NCBI GenBank assembly: GCA_032622095.1
Contig: CP136064.1
Location: forward strand, 51,528,073 to 51,592,072
Source of the DNA: Siphonodentalium dalli
Taxonomy: Eukaryota; Mollusca; Scaphopoda; Gadilida; Siphonodentaliidae
Reading direction: 5' to 3'
Length of the DNA stretch: 64,000 bases
How positions within the stretch are numbered: the first letter of the stretch is position 1; each line of letters starts with the position of its first letter. Position numbers and translations under genes: made by a program. The notes below the pieces were generated by a model, which did not search any database, was not told the origin of the DNA, and saw only the letters and a list, made by a program, of their open reading frames with translations. Shown piece by piece: positions 1 to 64,000 of this stretch.

Positions 1-97
1 AATGTTCTACCTTTTAAACTGTCTGAGATATAAGAGTTACAAAATATATTAAGAACTATAAATAATGAAAAAGCAAAATAAAAATATGAATAACAAT

Positions 98-125
98 ATA
101 CTTCCATATTAAAATATGGAAGTAT
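98..125. repeat. 28-bp perfect palindrome, one per satellite unit
   Basis: Two 13-bp arms (ATACTTCCATATT and its reverse complement) flank a 2-bp centre. It is present unchanged in every unit inspected and also lies just inside the right edge of the array (24937-24964). The arms may be the fused terminal inverted repeats of an ancestral element joined head to tail; that origin is inference. Confidence 0.95.
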
Positions 126-606
126 AATAAGGGAATCGCGCGGAATTGATTGGAATGTCGATATTATGATTTATTGACATTTCTGTGTTCAGTTTGAACG
201 TTCTGGTGTGACCCCCACCCATGCATCGAAATTTGGTGACGCGGATAGAATAGTCGTCATATATCTGCCAATTTTCGAGATATCGAGCTAATTTTTGCGT
301 CATTGTGTTCGTACTTGATTCCCCTTTAACAGTTAGCGGGGTTCTGGTGAGGTATTGTGGCGACATTCTACTATGTAGGCCAATATGTATGTTGTTAAGT
401 ATATACTTTTCGAATATCTCTGGCCTCCATCGACATAATGCGGCAAGTTGGTAGTCGTTTAGAAGTACTCGAAATTCCCCATCGAATGACACCAAACACG
501 TGACGATCGGTTGAAGGAATTTAAATTGATAGTGCATTTTCTGTAAACTTGAACAAAAGGAAGGGGCCACAATTTCTACATTTTTCAACCGATTCATAAA
601 ATTCAC
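109..606 (-). CDS. 165-codon open frame of the satellite unit, function unknown, coding status doubtful
   Basis: The frame runs from an ATG at 606 to a stop inside the palindrome at 109. The same frame is open in 18 of 20 units (starts of the other low-coordinate ends include 2590, 3832, 5074, 6316, 7558, 8800, 11286, 12528, 13770, 15012, 16254, 17496, 18738, 19980, 21222, 22464 and 23706). I recognise no family. There is no signal peptide, membrane segment or clear motif; residues 41-71 (FDGEFRVLLNDYQ onward) look protein-like but match nothing I can name. Conservation is not evidence for coding because the whole unit is equally conserved. Private changes inside the frame are mostly amino-acid changing (for example W to C at 18897, V to L at 19097, H to N at 12953), which argues against selection. 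It may be a relic gene or chance. Confidence 0.2.
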   Translation of the reverse strand: MNFMNRLKNVEIVAPSFCSSLQKMHYQFKFLQPIVTCLVSFDGEFRVLLNDYQLAALCRWRPEIFEKYILNNIHIGLHSRMSPQYLTRTPLTVKGESSTNTMTQKLARYLENWQIYDDYSIRVTKFRCMGGGHTRTFKLNTEMSINHNIDIPINSARFPYYTSIF

Positions 607-1175
607 TCATAACGACACTCAGTACATTTCATAGATACTTCACAACCATTTTTGTTCAAATCGGAGAGAAAAAATTTTTGACAAATTTTGCCCCTCCCCT
701 AGCCCGGAAATATTTGAGCGGACCCTTGTCAAAATTTCCTGGTTTGGTCTTCTGTCTATGTTTAAGACGCTCACATAGACCAAATCCAGTTGTTGCGCTT
801 CGTCTAGGAGAAGATCTGGGCACAAGCACTTTCTACACATGGACTTTATTAGTACATTTTTCGATGTATTATAACTTGGTCATTTCTCAACCGATTTACA
901 AAATTCTTTCACGAGTAGCATCAGTACGTCGTATAGATACCCGACAGTAAAAATGGTTGGAATCGGTGACAAGAAAAAATTGACAAATTTTGCACCCCTC
1001 CCCAGGTCAACAAATTGTTTTCGGACCTTGGTGAAAATTTCCCCGATTCTTACCCTTTCGTTAATAAACACGATTACGAGAACCGAATTCAGCTGTTTGG
1101 CTTCGTATAAAAGAAGATCTGGGCACAAACTTTTTCCATTTGTTTTGTTTAAGGGCCATAACTCTGGAAATCAAG
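572..1175. repeat. Two diverged ~302-bp subrepeats inside each satellite unit
   Basis: Matching landmarks lie 302-303 bp apart: CAACCGATT at 586 and 888, GACAAATTTTGC at 680 and 982, AGAAGATCTGGGCACAA at 809 and 1112. The copies are clearly homologous but diverged, so this duplication is far older than the amplification of the 1,242-bp unit. The following segment with GGGCCATAACTCTGG (about 1153) is worded like dispersed repeats of mollusc genomes. The second subrepeat carries a TATAAAAG box (1106-1113) where the first has TCTAGGAG. Confidence 0.85.
1106..1113 (+). promoter_or_regulatory. TATA-like box in the satellite unit
   Basis: A perfect TATAAAAG occurs once per unit on the plus strand, about 200 bp before an AATAAA-rich stretch (about 1311-1325) that precedes the palindrome. 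A short plus-strand transcript could be made from each unit, but nothing in the sequence proves it. It may equally be one chance octamer amplified with the array. Confidence 0.2.
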
Positions 1176-1347
1176 TTGGGACACAAACCTAAATGTTTCG
1201 ATTCCATGTAACTTGGCAAGGTGCATATACCTACCAAATTCCAATGTTCTACCTTTTAAACTGTCTGAGATATAAGAGTTACAAAATATATTAAGAACTA
1301 TAAATAATGAAAAAGAAAATAAAAATATGAATAACAATATACTTCCA

Positions 1348-1845
1348 TATTAAAATATGGAAGTATATAAGGGAATCGCGCGGAATTGATTGGAATGTCG
1401 ATATTATGATTTATTGACATTTCTGTGTTCAGTTTGAACGTTCTGGTGTGACCCCCACCCATGCATCGAAATTTGGTGACGCGGATAGAATAGTCGTCAT
1501 ATATCTGCCAATTTTCGAGATATCGAGCTAATTTTTGCGTCATTGTGTTCGTACTTGATTCCCATTTAACAGTTAGCGGGTTCTGGTGAGGTATTGTGGC
1601 GACATTCTACTATGTAGGCCAATATGTATGTTGTTAAGTATATACTTTTCGAATATCTCTGGCCTCCATCGACATAATGCGGCAAGTTGGTAGTCGTTTA
1701 GAAGTACTCGAAATTCCCCATCGAATGACACCAAACACGTGACGATCGGTTGAAGGAATTTAAATTGATAGTGCATTTTCTGTAAACTTGAACAAAAGGA
1801 AGGGGCCACAATTTCTACATTTTTCAACCGATTCATAAAATTCAC
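1348..1845 (-). pseudogene. Frameshifted copy 2 of the satellite open frame
   Basis: One G is missing in the GCGGGG run near 1577-1580, splitting the frame into parts 1298-1543 and 1573-1845. This unit also lacks one C near 1316 and one A near 1370, and has a C to A change at 1564. All three deletions of the array fall in this one unit. Confidence 0.8.
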
Positions 1846-4800
1846 TCATAACGACACTCAGTACATTTCATAGATACTTCACAACCATTTTTGTTCAAAT
1901 CGGAGAGAAAAAATTTTTGACAAATTTTTCCCCTCCCCTAGCCCGGAAATATTTGAGCGGACCCTTGTCAAAATTTCCTGGTTTGGTCTTCTGTCTATGT
2001 TTAAGACGCTCACATAGACCAAATCCAGTTGTTGCGCTTCGTCTAGGAGAAGATCTGGGCACAAGCACTTTCTACACATGGACTTTATTAGTACATTTTT
2101 CGATGTATTATAACTTGGTCATTTCTCAACCGATTTACAAAATTCTTTCACGAGTAGCATCAGTACGTCGTATAGATACCCGACAGTAAAAATGGTTGGA
2201 ATCGGTGACAAGAAAAAATTGACAAATTTTGCACCCCTCCCCAGGTCAACAAATTGTTTTCGGACCTTGGTGAAAATTTCCCCGATTCTTACCCTTTCGT
2301 TAATAAACACGATTACGAGAACCGAATTCAGCTGTTTGGCTTCGTATAAAAGAAGATCTGGGCACAAACTTTTTCCATTTGTTTTGTTTAAGGGCCATAA
2401 CTCTGGAAATCAAGTTGGGACACAAACCTAAATGTTTCGATTCCATGTAACTTGGCAAGGTGCATATACCTACCAAATTCCAATGTTCTACCTTTTAAAC
2501 TGTCTGAGATATAAGAGTTACAAAATATATTAAGAACTATAAATAATGAAAAATAAAAATAAAAATATGAATAACAATATACTTCCATATTAAAATATGG
2601 AAGTATAATAAGGGAATCGCGCGGAATTGATTGGAATGTCGATATTATGATTTATTGACATTTCTGTGTTCAGTTTGAACGTTCTGGTGTGACCCCCACC
2701 CATGCATCGAAATTTGGTGACGCGGATAGAATAGTCGTCATATATCTGCCAATTTTCGAGATATCGAGCTAATTTTTGCGTCATTGTGTTCGTACTTGAT
2801 TCCCCTTTAACAGTTAGCGGGGTTCTGGTGAGGTATTGTGGCGACATTCTACTATGTAGGCCAATATGTATGTTGTTAAGTATATACTTTTCGAATATCT
2901 CTGGCCTCCATCGACATAATGCGGCAAGTTGGTAGTCGTTTAGAAGTACTCGAAATTCCCCATCGAATGACACCAAACACGTGACGATCGGTTGAAGGAA
3001 TTTAAATTGATAGTGCATTTTCTGTAAACTTGAACAAAAGGAAGGGGCCACAATTTCTACATTTTTCAACCGATTCATAAAATTCACTCATAACGACACT
3101 CAGTACATTTCATAGATACTTCACAACCATTTTTGTTCAAATCGGAGAGAAAAAATTTTTGACAAATTTTTCCCCTCCCCTAGCCCGGAAATATTTGAGC
3201 GGACCCTTGTCAAAATTTCCTGGTTTGGTCTTCTGTCTATGTTTAAGACGCTCACATAGACCAAATCCAGTTGTTGCGCTTCGTCTAGGAGAAGATCTGG
3301 GCACAAGCACTTTCTACACATGGACTTTATTAGTACATTTTTCGATGTATTATAACTTGGTCATTTCTCAACCGATTTACAAAATTCTTTCACGAGTAGC
3401 ATCAGTACGTCGTATAGATACCCGACAGTAAAAATGGTTGGAATCGGTGACAAGAAAAAATTGACAAATTTTGCACCCCTCCCCAGGTCAACAAATTGTT
3501 TTCGGACCTTGGTGAAAATTTCCCCGATTCTTACCCTTTCGTTAATAAACACGATTACGAGAACCGAATTCAGCTGTTTGGCTTCGTATAAAAGAAGATC
3601 TGGGCACAAACTTTTTCCATTTGTTTTGTTTAAGGGCCATAACTCTGGAAATCAAGTTGGGACACAAACCTAAATGTTTCGATTCCATGTAACTTGGCAA
3701 GGTGCATATACCTACCAAATTCCAATGTTCTACCTTTTAAACTGTCTGAGATATAAGAGTTACAAAATATATTAAGAACTATAAATAATGAAAAATAAAA
3801 ATAAAAATATGAATAACAATATACTTCCATATTAAAATATGGAAGTATAATAAGGGAATCGCGCGGAATTGATTGGAATGTCGATATTATGATTTATTGA
3901 CATTTCTGTGTTCAGTTTGAACGTTCTGGTGTGACCCCCACCCATGCATCGAAATTTGGTGACGCGGATAGAATAGTCGTCATATATCTGCCAATTTTCG
4001 AGATATCGAGCTAATTTTTGCGTCATTGTGTTCGTACTTGATTCCCCTTTAACAGTTAGCGGGGTTCTGGTGAGGTATTGTGGCGACATTCTACTATGTA
4101 GGCCAATATGTATGTTGTTAAGTATATACTTTTCGAATATCTCTGGCCTCCATCGACATAATGCGGCAAGTTGGTAGTCGTTTAGAAGTACTCGAAATTC
4201 CCCATCGAATGACACCAAACACGTGACGATCGGTTGAAGGAATTTAAATTGATAGTGCATTTTCTGTAAACTTGAACAAAAGGAAGGGGCCACAATTTCT
4301 ACATTTTTCAACCGATTCATAAAATTCACTCATAACGACACTCAGTACATTTCATAGATACTTCACAACCATTTTTGTTCAAATCGGAGAGAAAAAAATT
4401 TTGACAAATTTTGCCCCTCCCCTAGCCCGGAAATATTTGAGCGGACCCTTGTCAAAATTTCCTGGTTTGGTCTTCTGTCTATGTTTAAGACGCTCACATA
4501 GACCAAATCCAGTTGTTGCGCTTCGTCTAGGAGAAGATCTGGGCACAAGCACTTTCTACACATGGACTTTATTAGTACATTTTTCGATGTATTATAACTT
4601 GGTCATTTCTCAACCGATTTACAAAATTCTTTCACGAGTAGCATCAGTACGTCGTATAGATACCCGACAGTAAAAATGGTTGGAATCGGTGACAAGAAAA
4701 AATTGACAAATTTTGCACCCCTCCCCAGGTCAACAAATTGTTTTCGGACCTTGGTGAAAATTTCCCCGATTCTTACCCTTTCGTTAATAAACACGATTAC

Positions 4801-7800
4801 GAGAACCGAATTCAGCTGTTTGGCTTCGTATAAAAGAAGATCTGGGCACAAACTTTTTCCATTTGTTTTGTTTAAGGGCCATAACTCTGGAAATCAAGTT
4901 GGGACACAAACCTAAATGTTTCGATTCCATGTAACTTGGCAAGGTGCATATACCTACCAAATTCCAATGTTCTACCTTTTAAACTGTCTGAGATATAAGA
5001 GTTACAAAATATATTAAGAACTATAAATAATGAAAAAGCAAAATAAAAATATGAATAACAATATACTTCCATATTAAAATATGGAAGTATAATAAGGGAA
5101 TCGCGCGGAATTGATTGGAATGTCGATATTATGATTTATTGACATTTCTGTGTTCAGTTTGAACGTTCTGGTGTGACCCCCACCCATGCATCGAAATTTG
5201 GTGACGCGGATAGAATAGTCGTCATATATCTGCCAATTTTCGAGATATCGAGCTAATTTTTGCGTCATTGTGTTCGTACTTGATTCCCCTTTAACAGTTA
5301 GCGGGGTTCTGGTGAGGTATTGTGGCGACATTCTACTATGTAGGCCAATATGTATGTTGTTAAGTATATACTTTTCGAATATCTCTGGCCTCCATCGACA
5401 TAATGCGGCAAGTTGGTAGTCGTTTAGAAGTACTCGAAATTCCCCATCGAATGACACCAAACACGTGACGATCGGTTGAAGGAATTTAAATTGATAGTGC
5501 ATTTTCTGTAAACTTGAACAAAAGGAAGGGGCCACAATTTCTACATTTTTCAACCGATTCATAAAATTCACTCATAACGACACTCAGTACATTTCATAGA
5601 TACTTCACAACCATTTTTGTTCAAATCGGAGAGAAAAAAATTTTGACAAATTTTGCCCCTCCCCTAGCCCGGAAATATTTGAGCGGACCCTTGTCAAAAT
5701 TTCCTGGTTTGGTCTTCTGTCTATGTTTAAGACGCTCACATAGACCAAATCCAGTTGTTGCGCTTCGTCTAGGAGAAGATCTGGGCACAAGCACTTTCTA
5801 CACATGGACTTTATTAGTACATTTTTCGATGTATTATAACTTGGTCATTTCTCAACCGATTTACAAAATTCTTTCACGAGTAGCATCAGTACGTCGTATA
5901 GATACCCGACAGTAAAAATGGTTGGAATCAGTGACAAGAAAAAATTGACAAATTTTGCACCCCTCCCCAGGTCAACAAATTGTTTTCGGACCTTGGTGAA
6001 AATTTCCCCGATTCTTACCCTTTCGTTAATAAACACGATTACGAGAACCGAATTCAGCTGTTTGGCTTCGTATAAAAGAAGATCTGGGCACAAACTTTTT
6101 CCATTTGTTTTGTTTAAGGGCCATAACTCTGGAAATCAAGTTGGGACACAAACCTAAATGTTTCGATTCCATGTAACTTGGCAAGGTGCATATACCTACC
6201 AAATTCCAATGTTCTACCTTTTAAACTGTCTGAGATATAAGAGTTACAAAATATATTAAGAACTATAAATAATGAAAAAGCAAAATAAAAATATGAATAA
6301 CAATATACTTCCATATTAAAATATGGAAGTATAATAAGGGAATCGCGCGGAATTGATTGGAATGTCGATATTATGATTTATTGACATTTCTGTGTTCAGT
6401 TTGAACGTTCTGGTGTGACCCCCACCCATGCATCGAAATTTGGTGACGCGGATAGAATAGTCGTCATATATCTGCCAATTTTCGAGATATCGAGCTAATT
6501 TTTGCGTCATTGTGTTCGTACTTGATTCCCCTTTAACAGTTAGCGGGGTTCTGGTGAGGTATTGTGGCGACATTCTACTATGTAGGCCAATATGTATGTT
6601 GTTAAGTATATACTTTTCGAATATCTCTGGCCTCCATCGACATAATGCGGCAAGTTGGTAGTCGTTTAGAAGTACTCGAAATTCCCCATCGAATGACACC
6701 AAACACGTGACGATCGGTTGAAGGAATTTAAATTGATAGTGCATTTTCTGTAAACTTGAACAAAAGGAAGGGGCCACAATTTCTACATTTTTCAACCGAT
6801 TCATAAAATTCACTCATAACGACACTCAGTACATTTCATAGATACTTCACAACCATTTTTGTTCAAATCGGAGAGAAAAAAATTTTGACAAATTTTGCCC
6901 CTCCCCTAGCCCGGAAATATTTGAGCGGACCCTTGTCAAAATTTCCTGGTTTGGTCTTCTGTCTATGTTTAAGACGCTCACATAGACCAAATCCAGTTGT
7001 TGCGCTTCGTCTAGGAGAAGATCTGGGCACAAGCACTTTCTACACATGGACTTTATTAGTACATTTTTCGATGTATTATAACTTGGTCATTTCTCAACCG
7101 ATTTACAAAATTCTTTCACGAGTAGCATCAGTACGTCGTATAGATACCCGACAGTAAAAATGGTTGGAATCAGTGACAAGAAAAAATTGACAAATTTTGC
7201 ACCCCTCCCCAGGTCAACAAATTGTTTTCGGACCTTGGTGAAAATTTCCCCGATTCTTACCCTTTCGTTAATAAACACGATTACGAGAACCGAATTCAGC
7301 TGTTTGGCTTCGTATAAAAGAAGATCTGGGCACAAACTTTTTCCATTTGTTTTGTTTAAGGGCCATAACTCTGGAAATCAAGTTGGGACACAAACCTAAA
7401 TGTTTCGATTCCATGTAACTTGGCAAGGTGCATATACCTACCAAATTCCAATGTTCTACCTTTTAAACTGTCTGAGATATAAGAGTTACAAAATATATTA
7501 AGAACTATAAATAATGAAAAAGCAAAATAAAAATATGAATAACAATATACTTCCATATTAAAATATGGAAGTATAATAAGGGAATCGCGCGGAATTGATT
7601 GGAATGTCGATATTATGATTTATTGACATTTCTGTGTTCAGTTTGAACGTTCTGGTGTGACCCCCACCCATGCATCGAAATTTGGTGACGCGGATAGAAT
7701 AGTCGTCATATATCTGCCAATTTTCGAGATATCGAGCTAATTTTTGCGTCATTGTGTTCGTACTTGATTCCCCTTTAACAGTTAGCGGGGTTCTGGTGAG

Positions 7801-10041
7801 GTATTGTGGCGACATTCTACTATGTAGGCCAATATGTATGTTGTTAAGTATATACTTTTCGAATATCTCTGGCCTCCATCGACATAATGCGGCAAGTTGG
7901 TAGTCGTTTAGAAGTACTCGAAATTCCCCATCGAATGACACCAAACACGTGACGATCGGTTGAAGGAATTTAAATTGATAGTGCATTTTCTGTAAACTTG
8001 AACAAAAGGAAGGGGCCACAATTTCTACATTTTTCAACCGATTCATAAAATTCACTCATAACGACACTCAGTACATTTCATAGATACTTCACAACCATTT
8101 TTGTTCAAATCGGAGAGAAAAAAATTTTGACAAATTTTGCCCCTCCCCTAGCCCGGAAATATTTGAGCGGACCCTTGTCAAAATTTCCTGGTTTGGTCTT
8201 CTGTCTATGTTTAAGACGCTCACATAGACCAAATCCAGTTGTTGCGCTTCGTCTAGGAGAAGATCTGGGCACAAGCACTTTCTACACATGGACTTTATTA
8301 GTACATTTTTCGATGTATTATAACTTGGTCATTTCTCAACCGATTTACAAAATTCTTTCACGAGTAGCATCAGTACGTCGTATAGATACCCGACAGTAAA
8401 AATGGTTGGAATCAGTGACAAGAAAAAATTGACAAATTTTGCACCCCTCCCCAGGTCAACAAATTGTTTTCGGACCTTGGTGAAAATTTCCCCGATTCTT
8501 ACCCTTTCGTTAATAAACACGATTACGAGAACCGAATTCAGCTGTTTGGCTTCGTATAAAAGAAGATCTGGGCACAAACTTTTTCCATTTGTTTTGTTTA
8601 AGGGCCATAACTCTGGAAATCAAGTTGGGACACAAACCTAAATGTTTCGATTCCATGTAACTTGGCAAGGTGCATATACCTACCAAATTCCAATGTTCTA
8701 CCTTTTAAACTGTCTGAGATATAAGAGTTACAAAATATATTAAGAACTATAAATAATGAAAAAGCAAAATAAAAATATGAATAACAATATACTTCCATAT
8801 TAAAATATGGAAGTATAATAAGGGAATCGCGCGGAATTGATTGGAATGTCGATATTATGATTTATTGACATTTCTGTGTTCAGTTTGAACGTTCTGGTGT
8901 GACCCCCACCCATGCATCGAAATTTGGTGACGCGGATAGAATAGTCGTCATATATCTGCCAATTTTCGAGATATCGAGCTAATTTTTGCGTCATTGTGTT
9001 CGTACTTGATTCCCCTTTAACAGTTAGCGGGGTTCTGGTGAGGTATTGTGGCGACATTCTACTATGTAGGCCAATATGTATGTTGTTAAGTATATACTTT
9101 TCGAATATCTCTGGCCTCCATCGACATAATGCGGCAAGTTGGTAGTCGTTTAGAAGTACTCGAAATTCCCCATCGAATGACACCAAACACGTGACGATCG
9201 GTTGAAGGAATTTAAATTGATAGTGCATTTTCTGTAAACTTGAACAAAAGGAAGGGGCCACAATTTCTACATTTTTCAACCGATTCATAAAATTCACTCA
9301 TAACGACACTCAGTACATTTCATAGATACTTCACAACCATTTTTGTTCAAATCGGAGAGAAAAAAATTTTGACAAATTTTGCCCCTCCCCTAGCCCGGAA
9401 ATATTTGAGCGGACCCTTGTCAAAATTTCCTGGTTTGGTCTTCTGTCTATGTTTAAGACGCTCACATAGACCAAATCCAGTTGTTGCGCTTCGTCTAGGA
9501 GAAGATCTGGGCACAAGCACTTTCTACACATGGACTTTATTAGTACATTTTTCGATGTATTATAACTTGGTCATTTCTCAACCGATTTACAAAATTCTTT
9601 CACGAGTAGCATCAGTACGTCGTATAGATACCCGACAGTAAAAATGGTTGGAATCAGTGACAAGAAAAAATTGACAAATTTTGCACCCCTCCCCAGGTCA
9701 ACAAATTGTTTTCGGACCTTGGTGAAAATTTCCCCGATTCTTACCCTTTCGTTAATAAACACGATTACGAGAACCGAATTCAGCTGTTTGGCTTCGTATA
9801 AAAGAAGATCTGGGCACAAACTTTTTCCATTTGTTTTGTTTAAGGGCCATAACTCTGGAAATCAAGTTGGGACACAAACCTAAATGTTTCGATTCCATGT
9901 AACTTGGCAAGGTGCATATACCTACCAAATTCCAATGTTCTACCTTTTAAACTGTCTGAGATATAAGAGTTACAAAATATATTAAGAACTATAAATAATG
10001 AAAAAGCAAAATAAAAATATGAATAACAATATACTTCCATA

Positions 10042-10540
10042 TTAAAATATGGAAGTATAATAAGGGAATCGCGCGGAATTGATTGGAATGTCGATATTAT
10101 GATTTATTGACATTTCTGTGTTCAGTTTGAACGTTCTGGTGTGACCCCCACCCATGCATCGAAATTTGGTGACGCGGATAGAATAGTCGTCATATATCTG
10201 CCAATTTTCGAGATATCGAGCTAATTTTTGCGTCATTGTGTTCGTACTTGATTCCCCTTTAACAGTTAGCGGGGTTCTGGTGAGGGTATTGTGGCGACAT
10301 TCTACTATGTAGGCCAATATGTATGTTGTTAAGTATATACTTTTCGAATATCTCTGGCCTCCATCGACATAATGCGGCAAGTTGGTAGTCGTTTAGAAGT
10401 ACTCGAAATTCCCCATCGAATGACACCAAACACGTGACGATCGGTTGAAGGAATTTAAATTGATAGTGCATTTTCTGTAAACTTGAACAAAAGGAAGGGG
10501 CCACAATTTCTACATTTTTCAACCGATTCATAAAATTCAC
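10042..10540 (-). pseudogene. Frameshifted copy 9 of the satellite open frame
   Basis: An extra G in the GTGAGG stretch near 10285 splits the frame into 10042-10380 and 10259-10540. The same unit has a second extra G near 10900 (AATCGGGTGAC instead of AATCGGTGAC). Both insertions lengthen short G runs, which could be real or a consensus error. Confidence 0.8.
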
Positions 10541-13500
10541 TCATAACGACACTCAGTACATTTCATAGATACTTCACAACCATTTTTGTTCAAATCGGAG
10601 AGAAAAAAATTTTGACAAATTTTGCCCCTCCCCTAGCCCGGAAATATTTGAGCGGACCCTTGTCAAAATTTCCTGGTTTGGTCTTCTGTCTATGTTTAAG
10701 ACGCTCACATAGACCAAATCCAGTTGTTGCGCTTCGTCTAGGAGAAGATCTGGGCACAAGCACTTTCTACACATGGACTTTATTAGTACATTTTTCGATG
10801 TATTATAACTTGGTCATTTCTCAACCGATTTACAAAATTCTTTCACGAGTAGCATCAGTACGTCGTATAGATACCCGACAGTAAAAATGGTTGGAATCGG
10901 GTGACAAGAAAAAATTGACAAATTTTGCACCCCTCCCCAGGTCAACAAATTGTTTTCGGACCTTGGTGAAAATTTCCCCGATTCTTACCCTTTCGTTAAT
11001 AAACACGATTACGAGAACCGAATTCAGCTGTTTGGCTTCGTATAAAAGAAGATCTGGGCACAAACTTTTTCCATTTGTTTTGTTTAAGGGCCATAACTCT
11101 GGAAATCAAGTTGGGACACAAACCTAAATGTTTCGATTCCATGTAACTTGGCAAGGTGCATATACCTACCAAATTCCAATGTTCTACCTTTTAAACTGTC
11201 TGAGATATAAGAGTTACAAAATATATTAAGAACTATAAATAATGAAAAAGCAAAATAAAAATATGAATAACAATATACTTCCATATTAAAATATGGAAGT
11301 ATAATAAGGGAATCGCGCGGAATTGATTGGAATGTCGATATTATGATTTATTGACATTTCTGTGTTCAGTTTGAACGTTCTGGTGTGACCCCCACCCATG
11401 CATCGAAATTTGGTGACGCGGATAGAATAGTCGTCATATATCTGCCAATTTTCGAGATATCGAGCTAATTTTTGCGTCATTGTGTTCGTACTTGATTCCC
11501 CTTTAACAGTTAGCGGGGTTCTGGTGAGGTATTGTGGCGACATTCTACTATGTAGGCCAATATGTATGTTGTTAAGTATATACTTTTCGAATATCTCTGG
11601 CCTCCATCGACATAATGCGGCAAGTTGGTAGTCGTTTAGAAGTACTCGAAATTCCCCATCGAATGACACCAAACACGTGACGATCGGTTGAAGGAATTTA
11701 AATTGATAGTGCATTTTCTGTAAACTTGAACAAAAGGAAGGGGCCACAATTTCTACATTTTTCAACCGATTCATAAAATTCACTCATAACGACACTCAGT
11801 ACATTTCATAGATACTTCACAACCATTTTTGTTCAAATCGGAGAGAAAAAATTTTTGACAAATTTTGCCCCTCCCCTAGCCCGGAAATATTTGAGCGGAC
11901 CCTTGTCAAAATTTCCTGGTTTGGTCTTCTGTCTATGTTTAAGACGCTCACATAGACCAAATCCAGTTGTTGCGCTTCGTCTAGGAGAAGATCTGGGCAC
12001 AAGCACTTTCTACACATGGACTTTATTAGTACATTTTTCGATGTATTATAACTTGGTCATTTCTCAACCGATTTCCAAAATTCTTTCACGAGTAGCATCA
12101 GTACGTCGTATAGATACCCGACAGTAAAAATGGTTGGAATCGGTGACAAGAAAAAATTGACAAATTTTGCACCCCTCCCCAGGTCAACAAATTGTTTTCG
12201 GACCTTGGTGAAAATTTCCCCGATTCTTACCCTTTCGTTAATAAACACGATTACGAGAACCGAATTCAGCTGTTTGGCTTCGTATAAAAGAAGATCTGGG
12301 CACAAACTTTTTCCATTTGTTTTGTTTAAGGGCCATAACTCTGGAAATCAAGTTGGGACACAAACCTAAATGTTTCGATTCCATGTAACTTGGCAAGGTG
12401 CATATACCTACCAAATTCCAATGTTCTACCTTTTAAACTGTCTGAGATATAAGAGTTACAAAATATATTAAGAACTATAAATAATGAAAAAGTAAAATAA
12501 AAATATGAATAACAATATACTTCCATATTAAAATATGGAAGTATAATAAGGGAATCGCGCGTAATTGATTGGAATGTCGATATTATGATTTATTGACATT
12601 TCTGTGTTCAGTTTGAACGTTCTGGTGTGACCCCAACCCATGCATCGAAATTTGGTGACGCGGATAGAATAGTCGTCATATATCTGCCAATTTTCGAGAT
12701 ATCGAGCTAATTTTTGCGTCATTGTGTTCGTACTTGATTCCCCTTTAACAGTTAGCGGGGTTCTGGTGAGGTATTGTGGCGACATTCTACTATGTAGGCC
12801 AATATGAATGTTGTTAAGTATATACTTTTCGAATATCTCTGGCCTCCATCGACATAATGCGGCAAGTTGGTAGTCGTTTAGAAGTACTCGAAATTCCCCA
12901 TCGAATGACACCAAACACGTGACGATCGGTTGAAGGAATTTAAATTGATAGTTCATTTTCTGTAAACTTGAACAAAAGGAAGGGGCCACAATTTCTACAT
13001 TTTTCAACCGATTCATAAAATTCACTCATAACGACACTCAGTACATTTCATAGATACTTCACAACCATTTTTGTTCAAATCGGAGAGAAAATTTTTTTGA
13101 CAAATTTTGCCCCTCCCCTAGCCCGGAAATATTTGAGCGGACCCTTGTCAAAATTTCCTGGTTTGGTCTTCTGTCTATGTTTAAGACGCTCACATAGACC
13201 AAATCCAGTTGTTGCGCTTCGTCTAGGAGAAGATCTGGGCACAAGCACTTTCTACACATGGACTTTATTAGTACATTTTTCGATGTATTATAACTTGGTC
13301 ATTTCTCAACCGATTTACAAAATTCTTTCACGAGTAGCATCAGTACGTCGTATAGATACCCGACAGTAAAAATGGTTGGAATCGGTGACAAGAAAAAATT
13401 GACAAATTTTGCACCCCTCCCCAGGTCAACAAATTGTTTTCGGACCTTGGTGAAAATTTCCCCGATTCTTACCCTTTCGTTAATAAACACGATTACGAGA

Positions 13501-16500
13501 ACCGAATTCAGCTGTTTGGCTTCGTATAAAAGAAGATCTGGGCACAAACTTTTTCCATTTGTTTTGTTTAAGGGCCATAACTCTGGAAATCAAGTTGGGA
13601 CACAAACCTAAATGTTTCGATTCCATGTAACTTGGCAAGGTGCATATACCTACCAAATTCCAATGTTCTACCTTTTAAACTGTCTGAGATATAAGAGTTA
13701 CAAAATATATTAAGAACTATAAATAATGAAAAAGCAAAATAAAAATATGAATAACAATATACTTCCATATTAAAATATGGAAGTATAATAAGGGAATCGC
13801 GCGGAATTGATTGGAATGTCGATATTATGATTTATTGACATTTCTGTGTTCAGTTTGAACGTTCTGGTGTGACCCCCACCCATGCATCGAAATTTGGTGA
13901 CGCGGATAGAATAGTCGTCATATATCTGCCAATTTTCGAGATATCGAGCTAATTTTTGCGTCATTGTGTTCGTACTTGATTCCCCTTTAACAGTTAGCGG
14001 GGTTCTGGTGAGGTATTGTGGCGACATTCTACTATGTAGGCCAATATGTATGTTGTTAAGTATATACTTTTCGAATATCTCTGGCCTCCATCGACATAAT
14101 GCGGCAAGTTGGTAGTCGTTTAGAAGTACTCGAAATTCCCCATCGAATGACACCAAACACGTGACGATCGGTTGAAGGAATTTAAATTGATAGTGCATTT
14201 TCTGTAAACTTGAACAAAAGGAAGGGGCCACAATTTCTACATTTTTCAACCGATTCATAAAATTCACTCATAACGACACTCAGTACATTTCATAGATACT
14301 TCACAACCATTTTTGTTCAAATCGGAGAGAAAAAATTTTTGACAAATTTTGCCCCTCCCCTAGCCCGGAAATATTTGAGCGGACCCTTGTCAAAATTTCC
14401 TGGTTTGGTCTTCTGTCTATGTTTAAGACGCTCACATAGACCAAATCCAGTTGTTGCGCTTCGTCTAGGAGAAGATCTGGGCACAAGCACTTTCTACACA
14501 TGGACTTTATTAGTACATTTTTCGATGTATTATAACTTGGTCATTTCTCAACCGATTTACAAAATTCTTTCACGAGTAGCATCAGTACGTCGTATAGATA
14601 CCCGACAGTAAAAATGGTTGGAATCGGTGACAAGAAAAAATTGACAAATTTTGCACCCCTCCCCAGGTCAACAAATTGTTTTCGGACCTTGGTGAAAATT
14701 TCCCCGATTCTTACCCTTTCGTTAATAAACACGATTACGAGAACCGAATTCAGCTGTTTGGCTTCGTATAAAAGAAGATCTGGGCACAAACTTTTTCCAT
14801 TTGTTTTGTTTAAGGGCCATAACTCTGGAAATCAAGTTGGGACACAAACCTAAATGTTTCGATTCCATGTAACTTGGCAAGGTGCATATACCTACCAAAT
14901 TCCAATGTTCTACCTTTTAAACTGTCTGAGATATAAGAGTTACAAAATATATTAAGAACTATAAATAATGAAAAAGCAAAATAAAAATATGAATAACAAT
15001 ATACTTCCATATTAAAATATGGAAGTATAATAAGGGAATCGCGCGGAATTGATTGGAATGTCGATATTATGATTTATTGACATTTCTGTGTTCAGTTTGA
15101 ACGTTCTGGTGTGACCCCCACCCATGCATCGAAATTTGGTGACGCGGATAGAATAGTCGTCATATATCTGCCAATTTTCGAGATATCGAGCTAATTTTTG
15201 CGTCATTGTGTTCGTACTTGATTCCCCTTTAACAGTTAGCGGGGTTCTGGTGAGGTATTGTGGCGACATTCTACTATGTAGGCCAATATGTATGTTGTTA
15301 AGTATATACTTTTCGAATATCTCTGGCCTCCATCGACATAATGCGGCAAGTTGGTAGTCGTTTAGAAGTACTCGAAATTCCCCATCGAATGACACCAAAC
15401 ACGTGACGATCGGTTGAAGGAATTTAAATTGATAGTGCATTTTCTGTAAACTTGAACAAAAGGAAGGGGCCACAATTTCTACATTTTTCAACCGATTCAT
15501 AAAATTCACTCATAACGACACTCAGTACATTTCATAGATACTTCACAACCATTTTTGTTCAAATCGGAGAGAAAAAATTTTTGACAAATTTTGCCCCTCC
15601 CCTAGCCCGGAAATATTTGAGCGGACCCTTGTCAAAATTTCCTGGTTTGGTCTTCTGTCTATGTTTAAGACGCTCACATAGACCAAATCCAGTTGTTGCG
15701 CTTCGTCTAGGAGAAGATCTGGGCACAAGCACTTTCTACACATGGACTTTATTAGTACATTTTTCGATGTATTATAACTTGGTCATTTCTCAACCGATTT
15801 ACAAAATTCTTTCACGAGTAGCATCAGTACGTCGTATAGATACCCGACAGTAAAAATGGTTGGAATCGGTGACAAGAAAAAATTGACAAATTTTGCACCC
15901 CTCCCCAGGTCAACAAATTGTTTTCGGACCTTGGTGAAAATTTCCCCGATTCTTACCCTTTCGTTAATAAACACGATTACGAGAACCGAATTCAGCTGTT
16001 TGGCTTCGTATAAAAGAAGATCTGGGCACAAACTTTTTCCATTTGTTTTGTTTAAGGGCCATAACTCTGGAAATCAAGTTGGGACACAAACCTAAATGTT
16101 TCGATTCCATGTAACTTGGCAAGGTGCATATACCTACCAAATTCCAATGTTCTACCTTTTAAACTGTCTGAGATATAAGAGTTACAAAATATATTAAGAA
16201 CTATAAATAATGAAAAAGCAAAATAAAAATATGAATAACAATATACTTCCATATTAAAATATGGAAGTATAATAAGGGAATCGCGCGGAATTGATTGGAA
16301 TGTCGATATTATGATTTATTGACATTTCTGTGTTCAGTTTGAACGTTCTGGTGTGACCCCCACCCATGCATCGAAATTTGGTGACGCGGATAGAATAGTC
16401 GTCATATATCTGCCAATTTTCGAGATATCGAGCTAATTTTTGCGTCATTGTGTTCGTACTTGATTCCCCTTTAACAGTTAGCGGGGTTCTGGTGAGGTAT

Positions 16501-19500
16501 TGTGGCGACATTCTACTATGTAGGCCAATATGTATGTTGTTAAGTATATACTTTTCGAATATCTCTGGCCTCCATCGACATAATGCGGCAAGTTGGTAGT
16601 CGTTTAGAAGTACTCGAAATTCCCCATCGAATGACACCAAACACGTGACGATCGGTTGAAGGAATTTAAATTGATAGTGCATTTTCTGTAAACTTGAACA
16701 AAAGGAAGGGGCCACAATTTCTACATTTTTCAACCGATTCATAAAATTCACTCATAACGACACTCAGTACATTTCATAGATACTTCACAACCATTTTTGT
16801 TCAAATCGGAGAGAAAAAATTTTTGACAAATTTTGCCCCTCCCCTAGCCCGGAAATATTTGAGCGGACCCTTGTCAAAATTTCCTGGTTTGGTCTTCTGT
16901 CTATGTTTAAGACGCTCACATAGACCAAATCCAGTTGTTGCGCTTCGTCTAGGAGAAGATCTGGGCACAAGCACTTTCTACACATGGACTTTATTAGTAC
17001 ATTTTTCGATGTATTATAACTTGGTCATTTCTCAACCGATTTACAAAATTCTTTCACGAGTAGCATCAGTACGTCGTATAGATACCCGACAGTAAAAATG
17101 GTTGGAATCGGTGACAAGAAAAAATTGACAAATTTTGCACCCCTCCCCAGGTCAACAAATTGTTTTCGGACCTTGGTGAAAATTTCCCCGATTCTTACCC
17201 TTTCGTTAATAAACACGATTACGAGAACCGAATTCAGCTGTTTGGCTTCGTATAAAAGAAGATCTGGGCACAAACTTTTTCCATTTGTTTTGTTTAAGGG
17301 CCATAACTCTGGAAATCAAGTTGGGACACAAACCTAAATGTTTCGATTCCATGTAACTTGGCAAGGTGCATATACCTACCAAATTCCAATGTTCTACCTT
17401 TTAAACTGTCTGAGATATAAGAGTTACAAAATATATTAAGAACTATAAATAATGAAAAAGCAAAATAAAAATATGAATAACAATATACTTCCATATTAAA
17501 ATATGGAAGTATAATAAGGGAATCGCGCGGAATTGATTGGAATGTCGATATTATGATTTATTGACATTTCTGTGTTCAGTTTGAACGTTCTGGTGTGACC
17601 CCCACCCATGCATCGAAATTTGGTGACGCGGATAGAATAGTCGTCATATATCTGCCAATTTTCGAGATATCGAGCTAATTTTTGCGTCATTGTGTTCGTA
17701 CTTGATTCCCCTTTAACAGTTAGCGGGGTTCTGGTGAGGTATTGTGGCGACATTCTACTATGTAGGCCAATATGTATGTTGTTAAGTATATACTTTTCGA
17801 ATATCTCTGGCCTCCATCGACATAATGCGGCAAGTTGGTAGTCGTTTAGAAGTACTCGAAATTCCCCATCGAATGACACCAAACACGTGACGATCGGTTG
17901 AAGGAATTTAAATTGATAGTGCATTTTCTGTAAACTTGAACAAAAGGAAGGGGCCACAATTTCTACATTTTTCAACCGATTCATAAAATTCACTCATAAC
18001 GACACTCAGTACATTTCATAGATACTTCACAACCATTTTTGTTCAAATCGGAGAGAAAAAAATTTTGACAAATTTTGCCCCTCCCCTAGCCCGGAAATAT
18101 TTGAGCGGACCCTTGTCAAAATTTCCTGGTTTGGTCTTCTGTCTATGTTTAAGACGCTCACATAGACCAAATCCAGTTGTTGCGCTTCGTCTAGGAGAAG
18201 ATCTGGGCACAAGCACTTTCTACACATGGACTTTATTAGTACATTTTTCGATGTATTATAACTTGGTCATTTCTCAACCGATTTACAAAATTCTTTCACG
18301 AGTAGCATCAGTACGTCGTATAGATACCCGACAGTAAAAATGGTTGGAATCGGTGACAAGAAAAAATTGACAAATTTTGCACCCCTCCCCAGGTCAACAA
18401 ATTGTTTTCGGACCTTGGTGAAAATTTCCCCGATTCTTACCCTTTCGTTAATAAACACGATTACGAGAACCGAATTCAGCTGTTTGGCTTCGTATAAAAG
18501 AAGATCTGGGCACAAACTTTTTCCATTTGTTTTGTTTAAGGGCCATAACTCTGGAAATCAAGTTGGGACACAAACCTAAATGTTTCGATTCCATGTAACT
18601 TGGCAAGGTGCATATACCTACCAAATTCCAATGTTCTACCTTTTAAACTGTCTGAGATATAAGAGTTACAAAATATATTAAGAACTATAAATAATGAAAA
18701 AGCAAAATAAAAATATGAATAACAATATACTTCCATATTAAAATATGGAAGTATAATAAGGGAATCGCGCGGAATTGATTGGAATGTCGATATTATGATT
18801 TATTGACATTTCTGTGTTCAGTTTGAACGTTCTGGTGTGACCCCCACCCATGCATCGAAATTTGGTGACGCGGATAGAATAGTCGTCATATATCTGACAA
18901 TTTTCGAGATATCGAGCTAATTTTTGCGTCATTGTGTTCGTACTTGATTCCCCTTTAACAGTTAGCGGGGTTCTGGTGAGGTATTGTGGCGACATTCTAC
19001 TATGTAGGCCAATATGTATGTTGTTAAGTATATACTTTTCGAATATCTCTGGCCTCCATCGACATAATGCGGCAAGTTGGTAGTCGTTTAGAAGTAATCG
19101 AAATTCCCCATCGAATGACACCAAACACGTGACGATCGGTTGAAGGAATTTAAATTGATAGTGCATTTTCTGTAAACTTGAACAAAAGGAAGGGGCCACA
19201 ATTTCTACATTTTTCAACCGATTCATAAAATTCACTCATAACGACACTCAGTACATTTCATAGATACTTCACAACCATTTTTGTTCAAATCGGAGAGAAA
19301 AAATTTTTGACAAATTTTTCCCCTCCCCTAGCCCGGAAATATTTGAGCGGACCCTTGTTAAAATTTCCTGGTTTGGTCTTCTGTCTATGTTTAAGACGCT
19401 CACATAGACCAAATCCAGTTGTTGCGCTTCGTCTAGGAGAAGATCTGGGCACAAGCACTTTCTACACATGGACTTTATTAGTACATTTTTCGATGTATTA

Positions 19501-22500
19501 TAACTTGGTCATTTCTCAACCGATTTACAAAATTCTTTCACGAGTAGCATCAGTACGTCGTATAGATACCCGACAGTAAAAATGGTTGGAATCGGTGACA
19601 AGAAAAAATTGACAAATTTTGCACCCCTCCCCAGGTCAACAAATTGTTTTCGGACCTTGGTGAAAATTTCCCCGATTCTTACCCTTTCGTTAATAAACAC
19701 GATTACGAGAACCGAATTCAGCTGTTTGGCTTCGTATAAAAGAAGATCTGGGCACAAACTTTTTCCATTTGTTTTGTTTAAGGGCCATAACTCTGGAAAT
19801 CAAGTTGGGACACAAACCTAAATGTTTCGATTCCATGTAACTTGGCAAGGTGCATATACCTACCAAATTCCAATGTTCTACCTTTTAAACTGTCTGAGAT
19901 ATAAGAGTTACAAAATATATTAAGAACTATAAATAATGAAAAAGTAAAATAAAAATATGAATAACAATATACTTCCATATTAAAATATGGAAGTATAATA
20001 AGGGAATCGCGCGGAATTGATTGGAATGTCGATATTATGATTTATTGACATTTCTGTGTTCAGTTTGAACGTTCTGGTGTGACCCCCACCCATGCATCGA
20101 AATTTGGTGACGCGGATAGAATAGTCGTCATATATCTGCCAATTTTCGAGATATCGAGCTAATTTTTGCGTCATTGTGTTCGTACTTGATTCCCCTTTAA
20201 CAGTTAGCGGGGTTCTGGTGAGGTATTGTGGCGACATTCTACTATGTAGGCCAATATGTATGTTGTTAAGTATATACTTTTCGAATATCTCTGGCCTCCA
20301 TCGACATAATGCGGCAAGTTGGTAGTCGTTTAGAAGTACTCGAAATTCCCCATCGAATGACACCAAACACGTGACGATCGGTTGAAGGAATTTAAATTGA
20401 TAGTGCATTTTCTGTAAACTTGAACAAAAGGAAGGGGCCACAATTTCTACATTTTTCAACCGATTCATAAAATTCACTCATAACGACACTCAGTACATTT
20501 CATAGATACTTCACAACCATTTTTGTTCAAATCGGAGAGAAAAATTTTTTGACAAATTTTGCCCCTCCCCTAGCCCGGAAATATTTGAGCGGACCCTTGT
20601 CAAAATTTCCTGGTTTGGTCTTCTGTCTATGTTTAAGACGCTCACATAGACCAAATCCAGTTGTTGCGCTTCGTCTAGGAGAAGATCTGGGCACAAGCAC
20701 TTTCTACACATGGACTTTATTAGTACATTTTTCGATGTATTATAACTTGGTCATTTCTCAACCGATTTACAAAATTCTTTCACGAGTAGCATCAGTACGT
20801 CGTATAGATACCCGACAGTAAAAATGGTTGGAATCGGTGACAAGAAAAAATTGACAAATTTTGCACCCCTCCCCAGGTCAACAAATTGTTTTCGGACCTT
20901 GGTGAAAATTTCCCCGATTCTTACCCTTTCGTTAATAAACACGATTACGAGAACCGAATTCAGCTGTTTGGCTTCGTATAAAAGAAGATCTGGGCACAAA
21001 CTTTTTCCATTTGTTTTGTTTAAGGGCCATAACTCTGGAAATCAAGTTGGGACACAAACCTAAATGTTTCGATTCCATGTAACTTGGCAAGGTGCATATA
21101 CCTACCAAATTCCAATGTTATACCTTTTAAACTGTCTGAGATATAAGAGTTACAAAATATATTAAGAACTATAAATAATGAAAAAGCAAAATAAAAATAT
21201 GAATAACAATATACTTCCATATTAAAATATGGAAGTATAATAAGGGAATCGCGCGGAATTGATTGGAATGTCGATATTATGATTTATTGACATTTCTGTG
21301 TTCAGTTTGAACGTTCTGGTGTGACCCCCACCCATGCATCGAAATTTGGTGACGCGGATAGAATAGTCGTCATATATCTGCCAATTTTCGAGATATCGAG
21401 CTAATTTTTGCGTCATTGTGTTCGTACTTGATTCCCCTTTAACAGTTAGCGGGGTTCTGGTGAGGTATTGTGGCGACATTCTACTATGTAGGCCAATATG
21501 TATGTTGTTAAGTATATACTTTTCGAATATCTCTGGCCTCCATCGACATAATGCGGCAAGTTGGTAGTCGTTTAGAAGTACTCGAAATTCCCCATCGAAT
21601 GACACCAAACACGTGACGATCGGTTGAAGGAATTTAAATTGATAGTGCATTTTCTGTAAACTTGAACAAAAGGAAGGGGCCACAATTTCTACATTTTTCA
21701 ACCGATTCATAAAATTCACTCATAACGACACTCAGTACATTTCATAGATACTTCACAACCATTTTTGTTCAAATCGGAGAGAAAAAATTTTTGACAAATT
21801 TTGCCCCTCCCCTAGCCCGGAAATATTTGAGCGGACCCTTGTCAAAATTTCCTGGTTTGGTCTTCTGTCTATGTTTAAGACGCTCACATAGACCAAATCC
21901 AGTTGTTGCGCTTCGTCTAGGAGAAGATCTGGGCACAAGCACTTTCTACACATGGACTTTATTAGTACATTTTTCGATGTATTATAACTTGGTCATTTCT
22001 CAACCGATTTACAAAATTCTTTCACGAGTAGCATCAGTACGTCGTATAGATACCCGACAGTAAAAATGGTTGGAATCGGTGACAAGAAAAAATTGACAAA
22101 TTTTGCACCCCTCCCCAGGTCAACAAATTGTTTTCGGACCTTGGTGAAAATTTCCCCGATTCTTACCCTTTCGTTAATAAACACGATTACGAGAACCGAA
22201 TTCAGCTGTTTGGCTTCGTATAAAAGAAGATCTGGGCACAAACTTTTTCCATTTGTTTTGTTTAAGGGCCATAACTCTGGAAATCAAGTTGGGACACAAA
22301 CCTAAATGTTTCGATTCCATGTAACTTGGCAAGGTGCATATACCTACCAAATTCCAATGTTCTACCTTTTAAACTGTCTGAGATATAAGAGTTACAAAAT
22401 ATATTAAGAACTATAAATAATGAAAAAGCAAAATAAAAATATGAATAACAATATACTTCCATATTAAAATATGGAAGTATAATAAGGGAATCGCGCGGAA

Positions 22501-24971
22501 TTGATTGGAATGTCGATATTATGATTTATTGACATTTCTGTGTTCAGTTTGAACGTTCTGGTGTGACCCCCACCCATGCATCGAAATTTGGTGACGCGGA
22601 TAGAATAGTCGTCATATATCTGCCAATTTTCGAGATATCGAGCTAATTTTTGCGTCATTGTGTTCGTACTTGATTCCCCTTTAACAGTTAGCGGGGTTCT
22701 GGTGAGGTATTGTGGCGACATTCTACTATGTAGGCCAATATGTATGTTGTTAAGTATATACTTTTCGAATATCTCTGGCCTCCATCGACATAATGCGGCA
22801 AGTTGGTAGTCGTTTAGAAGTACTCGAAATTCCCCATCGAATGACACCAAACACGTGACGATCGGTTGAAGGAATTTAAATTGATAGTGCATTTTCTGTA
22901 AACTTGAACAAAAGGAAGGGGCCACAATTTCTACATTTTTCAACCGATTCATAAAATTCACTCATAACGACACTCAGTACATTTCATAGATACTTCACAA
23001 CCATTTTTGTTCAAATCGGAGAGAAAAAATTTTTGACAAATTTTGCCCCTCCCCTAGCCCGGAAATATTTGAGCGGACCCTTGTCAAAATTTCCTGGTTT
23101 GGTCTTCTGTCTATGTTTAAGACGCTCACATAGACCAAATCCAGTTGTTGCGCTTCGTCTAGGAGAAGATCTGGGCACAAGCACTTTCTACACATGGACT
23201 TTATTAGTACATTTTTCGATGTATTATAACTTGGTCATTTCTCAACCGATTTACAAAATTCTTTCACGAGTAGCATCAGTACGTCGTATAGATACCCGAC
23301 AGTAAAAATGGTTGGAATCGGTGACAAGAAAAAATTGACAAATTTTGCACCCCTCCCCAGGTCAACAAATTGTTTTCGGACCTTGGTGAAAATTTCCCCG
23401 ATTCTTACCCTTTCGTTAATAAACACGATTACGAGAACCGAATTCAGCTGTTTGGCTTCGTATAAAAGAAGATCTGGGCACAAACTTTTTCCATTTGTTT
23501 TGTTTAAGGGCCATAACTCTGGAAATCAAGTTGGGACACAAACCTAAATGTTTCGATTCCATGTAACTTGGCAAGGTGCATATACCTACCAAATTCCAAT
23601 GTTCTACCTTTTAAACTGTCTGAGATATAAGAGTTACAAAATATATTAAGAACTATAAATAATGAAAAAGCAAAATAAAAATATGAATAACAATATACTT
23701 CCATATTAAAATATGGAAGTATAATAAGGGAATCGCGCGGAATTGATTGGAATGTCGATATTATGATTTATTGACATTTCTGTGTTCAGTTTGAACGTTC
23801 TGGTGTGACCCCCACCCATGCATCGAAATTTGGTGACGCGGATAGAATAGTCGTCATATATCTGCCAATTTTCGAGATATCGAGCTAATTTTTGCGTCAT
23901 TGTGTTCGTACTTGATTCCCCTTTAACAGTTAGCGGGGTTCTGGTGAGGTATTGTGGCGACATTCTACTATGTAGGCCAATATGTATGTTGTTAAGTATA
24001 TACTTTTCGAATATCTCTGGCCTCCATCGACATAATGCGGCAAGTTGGTAGTCGTTTAGAAGTACTCGAAATTCCCCATCGAATGACACCAAACACGTGA
24101 CGATCGGTTGAAGGAATTTAAATTGATAGTGCATTTTCTGTAAACTTGAACAAAAGGAAGGGGCCACAATTTCTACATTTTTCAACCGATTCATAAAATT
24201 CACTCATAACGACACTCAGTACATTTCATAGATACTTCACAACCATTTTTGTTCAAATCGGAGAGAAAAAATTTTTGACAAATTTTGCCCCTCCCCTAGC
24301 CCGGAAATATTTGAGCGGACCCTTGTCAAAATTTCCTGGTTTGGTCTTCTGTCTATGTTTAAGACGCTCACATAGACCAAATCCAGTTGTTGCGCTTCGT
24401 CTAGGAGAAGATCTGGGCACAAGCACTTTCTACACATGGACTTTATTAGTACATTTTTCGATGTATTATAACTTGGTCATTTCTCAACCGATTTACAAAA
24501 TTCTTTCACGAGTAGCATCAGTACGTCGTATAGATACCCGACAGTAAAAATGGTTGGAATCGGTGACAAGAAAAAATTGACAAATTTTGCACCCCTCCCC
24601 AGGTCAACAAATTGTTTTTGGACCTTGGTGAAAATTTCCCCGATTCTTACCCTTTCGTTAATAAACACGATTACGAGAACCGAATTCAGCTGTTTGGCTT
24701 CGTATAAAAGAAGATCTGGGCACAAACTTTTTCCATTTGTTTTGTTTAAGGGCCATAACTCTGGAAATCAAGTTGGGACACAAACCTAAATGTTTCGATT
24801 CCATGTAACTTGGCAAGGTGCATATACCTACCAAATTCCAATGTTCTACCTTTTAAACTGTCTGAGATATAAGAGTTACAAAATATATTAAGAACTATAA
24901 ATAATGAAAAAGATAAATAAAAATATGAATAACAATATACTTCCATATTAAAATATGGAAGTATAATAAGG

Positions 24972-25303
24972 TGTTTGTATTGGAACAGAAAAGAGCGTTC
25001 CGAGTTAATCTATTCCTGATATGGTAGAAATAAAGAGCGCTTGTTCACTTCTTTGCGAAAACCGCTAGAAAATGGCTGTGACTATGGCAAGTATTATCAG
25101 AACATATGAGGTCGGGATATCAATATTTCCTGTATTGGTCAACCTATCTTATACCTTCTTCTAAATTTCGTAGACACAATTTGGAAGCTCGAATGCGCCA
25201 TGTCCGTTTAAAGATATATAGGAGGATTGGAAGGCCAGGTATCGAGTTACAATATAGAGGAAGTTTTTTACACGTTTTGAATTTTTCTCATCATAAGGTC
25301 AAT
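24972..25303. other. Array flank without a recognised gene
   Basis: Apart from the paired GAGCG module this stretch shows nothing recognisable. A short frame opening with a good context (GAAAATGG at about 25070) closes after about 30 codons and has no recognisable product. Confidence 0.5.
24989..25046 (+). promoter_or_regulatory. Paired GAGCG module 1 (42-bp spacing)
   Basis: AAGAGCGTTC starts at 24991 and AATAAAGAGCGC follows with its AAGAGCG core at 25033, exactly 42 bp later. CCTGATATGGTAGA lies just before the second motif. Four further pairs occur in the window, with unrelated flanks. It starts 20 bp past the end of the satellite array. Function is unknown; promoter-like, 3'-end-like (AATAAA) and protein-binding explanations are all open. 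Confidence 0.6.
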
Positions 25304-26157
25304 CCACACCGGACGCGAGCGCGCGATTGTAACGGCCGTTTTCTGTCATCCGTAGCAGTTCTAAGCGCGCGATTTTTATATTCACACCGCAAGCGACTGA
25401 ATCGCTGACCACGAGGCGAACACAGCAGTGATTTTATGCTTCATCGATTTCTCGCTTTGTGGAAAACCAGCGGGATAATTGGGTCGCTGTCAAATAGTAT
25501 ATTTATACGGGCGTATTCATCCTATCTGAAGGCGACACATTCATTCGTCCTCGCGACACCAAAGGTGGTGGAGGAGAAGAGAAAATGCCTGACAAGAGAT
25601 CGACTTAATAACATGATCGTCTGGTTAATTTTTGGTCCCAATCCATTCCAAGCTTGTGAAGTCACTTTGCCCACAATTTGCATCCCCCACCCCACCCCCG
25701 ATAAAAAAACCCTCACAAACTCGAATTATAGAATTAAATTCAATTAAACGCAATTGCTATGAGAATTTAGGAAGCCTGTGCACCATTCCACTTGACATAC
25801 GATATTAGACAATTAAATGAGTTGAAAAACTCTTACATGTATATGTTCAGCAAATTCTGATTAAAATGTCCATATACATTGTATTTGTGACCTGCCTGTA
25901 AATGATGCATTCAATCCATTATCTACCCACATCATCGCGCGCGACGAAGCAATCTAGTCGCGTTCGGTGTGAATATAAAATCGCGATCTTTGAACCGCTA
26001 CGGACAGCATAAAACGGCCGTAACAAATCATCGCGCGCGACGAAGCAATCTAGTCGCGTTCGGTGTGAATATAAAAATCGCGATCTTTGAACCGCTACGG
26101 ACAGCAGAAAACGGCCGTAAAAATCGCGCGCTCGTGCCCGGTGTGGATTGACCCTTA
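25304..26157. mobile_element. 854-bp CpG-rich non-autonomous DNA transposon with ~120-bp terminal inverted repeats
   Basis: The left arm begins TAAGGTCAATCCACACCGG at 25304 and runs to about 25425. The right arm is its reverse complement, about 26028-26157, ending CCGGTGTGGATTGACCCTTA. Arms share GCGCGCGAT, AACGGCCGTTTTCTG and TATATTCACACCG blocks. The left tip lacks one G relative to the right. An extra copy of the inner right arm lies at 25931-26026, a direct duplication with a 96-bp period. The ends abut TA on both sides, compatible with a TA target. No transposase frame is visible; a 103-codon plus frame at 25436-25747 is unremarkable. Superfamily is unassigned. Confidence 0.75.
25931..26122. 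repeat. Direct tandem duplication, 96-bp period, in the TIR element
   Basis: ATCATCGCGCGCGACGAAGC starts at 25931 and again at 26027. The two copies are nearly identical and differ by single bases (AATATAAAATCG versus AATATAAAAATCG). They are part of the element's right arm. Confidence 0.9.
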
Positions 26158-26654
26158 GTAAAAAATTCAATGGGCGCCTCTTATAAAGAGCGTCCAAAAC
26201 GGGTAGATCATAAAAAGCGTTCTCAATTATGAGCTTTCATGATCGTATTCGACGCATAACTTCTGGATGATTTTGTGGATTTTCGCGATGCCTGGTTGTG
26301 CGAGTTATGGTGGTTGCATGTATATTTCATGTTCTTTGCATGGAAAGCGGAAAATTGCATGGGTTATGAAATTCTGGATTATTTGGTCTCAGATCTGACG
26401 GCCCATCTTTAAGCAAAGTGAATGTTGTAAGTATATTGGTTTATTGCTGATAAAGTTGGGTGCTTGCATGGGAACCATGATGCCGAGCACGACTAGATCG
26501 TGAGACGAGTGCACTAAATGAGAAATAATTATGTATATCTTTAACCCGCATTCCGGATCCGGATCCAACGCACTTTTTAGCCCAACATTACTTTGTAAAG
26601 TTGGAGCTATTGCCGTGGGTTGGCGTCCGTTGTCCGTCAACAATTTCCTTTTGC
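26158..26654. other. Unannotated spacer
   Basis: No gene or complete element was seen. From about 26587 it grades into GTCCGTCAACAATTTCC wording typical of degenerate dispersed repeats. Confidence 0.4.
26181..26222 (+). other. Degenerate GAGCG motif pair with short spacing
   Basis: TATAAAGAGCGTCC (core at 26186) is followed by ATAAAAAGCGTTC (core about 26213), only 27 bp apart. It resembles the paired modules elsewhere but breaks the 42-bp rule and lacks the CCTGATAT core. Confidence 0.3.
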
Positions 26655-28140
26655 CCACCCTCCAGGCCACACCCCTCATCCGATCACCACAAAACTTCTT
26701 ATGGATCTTCGGGGTGACCCCTAGATTGGAGCCATCGATTATTTTCCGAAATACGTAAAAACAAATGGCCGCCAGCAGCCATTTTGGATTTCAATTTGAA
26801 TCTATTGGCACACCCTGCAGCCCGCATTTATTGGAAAAATGTTTTGAAGATTGACAGGCATGTTTAGGATTGCCACCAGATAGGAGCTTTCAAATTTTAG
26901 CGATTTTCGATGAAAAATATGGCCGCCGGCAGCCATCTTCAATTTTACTCTTAGCATGACTAAATCCTTTGGCACACCCTACAGACCACATTCCTCATCT
27001 AATCGCCACCAAACGTCATATGGATCTCCGGGGTGACGTCTAGATGGGAGCCATCGATTATTTCCGAAATTCGTTAAAAACATGGCCGCCAGAAGCCATC
27101 TTGGATTTTACTCTTTGCATGACTAAATCCTTTGGCACACCATATAGACCACTTCCATCATCCGATCGTCATCAAACTTCATACCAATTTTCGGGGTGAC
27201 CTCTAAATGGGAGCAATCAATTATTTCTGAAATTCGTTATAAAATATGGCCGCCAGCAGCGATCTTGGATTTAAAATAGATAGATAGTTTAATGACATAA
27301 AACATCCACACGAGACCGATGTCAAAATAACAAATATATATAACAATGTCAACAATGATTCAAACATAATACATATACTGCAGTAACTATTTCATTATTA
27401 TATCAGCAGAATCTGACCTTTCTGTGAAAAATGTCCGGACCATGTTGCAGATTATGTTGCATGTATGAGGCTCGTTATTTTGCATTATGTATTGGAATTT
27501 TTGGCCTTCATTCAATCCAATAAATTTATCACTCATCATCCCTATCTCATAAAAGAAGTGTTTACGCATCTTATCATATGTGTTGCAGCACATAAGGAAG
27601 TGTTCTTCATTCTCAACCTCCATGTTACATTTCCTACAAATTCTTTCATCAATATGAATCCTTCGGCACACACTGCAGCCCGCATATAGTTAAGAAGAAA
27701 TGCGTTGGAAATTTTCAGGCATGATCAGGATCACGTCTAGATGAGAGTTATCGAATTTGAACGATTTTCGTCAGCCATTTTGGATTGTACGTTTTGCATG
27801 ACTAAATCCTTCGGCACAACCCACAGGCCACATCCCTCATCCGATGGACACCAAACGGCATAAGGATCGTCGGGGTGACCCCTAGATAGGTACCAACGAT
27901 ATTTTCCGAATTTCATTAAAAACATGGTCGCCAGCGGCCATCTTTGATTTTACTCTTTAAATCATTTGGTGCACCCCACGTGCCACATCCCTCATCCAAA
28001 CATCATATGGTTCTTTGGTGTTATCTCTATATGGAAGTTGTCCAATTATTCCGAAATTTGTTAAAAAACATGGGCGCCTGGAGCCATCTTGGATTTCACA
28101 TTTGAATCCATCGGCACACCCTGCACCCCACATTTAGTGG
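26655..28140. repeat. Degenerate ~160-bp tandem repeat (ATGGCCGCCAG family), interrupted by a LINE
   Basis: The landmark ATGGCCGCCAGCAGCCAT recurs at about 26766, 26921, 27083 and 27245, and after the LINE insertion in worn form at about 27768, 27924 and 28069. Between landmarks each unit repeats 'CACACC..GCAG.CC.CAT', 'CTCATC..ATC..CACCAAAC' and 'GGGGTGACC.CTAGAT.GGAGCC'. Spacing is 155-162 bp in the first four units. Divergence between units is high, so this is old. A lone further unit (ATGGCTGCAGGCGGCCATG) sits at about 29951. The family is common wording in lophotrochozoan genomes in my recollection; that is not verified here. Confidence 0.8.
27277..27655 (-). mobile_element. 5'-truncated LINE 3' end: zinc-knuckle C-terminus plus 3' tail
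   Basis: The minus-strand frame (about 27655 to the stop at 27387) encodes a cysteine-histidine motif ICRKCNMEVENEEHFLMCC followed by Y..MRKHFF. This C-x2-C...H-x4-C pattern with EEHFL is seen at the extreme C-terminus of many invertebrate non-LTR retrotransposon ORF2 proteins. After the stop comes a ~110-nt 3' UTR ending in ATGTCATTAAACTATCTATC, a short-tandem tail typical of LINEs. The upstream part of the frame (the initial MCRR) is already host repeat sequence, so the ATG at 27671 is fortuitous. The copy is inserted inside a unit of the ~160-bp tandem repeat, between GGATTT and GAATCC. Reverse transcriptase and endonuclease are absent. Confidence 0.65.
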
Positions 28141-28475
28141 AGAAATGTTTGAAATGAAATTAATTTAATTTACACAATACAATCAGATACTGAAACTTTT
28201 TGACTTTCCTTCTTTATCATTCTATTGACTGCTAAGCATAGAATTATTAACGCCTCCCACGTTGAGCTACAGTATCACTGACTCTTTCATTAAAATTGCT
28301 TTAAAAGCGAATTAAATAAACCTGGATTTTGTTTGCGCAAAACAAGGATTCTTGTCCCGCGGATCCCCCTCCCAAAACCACACTAAAAGTGACATTTGTT
28401 GGGATGTAAACCAAGCCAAGACACACATATATATATATGCGTATAGGTCAAGCTTCGGAATGATGTAAAGCCGTT
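28141..28475. other. Unannotated AT-rich spacer
   Basis: No gene or paired repeat was recognised; only a short TA run at about 28428-28438. Confidence 0.4.
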
Positions 28476-28746
28476 CACTGAAAATCTTGTTGACGCTTAT
28501 TTTGGATATATAATCCAGTTCAGTTTCGAGAATTCATCCAACAAATATTCCTAGCCAACGTATTTTCTTAATAATGAAAGCTACATTTTTCAGTCAACTG
28601 TTGGGCAAAATCAATCGGTTGAGTAATTTTTTTACTCAACTCGTTGATTAGAAATAGTTTATTTAACACTTTAGTTGCTTGGTGTTATACTTACACCACG
28701 GGTGAATAATTGTTGAGTAAAATTTTAGTCAACAAGATTGTCAGTG
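28476..28746. mobile_element. 271-bp MITE with 19-bp TIRs
   Basis: CACTGAAAATCTTGTTGAC at 28476-28494 is matched by the inverted GTCAACAAGATTGTCAGTG at 28728-28746 (18 of 19). The interior has a second small inverted pair, GGTTGAGTAA and TTACTCAACTC, near 28617-28647. No clear target duplication was seen, and no coding capacity is present. Confidence 0.6.
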
Positions 28747-28779
28747 TTCAGCTGAGATGAAAAATTACATGCGTGCGGT

Positions 28780-29800
28780 CCTCCGCCGTCCGTCCGTCTC
28801 TTTGTCCGAGCAGATATCTCAACCGCAGGTTGACGGATCTCAATGGAACTTGGTATCGATATTCACCACTATAAGGGAATTATGATGAGTGTTCAATCGT
28901 TTTGTTCTGGGTTTCCGTTCTAGAGTTATTCATCTTTGTGTATCAAGGCATGTTTATTTTATTTTGTCCGTCTGCCTGAATATCTCCATGGATGATCTTC
29001 GTGAAATTTGTTATGGATGTTAATAATCATCAGGGCGTCCAACGACGCTGTGTTGTTCGCATTCTCCTTTCTAGAGTTATTCATCTTTGTTTATCTGAAA
29101 TATATCTGAGTATCTCAGCCATATAGGTTATGGGATCTCGATGGAATTCGGCATGTGTGTTCACTATCACGAGGGCTTTCAATGAAGTGTCAACACGTCT
29201 TGTTCGCGTTTATCTGGCAATGTTGATGTTTTTGTCCGTTCGTACAAATATCTCAGAAACGTGGGATACCAGACCTCAATTAAATTTAGGACGAATCTTC
29301 ACCATAATGAGGACTCTCAGAGAAGTTTTAAATGGTTCTATTTGCATTCTTCATTCTGTGGTTATTTGTCTGTGTTTATACAGAACATATATCTGATGTG
29401 CCCGACTTCATCCGGGCTATTTAGGGTTTTCTTTGTGATCGACTCCGTCTGGGCAGAATATACAGCGTCTGGACAAACTATTGTTCGATCGGTCCAGAAA
29501 CATGCCTATATGAGCGTATATGAACGAGGTCAATGTCAAGGACACGGTCGCACGTGAAATTTGACCCGCCCATGTTGTTCCCCGTATCAAAGTAGGCCTA
29601 CATACCAAATTTGAGTCGGATCAGTCGAGACGTTTTCGAGTCTATAACACACATACAGACATAAGCTCCAAAAATATATAATAGATGTTGATATTTTGTC
29701 TGTCCTTATCAAAGTCTCAACCATGGGTCATCATATCTCAATGAAATTTGGTGAAGAGATTCAACACAAGGACAGCTTGTCAATGACACTGTACCTCAAC
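28780..29800. repeat. Degenerate tandem repeat domain, GTCCGTCCGTC type
   Basis: Units share 'GTCCGTC', 'ATATCTCA', 'GATCTC.ATGGAA.TTGG', 'TTCACCA..A..AGG' and 'TCTAGAGTTATTCATCTTTG'. Starts can be placed near 28785, 28964, 29105, 29234 and 29690, 130-180 bp apart. At 29600-29675 the passage 'CATACCAAATTTGAGTCGGA' plus 'ACACACATACAGACATAAG' is a typical end of such repeats. Open frames of 88-98 codons here (29130-29396, 29261-29557) are fragments of the repeat, not genes. Confidence 0.65.
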
Positions 29801-30167
29801 TCGGAGAGGCGTTAATAATTTAATTCCGACCAGCCAATATAATGACAAAGAAGAGAGGTCAAGAAGTTTCAGTAAAGGGATTGTATTGTGTATATAAAAT
29901 TACTTTCATTTCAAACATTTCTCATATAAACGTGGACTGTGAAATTCAAGATGGCTGCAGGCGGCCATGTTTTTAAAGGAATTTCAGGAAAATTTGACAC
30001 TTTGAGAAAACAAAAATCTTTAAAAAGAGTCTGACTCGTCAAGTGATTAATATAGCATTCTAAGATGGTATACTTTTTATAACTCTGTGTGAGAATCCAT
30101 TTAGATTAGAAAGGGTTAAATTCGGAGCTGAATCACACCGAGGAACAGTCACAGATCACTCACATGT
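29801..30167. other. Spacer with one worn ATGGCTGCAGGCGGCCATG unit
   Basis: Apart from the isolated repeat unit near 29951 nothing is recognisable. Confidence 0.4.
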
Positions 30168-30517
30168 GTGACCCGCCATATCAAATCCAGTCGTAAGTCG
30201 GGATTTTTGTTACCCTGTGCCAATGCATTCTCTTATATATGCGAGTCGACCATATGTCGCCTCGCATATATAAGAGAATGCATTGGCCTAACAATTTTTT
30301 ACAATTTTAATAATTTTTTCTTGTATTCTTTAACAATTTTATAATTTCACCCAGACAAACATGAGCAGACGACACTCTTCTATATGCTTCTATATATGTG
30401 TGGGGCTCCATGCAGGGTAATGGATTTTTTAATTTTATGTCCAAAAAATTGTAAGAAACATTTATTTTTAAAAAATGATAAAAAATTCTTAGGCCTGGAT
30501 TTGATATGGCGGGTCAG
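30168..30517. mobile_element. GTGACCCGCC foldback MITE, copy 1 (one hairpin deleted)
   Basis: The left end GTGACCCGCCATATCAAATC is matched by the inverted right end at about 30495-30517. One subterminal hairpin (about 30220-30287) is present. The interior (TTGTTAAAG/GGGGCTC segment) is in the opposite orientation to the copies at 40374 and 41756. The second hairpin is missing, with AGGCC joined directly to the right end. Confidence 0.85.
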
Positions 30518-31083
30518 ATATGTCATACCGGTGACGATTTCGATGTGAATTGTCGATGAAATTATGTGTCTTAATGTCATTTGGTAGACTGAATGAATGA
30601 GCATGTGGATACATAGTGCGTTTACCGGGTCAGTCAGCATTGGTAGACTACCATGTCCCAAAGGAATCATGCGTGCAATGCATAGTGCACGCATAGGTTA
30701 TTCCGGAGTTCTTAGATATACCCATATTAGATTATTATAGAAATCTTGAACAAATGAAACTTGTTCTGATGGCTAGTCGACGCATTGTCCGATATATGAA
30801 TATGTATATGCGGTGGTCGAATGAAATTTTTTTCCGGGTGGTAATGTAAAAATTTAGTTCCGGATTTTCATGTAACAATAAACTATATTAACACCGTCAG
30901 TTGTAACAAACAGCCAGACAGATGATTTTATTCCTTCATTATCGGAGATGAGATATATATAGAAACAATATACAATGAAGGGTATGGGTGCATGGTACAC
31001 GAGATATGTAATATTGATTACACAATCATAAAATGTCATAAATTATATAGGCTATCACAGTAATAAGCTGTATACCGGTATAT
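30518..31083. other. Unannotated spacer between two MITE copies
   Basis: No gene, RNA or paired repeat was recognised. Confidence 0.4.
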
Positions 31084-31327
31084 GTGACCCGCATATCAAA
31101 TCGTAAGTCGGGATTTGTTTACCCTGTGCCAATGCATTCTCTTATATATGCGAGGCTACCTATGGTCGACTCGCATATATAAGAGAATGCAGTGGCTAAC
31201 AATGTTTTACAATTTTAATATTATTTTCTTGTATTCTTTAACAATTTTATAATTTCACCCATACAGAATGCATTGGCACAGGGTACAAAAATCCCGACTT
31301 ACGACTGGATTTGATATGGCGGGTCAC
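31084..31327. mobile_element. GTGACCCGCC foldback MITE, copy 2 (internally deleted, 244 bp)
   Basis: Both ends are present, flanked by ATAT on each side (possible 4-bp target duplication). The left hairpin is complete. The right hairpin is reduced to AGAATGCATTGGCACAGGGT. The left end is worn (GCATATC for GCCATATC). Confidence 0.85.
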
Positions 31328-32074
31328 ATATTACTAATAAATCACGCAAATGAGTAACCGAAACTAAATAGTATGGGAACATCGGACAGGTTGCAGGGAT
31401 CAATTACTTTATAAGGTCATTATGCAACATAGGCTAGTCATATCATTTACAGAAATCGCAATTTGTTTGCGTGTTGGTATTTGTCTATACTATATGTTTG
31501 GTTGACTCTAGATGATTTTTACAGTAGAACCCCAATTGAAGTAAACACACACACACGCATGTGTTTGTGTTTTTTAACTTATCCGTGATGACGTCCAATA
31601 TGGCCACCAGAAATTATATAATTATTTTCAACTGATGTATAAGACCAAATATGTTTTGGGTGGTATGTCGATCCTGGCAAGTTGGTATACTATATCTGAT
31701 ATTCTAGATAATTTACGGTTTTCCCTTTTTAGGCTGCCCCATTTACTGTGGCAATGCTCAACGTGTATCCTGTAGTTTAATAGGTACCATGCACGAGCGT
31801 TCATCTGAGGAAAATCAGATATGCAGCTCACACGAATGCCTATTTTGATGTATACCTGTAGCTTCTTAGCAGTAATTTGCCAATTACGAGTGCTGTACCT
31901 TCTGTATATATATGTCTAGAGGAATCCAGGAATATAAAGCTGAAATAAGTATACTCGAACAGAACAAAGATAGGTCTTTATTTTGCATTTATATACCAAA
32001 TAAACAGTCATAATTGACTTAATATTCAATCCAATCATACGCTGAGTAAACAATTTGTTTAGTCAAAGTTAATT
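31328..32074. other. Unannotated spacer
   Basis: It contains a short (CA)n-like run near 31544-31570 and nothing else recognisable. Confidence 0.4.
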
Positions 32075-32265
32075 TAACGCTTTATATACTAAATACTCAT
32101 TGACGAGTAGTGCCCTTGGAAATTCCCCACCAATGAATATGAATCATTCTGCTCTTGTATTATCTGTTTTGTTTTTCTGTCTGTCGTCCGATTTTATTAC
32201 ATGAACACCCCTCAAAATGAATAATAGACCGTTCCTATGTATACTTTTGTAACTGAGTGGTAGAA
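32075..32265. repeat. Dispersed repeat, inverted partner at 39925-40113
   Basis: TAACGCTTTATATACTAAAT with ACTCATTGACGAGTA at this site, and later AATAATAGACCGTTC with ATGTATACTTTTGTAACTGA, both match the reverse complement of 39925-40113 with scattered differences and a different middle. Type of element unknown. Confidence 0.65.
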
Positions 32266-33623
32266 ACCATTAAGTGTTTAGAAAAGATTAAAGTATCTCT
32301 TGGGATAATCTAGCCTGAGCAATCAGATAGCCGCAATTCGTGGCCTAATCGAGCTATTACGCAGCTAGCGTTTTTTGTAGACAATAGTTATTGACATAAT
32401 ATACTATGTAAGCTGGTTTCGATTTTCTTTTGTAAAGCTTATCGTTAGAATCGTAAGTCGTCTATCGAATTAAAACCGAATCACATATCGATGAATGTTC
32501 ACTCGTTAAGCATGGCGAGCATATACACAATTTATCAGAGCAATAGCACCATGCAGTATAGTTGTCCCAGAAACTATCAGTAAACTACCGGTTTACTTTA
32601 GCAGAAGTGGCCATTGTCGCACCCAGGATCTATAAAAAATAAAAATAAAAAAAATAAAAAAAACCCAAGAATTAAGTTATCCACTATCTCCAATCGAATG
32701 CCGATTAGGTTGTTGACTATATGTTGATTATCCGTAGTGGCTAAACTTGCATAACCTGCATGTTCTTTGTGTGAGACGCGCTTGTCCATAATAGTAAAAC
32801 ACTTTGTAATTTTGACGCCACTATTCACTTTATGTAATGGTGCAAATCTCGTTCACTATCTTGTTCGTGAAAATAAGCTATAGTTATATACGTTTCTGGG
32901 TGAAACCATGTTGCACAAGTTATCATTACGCCCGGGAGTATAGTGTTGAGACACATATGGGAATTCGTCTATTCAGCAGTACTCATGCACGAACCTTATA
33001 CATGCTCCGATAGTTATACCTCAGGAACGGTGAGTGTATAACCTACAGGTATATATGTGCCATGATTGTCCGTTGCAAGAGTTCATAACTGCAGCTAAAT
33101 GCCTTGCTGTGGGCACCATGCCGGGCATATAGAGAACTAAAATAAAGCGTTAATCCCCCCACATGTAATCCGGTCTGCCCGGCACGATTTGGTATTTGTT
33201 GAATCATGCCAGATATCTTATTGACGTCATCGACCAGAAATCATATGCATATTAACTATCTGACACTAATCGCCCGGCACATTTTCGTAAATCCGCACTA
33301 TATTTTCGCTTACCGAGAGCTGCCTACAATTAACTCAATAATCTTGATTGGGGGCCACACACCAGTTACATGAATCGAACAGATAGTTCGGGCAAAGATC
33401 GAGGATTGTGCTGCACTGCAAATAGGTTATGGACCACCCAGTCGGTAGGATATATTTTGTTTGAATTTGCTGGAAATTTCGCGCGAAATCTCTGAAATAA
33501 AGAGATATAACTGCCAACATGCTGCTTTCGATCTCGTTACTTCCGCCAGCATTCAATCGTCAAGGACACCATGTGCATGTGAACTCGACTTGGGAAAAAA
33601 ACTCCGTTTCATGATGATCAAAA
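32266..33623. other. Unannotated spacer
   Basis: It contains an A-rich tract at about 32633-32664. No gene or paired repeat was recognised; minus frames of 73-76 codons here have no recognisable features. Confidence 0.4.
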
Positions 33624-33748
33624 TACAGTAATTCCCTAAATAATCGACTCCTTAACCGCAGCAACAAGCCATATTTCCGACTAAATCCTGAAAAGTTACA
33701 CATAATTCTGCTGTGGTTAAGGAGTCGATTAGTTAGGGCATTACTGTA
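33624..33748. mobile_element. TA-flanked palindromic MITE (CAGTAATGCCC family), deleted copy
   Basis: TACAGTAATTCCCTAAATAA at the left and its inverted counterpart at the right (ending GGGCATTACTGTA at 33748) enclose GACTCCTTAACC arms. The TA on both ends fits a Tc1/mariner-like target. The centre is shortened compared with the copy at 51350-51552. Confidence 0.8.
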
Positions 33749-34354
33749 GCTGCAATGTGAGATGTGTGATTGTCTGAAAGTCTTATCATCTGTCATTGTA
33801 CAATGGTTACACCTACACGCAATTTTCAGTCTCTTCTTTGTATACTCAAAAGTGCGTGGCAGATTTCTACCAAATCAATTTTACAGTCTTGTCGAAAACA
33901 AATCTTGAGTTAAATTGCCGTAATGGTTAACGGGTTTTTTTTTATCTAAACCTTTGAATTGCCAAACTTTCGGCTAACTAAAACTTTGTCTCCGAAATCG
34001 GCTTTGAGACAGGATGTAAACAAGCAGATCATTTAAAGACTAATTTGCTTTGTACATGCTTGTAAAGTTGTTCGGTGTTCGTCCGGGGGTCAACAATTCA
34101 CTGAGAAATTTGTTTTGATTGAAGGCGGGAGTGCTACTGAATACCGGCTGGAAGAATGTCTGTACTTCCGTACACATGCACTTTATATATATGCTGGCAT
34201 GTTAACGAAAAGTCAACTGCACTTTACCGCTGGCATAATGACGTAGCTTACCCATATTCATTCAAATTCAATGAAACTAACTACGTTTTGGTAAGTGCAT
34301 TCGTTCGGATCATCTAGAGTCTCAAATGGAGTGTTTCATATAAAGAACTTATGC
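33749..34354. other. Unannotated spacer
   Basis: No gene or element was recognised. Confidence 0.4.
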
Positions 34355-34562
34355 CCCGAGAGCTTTCCGACGAATGGCAACAAGCCATATTTCCGATTAA
34401 TTCCTGAAAAGTTACCCATAATTATGTTGTGGTTATGGAGTCGATTACTTAGGGCAGTAATGCCCTAAGTAATCGACTCCTTAACCACATCAGAATTATG
34501 GGTAACTCTTCAGGATTTAGTCAGAAATATGGCTTGTTGCCATTCATCGGAAAGCTCTCGGG
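34355..34562. mobile_element. Inside-out palindromic copy of the CAGTAATGCCC MITE
   Basis: Here the normally internal ends (CCGAGAGCTTTCC and GGAAAGCTCTCGG) lie outside, and the normally terminal ends meet in the middle as GGGCAGTAATGCCC near 34451-34464. The two ~100-bp arms are almost complementary. It looks like two half-elements joined end to end, or an aberrant transposition product. Confidence 0.8.
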
Positions 34563-36978
34563 TGTAGATCATGCCATGAATCTCTACTCTAGCTACTAAC
34601 ATAGAGAACATATTCCACCAGTACAAAACCTCGGAACTTTTTTGACTTCTGACCCGTTATGACAGGGAACTATATAGCATTGAACACACAAGACAGGGAA
34701 TATATTTCTTGGTTAATACTTGTTCCTCAATAATCTACTTCACAGTAGGAGTGGCCTCAACTCGAGATTGCATGCTTTTTCTGTGACTTTTGTGAGCTGG
34801 TATCGCAATAAATATTGAATTAATTACCAAGGAGAACTTCCATGATTTTAAGCAACGCAAAGCAAAATTGCACACAAAGTCACTTAATTCGTACATTTTC
34901 GAGCTGGAACCTTCGCCTACAGTAAAATACATTATTAAAGAACAGGTCATAATTAAGAAATATATTCCCAACGTTATTTGTCGACTATATAAAGTTCCAT
35001 GTCAAAAGTTCCCGGATTTTGTACTGGTGGCATATGATCTTTACGGGCGTTAGCCAGAGCAGAGATTCGTGACATGATCGAACGTGGGTGCATAGCTAAC
35101 CTGGTTTCGACACCGGGCTATTTCAGATAATTTATACCATCCTTGACGAACATGGTTACAACGTGATATGTTGTGGTAGAAACTGAACCCATCTGCGGTG
35201 ACATCATATATAGGCATTCTATGTAATTGCAGCTTTTTCGGAGTAAATCCCTGGCCTTTTGTATCAGCACTGCGTTTCAACATCGGACACAGTGACTGAT
35301 AAAAATGGCACGGTAACTCTCAATAATATGCATAATTTCTGACGTCAGATTCATCTGTATCTGAATACTTTCTGCAGAAAAGCCGTTATGGTGTAGCTGT
35401 ATGGTCTGGCTTAGATGGCAAGAAACGACATCTGTTGACATTGGCTGAGCGGAAAAGAACAATCATACGAAAACAACCAACGAAGTTGCCCGACGATTAT
35501 ACCCAGAACTAGACGAGAAACGAATGAGGCTCAAACTTCTTGGATACGATAGTACACGAGTGTATATGGTATACTGTAAATGAAAACAAGAAATAAACTG
35601 GGATACATGTACCACGAAGATGTAAATAGAGACGAGAGACGCTGTCGAAAGGCAAGGTCCGTGATGTTTGCTGCTGCAACCCCATGCCTCATCAGCAAAT
35701 CGCTGGAAGTGAAGCCAGCAACTTACGGATAGGGCCTGGTGTACACAACAAGTTGTCCATAATATGGTCAATCTCTGTGCAAAACATTGGAGAAAACAAC
35801 TGCAGTCTCCTTGGTGTGAACAGATTATCAGAAGAACTGTGACAAATAGATTGGTGGCCGATATGGCCAATTGAAAGCAACTATAGGGCAGTTATCCTTT
35901 CAGAAATGGGCGAAACTTGAAACTCAAATCCTGCAACTTTGACGAGTAAGTAAGCTACCATCAATATCTGACAAGGTGATAACGGCTGATCTTATCCATA
36001 CTTCAATTGTAGCTTGACAACCCGCACTGCATAACTTGTCCTAGATAATATTGGTCCACATGGGAAACAAGAGGCAACCATTTCCTTGTCAAAGATATGC
36101 ACTACATCTATGGACTTGGATTTATTGCTATCTGTATCGAGTTGCAATCTAATAACAGGAGAATACTACACCACAAGCAACCATAGAACACAACAACACT
36201 GTCGGATTCAAATAGGCTTCGTCGAAATGAATTCAGTTGAAAATTTTAACCCAGACCTTCCCGAGACTGACACTACCAACAGTCTATTATTTTCTCTCAG
36301 ATGAAGCTGCTAATCGAGCGATTTAATGGAGTGTCGACCATCCAAGCCACACATATCCTGAATGATGGGTTGTACTGATTCGGATTGTCTTCATCGTTAT
36401 ATCTGCAAAAGAAGAGAACGATGGTTTGTGAAAATATATTTGATATACATGTAGCTGTAATAACTCGATAGACTATACCTTGGCAAGTGTCGTTAAAGAC
36501 TATGACTGACAATATTCATAATATCCATATATTCAGGCGCTCGTGCCCACAACATGCACTGTTTGGTTTAAATCTATGCTACACGGGGCGTTTCTGTTTT
36601 GCGGAATAATGCACACAAACCTCCAAAACGAGCATTATGGAAATGTTGGTGGTGTAAGTGTTGCAAGGAAGAGGTTAAGTGTTGCTTGATTTTTCTGACG
36701 TTTGGTCGACACAATATATATCAAACACCATGCTATATATCCCGCAGCTTGAAACAATGAGACTCTTTATGGACTCATGCGTGCATGCCTTTTCTCTTGT
36801 TTCATAGCAATGTGTGAAATTCGCAAGCAAGTGAGATATCCGTATCCTGTTCGTTGACGTATTTGTTCCATATACATTAATACATATCAATAGACACCAA
36901 CACGGAACTCTCTGTGGTAATTGTTGGTGGCCTTGGACTCTCCACTTCACTTAAAAAAGCGATCGCGTCATTCGCACG
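34563..36978. other. Long stretch without a recognised gene
   Basis: Consecutive minus-strand frames cover 35050-35283, 35277-35462 and 35463-35870 (135 codons), but none has a recognisable domain, and their arrangement changes frame at each boundary. On the plus strand, 34925-35130 reads as fragments faintly similar to the start of a Gypsy-type reverse transcriptase (RLYKVP, then AEIRDMIERGCI in another frame). I regard this as unproven. Some of the segment may be a decayed retroelement. Confidence 0.3.
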
Positions 36979-37077
36979 TACAGTAATGCCCTAAGTAATC
37001 GACGCCTTAACCACACCAGAAGTATGGGTAACTTTTCAGGATTGGTTAAGGGGTCGATTACTTAGGGCATTACTGTA
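36979..37077. mobile_element. TA-flanked CAGTAATGCCC MITE, short copy
   Basis: TACAGTAATGCCCTAAGTAA at the left, GGGCATTACTGTA at the right, and complementary arms with GACGCCTTAACC and GGTTAAGGGGTC. Only ~99 bp remain; most of the centre is deleted. Confidence 0.8.
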
Positions 37078-38529
37078 GACAGCCTAGACATGTAGACACG
37101 CCGTGTGGTAATTCGTGATATATATATGCGCACTTTATGACGTAAATTTTATACAACCGGCGTCTTGTGGGACCCTAAATTAATGTTGTTAAATCTACCA
37201 AAATCTGTTTGGAAGCAAGATACAACTTCATAGCTCGAATATGACCTTCATCAGAAATTGTAGGACTCAAAACAATGCAACCATCACCGTGACGACGATG
37301 ATCAGTTTATATAAAACCCAGTCATGCAATATCCTGTCTATAGGGGGTTAAACACCCACCCGCACACACACACATGGACCATGCGTAGTAGTAGTAATAG
37401 TATTAGTAGTAGTAGTAGTAGTAGTATTAATTTTTACTTAGTCATTTAGATAGTGATCAAACTATGGGAGAACTGTCCCGTAGGTGTGGATGTACTCGGA
37501 TAACCTACACCGATTACGACCGTTTACATTCGAGTAAACAAGCGTATCGATTGTTGTAAAACTGAATCATGAAACTCCCATCACACTTGCTCATTGGGTG
37601 ATTCATTTCACGGTCTGCCTTTGACGCGCAAATAGCGAGTCACAAACTCTCACACCTCGTTGGTATGCCCACGAGCGCGGTGCATGTCGCTGCCAGATGG
37701 AGAATGATATTATCGCCGTAGTATTCGTTTCTTTACAGAGGCACCGGAAATCTTGAAAGACAAGGGGCCACCCTGGGATTAAGGACTTATCCCGATGTTA
37801 TTACGTGCGGTTACATGTTTATCAGATTACTTTCCTGAGAATGTCTTCTAACATCGCCCTAAAAAATTCCCCATCGATGTAGTTTCGCTTACACATCGAA
37901 TAATAAATGAGGGATGTAATTAAATTATTGAGAAAAATCCTGAAACAAAAATTTAAAAGTTCGGTAACCACTTTTTCGGCGATGGTTAGTTACCCCTTGG
38001 AAATTTGGCATTCAAAATGTACTGCGATAGTATATGTGTGTTTTGTTTGTTGCCATAAACATATATGAAAATCCGTTATGTTTTCCTCTTGAACATTTTC
38101 GAAATGAGAAAAAAAGTAGAACAGGAAAGTTACAAAAATCCTGAAACTTTTCCCAACTTTACAGAAAATCCTGAAATCAGGAAAACTACCAATAAATTAC
38201 ATCGCTCTCATCGATAGACACCGCCACTGAGATAATGAGATACCACATCTTCAGAATTTTTTAACCATGACAAAATGGCCCCATAACAGGAACGTGGGTA
38301 GCAGATTTTGACGTTGCATTGGGAGTTGTCTTGTTGGTTGGGCGGCGAAGTGTGAGTGCATAAATACATGTATTTTGTATAACTGAGTGTAAAAAGGAGT
38401 GTTTCAAATAGCGTATGCCACCGGGCCGATACTTAGGAGCTTTGTTATTATCGACCCGGCACCTGACCATGCAGGTCAGTTAAAATAGTAATAACATGAC
38501 TTTTAATGCGTTATGTTTGGTGACCGGCC
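37078..38529. other. Unannotated spacer
   Basis: Apart from the TAG microsatellite nothing is recognisable. A minus frame at 38261-38470 has no known features. Confidence 0.4.
37386..37428. repeat. Imperfect TAG trinucleotide microsatellite
   Basis: About 14 repeats of TAG/AGT, interrupted by AATAGTATT, in an otherwise unannotated stretch. Confidence 0.9.
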
Positions 38530-39068
38530 CTTTCGTAATGATTAAAAGCCCACGGATCCTGTACATTAGCAGCCATTGACTGCAGGCCGTTGATAAAACA
38601 TAACACCATTATAAATCATGTTATATTTATAATATCAGATAGGAATGGTCTTCGGTGAATCACCGCATCTTTCTGCGGCTGAATAGGTCACATAAAGTTA
38701 CCCAGGTTCATGATAAAGTTACCCAGGTTGGACAGCATTGTGATAAAGTTACCCAGGTTAAGAATATTTCATGTTTAGCAACAAATTATTCATTTTGCAT
38801 CTTTCGTAATGATTAAAAGCCCACGGATCCTGTACATTAGCAGCCATTGACTGCAGGCCGTTGATAAAACATAACACCATTATAAATCATGTTATATTTA
38901 TAATATCAGATAGGAATGGTCTTCGGTGAATCAACGCATCTTTCTGCGGCTGAATAGGTCACATAAAGTTACCCAGGTTCCTGATAAAGTTACCCAGGTT
39001 GGACAGCATTGTGATAAAGTTACCCAGGTTCAGAATATTTCATGTTTAGCAACAAATTATTCATTTTT
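38530..39068. repeat. Recent tandem duplication, 281-bp period
   Basis: TTTCGTAATGATTAAAAGCC starts at 38531 and again at 38812. The two units are almost identical, with three visible differences (CACCGC/CAACGC, TTCATG/TTCCTG, TTAAGA/TTCAGA). Each contains host flank plus the left end of an iteron MITE, so the duplication happened after the MITE inserted. Confidence 0.92.
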
Positions 39069-39282
39069 GCGATCAAAATGACGAGCTACAATACTAATAT
39101 GTCTTATGTGTGCTTAACAGTATTTCCTCAGTCACTTTTAAATCAAGTTCTTATTGTGAGATTTGCTTAACCTGGGTAACCTGGGTCACAATTCTCTCAA
39201 AACCTGGGTAACTTTATCACAATTTCAGGAACCTGGATAACTTTATCACAGAAAACCGATGAGAGTGACCTATTCAGCCTTT
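38680..39282. mobile_element. Iteron MITE (GCTGAATAGGTC family) with duplicated left end
   Basis: The left end GCTGAATAGGTCAC at 38680 is preceded by TTTCTGCG. The right end GTGACCTATTCAGCC near 39282 is followed by the same TTTCTGCG, an 8-bp target duplication as made by hAT-type transposases. Each arm carries 18-bp iterons GATAAAGTTACCCAGGTT, two or three per arm, inverted in the right arm. The left end is present twice because of the 281-bp tandem duplication. No coding capacity. Confidence 0.8.
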
Positions 39283-39924
39283 CTGCGCGTGCCACACCTT
39301 CGTCTGAAAAATTTGGTGTATTTTTATACGAAATGCAGCATATCTGTAACGACATTGACCTTACGGTTGACCTTTACCATGCATTGCAAATGTGGGAGTA
39401 ATTTGTTTATCGGTGCATGTTTACGCGAAAAAAATCGGTGAGTTATGTAAATTTTAAGCCACAACAACTTGCCATGTTATCGGGTGATCCGGCGAACTAC
39501 AATGAACCAATGTAATATATCGACATCCTTAAGAAGGTATCGGACCGTATAACATTCAATAAACATATGGGTGCCATACATGTTCCCCGTGGGTATGTCA
39601 CTAACATAATATGCTGTACGAGACGCCAACATGTTTTGGTTGTGCCCGAGGACATGTAGACTATATATCGATCTATAAAATGATCGGCCCAGTGTCAATT
39701 AGTGCTAATGTCAATGAGAAAAAGGACAGTTAGTTTGCAAACTAATGGGGAAATAATGTGTTTGTCGCATTATATGCAATGGATCTCATGAGAGTATATG
39801 ATGCAGATACTAAAGATGCTATCATCAAATTGGTATCATGATAATTTGGAGGTTCCGAAGGCCTAACACTCGATCATTTTAAGTTACTCCTTTCTTAGTA
39901 AATATATAATCTTCCATCAGTTAT
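39283..39924. other. Unannotated spacer
   Basis: No gene or element was recognised. Confidence 0.4.
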
Positions 39925-40113
39925 AAAAGTATACATTTGAATGGTCTATTATTTATATGCAGGGATGTAACATACGCAAGTAATATAAACAAGATGCGTC
40001 TTATTTACTGGAGGGAAATGCTCTGAGTTCAACAAACGACCTATGTTGCACTTATTATCTGACCATTTCCTAAGGGAACTATACTCATCAATGAGTATTT
40101 AATATAGAAAGCG
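39925..40113. repeat. Dispersed repeat, inverted partner of 32075-32265
   Basis: The reverse complement shares TAACGCTTT, TAAATACTCATTGA and ATGTATACTTTTATAACTGA blocks with 32075-32265. The middle differs (this copy carries an unrelated segment of similar length). Confidence 0.65.
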
Positions 40114-40373
40114 TTAAGACATCAATATGTTCAAAGACGCCTAGCAATTATATTATTTCTCACGGACATCTGCGTCAGATATACATGCACTGAGTGTAAC
40201 TATCACACCCATCGAAAAAGATAAATATGGAAATATTTCAGACAAGGATACCTACCTCTCCAATGTAATATATGTCGAAGTTTCTTTAAATCAGTCACTA
40301 ATAATGCCGAATATTCATGTAGCCAAACATTTAACCCATGCAAACGGTTATTTGCGATAAGCAAACTACAAAT

Positions 40374-40835
40374 GTGACCCGCCATATCAAATCCAGTCGG
40401 AAGTCGGGATTTTTTTTTACCCTGTGCTAATGCATTCTCTTATATATGCGAGTCGACCATAGGTCGCCTCGCATATATAAGAGAATGCATTGGCCTAACA
40501 ATTTTTTATCATGTTTTTCAAATAAATGTTTCTTACAATTTTTAGGACATAAAATAAAAAAAAACATCCATTACCCTGCAGGGAGCCCCACACATATATA
40601 GAAGCACCTAGAAGAGTGTCGTCTGATCATGTTTGTCTGGGGCTCTGTTTGGGTGAAATTATAAAATTGTTAAAGAATACAAGAACAAATTATTAAAATT
40701 GTAAAAAATTGTTAGGCCAATGCATTCTCTTATATATGCGAGGCGACCTATGGTCGACTCGCATATATAAGAGAATGCATTGGCACAGGGTAAAAAAAAT
40801 CCCGACTTCCGACTGGATTTGATATGGCGGGTCAC
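40374..40835. mobile_element. GTGACCCGCC foldback MITE, copy 3 (full length, 462 bp)
   Basis: Both termini (GTGACCCGCC and GGCGGGTCAC) are intact, flanked by AAAT on both sides. Two subterminal foldback hairpins lie at about 40427-40494 and 40716-40784, each a nearly perfect 68-bp inverted repeat. The AT-rich core contains CCTGCAGGGAGCCCCACACA and TCATGTTTGTCTGGGGCTC. No transposase. Confidence 0.9.
40427..40494. repeat. 68-bp foldback hairpin, type example
   Basis: GCTAATGCATTCTCTTATAT continues through TATGCGAGTCGACCATAGG to the complementary arm ending GAATGCATTGGC. Stem is about 27 bp with a loop that is itself palindromic (GACC-ATA-GGTC). The same hairpin occurs at both ends of the GTGACCCGCC MITEs and inside the TTAA element at 43105-43427. 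Confidence 0.9.
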
Positions 40836-41469
40836 AAATGCTGTCGCTACATGGTGTAGATACATGCCTGGTATTTATAATGGTATTATTATGCATGCAC
40901 ATATTAATTGCTATTTATGTCAAGCCCCTTAATTAAAGTCCATATAACACATATCACATGTGAAATTACACGGATTGACGGAATCCAAGATGCGCTGCCC
41001 GAAGTCTCTACCACATCCCATTTCCCCATTCATTTAGAAGTTGTCAATGTTTTTGGCAGAGACGGTATGCAATCAAGACATTGAATAGCATAAATTCTGC
41101 TTATCGTATATTCACAATCAATATGCGTCTTAGATAATTCTAACATCCCCAAAACTATTGATGTCGAACGGACATATTAACTTGTTGATTAGTACGTCCA
41201 TCTTACCACATCCTTGCCTTAATTGGTGGTTTCGTATGCACGTCCATACCGGGAGAACAGCAATCATACATCACTTAGAAATATTCGATCAAATATCTGA
41301 CAAGTGGATTTCAATCTGACAAAAAATCGTAACGCGAGCATGTCAGAATTCACCCGCAGGGTCGTGCAACGTTTCATTTTCTCGATTGTTAGGCTGAATA
41401 ACACATTTCTTAATTTCTAAATGAACTGGTGAATGTCAGGATTTCAATTTTCATATACACTATAAGATG
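40836..41469. other. Unannotated spacer
   Basis: No gene or element was recognised. Confidence 0.4.
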
Positions 41470-41727
41470 TTGAGATGTGTAGAGAGCGGGTAGAGGAAGA
41501 TATAGAGAGTTGGAGATATAAACAGGATGAGAGCGATAAATATGGAATGAAAAAAAGGAAGAGGAAAATGAAAAGATCTAGAGACAGAAAGAGGTAAAAA
41601 TGCAGATGTGGGGAGGACACAACAGTTAGAGGAAGAGAAAGTGAGACAAATACTGAGAGTTATAGCGAGAGGGAGAGAGAGAGAGGGGGGGGTATGGGAA
41701 ATGGGACTTGAGAAGAGGGGCATCTAT
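41470..41727. repeat. Polypurine (GA-rich) low-complexity tract
   Basis: About 258 bp strongly biased to A and G on the plus strand, with a pure GA run ending in nine G residues near 41680-41693. The 87-codon minus frame across it (serine/proline/leucine rich) is a by-product of the composition. Confidence 0.9.
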
Positions 41728-41755
41728 CCATCAGAGGACTACCGATAGCACATAT

Positions 41756-42210
41756 GTGACCCGCCATATCAAATCCAGTCGTAAGTCGGGATTTTTTTTA
41801 CCGTGTGCCAATGCATTCTCTTATATATGCGAGTCGACCATAGGTCGCCTCGCATATATAAGAGAATGCATTGGCCTAACAATTATCATTTTTTTTAAAT
41901 AAATGTTTCTTAAAATTTTAGGACATAAAATAAAAAAACATCCATTACCCTGCAGGGAGCCCCACACATATATAGAAGCATATAGAAGAGTGTCGTCTGC
42001 TCATGTTTGTCTGGGGCTCTGGATGGGTGAAATTATAAAATTGTTAAAGAATACAAGAACAAATTATTAAAATTGTAAAAAATTGTTAGGCCAATGCATT
42101 CTCTTATATATGCGAGGCGACCTATGGTCGACTCGCATATATAAGAGAATGCATTGGCACAGGGTAAAACAAAATCCCGACTTACGACTGGATTTGATAT
42201 GGCGGGTCAC
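41756..42210. mobile_element. GTGACCCGCC foldback MITE, copy 4 (full length, 455 bp)
   Basis: Same structure as the copy at 40374, with both termini, two hairpins and the same core orientation. Flanked by ATAT on both sides. It lies directly beside the polypurine tract. Confidence 0.92.
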
Positions 42211-43104
42211 ATATAGCACATAGAAAGGATGGCAGTGTTTAAGGGATATGCATGCACTGCAATACTTGAATACCTTTATGAGTGTATACTATAATTATTT
42301 CATGAGTGACTCGCAGTGGAAATATAAAAATATATATTTCCACTCTAGCTTAAAGTTGGTAAATTATGCAGCATTTTCACTTATAATAGCACAACATATT
42401 AAACAATACCCATAACCGATCAGCTGATAAGTAAGCAAACCGCTTTCGAGTAATAATAATGTACATATTGTAAATCGTTTTCTCCATACCTGTATTTAAT
42501 ATGAATCGTACGTGACCCGTAGTGGAGCAACCACAAATGATGTGCCTCAAATTTGCCTTTTTTCGGCGACATAACGCTAAGAATAATTTATGTAACATCA
42601 TGCAGCGGTCACGACGGAGACGACATGCCAAATTGACAAGACGTGTCGTGGATTGTAAAATCTTGTCTGGATTATCGTCATGACTTCTTCATTTTTCGTT
42701 TTCATTAAGCTGACCAACGAAATTGGTCTAAATGAAATTAATACACGTTAAATCCAATTCCGCGTTTAATTGCAATCTCCACACGGTTGTTGCTAACCGG
42801 AAGTCACGTGTCAATTTCTCCAAAATCTATACCCGCGATCTTGAAAAATCACTGATGGATATAGAAAAAATTATACGACGTCATTCACCTGCCTTAGGTA
42901 TAAGCACCCTTGGTGGTTGCTATAAGGTGATGAGGATAAAGAAATGAATTGATGACGTCAATAACAAAATGATATATTTACTGTCGCTCTAGACACTAAA
43001 TACGATATCTACGTTGCGGCAATTTCCCACTATTTAATGGGGAAAGCATATCATAAAATGCATTATGCAATACATATACCGTACAATAAAACATTGGTAC
43101 TATA
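42211..43104. other. Unannotated spacer
   Basis: No gene or element was recognised; a plus frame of 71 codons at 42732-42947 has no recognisable features. Confidence 0.4.
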
Positions 43105-43427
43105 TTAACCCTTTACCCAACAGAACGGCCATGTGCCAATGCATTCTCTTATATATGCGAGTCGACCATAGGTCGCCTCGCATATATAAGAGAATGCATT
43201 GGCTTAACACATTATGGTCGACTCGCATATATAAGAGAATGCATTGGCACAGGGCATAACTGTAACTATCACAATGTGGTCAAGGAGCCGGTTCCAATGA
43301 TATCCATATTTGTATGGTTCTATTGAGACAGACCGAAGATATTTTAGGCTGTTGAAGCTTTATTTGGCCGGTCGCATATATAAGAGAATGCATTGGCACA
43401 GGGCCGTTCTGTTGGGTAAAGGGTTAA
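43105..43427. mobile_element. piggyBac-like TTAA MITE carrying the foldback hairpin
   Basis: TTAACCCTTTACCCAACAGA at 43105 is matched by the perfect inverted end TCTGTTGGGTAAAGGGTTAA ending at 43427; the shared inverted segment includes ACGGCC. A TTAA target and CCC tips are the hallmark of piggyBac-type elements. Directly inside both ends are copies of the hairpin sequence otherwise found in the GTGACCCGCC MITE (43136-43203, 43212-43251, 43371-43402). No transposase. Confidence 0.85.
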
Positions 43428-43761
43428 TTTAGATACGCTTGTGTCGTGATTGAAGCTGATTAGAAGCAACTGTAAGTTCTTAGTTGTCTGGTTATCAGAA
43501 ACTTGCCTTTTGGTATATTGAATAAATTTATGTCAAGTATCAGATGGGGGTAATCAATCGCGAAGAGGCCATATGACATCTGAAAACAAGAAGTCATGCA
43601 TGTTCAGTGATGGTGCCACGGTTCACGATGTCATGCATAGGCTAAATTGGCCAATATACATTATTAGGTATATATGTTAAAAAGATGTGTAATAGTAAGA
43701 ACAATTACAACAGCCTACATTGTGCAATCACCGAGTGCCATCGATGTTTTATAAATTTCGC

Positions 43762-43818
43762 AATAAAGAGCGTTTAGAGTGGAAATCTTAGATTACAATA
43801 AAACAATAAAGAGCGCCC
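43762..43818 (+). promoter_or_regulatory. Paired GAGCG module 3 (43-bp spacing)
   Basis: CAATAAAGAGCGTTT (core 43766) and CAATAAAGAGCGCCC (core 43809). The CCTGATAT core is not preserved here. Function unknown. Confidence 0.55.
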
Positions 43819-44162
43819 ACACCAATTAAGGAATGATGCAGTGGTCACGTTTTTCGTCTGGTATTTGTTATTTTATTGAAGTATGGGGTTTTCTAGTGAT
43901 CTTGTTCGGGACTATTCCACAGAAAATATAGTAAATTGTCCCAAAGCGGCATATAAAGTTTAATTGGCAAAACATCCGTATGTGGACAGTAGGCCTATGC
44001 ATACATATTACATATACATATATGTATGTTCCTGTCCGAGATTATAGTCCAAGCAATTGTTTGTTTTTATTGATTTATAACACCAAAGCAAATTGGTATA
44101 TTTTTGGATTAGTTACATGCGGGCTATATATGATAAGGAATTGTCCGTTTTCTACAGTAGAA

Positions 44163-44220
44163 TAATAAAGAGCGTTCGCTGTTAGATTTATTCTTGTATA
44201 TTAAAAATAAAGAGCGCTTG
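44163..44220 (+). promoter_or_regulatory. Paired GAGCG module 2 (42-bp spacing)
   Basis: AATAAAGAGCGTTCG (core 44168) and AATAAAGAGCGCTTG (core 44210), 42 bp apart. The segment before the second motif (ATTCTTGTATATTA) is a worn version of ATTCCTGATATGGTA. Both motifs contain AATAAA. Confidence 0.6.
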
Positions 44221-44452
44221 TGTGTAAAGTTAAAAACTCCCAATACAATTGTCTTTTCGGCAGGCCCAAGTTTTTCAGAATCTATAGACATCGTATTAGT
44301 TACGCACTGCGTGTACAGATCGACATCATCTTATCCACACAACGTGAAAATCGAGCAAATCGAATTCAGCAAACGTAATAGTAGTGTGTATTGACCAAAG
44401 TCACGACTGACTTTTTCATTGAACGTTTTTGCAAACAAATAAACCAATGGCA

Positions 44453-44470
44453 AAAATAAAGAGCGTTCAT
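44453..44470 (+). other. Solitary GAGCG motif
   Basis: AAAATAAAGAGCGTTCATCG matches the first half of the paired module, but no clear second half lies 42 bp downstream. It is the third such motif cluster within 700 bp. Confidence 0.4.
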
Positions 44471-46410
44471 CGCTGTTTTGTGCAGAAAGTTGAAAACATC
44501 TGAAGATTTCACATCGACCTATATACGTATATGCATGTTGATCACACGCCGACACATGACATAAACAAGTATATTTGCTAGCTTTGATTCGAGAAATGAC
44601 GAGTATTTTATGTCAGTTAGCGAGAGCAGTGATTCGATTAAAAGTATAGAGCTGTTTACTTACCCAACACGTGCGTCGGCTTCTACGGTATAGATCCACT
44701 GATCAGAATATTCGATAGGATATTATATGGTGTGGGAGTCGCTTGCGTTCGGCCAACTTATGCAACAGATCATTTTCCACTGACATTCATGGTATCGTTT
44801 TAGGCGCACCCCTTCGCCATGTCGCGGATATTCAATAACGAACCACTATCCCGAATGTTTTAATTGTTCGTTCGTCCGGATGTGGTCAGATAGGCCTCAC
44901 AGTCGGAGATCACCCATGTTGTTTGTCCGTCATAGTGCGCAGCTCCGACTGTTTAAAGTGACTAACACAGGAATGACTCACATATGACAAATACCTAAGA
45001 ATTTGTTTGTCTCTATTTTATATCTATGTAGTCGATATTGATAATTGATTCGGACCCGTTGCATTTCTTTCTCTGTATAGCGATGATTATTTAAGCGACT
45101 TTAGTGTGCATATTTGTCGGTTGAGTGCTTACTTCAAATTAAAGTAATTGTATTGTTACTCGTAACGCACGTGGCGTATAAATGATGTTTGTACATGTGT
45201 TAAGATGTTGATAGCAAGCAAATGTGCATGGGATTCCCAGTGTTCAGAAGGACATTTGGTGGCTCAGCTTCTAAGGTGCATGGCGATTTAGACAAACGCA
45301 AACATCCTAACTATATACCGATAAAGCTACAGTAGTTGGAATCCAGGTTTGTGATCAGCGCACAGGGAATGTAAACCGATTCGTGTACCTGGACAAGTTA
45401 GTCTTGCTAAGTTCTACCCCCCTCTGTTTCCCTAATTGCTATGCCTTTACCACAGTATACAGTAGTGTCAAGCAAATAAGAAAATTCCATTAACACTCAT
45501 TGGGCTGGAACTATAATTGGTACCTCAAGCTCTCAATCAACTATTGGAATTTTTCCAACCTGACACCCAGGGCTATTGTTGGAAATGTTTCAGATGATGG
45601 CCATTTCAGTCCAAACATTAAACAAAAAATCAGCTACATTCGAGGGATTAATTTTGCTAAAATAAAGTAAAATAAATAAATCCATTAACACGATCTTACC
45701 TGCTAGGACTGTACCTGATTGATATACATCACCTTCTTGCAGATATGGAGAAACTTTTATATATGAGAAGACGCGGCAAGAAATGGGCCCGAACAATGTC
45801 TTTGTGCTGGACCTTCGATTTCATTGGCTAGAAAATAGGTCGCGTGCTCTACTCCATGTGTATACTTTGACCGAAACTGTTACCAAGAACTATCCAGGAC
45901 GGATCACAAGGAAATAGTTCCTGTCCAGATAGATGAAGCGCATGCGTGCCAGAAAAAGAGAATCCAAAATCTAACAGAACCGCCACCAGACAACAAGTAG
46001 AAACGTCTTTTCTTGACGAAGACCAACATAGAACACAAAGCGATTACCTTCGTGACGTCAAGAGTGTGAACGAGCGCCAGTATAATATCGGCAACTGACT
46101 CATGGATCTAACCGCAAAAATGTAACTCTCTTCTCTATATCAACATTTCAGCCTTGCACGATACACGCATGTCTATACGCGACTTATTGTTAAAGGCACG
46201 TGCGGCCTTAATTGTCGAAAATATTCATATTTGTTCCAAACACCGTAAACAGAAAAACATTAAAACGCATACAGTTCCGTTCATATATACCATGACCATC
46301 GCGTAAACAGCATGTTATCATAAAGATTTACTATATTTTACCTAAGCAAGAGCCTGATTGTGTTACAGAAGAAAGCACAATGCTGCTGGCTAATCACACA
46401 CAAATGACAG
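44471..46410. other. Long spacer without a recognised gene
   Basis: No gene, RNA or paired repeat was recognised. Confidence 0.4.
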
Positions 46411-46466
46411 AAACGCTCTTTATTCGTTCCATATCAGGAATTCAACAACAAAGAACGCTCTTTATG
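46411..46466 (-). promoter_or_regulatory. Paired GAGCG module 4 (42-bp spacing, minus strand)
   Basis: On the minus strand CATAAAGAGCGTTC (inverted core 46456-46462) is followed by GAATAAAGAGCGTTTC (inverted core 46414-46420), 42 bp on. ATTCCTGATATGGAACG lies just before the second motif, as in module 1. About 65 bp downstream on the minus strand there is a splice-donor-like TTAGGTAAAA, which may be chance. Confidence 0.6.
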
Positions 46467-48460
46467 TTTACCATCATAATATAAACAAACACCAGAAAAG
46501 TAACTTTTTATGCTGTTGTTTACATAACAATGGTCAAACATATGACCATAACATACTGTTTTTGCGATATTTCTTATTTGTATACGGACAAAGCCTATCT
46601 ACATTTTGATGTTCTTTCTGTTTGCGGCGGTTTTTGACGGGTGGAAATATTTTCACAGGATACCCACCTCCAAGGCCAACCGTACCTTTAATCGCAATAT
46701 CAGCATATTACTGGAGGCTATACTGGGGCTCCTGTCTTTTGAAATTATAACATTTTTCCTCGTAGATTTTGGTGAGTAATCCTTGGTGGAATTTCCGCAC
46801 ATCCTCTCCTCGGCAATTAATCGTATTAGTATAATTTGAATGTGTATAAGTTCTTTTACCGTTTCACCACATAAATGATTTATTATTCACTATTCAAATG
46901 TGCATGACCAACATGATGGAGGAACAATTCTGTCCCAGACCGAGGTGCATTCTGCGTGTCTGAAAATGTTGCACCAAATGCGCAGTTTCTCAAAGTAAGA
47001 ATGCTTGTTATAGACGAGATACAGTATGTTCCAATTGCTCCGGTACTCATTCTGGATTGATCGATCGAATGAACCGATCTAAATCTGGGAAATGAATGGG
47101 AAAAGTCCTCAGAACCTCATTTTATGTGGACACCTTCATTAACTCAGCCGACCAAACACATCATAAAATATGAAGATCTTGATGTGCACCGGGTACATGC
47201 TTGGTGTCAAACGGTGCAACAATTTTCTGATATATATTTTTCATGTAAACTCTTTATAGAGTATGTGATCATTGAATGCTGAACATTGAAATGGGAGTCA
47301 AGTCATTACTTGACTCAGGATCGGTTTGTTCCAGCTCAGTAACCATACATGCGCAGTGGTCATATCTACGACAGTGCCACCTGTTCTCCGAGAACAAAGC
47401 AACTCGAAAAAAGAACTCGACGGTAATAAGTACATATACATAAAACAATATCATACCATTCTAGATGCAGGTTATACGCGCGAACGTATTTAAAAAATTA
47501 AAGTTCTTACATTCACGTAATGACTATAAAATATTTATGCAGTAATACAACATGCATACTTCAAAAAGACTTGAAGAGTTAATGTCAATTATTGGTGTAT
47601 AGGAGTGGCGTAGTTATCGCTTGCAAACATGGGCCATTAATCCTTTGTGGTCCTCGGGCTTGGGTTACGGACACGTGCTCGGTGCAGTCTTGTGCTCACA
47701 AAGTGCAGTGGGTGATGACTATATTCATTTTCACAGTGTGCTGGTTGTGAAAGGAACAGTAACCGCAAAACAGCGGCGCATATGGAGGATAGGTAGGACT
47801 GTGTCAGCTGCCATTTGCCATTCTATTTTAGATAAAAACAATCTATACATGGTTGATGTAGAAACTATTTCCGGTGTTTACTGACTAGGGCTAATCCCGC
47901 GGCACAGCGATGTCGGTGGCACGTCCTTTTCGCAATTTATTTGTATGCTCTGTAGCCATTTAAATTTCGCGTGAGACAGGTGGTGACGCTCTATATGGCC
48001 AAACGGTATAGTATTTTTCACCCAGTAGTACAAAGAAAAACACAAGATGGAACACATTAGACAACAATGTCTATAATCTGATTATAGGGATCAGATAGGC
48101 AATCTCATTGCCAATCCCATCATACGTCCAGGGTTACACGTGACCCCCAAGTCCAAGATATGCCATGTGATTCTATAGGCAGGTTGCGAACTAAAGTTCC
48201 CGTTCAAACGGTTAACATCAAGCCCGGGAAACACGTTCCTCGTGGTGTACGTCAAGGTATATATTTTACTGTCCGTATTGACTATACGACAAGTTTAAAA
48301 CTTGTAACATGTATGCCCCAATTGTAAGTTTATACTATAAGTGTATCGGGAAGTATGGCACTGCATGGTATATGTCCTAAATATTGTATTAATTGTTTTG
48401 ATTTTTCTTGCATCCCGAACTAATCATAACAGGTTCGCTATATGCCTCGAAAGACATATA
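46467..48460. other. Long spacer without a recognised gene
   Basis: An 87-codon plus frame at 47621-47884 has no recognisable domain. Nothing else could be supported. Confidence 0.4.
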
Positions 48461-48805
48461 TGACCCGCCATATCAAATCCAGTCGTAAGTCGGGATCTTT
48501 TTACCCTGTGCCAATGCATTCTCTTATATATGCGAGTCGACCATAGGTCGCCTCGCATATATAAGAGAATGCATTGGCCTAACAATTTTTTATCATTTTT
48601 TTTAAATAAATGTTTCTTACAATTGTTAGGATATAAAATAAAAAAAACATCCATTACCCTGCAGGGAGCCCCACACATATATAGAAGCATATAGAAAGTG
48701 TCGTCTGCTTATTCTTCGTTTGTCTTGGGCTCTGTATGGGTGAAATTATAAAATTGTTAAAGAATACAAGAAAAAATATTTAAAATTGTAAAAAATTGTT
48801 AGGCC
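48461..48805. mobile_element. GTGACCCGCC foldback MITE, copy 5 (right end missing)
   Basis: Starts TGACCCGCCATATC, has the left hairpin (about 48510-48578) and the whole core, and stops at TTGTTAGGCC where the second hairpin should begin. Confidence 0.88.
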
Positions 48806-49077
48806 TTCTTCCTCAAACAAACTGTTCAACGAAGACCATTCGAATTTCGACCGAATGTGACATACCGGCCATTTGCATTTACGCATATATCTTGCCATAC
48901 ACTATATATACAAATTTCATATAACTCAGTTGCCTGATTCTGAGTTCCAATGCAACTATTTATCGAACGCGAACTGCAAGTCACTGATAGAAGTCGAACC
49001 ACGAAATTCGTGACGTTTTCGGCAAATTTACAACAATAGGCGGGAACCTGTAGTTCGCAACCTGCCTATTGATTAGC

Positions 49078-49226
49078 AAGCCTTGAAATAGGGTGTCTGT
49101 CATTTGCAGAATGAGGTCCCCATAGGGTGAATTTAGTGACGCTACCCCGCATAGCGGGGTAGCATCACTAAATTCACCCTCTGTGGATCTCATTCTGCAA
49201 ATGAAAGACACCATATTTCAAGGCTT
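49078..49226. mobile_element. Small foldback element (AGAATGAGGTCC hairpin family), copy 1
   Basis: A ~149-bp near-complete palindrome. AAGCCTTGAAATA at the left pairs with TATTTCAAGGCTT at the right, and GGTGAATTTAGTGACGCTAC with the inverted GTAGCATCACTAAATTCACC around a GCATAGC centre. Two further members lie near 57 kb. Confidence 0.85.
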
Positions 49227-49353
49227 GTTGATTAGTGAACACTTACACGTGAAGTCAATGTGCGGAAGGATGTGTATAAATACTACAATTTTGCACGTTA
49301 GAGATATAAGGCCCGCACATATCGATGGCAACTAATGTGGGACAGTCGACATA

Positions 49354-49730
49354 TTATGGAATCCTATTAGGGCCACTTGCTAATGGCGCTTTCGGCGCAC
49401 TTTTTGTCGTTTCCACCGCGCGCCATTAGGGAGTGGACCTAATAGTATGCCTAATGGCGCTTTCGGCGCGCGCCGAAAGCGACAAAAAGTGCGCCATTAG
49501 TAACGCGCCAAAAGCGCCGAAACATGCGCTAATATCGCACATTTTGTCGCTTTCGGCGCGCGCGCCGAAAGCGCCGAAAGCGACAAAAAGTGCACCGAAA
49601 GCGACAAATAGTGCGCCGTAACGGCGCATATTCGGCGCTTTCGGCACGTTACTAATGGCGCACTTTTTGTCGCTTTCGGCGCATCGCGCCGAAAGCGCCA
49701 TTAGCAAGTGGCCCTAATAGGATTCCATAA
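49354..49730. mobile_element. 377-bp CpG-rich palindromic MITE with 45-bp perfect TIRs
   Basis: TTATGGAATCCTATTAGGGC at the left continues perfectly for 45 bp into GCTAATGGCGCTTTCGGCGC and is repeated inverted at the right end (49686-49730). The interior consists of many direct and inverted copies of GGCGCTTTCGGCGC, GCGACAAAAAGTGCGCC and TAATGGCGC. Its CpG density is far above the surrounding AT-rich sequence. It has no gene; the alanine/serine-rich frames at 49426-49707 are products of the repeats. Confidence 0.88.
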
Positions 49731-51349
49731 CATATAGTGCGTAGCACATTGTGTCACTATAATTCGTCTAACTTTAACAAAGTAATGTCACGGCCCGACG
49801 GCGCGGAAACAGGTTCGATTTTCTCTAGAATATATAGGCCTACGACATGCAAAATGAATATTTCGGTTTTCAGGCACGCTTTGATAGATGGATCGTTTCA
49901 CTATTGAATAGTATCTCATATCTAGGCTTACCTTAATATATATTTTTTGTGTGAAATCCCAGCTGAAATGTATGCAAACCAACCGCTGAAAGTGCAGAAC
50001 TGTGTTCGACTGCCTATATAACATCGCACGACATCTCTTGGATAAGCTCTATAATCAACCGGGCGTTGCTGGCAAGTTCAGAACACGAACAACACAAAAA
50101 CATTCCAGGAACATGAAAGTATACTGGGATTAGGGAGTGTAGATAAGAGTAACATGCTCGGTGCTTCAATATGAGTCGAAGCAGGCTAATCAACGCCAAA
50201 GGGGTCCCATCTCGTATTCGCTAACATGCCCTTATAGAATAATTGGCAAAATTCTATTACGCCATTCAATACTATGGGGGCAGTGGGTCGGGGCTAACAT
50301 CGCGTTCATAATTACCGTGTCTGAATTCTCGCAAGGATTGCATTAGGGTCGGGTGATGCTGCCGATTGTAAATTCGGCGATGATTAGCCATTAGGCAGTT
50401 TTCATGCTGCAAATCTCAAGAGAATCGAGATAAAATGTCAGGCGGCTGCATCGGAAATCTTGAACATGTGTACTTACCTCTGCAACATTTCCCCGTAATT
50501 TCACGAGATCCACCAAAATGGTCCAAATATTATCATCATATCTACAATTAGGGCCTCAGTTTTGGGATATAGTTTAGAAAAAACAATATTGTGAACTATT
50601 TAAAAGTGATGTGAAACACTTCGGTAGGGCGATCAAATAGAAATGGAGAATAATCTTGCTCAAAGTAGTTATTTTTACAAATATTATAACCAAATTGACT
50701 ACACACAGTCATTCTTATATATTAATTCAATGCAGTGACTCTCGATGGCGAAATCGTTTTCGTTAGTTTGTCGCCAATAGATGCGTCCCGAATCGAGAAC
50801 TAAATATTTACAAATGAGCGTACAGTAGTTCAGACGATGTTTTCTATGGAGCGGTACGGTTGATTTGCTTCATATTTTCGGCCATGTTAGTAGAATGCTA
50901 CATTCCTCCAGTTGGCATAGCACCTGCATACTAACTTATCAGTTTCACGCACACGAACAAGTACATAATATGTCTTTAAAAGTAGAAAGAGAACATTTTC
51001 AGAACCTGTTTCAGCTTTATGTTTTCATATATATCTTATCAACTGTGAAAATTCGGCACATTGATATAAACTAGGAAGAGTTTATGTTTACCTTTTATCT
51101 ATAATCAAACAGCTTTGATCACCGTACACGCTGCGGTCGCTTCGTAAAAATAAAACCGACTCTCTACAAAGTTCCCTGCAACAATTTAACTAAATATAGT
51201 CTTCATATGCCAATTGGAAGAATACTTTGGTCGCCCAGATGTATACAAATCAGTATGGATGTATACATCCTGTATATACCGAGGAGTACAATAGTCGCTG
51301 ACTCTATATTTTCAATAGCTTTGCCCAGTCTTTCTGCATACTATTAGTA
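49731..51349. other. Long spacer without a recognised gene
   Basis: No gene or element was recognised. Confidence 0.4.
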
Positions 51350-51552
51350 TACAGTAATGCCCTAAATAATCGACTCCTTAACCACAGCAGAATTATGGTT
51401 ATTTTTCAGGATTTAGTCGGAAATAGGCTTGTTGCCATTCATCGGAAAGCTCTCACGATGAATGGCAACAAGCCATATTTCCGACTAAATCCTGAAAAAT
51501 TACCCATAATTCTGCTGTGGTTAAGTAGTCGATTATTTAGGGCATTACTGTA
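51350..51552. mobile_element. TA-flanked CAGTAATGCCC MITE, complete 203-bp copy
   Basis: TACAGTAATGCCCTAAATAA at the left and its inverse, ending GGCATTACTGTA, at the right. The arms pair over almost their full length (about 95 bp), meeting at GGAAAGCTCTCACGATGAAT. TA at both ends suggests a Tc1/mariner-like mobiliser. This copy defines the normal orientation against which the 34355-34562 copy is inside out. Confidence 0.88.
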
Positions 51553-53698
51553 TATAGATACAATAACCACGCACACGTTGCGGATTGCCATGTTTCGGGT
51601 TGAATGTTTGGTATCATGTGAAAATGCGATGACTTTACTGCAATTCTGATCATTGTTACGGACATTCACAATTGAAGGGAGATCCTTTTCATGAACGTTT
51701 AATTGCATTAAACGTTGTACAAATGTTTGATTCGGTAGACTACAGAGTACATGCAGTATATCTAAGCTTTACACGTTAGAGCGCTGCTTGGGGGGCTAAA
51801 CCAAGTGTACCGAGCAGTAGTAGTAGTTTTGAAGATATCTACTCATCTGTATAATATGCCAATGCTTCGGAACTATTTAACGACCTCAGCCGAGTGTTGG
51901 GAATTGTATAAACAGCATTGTCAATAAGATCAAGTCGGGGGTCAATCGGTGCGCAGCTCACACAATTTACACTCCCCCGCATGCGCCGTTGTAATAAATC
52001 TTGTAAACACCGCCTTCGCTTTAGGTAACTATTAATAATATCAGCAAAGGCAAGCTGTGTTCATACCGGGGTCATCCCATTGTTTACGAAACGGACTTGG
52101 GTCGATTTAACCTCAAATTTGTGTACATATAATTGTGAAAAGTGATATAAGAAAAAACCTAAATTGATCATTTCCGACTGAACTCGTCTAAACAGCACAG
52201 AAAATGTTTTTTTTAAAGAACTACCGCAAAGTACAGGTAGTTCCGATGTATTGGTCCGAGGTCCAAAGTTTTATATCGTCAATGTACAAAATTGCTGTAG
52301 AGAGAAATGGTCGCGGCTTATTTTTTGTTTGCGAGGTGGAAATTACTATGATTTAACTGAGTTCTTACAAGGCATAACAGTTCGTGCAAAAGCATTTCAC
52401 ATAATTCGATCTATTATATTAGGGGCACTGCAATCATGAATGTCTTACTGGATTTGCCATACGTGAGGTCTACATATACATGGGAACATATAGATTTGGA
52501 TCAAGGAAATATAATCGGATGCGATACATGCATATGAACTTAGCATGTTATAACATATTAGTTTAGTCAGCCCCAAACTGAAAGTGTAATGCACTGCAAT
52601 CACAGAGCATATATATCGGTATGCCAAGTCAACATCCTGTGGACTCTTGAGCGAATCCTGAATATGAGCAGAAGAAGCTTATACTTTCCAGAACAGAAGT
52701 GACCATCAAGAATGTGGCCTGCAGAGGCGCAAATTCAGGGCATGGCATGTACATGGGAGCATATAACCTTCACCGAATGCAGGGACAAACGTTTTGATCG
52801 GCGGAATGTTGTATTCAATTTGTTATTTATATATTAGAGGTAACTATTGCCTATATACATCTTTCATCCGCGGTTAATTGCAAACACATGGTTCATATCA
52901 TAAACGTTAAGATGAAAATGACATACATGTATGTGTCATCACTGTTCATGGTGAGAATTAATAAAGCCCCCGTTCACTATTTATAACATGACATGGAAAA
53001 TGGTAAAATTTCGCAAAAAGTGGGAAATATATATATCTGCCCAAATAACAGCACAATTGCATGCACGAATGCATGTGCATAAACGCGGAATTATATATAT
53101 ACCCAATTATCGATACCCCGTTCTGATCTTCGAAGTATAGTCTATATAGTGCACGCAACGCCCTACACCACAGTGTGCCACGAAGCGTGCCACGTGAAAT
53201 GTACAACTAGAAAGAATGTCTATTTCCCTAATTATGGTATAGTGTTTGATATAGGGCGTGAACAATTAGACCATCCACCGGGTTAATATGCTGGCTCGCT
53301 GCCCCACGTAAGAAACGTGTACATATGTTGATGTTCATAATCTTGTCTATATACTAATTCATATCTGGTCCATGTCTGATATTACCCATGCAGGATGACA
53401 TATTGGGTATGTATACATCGAGTACAACTGGAAGATACAGAAATATTCGGGCGATAAATTGTTCACCATATATAGTGCAGACTTGCGACTCAGCATAAAA
53501 TGAGCCTCCATGTTTCATTGAATAAGAAACACGATTTGAAATCTCGCTGGGATTAGTGTAAACAATATTTATTTGATCGAAAGACCAGAACATCATGCAC
53601 ATTGCTGGGATTCAACAAATTAGCAACATCATGCACAGCGAACATGACAATCGACGATTTCCAAAAAAAGACCTGTACAATATGGCCTCTTTGAGCCA
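51553..53698. other. Long spacer without a recognised gene
   Basis: No gene or element was recognised. Confidence 0.4.
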
Positions 53699-54028
53699 TC
53701 ATTGCCCTATATACTGCCGACACCCGAACTTGTCTTTAATGTATTTATCTATGGCCAACTTGGATTTTATATCGAAACATCCAGTTAATACGGGTAAGAT
53801 GAACATCTCCCATAATCGAGCACAAGTATGTATGTTAATAACGTCGTAGTAGGGAATACCTAACCGATAATTCTGTTTGTCGTTCCGTGGTTGATAAGGG
53901 ACCCTTTTTTCAAAATCAATATATATTTTACATGATTTGAATAATTTATTCGATATATAGGCTTCATATGCTTTGGATAAAACTCCCAAATCACAGCAAA
54001 TTCCGCATGTTTTAAATTTTTCGGACAT
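53699..54028 (-). CDS. 109-codon open frame of unknown function, possible exon
   Basis: The frame starts MSEKFKTCGICCDL at 54028 and stops at 53699. It is the longest minus frame in this part of the window that is not explained by a repeat, and its composition (balanced charged and hydrophobic residues, CGICC near the start, LAIDKYIKDKFGC near the end) looks protein-like. No family was recognised, and no signal peptide or membrane helix is obvious. The ATG lies 13 bp downstream of paired GAGCG module 5 on the same strand, the closest association of that module with a frame. It could be a chance frame in AT-rich DNA, one exon of a spliced gene, or a relic. Confidence 0.25.
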   Translation of the reverse strand: MSEKFKTCGICCDLGVLSKAYEAYISNKLFKSCKIYIDFEKRVPYQPRNDKQNYRLGIPYYDVINIHTCARLWEMFILPVLTGCFDIKSKLAIDKYIKDKFGCRQYIGQ

Positions 54029-54038
54029 AGCTGAGGCA

Positions 54039-54093
54039 GGCGCTCTTTAGTTCTACAATATCAGGACTGTACTCACAATGAATGCTCTTCAAT
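54039..54093 (-). promoter_or_regulatory. Paired GAGCG module 5 (42-bp spacing, minus strand)
   Basis: On the minus strand TTGAAGAGCATTC (inverted core 54083-54089) is followed by ACTAAAGAGCGCC (inverted core 54041-54047), 42 bp on. CCTGATATTGTAGA lies before the second motif, as in modules 1 and 4. The first motif has one change (GAGCA). Confidence 0.55.
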
Positions 54094-54276
54094 CTTGATT
54101 CAAAAGGACCTTATTTTCCCCATAAATTCTATGTATATAAAGTCCGTGTAAGATATGTTGCACGGAACAGCTAGGTCAGAGGAGTAACAAAGGCGACCAA
54201 AATGTTAGGCTTCAAGTAGCAAACATTGCAACATATCCTCGCTCGAATACGCACTTAATCGACATATAAAGTAAAC

Positions 54277-54380
54277 ATAATCTGCTTAGAATCGCCTCAT
54301 TATTAGTCTATAATGTGACTAAAACGCTCTCATTTTCAGCACAGTATCGACTCGAAATGAGGCGATTCTAAGCAGATTAT
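54277..54380. repeat. 104-bp foldback with 25-bp perfect inverted arms
   Basis: ATAATCTGCTTAGAATCGCC with its CTCATT continuation at 54277-54301 is perfectly inverted at 54356-54380. AAGCAGATAATGTGAGG at about 54402 repeats part of an arm. A small MITE or its remnant. Confidence 0.75.
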
Positions 54381-57056
54381 CTACATAATACAAGTTTTAT
54401 TATAAGCAGATAATGTGAGGTTTTTCGGAAGAACAGACTGAACACATGGTAAAAGCGACTTGTAACATAATGTTCAGGTCTTGAGAAACACCTTGCAGCT
54501 TACCATACCAGAACCAGACTTACGCGCGAGGAACATTCATTGTTTCATGCTGATGCTTGTTCTATAGATTATATGACTTGCATAGGTCTTTCAATGAGTC
54601 CGCGACAAAAATATATCAATTCGTATAAAAGACTTATACATGTAGTACATGTATGTTACGTATTTATCGACCTATACTTTTGATGCCCGGGTCAGAAAAT
54701 AGACCAGAATGTAACACAAGCGAGGATAGATTGAGAGTTATAACTGAAAAGTATTTTTAAATTGACTTTATATATGAGTTGTTGAGTAAAGTTGTGTTGT
54801 GATCAAATGACTTTGATATTACCATGATTGAAAAAAAAAGTATGACATATGGTGGAATTTTTCGTAGAAAATAACTATTGTACGTTTTTTTATAAATATT
54901 GTACTTTTGGGTATACGAAAAACAATAGGGACGAAAACAGCTCTATATTATTACTCACGTATTTAACAAACAAAAAATAGAAAACTTCCTTCAAAATTAG
55001 TAATGAACTAGAACGAGCGCTGATATTCGCCAACGACCATACTCATGCGACGGAGTCCTATGTGCGTGAACTGTTATCGCATGTGGATAACACTGATGAA
55101 CTATCTGTTCATGTCTTGTCAGGAATTGTGTGGTCCTCTGGGATGTGTTTAAAAAAGCTGAACTTGACAATGATTCACAAATCTTAACTTAATGTTACGT
55201 ATAGCGATACAATGTATGTCACCCAAAGCATATAGAAAATGCACGTCGTTACTTTGGACTTAGATGATTTTGTCTTATTTATATCACTTACCGTAAAACT
55301 CATATCTGGGGTCCATGTCAAGGTTAGCAAATATATTCCATTCAGTTATATGCTATACACAATTTAGATATCATTATAATGTTATCAAAGTCCTCAATAT
55401 CAGCGAAGTCCTGAGAATCAACTCGGATGAACTCAACTTATAGCATACCGGTAGCATAATAAAACAAACAATTCTTAAATTAATAATTTAAATCATAAAA
55501 CGCCAAAAATATAATAAGAGTGAAGTTAAACCCAGAGTCGTGCGTTCTGGAACTTCTAACATGTAAGGACACATACCTTTGACTGCTTAGTATCGCTTGA
55601 AGACCTTTCAAGAACTCCAATACGAAAATGTCCCAGACATAGCAGCGGTGCGCAGAAGCCAAAGTGCCGATCGGAGATTGGTCGGCTCTGCAAGCCCGGC
55701 CTCGTCTGCACAGTAAATATATTACCAAATATAAATCGCCGATGTAACGATATAATATAGCATGCAAATTGATTTAATTAACGAGGATGGAATTGGACCA
55801 CCTTCTCGTGAAGAAATCCGAAATCCAGAGGCACGTTAACCCTACCAATGGCATCCCGACGACATGGCAGCAATGAAATGCGATCGTAGTAATCACATAC
55901 TGACAATGAAAAGATCGCTTTTATCTTTATTTTGTTTGGTGCCGTCTTGTTCGTTGTTTTTTTCTCTCTTGCATTGCATGCTATACGCACTACGTGTTGC
56001 CGGGTTATTCGATAGTTACCGTAGTTAGTTAACAGAGAAATATCCTGGCGAAGACACTTTATTTTGTATATGAATGTACATGTATATTATTCCTTACAAT
56101 ACCATGTGATAAAAGCAAACTACCACAATACACGTGTATAGTGCAAGATAAACGAATTAGTTAGGCACTTAAATGCATTACACGCTCATCCTATTTAGCA
56201 CCTTACAACTAATTTGTATGTTTTCTATGACAAAAAGGCCAAACCTATATACACGTATTTGCCTATCAATGGTAAGTTTTGATGGTCAAACGTCGAAATT
56301 CAGAAGTGGTAGGTTTGTGAGGTTTTAAATTTTAACCGTGAGCCCAAAAGTTCGAAACACCACCTATATATGATAGAGAACGTTTGTTTTCTTGTGCATT
56401 AATTGTGAATACAGGAGCTTTCATAACACTACATTTTGCTTATTAATATCTTTTTAATATCATTGTTTTTTCTTTATGGTTTGCTTTCGTTTCTTTTATA
56501 ATTTGTGTTCTTTTTGGTGCCTGAATATGTTATGTTGGTATCGCTTTGGAAATTTGTTTTAGAGTATATAAAGCGATATTTCGTAACTTCATCGAGATAC
56601 CTCCCAGCAGTGCATGGCTAAGCAAGTCACCGCTCCAGCCATGCACCAGTCTTTGGTCCGGTCATGATTCGAATGGCAGTCTTTGGCGGCTGCTTGGCTA
56701 TAGTTGTCGATTATTTCATTGTCATATATATGGCAACAAACCAAAAACACAACGTAGTGTACGTATGCATACTTCATGGCTTGTTAAGTCCCAATGATCA
56801 GTGCTGATGTATATCTTCAGTACTTGGTACTTTAGTTTTATTGCAACGTGAAGAAACATACTGTTTGTTATTTACAAGACAATGCTGCAAGGCATATAGC
56901 TGGACAATTAAAAGCTGTCAAGCCAATTAGGAATGGGCAGTATATGACTCTAATCTCAAGATTGAATGTTCAAATAAAGCTCAATCTGACGCTCTTCTTC
57001 GGTTCACATCTCTTGCACAAACACACATGTTCAAGTCTGGGTTTAGTGTGCCTCTC
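54381..57056. other. Long spacer without a recognised gene
   Basis: No gene or element was recognised. One plus-strand frame ending near 56807 contains a hydrophobic run (MAVFGGCLAIVVDYFIVIYM) but has no homology I can name. Confidence 0.35.
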
Positions 57057-57160
57057 GTTTGCAGATTGAGGTCCCCAGAGGGTGAATTTAGTGACGCTAT
57101 CTCGCATAGCGGGCTAGCACCACTAAATGAACCCACTGGGGACCACATTCTGCTAATGCC
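57057..57160. mobile_element. Small foldback element (AGAATGAGGTCC hairpin family), copy 2
   Basis: GAGGTCCCCAGAGGGTGAAT and TTTAGTGACGCTATCTCGCA match the copy at 49078. The right arm is worn (CACTAAATGAACCC, GGGGACCACATTCTGC). Confidence 0.75.
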
Positions 57161-57366
57161 TCATCTTCTCTGGAATGTTTCTTTATTATACATTTTTTAT
57201 ATAAACTTCTTTACATAGATTCTATTTCTTTTCTAGTTTAGTTTCTCTATATCCCCAAATTGGCAGACGACACACTGCATAATCGAGGTTCCCAATGGGT
57301 GTACTTCACAATATTCACCATTTGGGAACTTCAATCTGAGTCTATATATCCCACAACATATGAGGC

Positions 57367-57468
57367 CATGCAGAATGAGGTCCACAGAGTGTGAGTTTGG
57401 TGATGCTAGACCGCTCTGGATATAGTATCACCAAATTCACCCTCTGTGGACCTCATTCTGCAAATGAC
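57367..57468. mobile_element. Small foldback element (AGAATGAGGTCC hairpin family), copy 3
   Basis: CATGCAGAATGAGGTCCACA pairs with the inverted TGTGGACCTCATTCTGCAAA; the inner arms carry GTTTGGTGATGCTA and TAGTATCACCAAATTC. A still more worn relative may lie at about 57283-57345 (GAGGTTCCCAATGGGTG with the inverted CACCATTTGGGAACTTC). Confidence 0.75.
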
Positions 57469-58385
57469 ATGCACACTAAATTCAGACTTGCACATGTTGG
57501 TTACTCTTCACAAGACATTGAATAGCAGCAGTGTTGATCAGAATCCGCGATAATTCGGATTCGTTTGAGTCTGAGCTATTGGTTGAGCGGGCGCCACAGG
57601 GAGTCACACATGTTCATAGAATGTCAAAAACAATAGACGGTACTATAATAATTAAATACCTATGTTATGACGTTAAGTCGGCATTAACATAACCGTTGAA
57701 GTTGAAGGTTGGATTCATCTACCACATCTTATATTGTGCCACCACTTTGTGTTTTAAGTGTCAATAGTTTGGCCATGGTCAAGAGAATTGCAAAGAACAA
57801 AGACATCATATTTTCACGCCACTTATGTGCGCCCATGCCACGAGCACACACATTGTTCACAACCAAGCAATAGTTGGAAAATTTACACCACATATAGATG
57901 GGGTGTCACCGTGTCAGGTTGCAAATTTCCAACAGTTGGAAAGCTTGATATACCAGTTGGGAAGTTCGAACCCAACGGGGGAGGGCTACAAAATTGAATT
58001 CTGCTAATCTGGGAGATTGGTAAGGTCCAAGGGGGTTGAACATTTCAATGTGGATACTGGACTCTCTAACCACGTCCCTGCAATGACACCAAAAGAAAAA
58101 CAAGAACAAAATCTCCATCAATACTAATTTGGTGTTTTGGGCTAATTTAACTTATGTCAAAGTAATGTATACATGTATCAGTATGACATCTTGTCATTTT
58201 TAAGGGCATAGTGTGCGCTTATTTCAGTGTATACAACCGATAATCAAGCATCCGGCACCTGGACCGCTGAAATAATGCAGCATATTTTTATCACGACAGA
58301 AGCGAGCATTTACTAAATATCAGTTTAGGACTGAAGATTATGCATCACCTTAGTGAGACTTATAGTCGCCAAAGTGGACCCTAAG
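57469..58385. other. Unannotated spacer
   Basis: No gene or element was recognised. Confidence 0.4.
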
Positions 58386-58769
58386 TAGGGCTGAATAGGT
58401 GACCCTCACCGGTTTTCTGTGATAAAGTGACCCAGGTTCCTGAAATTTTGATAAAGTTACCCAGGTTGGAGAGAATTGTGATAGTTACCCAGGTTAAGCA
58501 AATCTCATAAGAACTTCATTTAAAAGTGACTGAGGGAAATACTGTTCAGTTTTGGCAAGTAAAAGCCCCTATTAAGCACACATTAAGACATACTAGTACT
58601 GTAGCTCCCCATTTTGATCGCAAAAATGAATAATTTATTGCTAAACATGAAATATCTTAACCTGGGTAACTTTATCACAATCCTCTCCAACCTGGGTAAC
58701 TTTATCACAATTTCAGGAACCTGGGTAACTTTATCACAAAAAACCGGTGAGAGTGACCTATTCAGCCTA
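58386..58769. mobile_element. Iteron MITE (GCTGAATAGGTC family), complete 384-bp copy
   Basis: The left end GGCTGAATAGGTGACCCTCA and the inverted right end GTGACCTATTCAGCC delimit the element. It is flanked by TAAGTAGG and TAAGTGGG, an 8-bp target duplication with one difference. Each arm has three 18-bp iterons GATAAAGTTACCCAGGTT about 30 bp apart (one per three helical turns), inverted in the right arm. The core shares GATCGCAAAAATGAATAATT with the copy at 38680-39282. Confidence 0.85.
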
Positions 58770-59541
58770 AGTGGGGGTGTGGTCTGTACACGTGAAAGTT
58801 AGGAATGCAGGCAGTGTTACAGACTACAGAAATTAAATTTTCTGAACCTATAGAAGACATACCAAAGTTTTGTTACTTTTTAACCCCGACAACACCAGGT
58901 AATCATGTGAATAACATAATAACTTCGGTAACGGTCGATGAGGCTACTGCTTAAACGGCAATTTTGTTCTTGCCTACCGCAGATCTAATACTTTGCAATA
59001 TCTGCAATTATTGATGTTCCATTATCTGTTTCTTTATTTGATTGTTTTCAGAATGCACCATCTTAAATAATTTTGATCCCATATCTTGCATTAAACTTTA
59101 GATGCTACTGTTTAATCAATGCTAAGTCCATTATCAATTACTGCAATATATTCGCATATATAGATCTAAATATAAGGCAGATGTAGGCTGGGAGCAGTTG
59201 GCAGTATTTCGTATAATTTAAGCCACTCACAGAAATGTCGAACTAATCACTCAGTTCGCGCAAGACATATCCCAATTGTAATTTGATAAAGCTGCCCGTC
59301 GCTCGTAATTAACCTGCATGGTAATCCTCGATTAACCCACACCGATCAGAACTGTGAAGAACATGTGGGGTAATCCTCCATTAACCCACTAACACAGTTG
59401 AATTATTTCGCCGAAATGTGTGGTTTGTGCGAATGGTATATAAACACATCAAATGAGTAAGTCCCCACGACATATTGCGTTGTATCTCACAAATCCTGAG
59501 GCTGGTTGTCAGGAAATGTGTACGTATATGATCAGTACCAT
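58770..59541. other. Unannotated spacer
   Basis: No gene was recognised. GGTAATCCTC.ATTAACCCAC occurs twice (about 59320 and 59371), a short direct repeat. Confidence 0.4.
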
Positions 59542-59556
59542 AAGACTGATGATTTG
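59542..59556 (+). repeat. Left target-site duplication of the U2-headed retroposon
   Basis: AAGACTGATGATTTG at 59542-59556 is repeated exactly at 59874-59888. Confidence 0.95.
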
Positions 59557-59873
59557 GATCGCTTCTCGGCCTTTTGGCTAAGATCAAATTGTAGTATCTG
59601 TTCCCCACTGGCGATGAACAGGGTAGCTACCCTTTTATCGAGCCCACACTTTGAGATACGTCTCTGATGGTGGTCGCTCCACCAGACGGGACTTTTACGG
59701 TATGGGTTCGCAGCCTGATGAGGACAATTGGTCCTGACTGACTGCCGCTTCGTGCGGGGACTGACATCCGACTGATACTTTGACCATCTCGTAAGGGTGG
59801 GCATCATCTCTGAAAGTGGGGATGCCCAGCCGACAAGAGTGGTCCGCAATGGCCCCGGGCTGGAACAAAAAAG
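59557..59873 (+). mobile_element. U2 snRNA-headed retroposon (candidate SINE), 317 bp
   Basis: Positions 59558-59603 match the first ~45 nt of U2 spliceosomal RNA (ATCGCTTCTCGGCCTTTTGG, CTAAGATCAA, GTAGTATCTGTTC), with only a one-base insertion and a substitution near the branch-site pairing region. After TCTGTTC the sequence leaves U2: there is no stem IIa, Sm site or stems III/IV. The 270-nt body is GC-rich and contains foldable blocks (AACAGGGTAGCTACCCTT, GAGGACAATTGGTCCTG, GGGCATC...GATGCCC). It ends GGAACAAAAAAG. A perfect 15-bp target duplication encloses it. This is the layout of a SINE with an snRNA head, or less likely a single chimeric retrogene made by template switching. No tRNA or 7SL promoter boxes were recognised. 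Confidence 0.85.
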
Positions 59874-59888
59874 AAGACTGATGATTTG
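59874..59888 (+). repeat. Right target-site duplication of the U2-headed retroposon
   Basis: Exact 15-bp repeat of 59542-59556, following the A-rich end of the element. Confidence 0.95.
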
Positions 59889-60519
59889 AGATAATGTTGA
59901 CTCCCATTGATGCTTGCATGCTTGTGTGAGGAACATTTGTATGGAGGTTGTGCTAATTTCAAATGTCACAAAACCGTTACGAGGGTGTGAAACTGATTTA
60001 AATGTGCAGATAAGAACAAATTAGTGTTGCTTGTAACCACATGACACGCCGAATTAACTTTGTATATAACCGCATGTCATTGCAAAGAGTGAACGTTTCA
60101 GTCAATACTTGCAGACACCGTGGCCTCAGTATAATGCATGGACACTGGACATGGCTTCCAATTACCTGTGCAGGAGCCGAGTATTTACTTGCGCCAGTCC
60201 ATGCTGGACGCAAGTAATGTTTTCGGTTCGGATGTCTGTTTATCCTTCCTTCCTTCCTTCCGTGAATATGTTACGTCATACCGGAAGTACATACTGTAAA
60301 AAATGAACACGCGCTAATATGAAATGGTTGCATCAATTGTAATTTAAATCCACATATATACTTAATTTGCATTGTTATCTGGTTTTATTTTGGTTATAAA
60401 TCGTTCATAAATGAACAATATTGAAAAATTTCAAAAACTACACAAATTTAAAAAAACTTAGTAATTTTTATAGGCGCCAAATTACCATCCAAGACGTATA
60501 CCCTTATAAACTGCGGGTC

Positions 60520-60880
60520 AGTCCTAGTAACGCGCACGTCAACGCGCGAGTGCCTAGTGTCACTTTAACATTCATCCATAGTGAGTGCCTTGTGTCACTT
60601 TAACAATCATCCCCCGTGAGAGCCTATTGTCCATTTAATATTCAAATACTGAGTGCATTTTGTCCCTTTAATATTCAGGGCGGAAGCTGCCCATCGTTCA
60701 TCGAGGTCATCGCGTGATATACATGTAGATAATACATCGTTCACATGGAGAGACTTCGTTCAGCGAGCGCAGTGTGTCACTTTAACATTCAAGACTGAAG
60801 CTATCCCCATCAAGGTCCTCACGTAATATACATGTAGATAATACACCATGCATCGGAGTGGCCTAAATATGGTAGTTGGT
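60520..60880. repeat. Degenerate short tandem repeats (TGTCACTTTAACATTCA and ATACATGTAGATAATACA)
   Basis: GAGTGCCTAGTGTCACTTTA with ACATTCATCC recurs with changes at about 60550, 60586, 60612, 60652 and 60770, roughly 40-50 bp apart at first. A longer segment with GAAGCT...CATCGAGGTC and ATACATGTAGATAATACA occurs twice, near 60675 and 60793. Function unknown. Confidence 0.7.
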
Positions 60881-62205
60881 TAACAGGTAAAAAACACTAC
60901 CAATATGTCTCACCTGTAATTATATCGGATAGAGTTATCGTTCCTAATATGCAGCCAACTTGGGTCCATATCATCATAACAGGGATATTATGTCCGTACA
61001 CACAACTATTTCAGCGATGGATGAACAGAGATTTGATATCTAGATTTTTGTTATCGATCTCTCAAACGAGGGGCCAGCACCCGTGGTTCAAACTGTTGTT
61101 GGCAAGACACCACACAACATGCCAAATGTGTGATGGGCGCAAGTATAGGCAGCTCCAGTGAGTGCATTCTAGTTTCCAATGCTTTTCCAATATTTACCGC
61201 CACGTTTTGATTAAACTTTGGTATCTTATTGGACTAATTGAATTCCACAGTAACATTATACAAAGGTTTGACATGTGAAATCTAATTATTTGACAGTTAT
61301 TAATAATGATAATATAAGATCAAGTTTATCATTTTTCATTTACTTGTTAATGATAATTGTTTTACAGACGTTTATGTTATATCGCATGAACCTACTAAGA
61401 ATGCCCTTTAAGGTATTGGGACCTCGACGCACGTTTTGCATAAATACATCAGAAATGCATGACATTCTTCATTCACGAAATTCTCTGGAAGTATTCAGAA
61501 AGAACTCTTAAATTCGAGAAAGAATAACATCGGGTTTTAATACAATTGAGAGGTTAAAATATTACATTCTGTTCATACCTTTAGATACCAAGTGCTAGAA
61601 CAGTTCATATACTACCAAATACTCTGTTTAATTTCTATACAAGTACTTTATTCAGTTTGTGTCAGAATGATGAGATATATTTTCGTTGCGTGATACACCT
61701 CCACATTTTACAATTAAGGTTCAGGCGCAATGTTTCCCCAAAATGTCCTAATAATTAAAAATGGACACCAGGCAATTGGTCAAAAACATCCATAAGCTAG
61801 GTGCAAAAAAACCCATATAACTACCAATAACCTATATGGACACATATATAAGAATGGAATAATGGATACTGTAGATTAACATAAATGAGTGGTAGTGAAA
61901 CAAAACCAGCTACCATAGGGATGGCTGATGTCTAAGAAATTGAAGAAAAATCACTCGTAATAAATTCCGCCTCAATATACAAACGTGTCCAAGACGTAAA
62001 AAAAAAAATAAATAAAACAACAAGAAGACGGGTTTATGTATGAAAGCTATTCGAAAAGCATAATTGCATGGACAACATGGTGATCGGTGGATTCGCGAGG
62101 AAGAGCACATACCCAGTCTAATCGTATTACATGCAATATATGAAATTAGGAATTATATAGGGATTCCACCAATGCAAAAAGGATGCCACTCAATGGAGGA
62201 TAGTT
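60881..62205. other. Unannotated spacer
   Basis: No gene was recognised. Upstream LINE sequence may be buried in 61900-62205 but is not readable. Confidence 0.35.
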
Positions 62206-62800
62206 GACAGGGCAGAAATACTGGTGAAACAATTCCAACTGGTCTTCGCCAAATAACAAGATGGCGATCAGATATCAGATTAAGTAAAAACTTCAGAATC
62301 ATCGAAGAATTGAACATAAACACAGACCAAAGTACTCAAAGATGTAAAGCAAGGACCCGGTGGCATCCCGAATAGCGTCCAATCACAAGTGCGCATGCTT
62401 ACTGACGACTGCTACTATAAAGGATAGCATAGATAACCATGCATATATGATGCATGACTCCTTCTAAATTGGCCTGCTCAATCATTGTCAACTAAAGACC
62501 TGCACGAAGACTTTCTTAGCTTGGCTCAAGACCTTCCTGATCAAGATTAACAGAAGGAAAATCATCACAAAGCGTTCCATCGAGTCAAGAGTCCGACACA
62601 GACCCATCTGGGGCAGCTCCTCTTTCTATGCCTTTTACATGACCTCCCGGACTGTCAACACACAAGCGCGCTGATGACTGTCTGCTATATAGGTAAATCA
62701 CCATCATATATGACCTGCTCAACCTCGAACAGGGTGATTTCACGGGAAGTGTAGCATGAAGGAATTGGACACATATCTCCCTTAAATTCATGTTCAGTGT
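62206..62800 (+). pseudogene. Decayed non-LTR retrotransposon reverse transcriptase
   Basis: Several blocks of a LINE reverse transcriptase can be read on the plus strand across stops and frameshifts. These are DRAEILVKQFQLVFAK (62206-62253, the segment just before the RT domain); KVLKDVKQGPGGIPN (62329-62373, equivalent to the usual K-x-PGPDGIPN); RMLTDDCYYKG (about 62392-62424, a FADD-like active site); DLHEDFLSLAQ (about 62491-62530); HLGQLLFLCLLHDLPDC (about 62605-62655, usual VLGPLLFL..INDLPD); ADDCLLYR (62670-62693, the active site again, in another frame); and WTHISLKF (62766-62789, usual W.. .FN..KC). The active-site block occurs twice, so two truncated copies overlap or the element was rearranged. 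The wording fits the Jockey/CR1/L2 group. It cannot encode a protein. Confidence 0.65.
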
Positions 62801-64000
62801 ATGACCAACCTACCATTCATTTTTTATCATATAAAGGTATATTTATGTGACCGGCGCAGGAAATTTCAGCTGCATATGACTATTTTTTGCAATTTTATGA
62901 CCAGAAATGTGCATTTTTTTTGCCATTTTCTCTGTGCCAAAGAGGAAATGGTCTCAATAATAAGGTGATTATAAGGAAATATATAGTACAAAGGAAACAA
63001 GTTTCATACAGTAATTATAATCTAAGACATTCTGTTCTTATTAGTGAAAATTTCATGTAAAAATGTCAAAAATATGTAATTTTATGTCAATTTTTGTTAT
63101 TTTGGAGACATTCCGTTAAAAAAACACCAAAATCAAATCAACTACAGCCAGTATTGAAGAAAACACCTTTAAATATGTCACATATGGTGTATTTTCAACA
63201 ATAACGATATGATATCTAATATAGATGTGCTATTATTTCTGTGATTAAAGATTAGTGATTTTTTTAGTTTTTTTATTAGTGATGACGAAAATTCCGTTAA
63301 AAAATGTCCTTTCCTGAACATGGCTTTTTCTGAAATTTTCTCATTACCAGCCACCTTAACAAGGAAAGTAATTTTTAATAATGGCATTAGATGGCCAGAC
63401 ATAACTGTCAGAAAGTTTAGTATGTAACACACTAGTAATGTAAAAAAGTTGATTTATCATTGTTTAAAAAAATGTCCTTTCCTGAACGATTTTTGACAAT
63501 ATGCTTGAGGTCATATATCGGAGGAAAAACACCTGTAATCACCAGTGCAATATATATCACTTGGGAACACATATCAAATTTCTCAAAAACCTTTCAAGTA
63601 TTTTTTATAATTCTGTGGATTTTTAATATGTAGAAGGCGCACAAAAGTTGTGTTTTTGGGTTGTTTTTAACACTTTATTCAAATATGTCATAAGTAACAG
63701 CAAGGCTTTTGACAAAATATGATGACTTCCAAACACTGAAAGTGGAATAACTTTGGAACCGAATAAAAATTTTCAATTCTGTAAAAACTGTTATATTTTA
63801 GAAGCTCTCCTCTGTAGCTTGAGACATATTGTGGTAAATGAGATCTCATCTGAAATTTTCAGTTGAATTCCCTGTTTACTGCTGCTGTTTTTTCATCTTT
63901 AATTTAAAGATATTATAGTGATGCCATATCTATGGTATGATGTAACTTTTTAAACAATGGTTCCCATGCTATAAATTTTGTGGAGATGTGTTCCCTGTAT
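62801..64000. other. AT-rich region without a recognised gene
   Basis: Strongly AT-rich. ATTCCGTTAAAAAA occurs at about 63111 and 63291, and AAAAAATGTCCTTTCCTGAAC at about 63299 and 63467, at ~177-bp steps, but the sequence between them is not clearly repeated. It is probably an old repeat, open at the right window edge. Confidence 0.4.

Follow-up and report, generated by a model that had tools for sequence, protein, structure and literature searches.

A Pol III promoter in the head is the usual defining mark of a SINE, although such an internal promoter is not universal among them. SINEs headed by an snRNA were reportedly described by Kojima in 2015 as SINEU. These elements are said to start at nt 1 of the snRNA, to carry an unrelated body, to have gained U1 or U2 at the 5' end repeatedly, and to prefer one repeat family for insertion. 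SINEU is reported from crocodilians. Other elements are known for tandem copies: R1-like site-specific LINEs form tandem arrays with target sequence between head-to-tail copies, and metazoan retrozymes are units of ~300 nt that are often tandem. The accessible parts of later papers cite SINEU for its U snRNA head (PMC8010984, PMC7245038, PMC13174262), and the accessible part of one of them ascribes SINEU and the 28S-derived SINE28 jointly to avian, crocodilian and mammalian genomes (PMC8010984). In a partial literature search, which is not proof of absence, no paper stood out that describes an snRNA-headed SINE from an invertebrate, or SINEs arrayed with the target duplication repeated.

We analysed a stretch of 64,000 nucleotides from the scaphopod Siphonodentalium dalli (the window), which contains an insert of 317 bp at 59557-59873 bracketed by a perfect 15-bp duplication, AAGACTGATGATTTG, and ending in the A-rich tail GGAACAAAAAAG. 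The original prediction had described a head almost identical to the 5' end of U2 snRNA including its branch-site pairing region, exact 15-bp direct repeats around the insert, and a short A-rich tail. All three descriptions hold, and the head differs at one position in 46 from nt 1-46 of the genome's own U2 genes. An Rfam hit to U2 spans 59558-59635 and scores 50.4 bits against a gathering cut-off of 46, with matched stretches confined to the opening 46 nt and the final 7 positions. The predicted RNA fold of the element is more stable than its shuffles (z -3.07, with 0 of 100 shuffles as stable), so the earlier description of the body as structured stands. Its description as unrelated to U2 stands by any strong measure, although weak U2 remnants are possible. 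The insertion had also been called recent. This is true only in part: the head is 1/46 off U2 and the best listed relative is 89% identical. The element is under 1 kb and has no coding capacity, as expected of a SINE: one mechanical ORF of 145 aa spans it, lies on the minus strand, opposite to the element's RNA strand, and extends into the flanks.

Table 1. Features of the U2-headed insert and its flanks, in positions of the window.
Feature	Position	Strand	Basis
Left target-site duplication AAGACTGATGATTTG	59542-59556	.	sequence; identical to 59874-59888
Right target-site duplication AAGACTGATGATTTG	59874-59888	.	sequence; 15/15 match to the left one
Extra G ahead of U2 nt 1	59557	+	absent from the target duplication and from the U2 genes inspected (T, or C, at -1)
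Head, U2 snRNA nt 1-46 (stem I, branch-site pairing region)	59558-59603	+	45/46 identical to host U2
TTTT run within the head	59572-59575	+	TTTT in first 30 nt of 102/105 copies
Hairpin CUGUUC...GAACAG linking the last U2 nucleotides to the body	59598-59621	+	two pairs with changes on both sides
Body, non-U2 by strong similarity, common to the sampled subfamilies	59604-59863	+	sequence comparison
Hairpin GAUACGUCUC...GGGACUU, possible enlarged U2 stem IIb remnant (weak)	59655-59694	+	single-sequence fold; absent from consensus fold
Conserved block GGTTCGCAGCC, putatively B-box-like (Pol III)	59705-59715	+	conservation among copies
Short A-rich tail	59864-59873	+	sequence

The window insert is a copy of a dispersed non-autonomous retroposon family, a SINE with an snRNA head. 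A full-genome search gave 648 first-look candidates, of which 40 were scored, and these yielded 60 listed matches. Besides the window copy itself (100%) and a 42-nt piece (93%), the listed matches are 75-89% identical to it. Pattern searches found the head/body junction at 198 places in the genome, the body at 510 and the 3' end at 652, and each reversed pattern at 0. Up to three mismatches were allowed for junction and body and up to two for the 3' end, and with these settings the three patterns recover 89, 92 and 94 of 105 near full-length copies (52 loci). The pattern counts include copies amplified within other repeats (repeat Y and a 3.9-kb satellite, both described below) and are not insertion counts. 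Three sets of copies were used: 46 in a first majority sequence, 105 in a second set, from which L070 was excluded, and 24 in a structure alignment.

Target duplications differ from locus to locus. Exact duplications of at least 8 bp adjoin the head in 17 of 44 loci, compared with 1.4% of 1892 mismatched flank pairs; the remaining 27 of the 44 have no exact 8-bp duplication adjoining the head, in a test that misses copies with a 5' extension. Segmental duplicates, U2-gene loci, contig ends, most repeat-Y loci, L002-L004, L082 and L119 were left out of this analysis and of that of the junctions. Duplications in the junction set are 8-16 bp long and 8 of 13 start with A, as for LINEs whose endonuclease nicks before A-rich sequence. 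The family thus has the defining features of a SINE that can be tested: dispersed copies, varying duplications and a non-coding length below 1 kb.

These results bear out the predicted SINE family with a U2 head and a different body, with many genome copies sharing head, body and tail between differing duplications. The prediction had named two findings that would speak against it, a single copy in the genome and a body that is a genuine lineage-specific U2 3' half. The family occupies hundreds of places, and the host's U2 genes have an ordinary 3' half. Copy number also bears on whether the insert is a one-off chimeric retrogene, made when template switching fused U2 with an unrelated RNA in the manner of U6/LINE-1 chimeras. 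The abrupt join of U2 nt 1-46 to non-U2 sequence inside a target duplication has that form, and chimeras of LINE-1 with U1-U6 are reported in the accessible part of one paper (PMC13174262). Against the pattern counts with their empty reversed controls, and against many dispersed copies that each have their own duplication, a one-off event is extremely improbable, and it survives solely as the founding event of the family.

Next to no weight falls on the view that the inserts come from a LINE which targets U2 genes, Utopia or Keno, and are not SINEs. Utopia inserts at U2 nt 38/39, inside the length of the head, according to the accessible part of its description (PMC4640811), but U2 here is the 5' end of the insert from nt 1 and lies within the target duplication. 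The copies examined have no LINE attached to them, and the target flanks are not U2. Two further candidates were rejected. A U2 gene or U2 retropseudogene does not fit, since only nt 1-46 are clearly U2 and the similarity is not full-length, compared with 185 bits over 192 positions for a full-length host U2 gene. A hammerhead retrozyme does not fit either: in the window element, Rfam at E <= 10 gives no hit other than U2 and one snoRNA match that is due to chance. The exact 24-nt junction pattern had 0 matches in viral contigs.

The host U2 genes are ordinary: 29 of 46 scored Rfam matches reach at least 184 bits across all 192 model positions. A tandem array of U2 genes with a 920-bp period lies at C5:203269600-203304407, and several weaker U2-like matches lie at C5:203.8-204.8 Mb. 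Because these genes have the ordinary 3' half, the body is not the host's own U2 3' half, and a lineage-specific U2 3' half was rejected as its source.

A related explanation is that the body is a remodelled U2 3' half, and that the family arose from a whole U2 gene with enlarged stem-loops. Two body motifs, TGATACGTCCCC and GGGACTTC, flank a hairpin predicted from the single-sequence fold and follow each other as in U2, and one subfamily retains U2 nt 1-51. When bodies were aligned to U2 with gaps, the scores of subfamilies CL1 and CL4 were reached by 4-6 of 500 shuffled bodies under two schemes and by 15-22 of 500 under a third, and the score of the 46-copy majority sequence was reached by 11 and 79 of 1000 shuffles. 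However, the score of CL9, the window's own subfamily, was reached by 142-227 of 500 shuffles and is not significant, Rfam aligns nt 1-46 and little beyond, the stem IIb-like hairpin is absent from the consensus fold of 24 copies, and the true U2 genes are ordinary. Full colinearity of body and U2 was rejected on the same comparisons, in which shuffles reach the score in ~1-4% of cases for CL1 and CL4 and in 1% and 8% for the majority sequence. We regard a remodelled U2 half as unlikely, though the body may keep a remnant of U2 stem IIb.

Of 46 pairs predicted in the consensus fold, 8 have both partners changed, a count uncorrected for relatedness of the copies, and two pairs with such changes fall in the junction hairpin CUGUUC/GAACAG. 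These changes suggest that an RNA structure is maintained. A dispersed repeat called Y (L096-L099, L078-L080, L084) has amplified an embedded SINE copy, and it bears a short stretch resembling the SINE body, GATACGTCCCC...GGGACTTCCACTG. Repeat Y was considered as the source of the body, a reading that was dropped because the transfer may have run either way.

The heads are more constant than the bodies. The majority heads of CL1, CL4 and CL9 have 0/46 differences among them and that of CL10 has 1/46, and three of these four are identical to host U2. The bodies of the subfamilies differ at 16-51 of ~255 positions (6-20%). When 47 loci are compared in pairs, heads have a mean identity of 0.937 and bodies one of 0.836, and the head is exactly host U2 in 18 of these loci. 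Five loci (L015, L020, L038, L049, L060), segmental duplicates judged by eye and by identity, were omitted from this comparison and from that of the arrays, and their copies remained usable as outside matches. Since the head is constant over differing bodies, the bodies diverged in source lineages with the head tied to U2, kept identical either through selection or because U2 RNA renews it.

Three different junctions between U2 and the body make such renewal plausible. The usual joint is after U2 nt 46. In 10 fetched loci (L081 and L082 are probably duplicates) the joint is after nt 23, directly onto body position 82. In 4 places it is after nt 51, with native U2 sequence past the usual joint and an intact 5' end in L118. 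The nt-23 form could have come from the nt-46 form by deletion, and the nt-51 form cannot have done so through deletion alone. The three joints fit recurrent addition of snRNA at the 5' end, with deletion as another possible route to the nt-23 form.

How the element's RNA begins can be approached from its 5' junctions. In 12 junctions the base preceding U2 nt 1 can be separated from the duplication; it is G in 10 of them, and in 7 of those 10 it is the sole extra base. This G is not derived from the flank of a U2 gene, where the base is T in the genes inspected (array genes in L005 and L007; L055), or C in L052, a U2 copy without the normal 3' end. An extra base of this kind is a known outcome when a cap is reverse-transcribed. 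The G may have been inherited from source copies, in which case it counts as few events. The idea that capping helps the element, raised in the original prediction, gains some support from this base. Nearly every head has, within its opening 30 nt, a TTTT run (Table 1), which would be predicted to terminate Pol III transcription.

Upstream sequence was compared as well. Against two U2 upstream regions, 43 upstream flanks have a mean score of 16.0 and shuffles 15.6, in a weak test, as the two regions score 14.0 against each other. In L091, L094 and L104, and probably in L081 and L108, ~40 nt of a repeat called X stand ahead of U2 inside the target duplication, and therefore these RNAs began upstream of the element. 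Altogether we infer that the element's RNA would be a capped Pol II transcript relying on outside promoters. In the other route, Pol III would transcribe the element from internal boxes and the U2 head would be a chance passenger; this route would draw on the conserved body block GGTTCGCAGCC and a head block, TGGCTAAGAT, which resemble B and A boxes. It seems quite improbable given the TTTT run in 102 of 105 heads, the extra G that points to a cap, and ARAGORN finding no tRNA in 6 loci.

Many copies stand head to tail at one site. In the first search, 10 of 40 loci hold two to four near full-length copies in this arrangement, two of the 10 being segmental duplicates of others. Visual inspection shows the target duplication again between neighboring copies in 9 of the 10 arrays, exactly in L030 and L045, for example, and in altered form in L021, L036 and L040; in L033 no recurring duplication was seen between the copies. 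Larger arrays are L057, with five units, and L056, with 18 units, one of them partial, and an interruption of 0.95 kb.

The array copies are often related to copies elsewhere. In 10 of 17 arrays (L019, L021, L026, L033, L036, L040, L045, L059, L061, L067) the body of every near full-length copy is nearer to another fetched locus than to its neighbors. The margins, outside versus inside the array, are wide for L040_1 (0.925 vs 0.796) and L045_1 (0.968 vs 0.828), and tiny for L036_2 (0.870 vs 0.869) and L021 (0.02-0.03). Two bodies have 100% matches elsewhere: L059_1 matches L061_2, and L067_1 matches L056_15. Array neighbors are the nearest relatives of some or most copies in L030, L056, L057, L058, L062, L068 and L069, and two "outside" verdicts for L057 are ties at 1.000. 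L062 combines subfamilies CL1 and CL4 between identical 15-bp duplications. With copies nearest to other loci and subfamilies mixed in L062, the copies therefore came successively to one site.

Unequal exchange could instead have made the arrays as tandem duplications of one insertion that later diverged. Adjacent L056 units are 93-99% alike and L057 units 98-100%, and from this likeness arrays also expand by exchange. An odd 5' start is common to the copies within L058, L062, L068 and L069, and in two variants within L056, and three units of L115 share one truncation, the last unit having a different 3' end. These shared starts count against independent insertions; either the newcomer's 5' end was copied from the resident, or exchange within the array levelled the copies. 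But the ten arrays whose copies are all nearest elsewhere, with clear margins or matches in L040, L045, L059 and L067, the mixture of CL1 and CL4 in L062, and the varying 5' starts within L021 and L033 make tandem duplication doubtful as the general explanation. Successive insertion at one site is preferred. A satellite with a 3.9-kb period (C3:85112921-85184247; L070) has captured SINE nt 2-202.

The family also returns to certain targets. In repeat X (reference of 560 bp, made of the joined flanks of L064), the SINE lies at X positions 231-255, a hotspot of 25 bp, in seven loci (L031, L043, L064, L088, L092, L100, L112). Twenty other X copies were compared, of which 18 run through the hotspot stretch and two start at X 205. 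The hotspot is defined by the seven SINE loci at 231-255. The X sequence fused before the U2 head inside target duplications is 201-243. By eye, two more repeats were struck twice at nearly the same base, one in L065 and L072 and one in L030 and L115. The L065/L072 target is a tRNA-like repeat: read by eye on its reverse strand, the flank has stretches like an A box and a T arm. No tRNA is predicted there by ARAGORN.

The 3' end of the SINE had been proposed as a way to its partner LINE. No LINE was found through the 3'-end pattern in 16 fetched loci absent from the body list, 15 of which carry at least 110 nt of SINE body, with L114 having the last 25 nt only. Likewise, no LINE was found at the hotspot in the 20 X copies. 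Elsewhere in the window, at 27390-27689 on the minus strand, there is an open frame with a CxxC...HFLxxC pattern, which we take to be like the C-terminal finger of LINE-type reverse transcriptases. A direct tandem array of ~1.24-kb units occupies 109-24203 of the window, and the units listed have the same or nearly the same mechanical ORF of 165 aa on the minus strand.

The explanation which we consider probable as a whole is a SINE with a capped RNA that starts at U2 nt 1, is copied by a LINE, and stacks at the same site. The RNA would begin at U2 nt 1, run into the structured body and end in an A tail, and the extra 5' G and the TTTT run would mark it as capped and made by Pol II. Its copying, by target-primed reverse transcription from the A tail, would fall to a LINE whose endonuclease cuts ahead of A-rich sequence. 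As the bodies drift, selection would hold the head identical to host U2, or switches of template to U2 RNA would renew it. After insertion, the new A tail beside the duplicated site would again make a good nick site, and further copies would land in the same place, giving arrays of SINE, A tail and duplication. In some arrays the newcomer's 5' end would seem to be taken from the resident copy.

A more specific version of this is only tentative. A U2-headed, capped, Pol II-type SINE might build satellite-like arrays when reverse transcription is primed at the junction of the resident's A tail and target, and homology to the resident lets its sequence supply the missing 5' end. The newcomer would bring its own 3' part and inherit the resident's 5' junction and duplication, as may have happened in L056, L058, L062 and L069, and in L115 with its shared truncation, with the head kept identical to host U2.

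This family matters for several questions. A Pol II snRNA head raises the question of how a small element without an external promoter stays transcribed, and whether snRNA capping and handling can feed a retroposon. A frozen head over drifting bodies permits a direct test between selection on the head and renewal from U2 RNA. The same-site arrays are a natural series of insertion events that illustrate how a SINE may seed a satellite, and stacked U2-headed copies open a route to studying the change of small RNAs into genomic parasites.

Compared with other systems, R1 arrays share the head-to-tail copies separated by target sequence, but R1 is strictly site-specific, whereas the targets here vary by locus. 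Retrozymes differ in that the window element has no Rfam ribozyme at E <= 10, and A tails and duplications separate the units here. In the accessible part of their report, snRNA/LINE-1 chimeras likewise combine an snRNA with the 3' part of another RNA, a target duplication and an A tail, but U6/LINE-1 chimeras usually spread no further, whereas here one body is found at hundreds of places (PMC13174262). The Utopia and Keno LINEs and the U2-derived satellites of sea squirts also concern retroposon biology around U2; in the accessible part of that paper the U2 genes are their target, whereas here U2 is the head of the element (PMC4640811). The nearest named group is SINEU, through the shared feature of a U snRNA head at the 5' end, as the accessible parts of the citing papers describe it; this is a likeness by description. 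The other traits ascribed to SINEU, a start at nt 1, an unrelated body, repeated 5' additions and a preferred repeat family, would be further likenesses. Compared by description only, the present family differs in its frequent same-site arrays, its three U2/body joints and, as far as is known, its host. What is new here is the contrast between head and body, the G before nt 1 together with the TTTT run, the stacking of copies, the three joints and the hotspot in repeat X.
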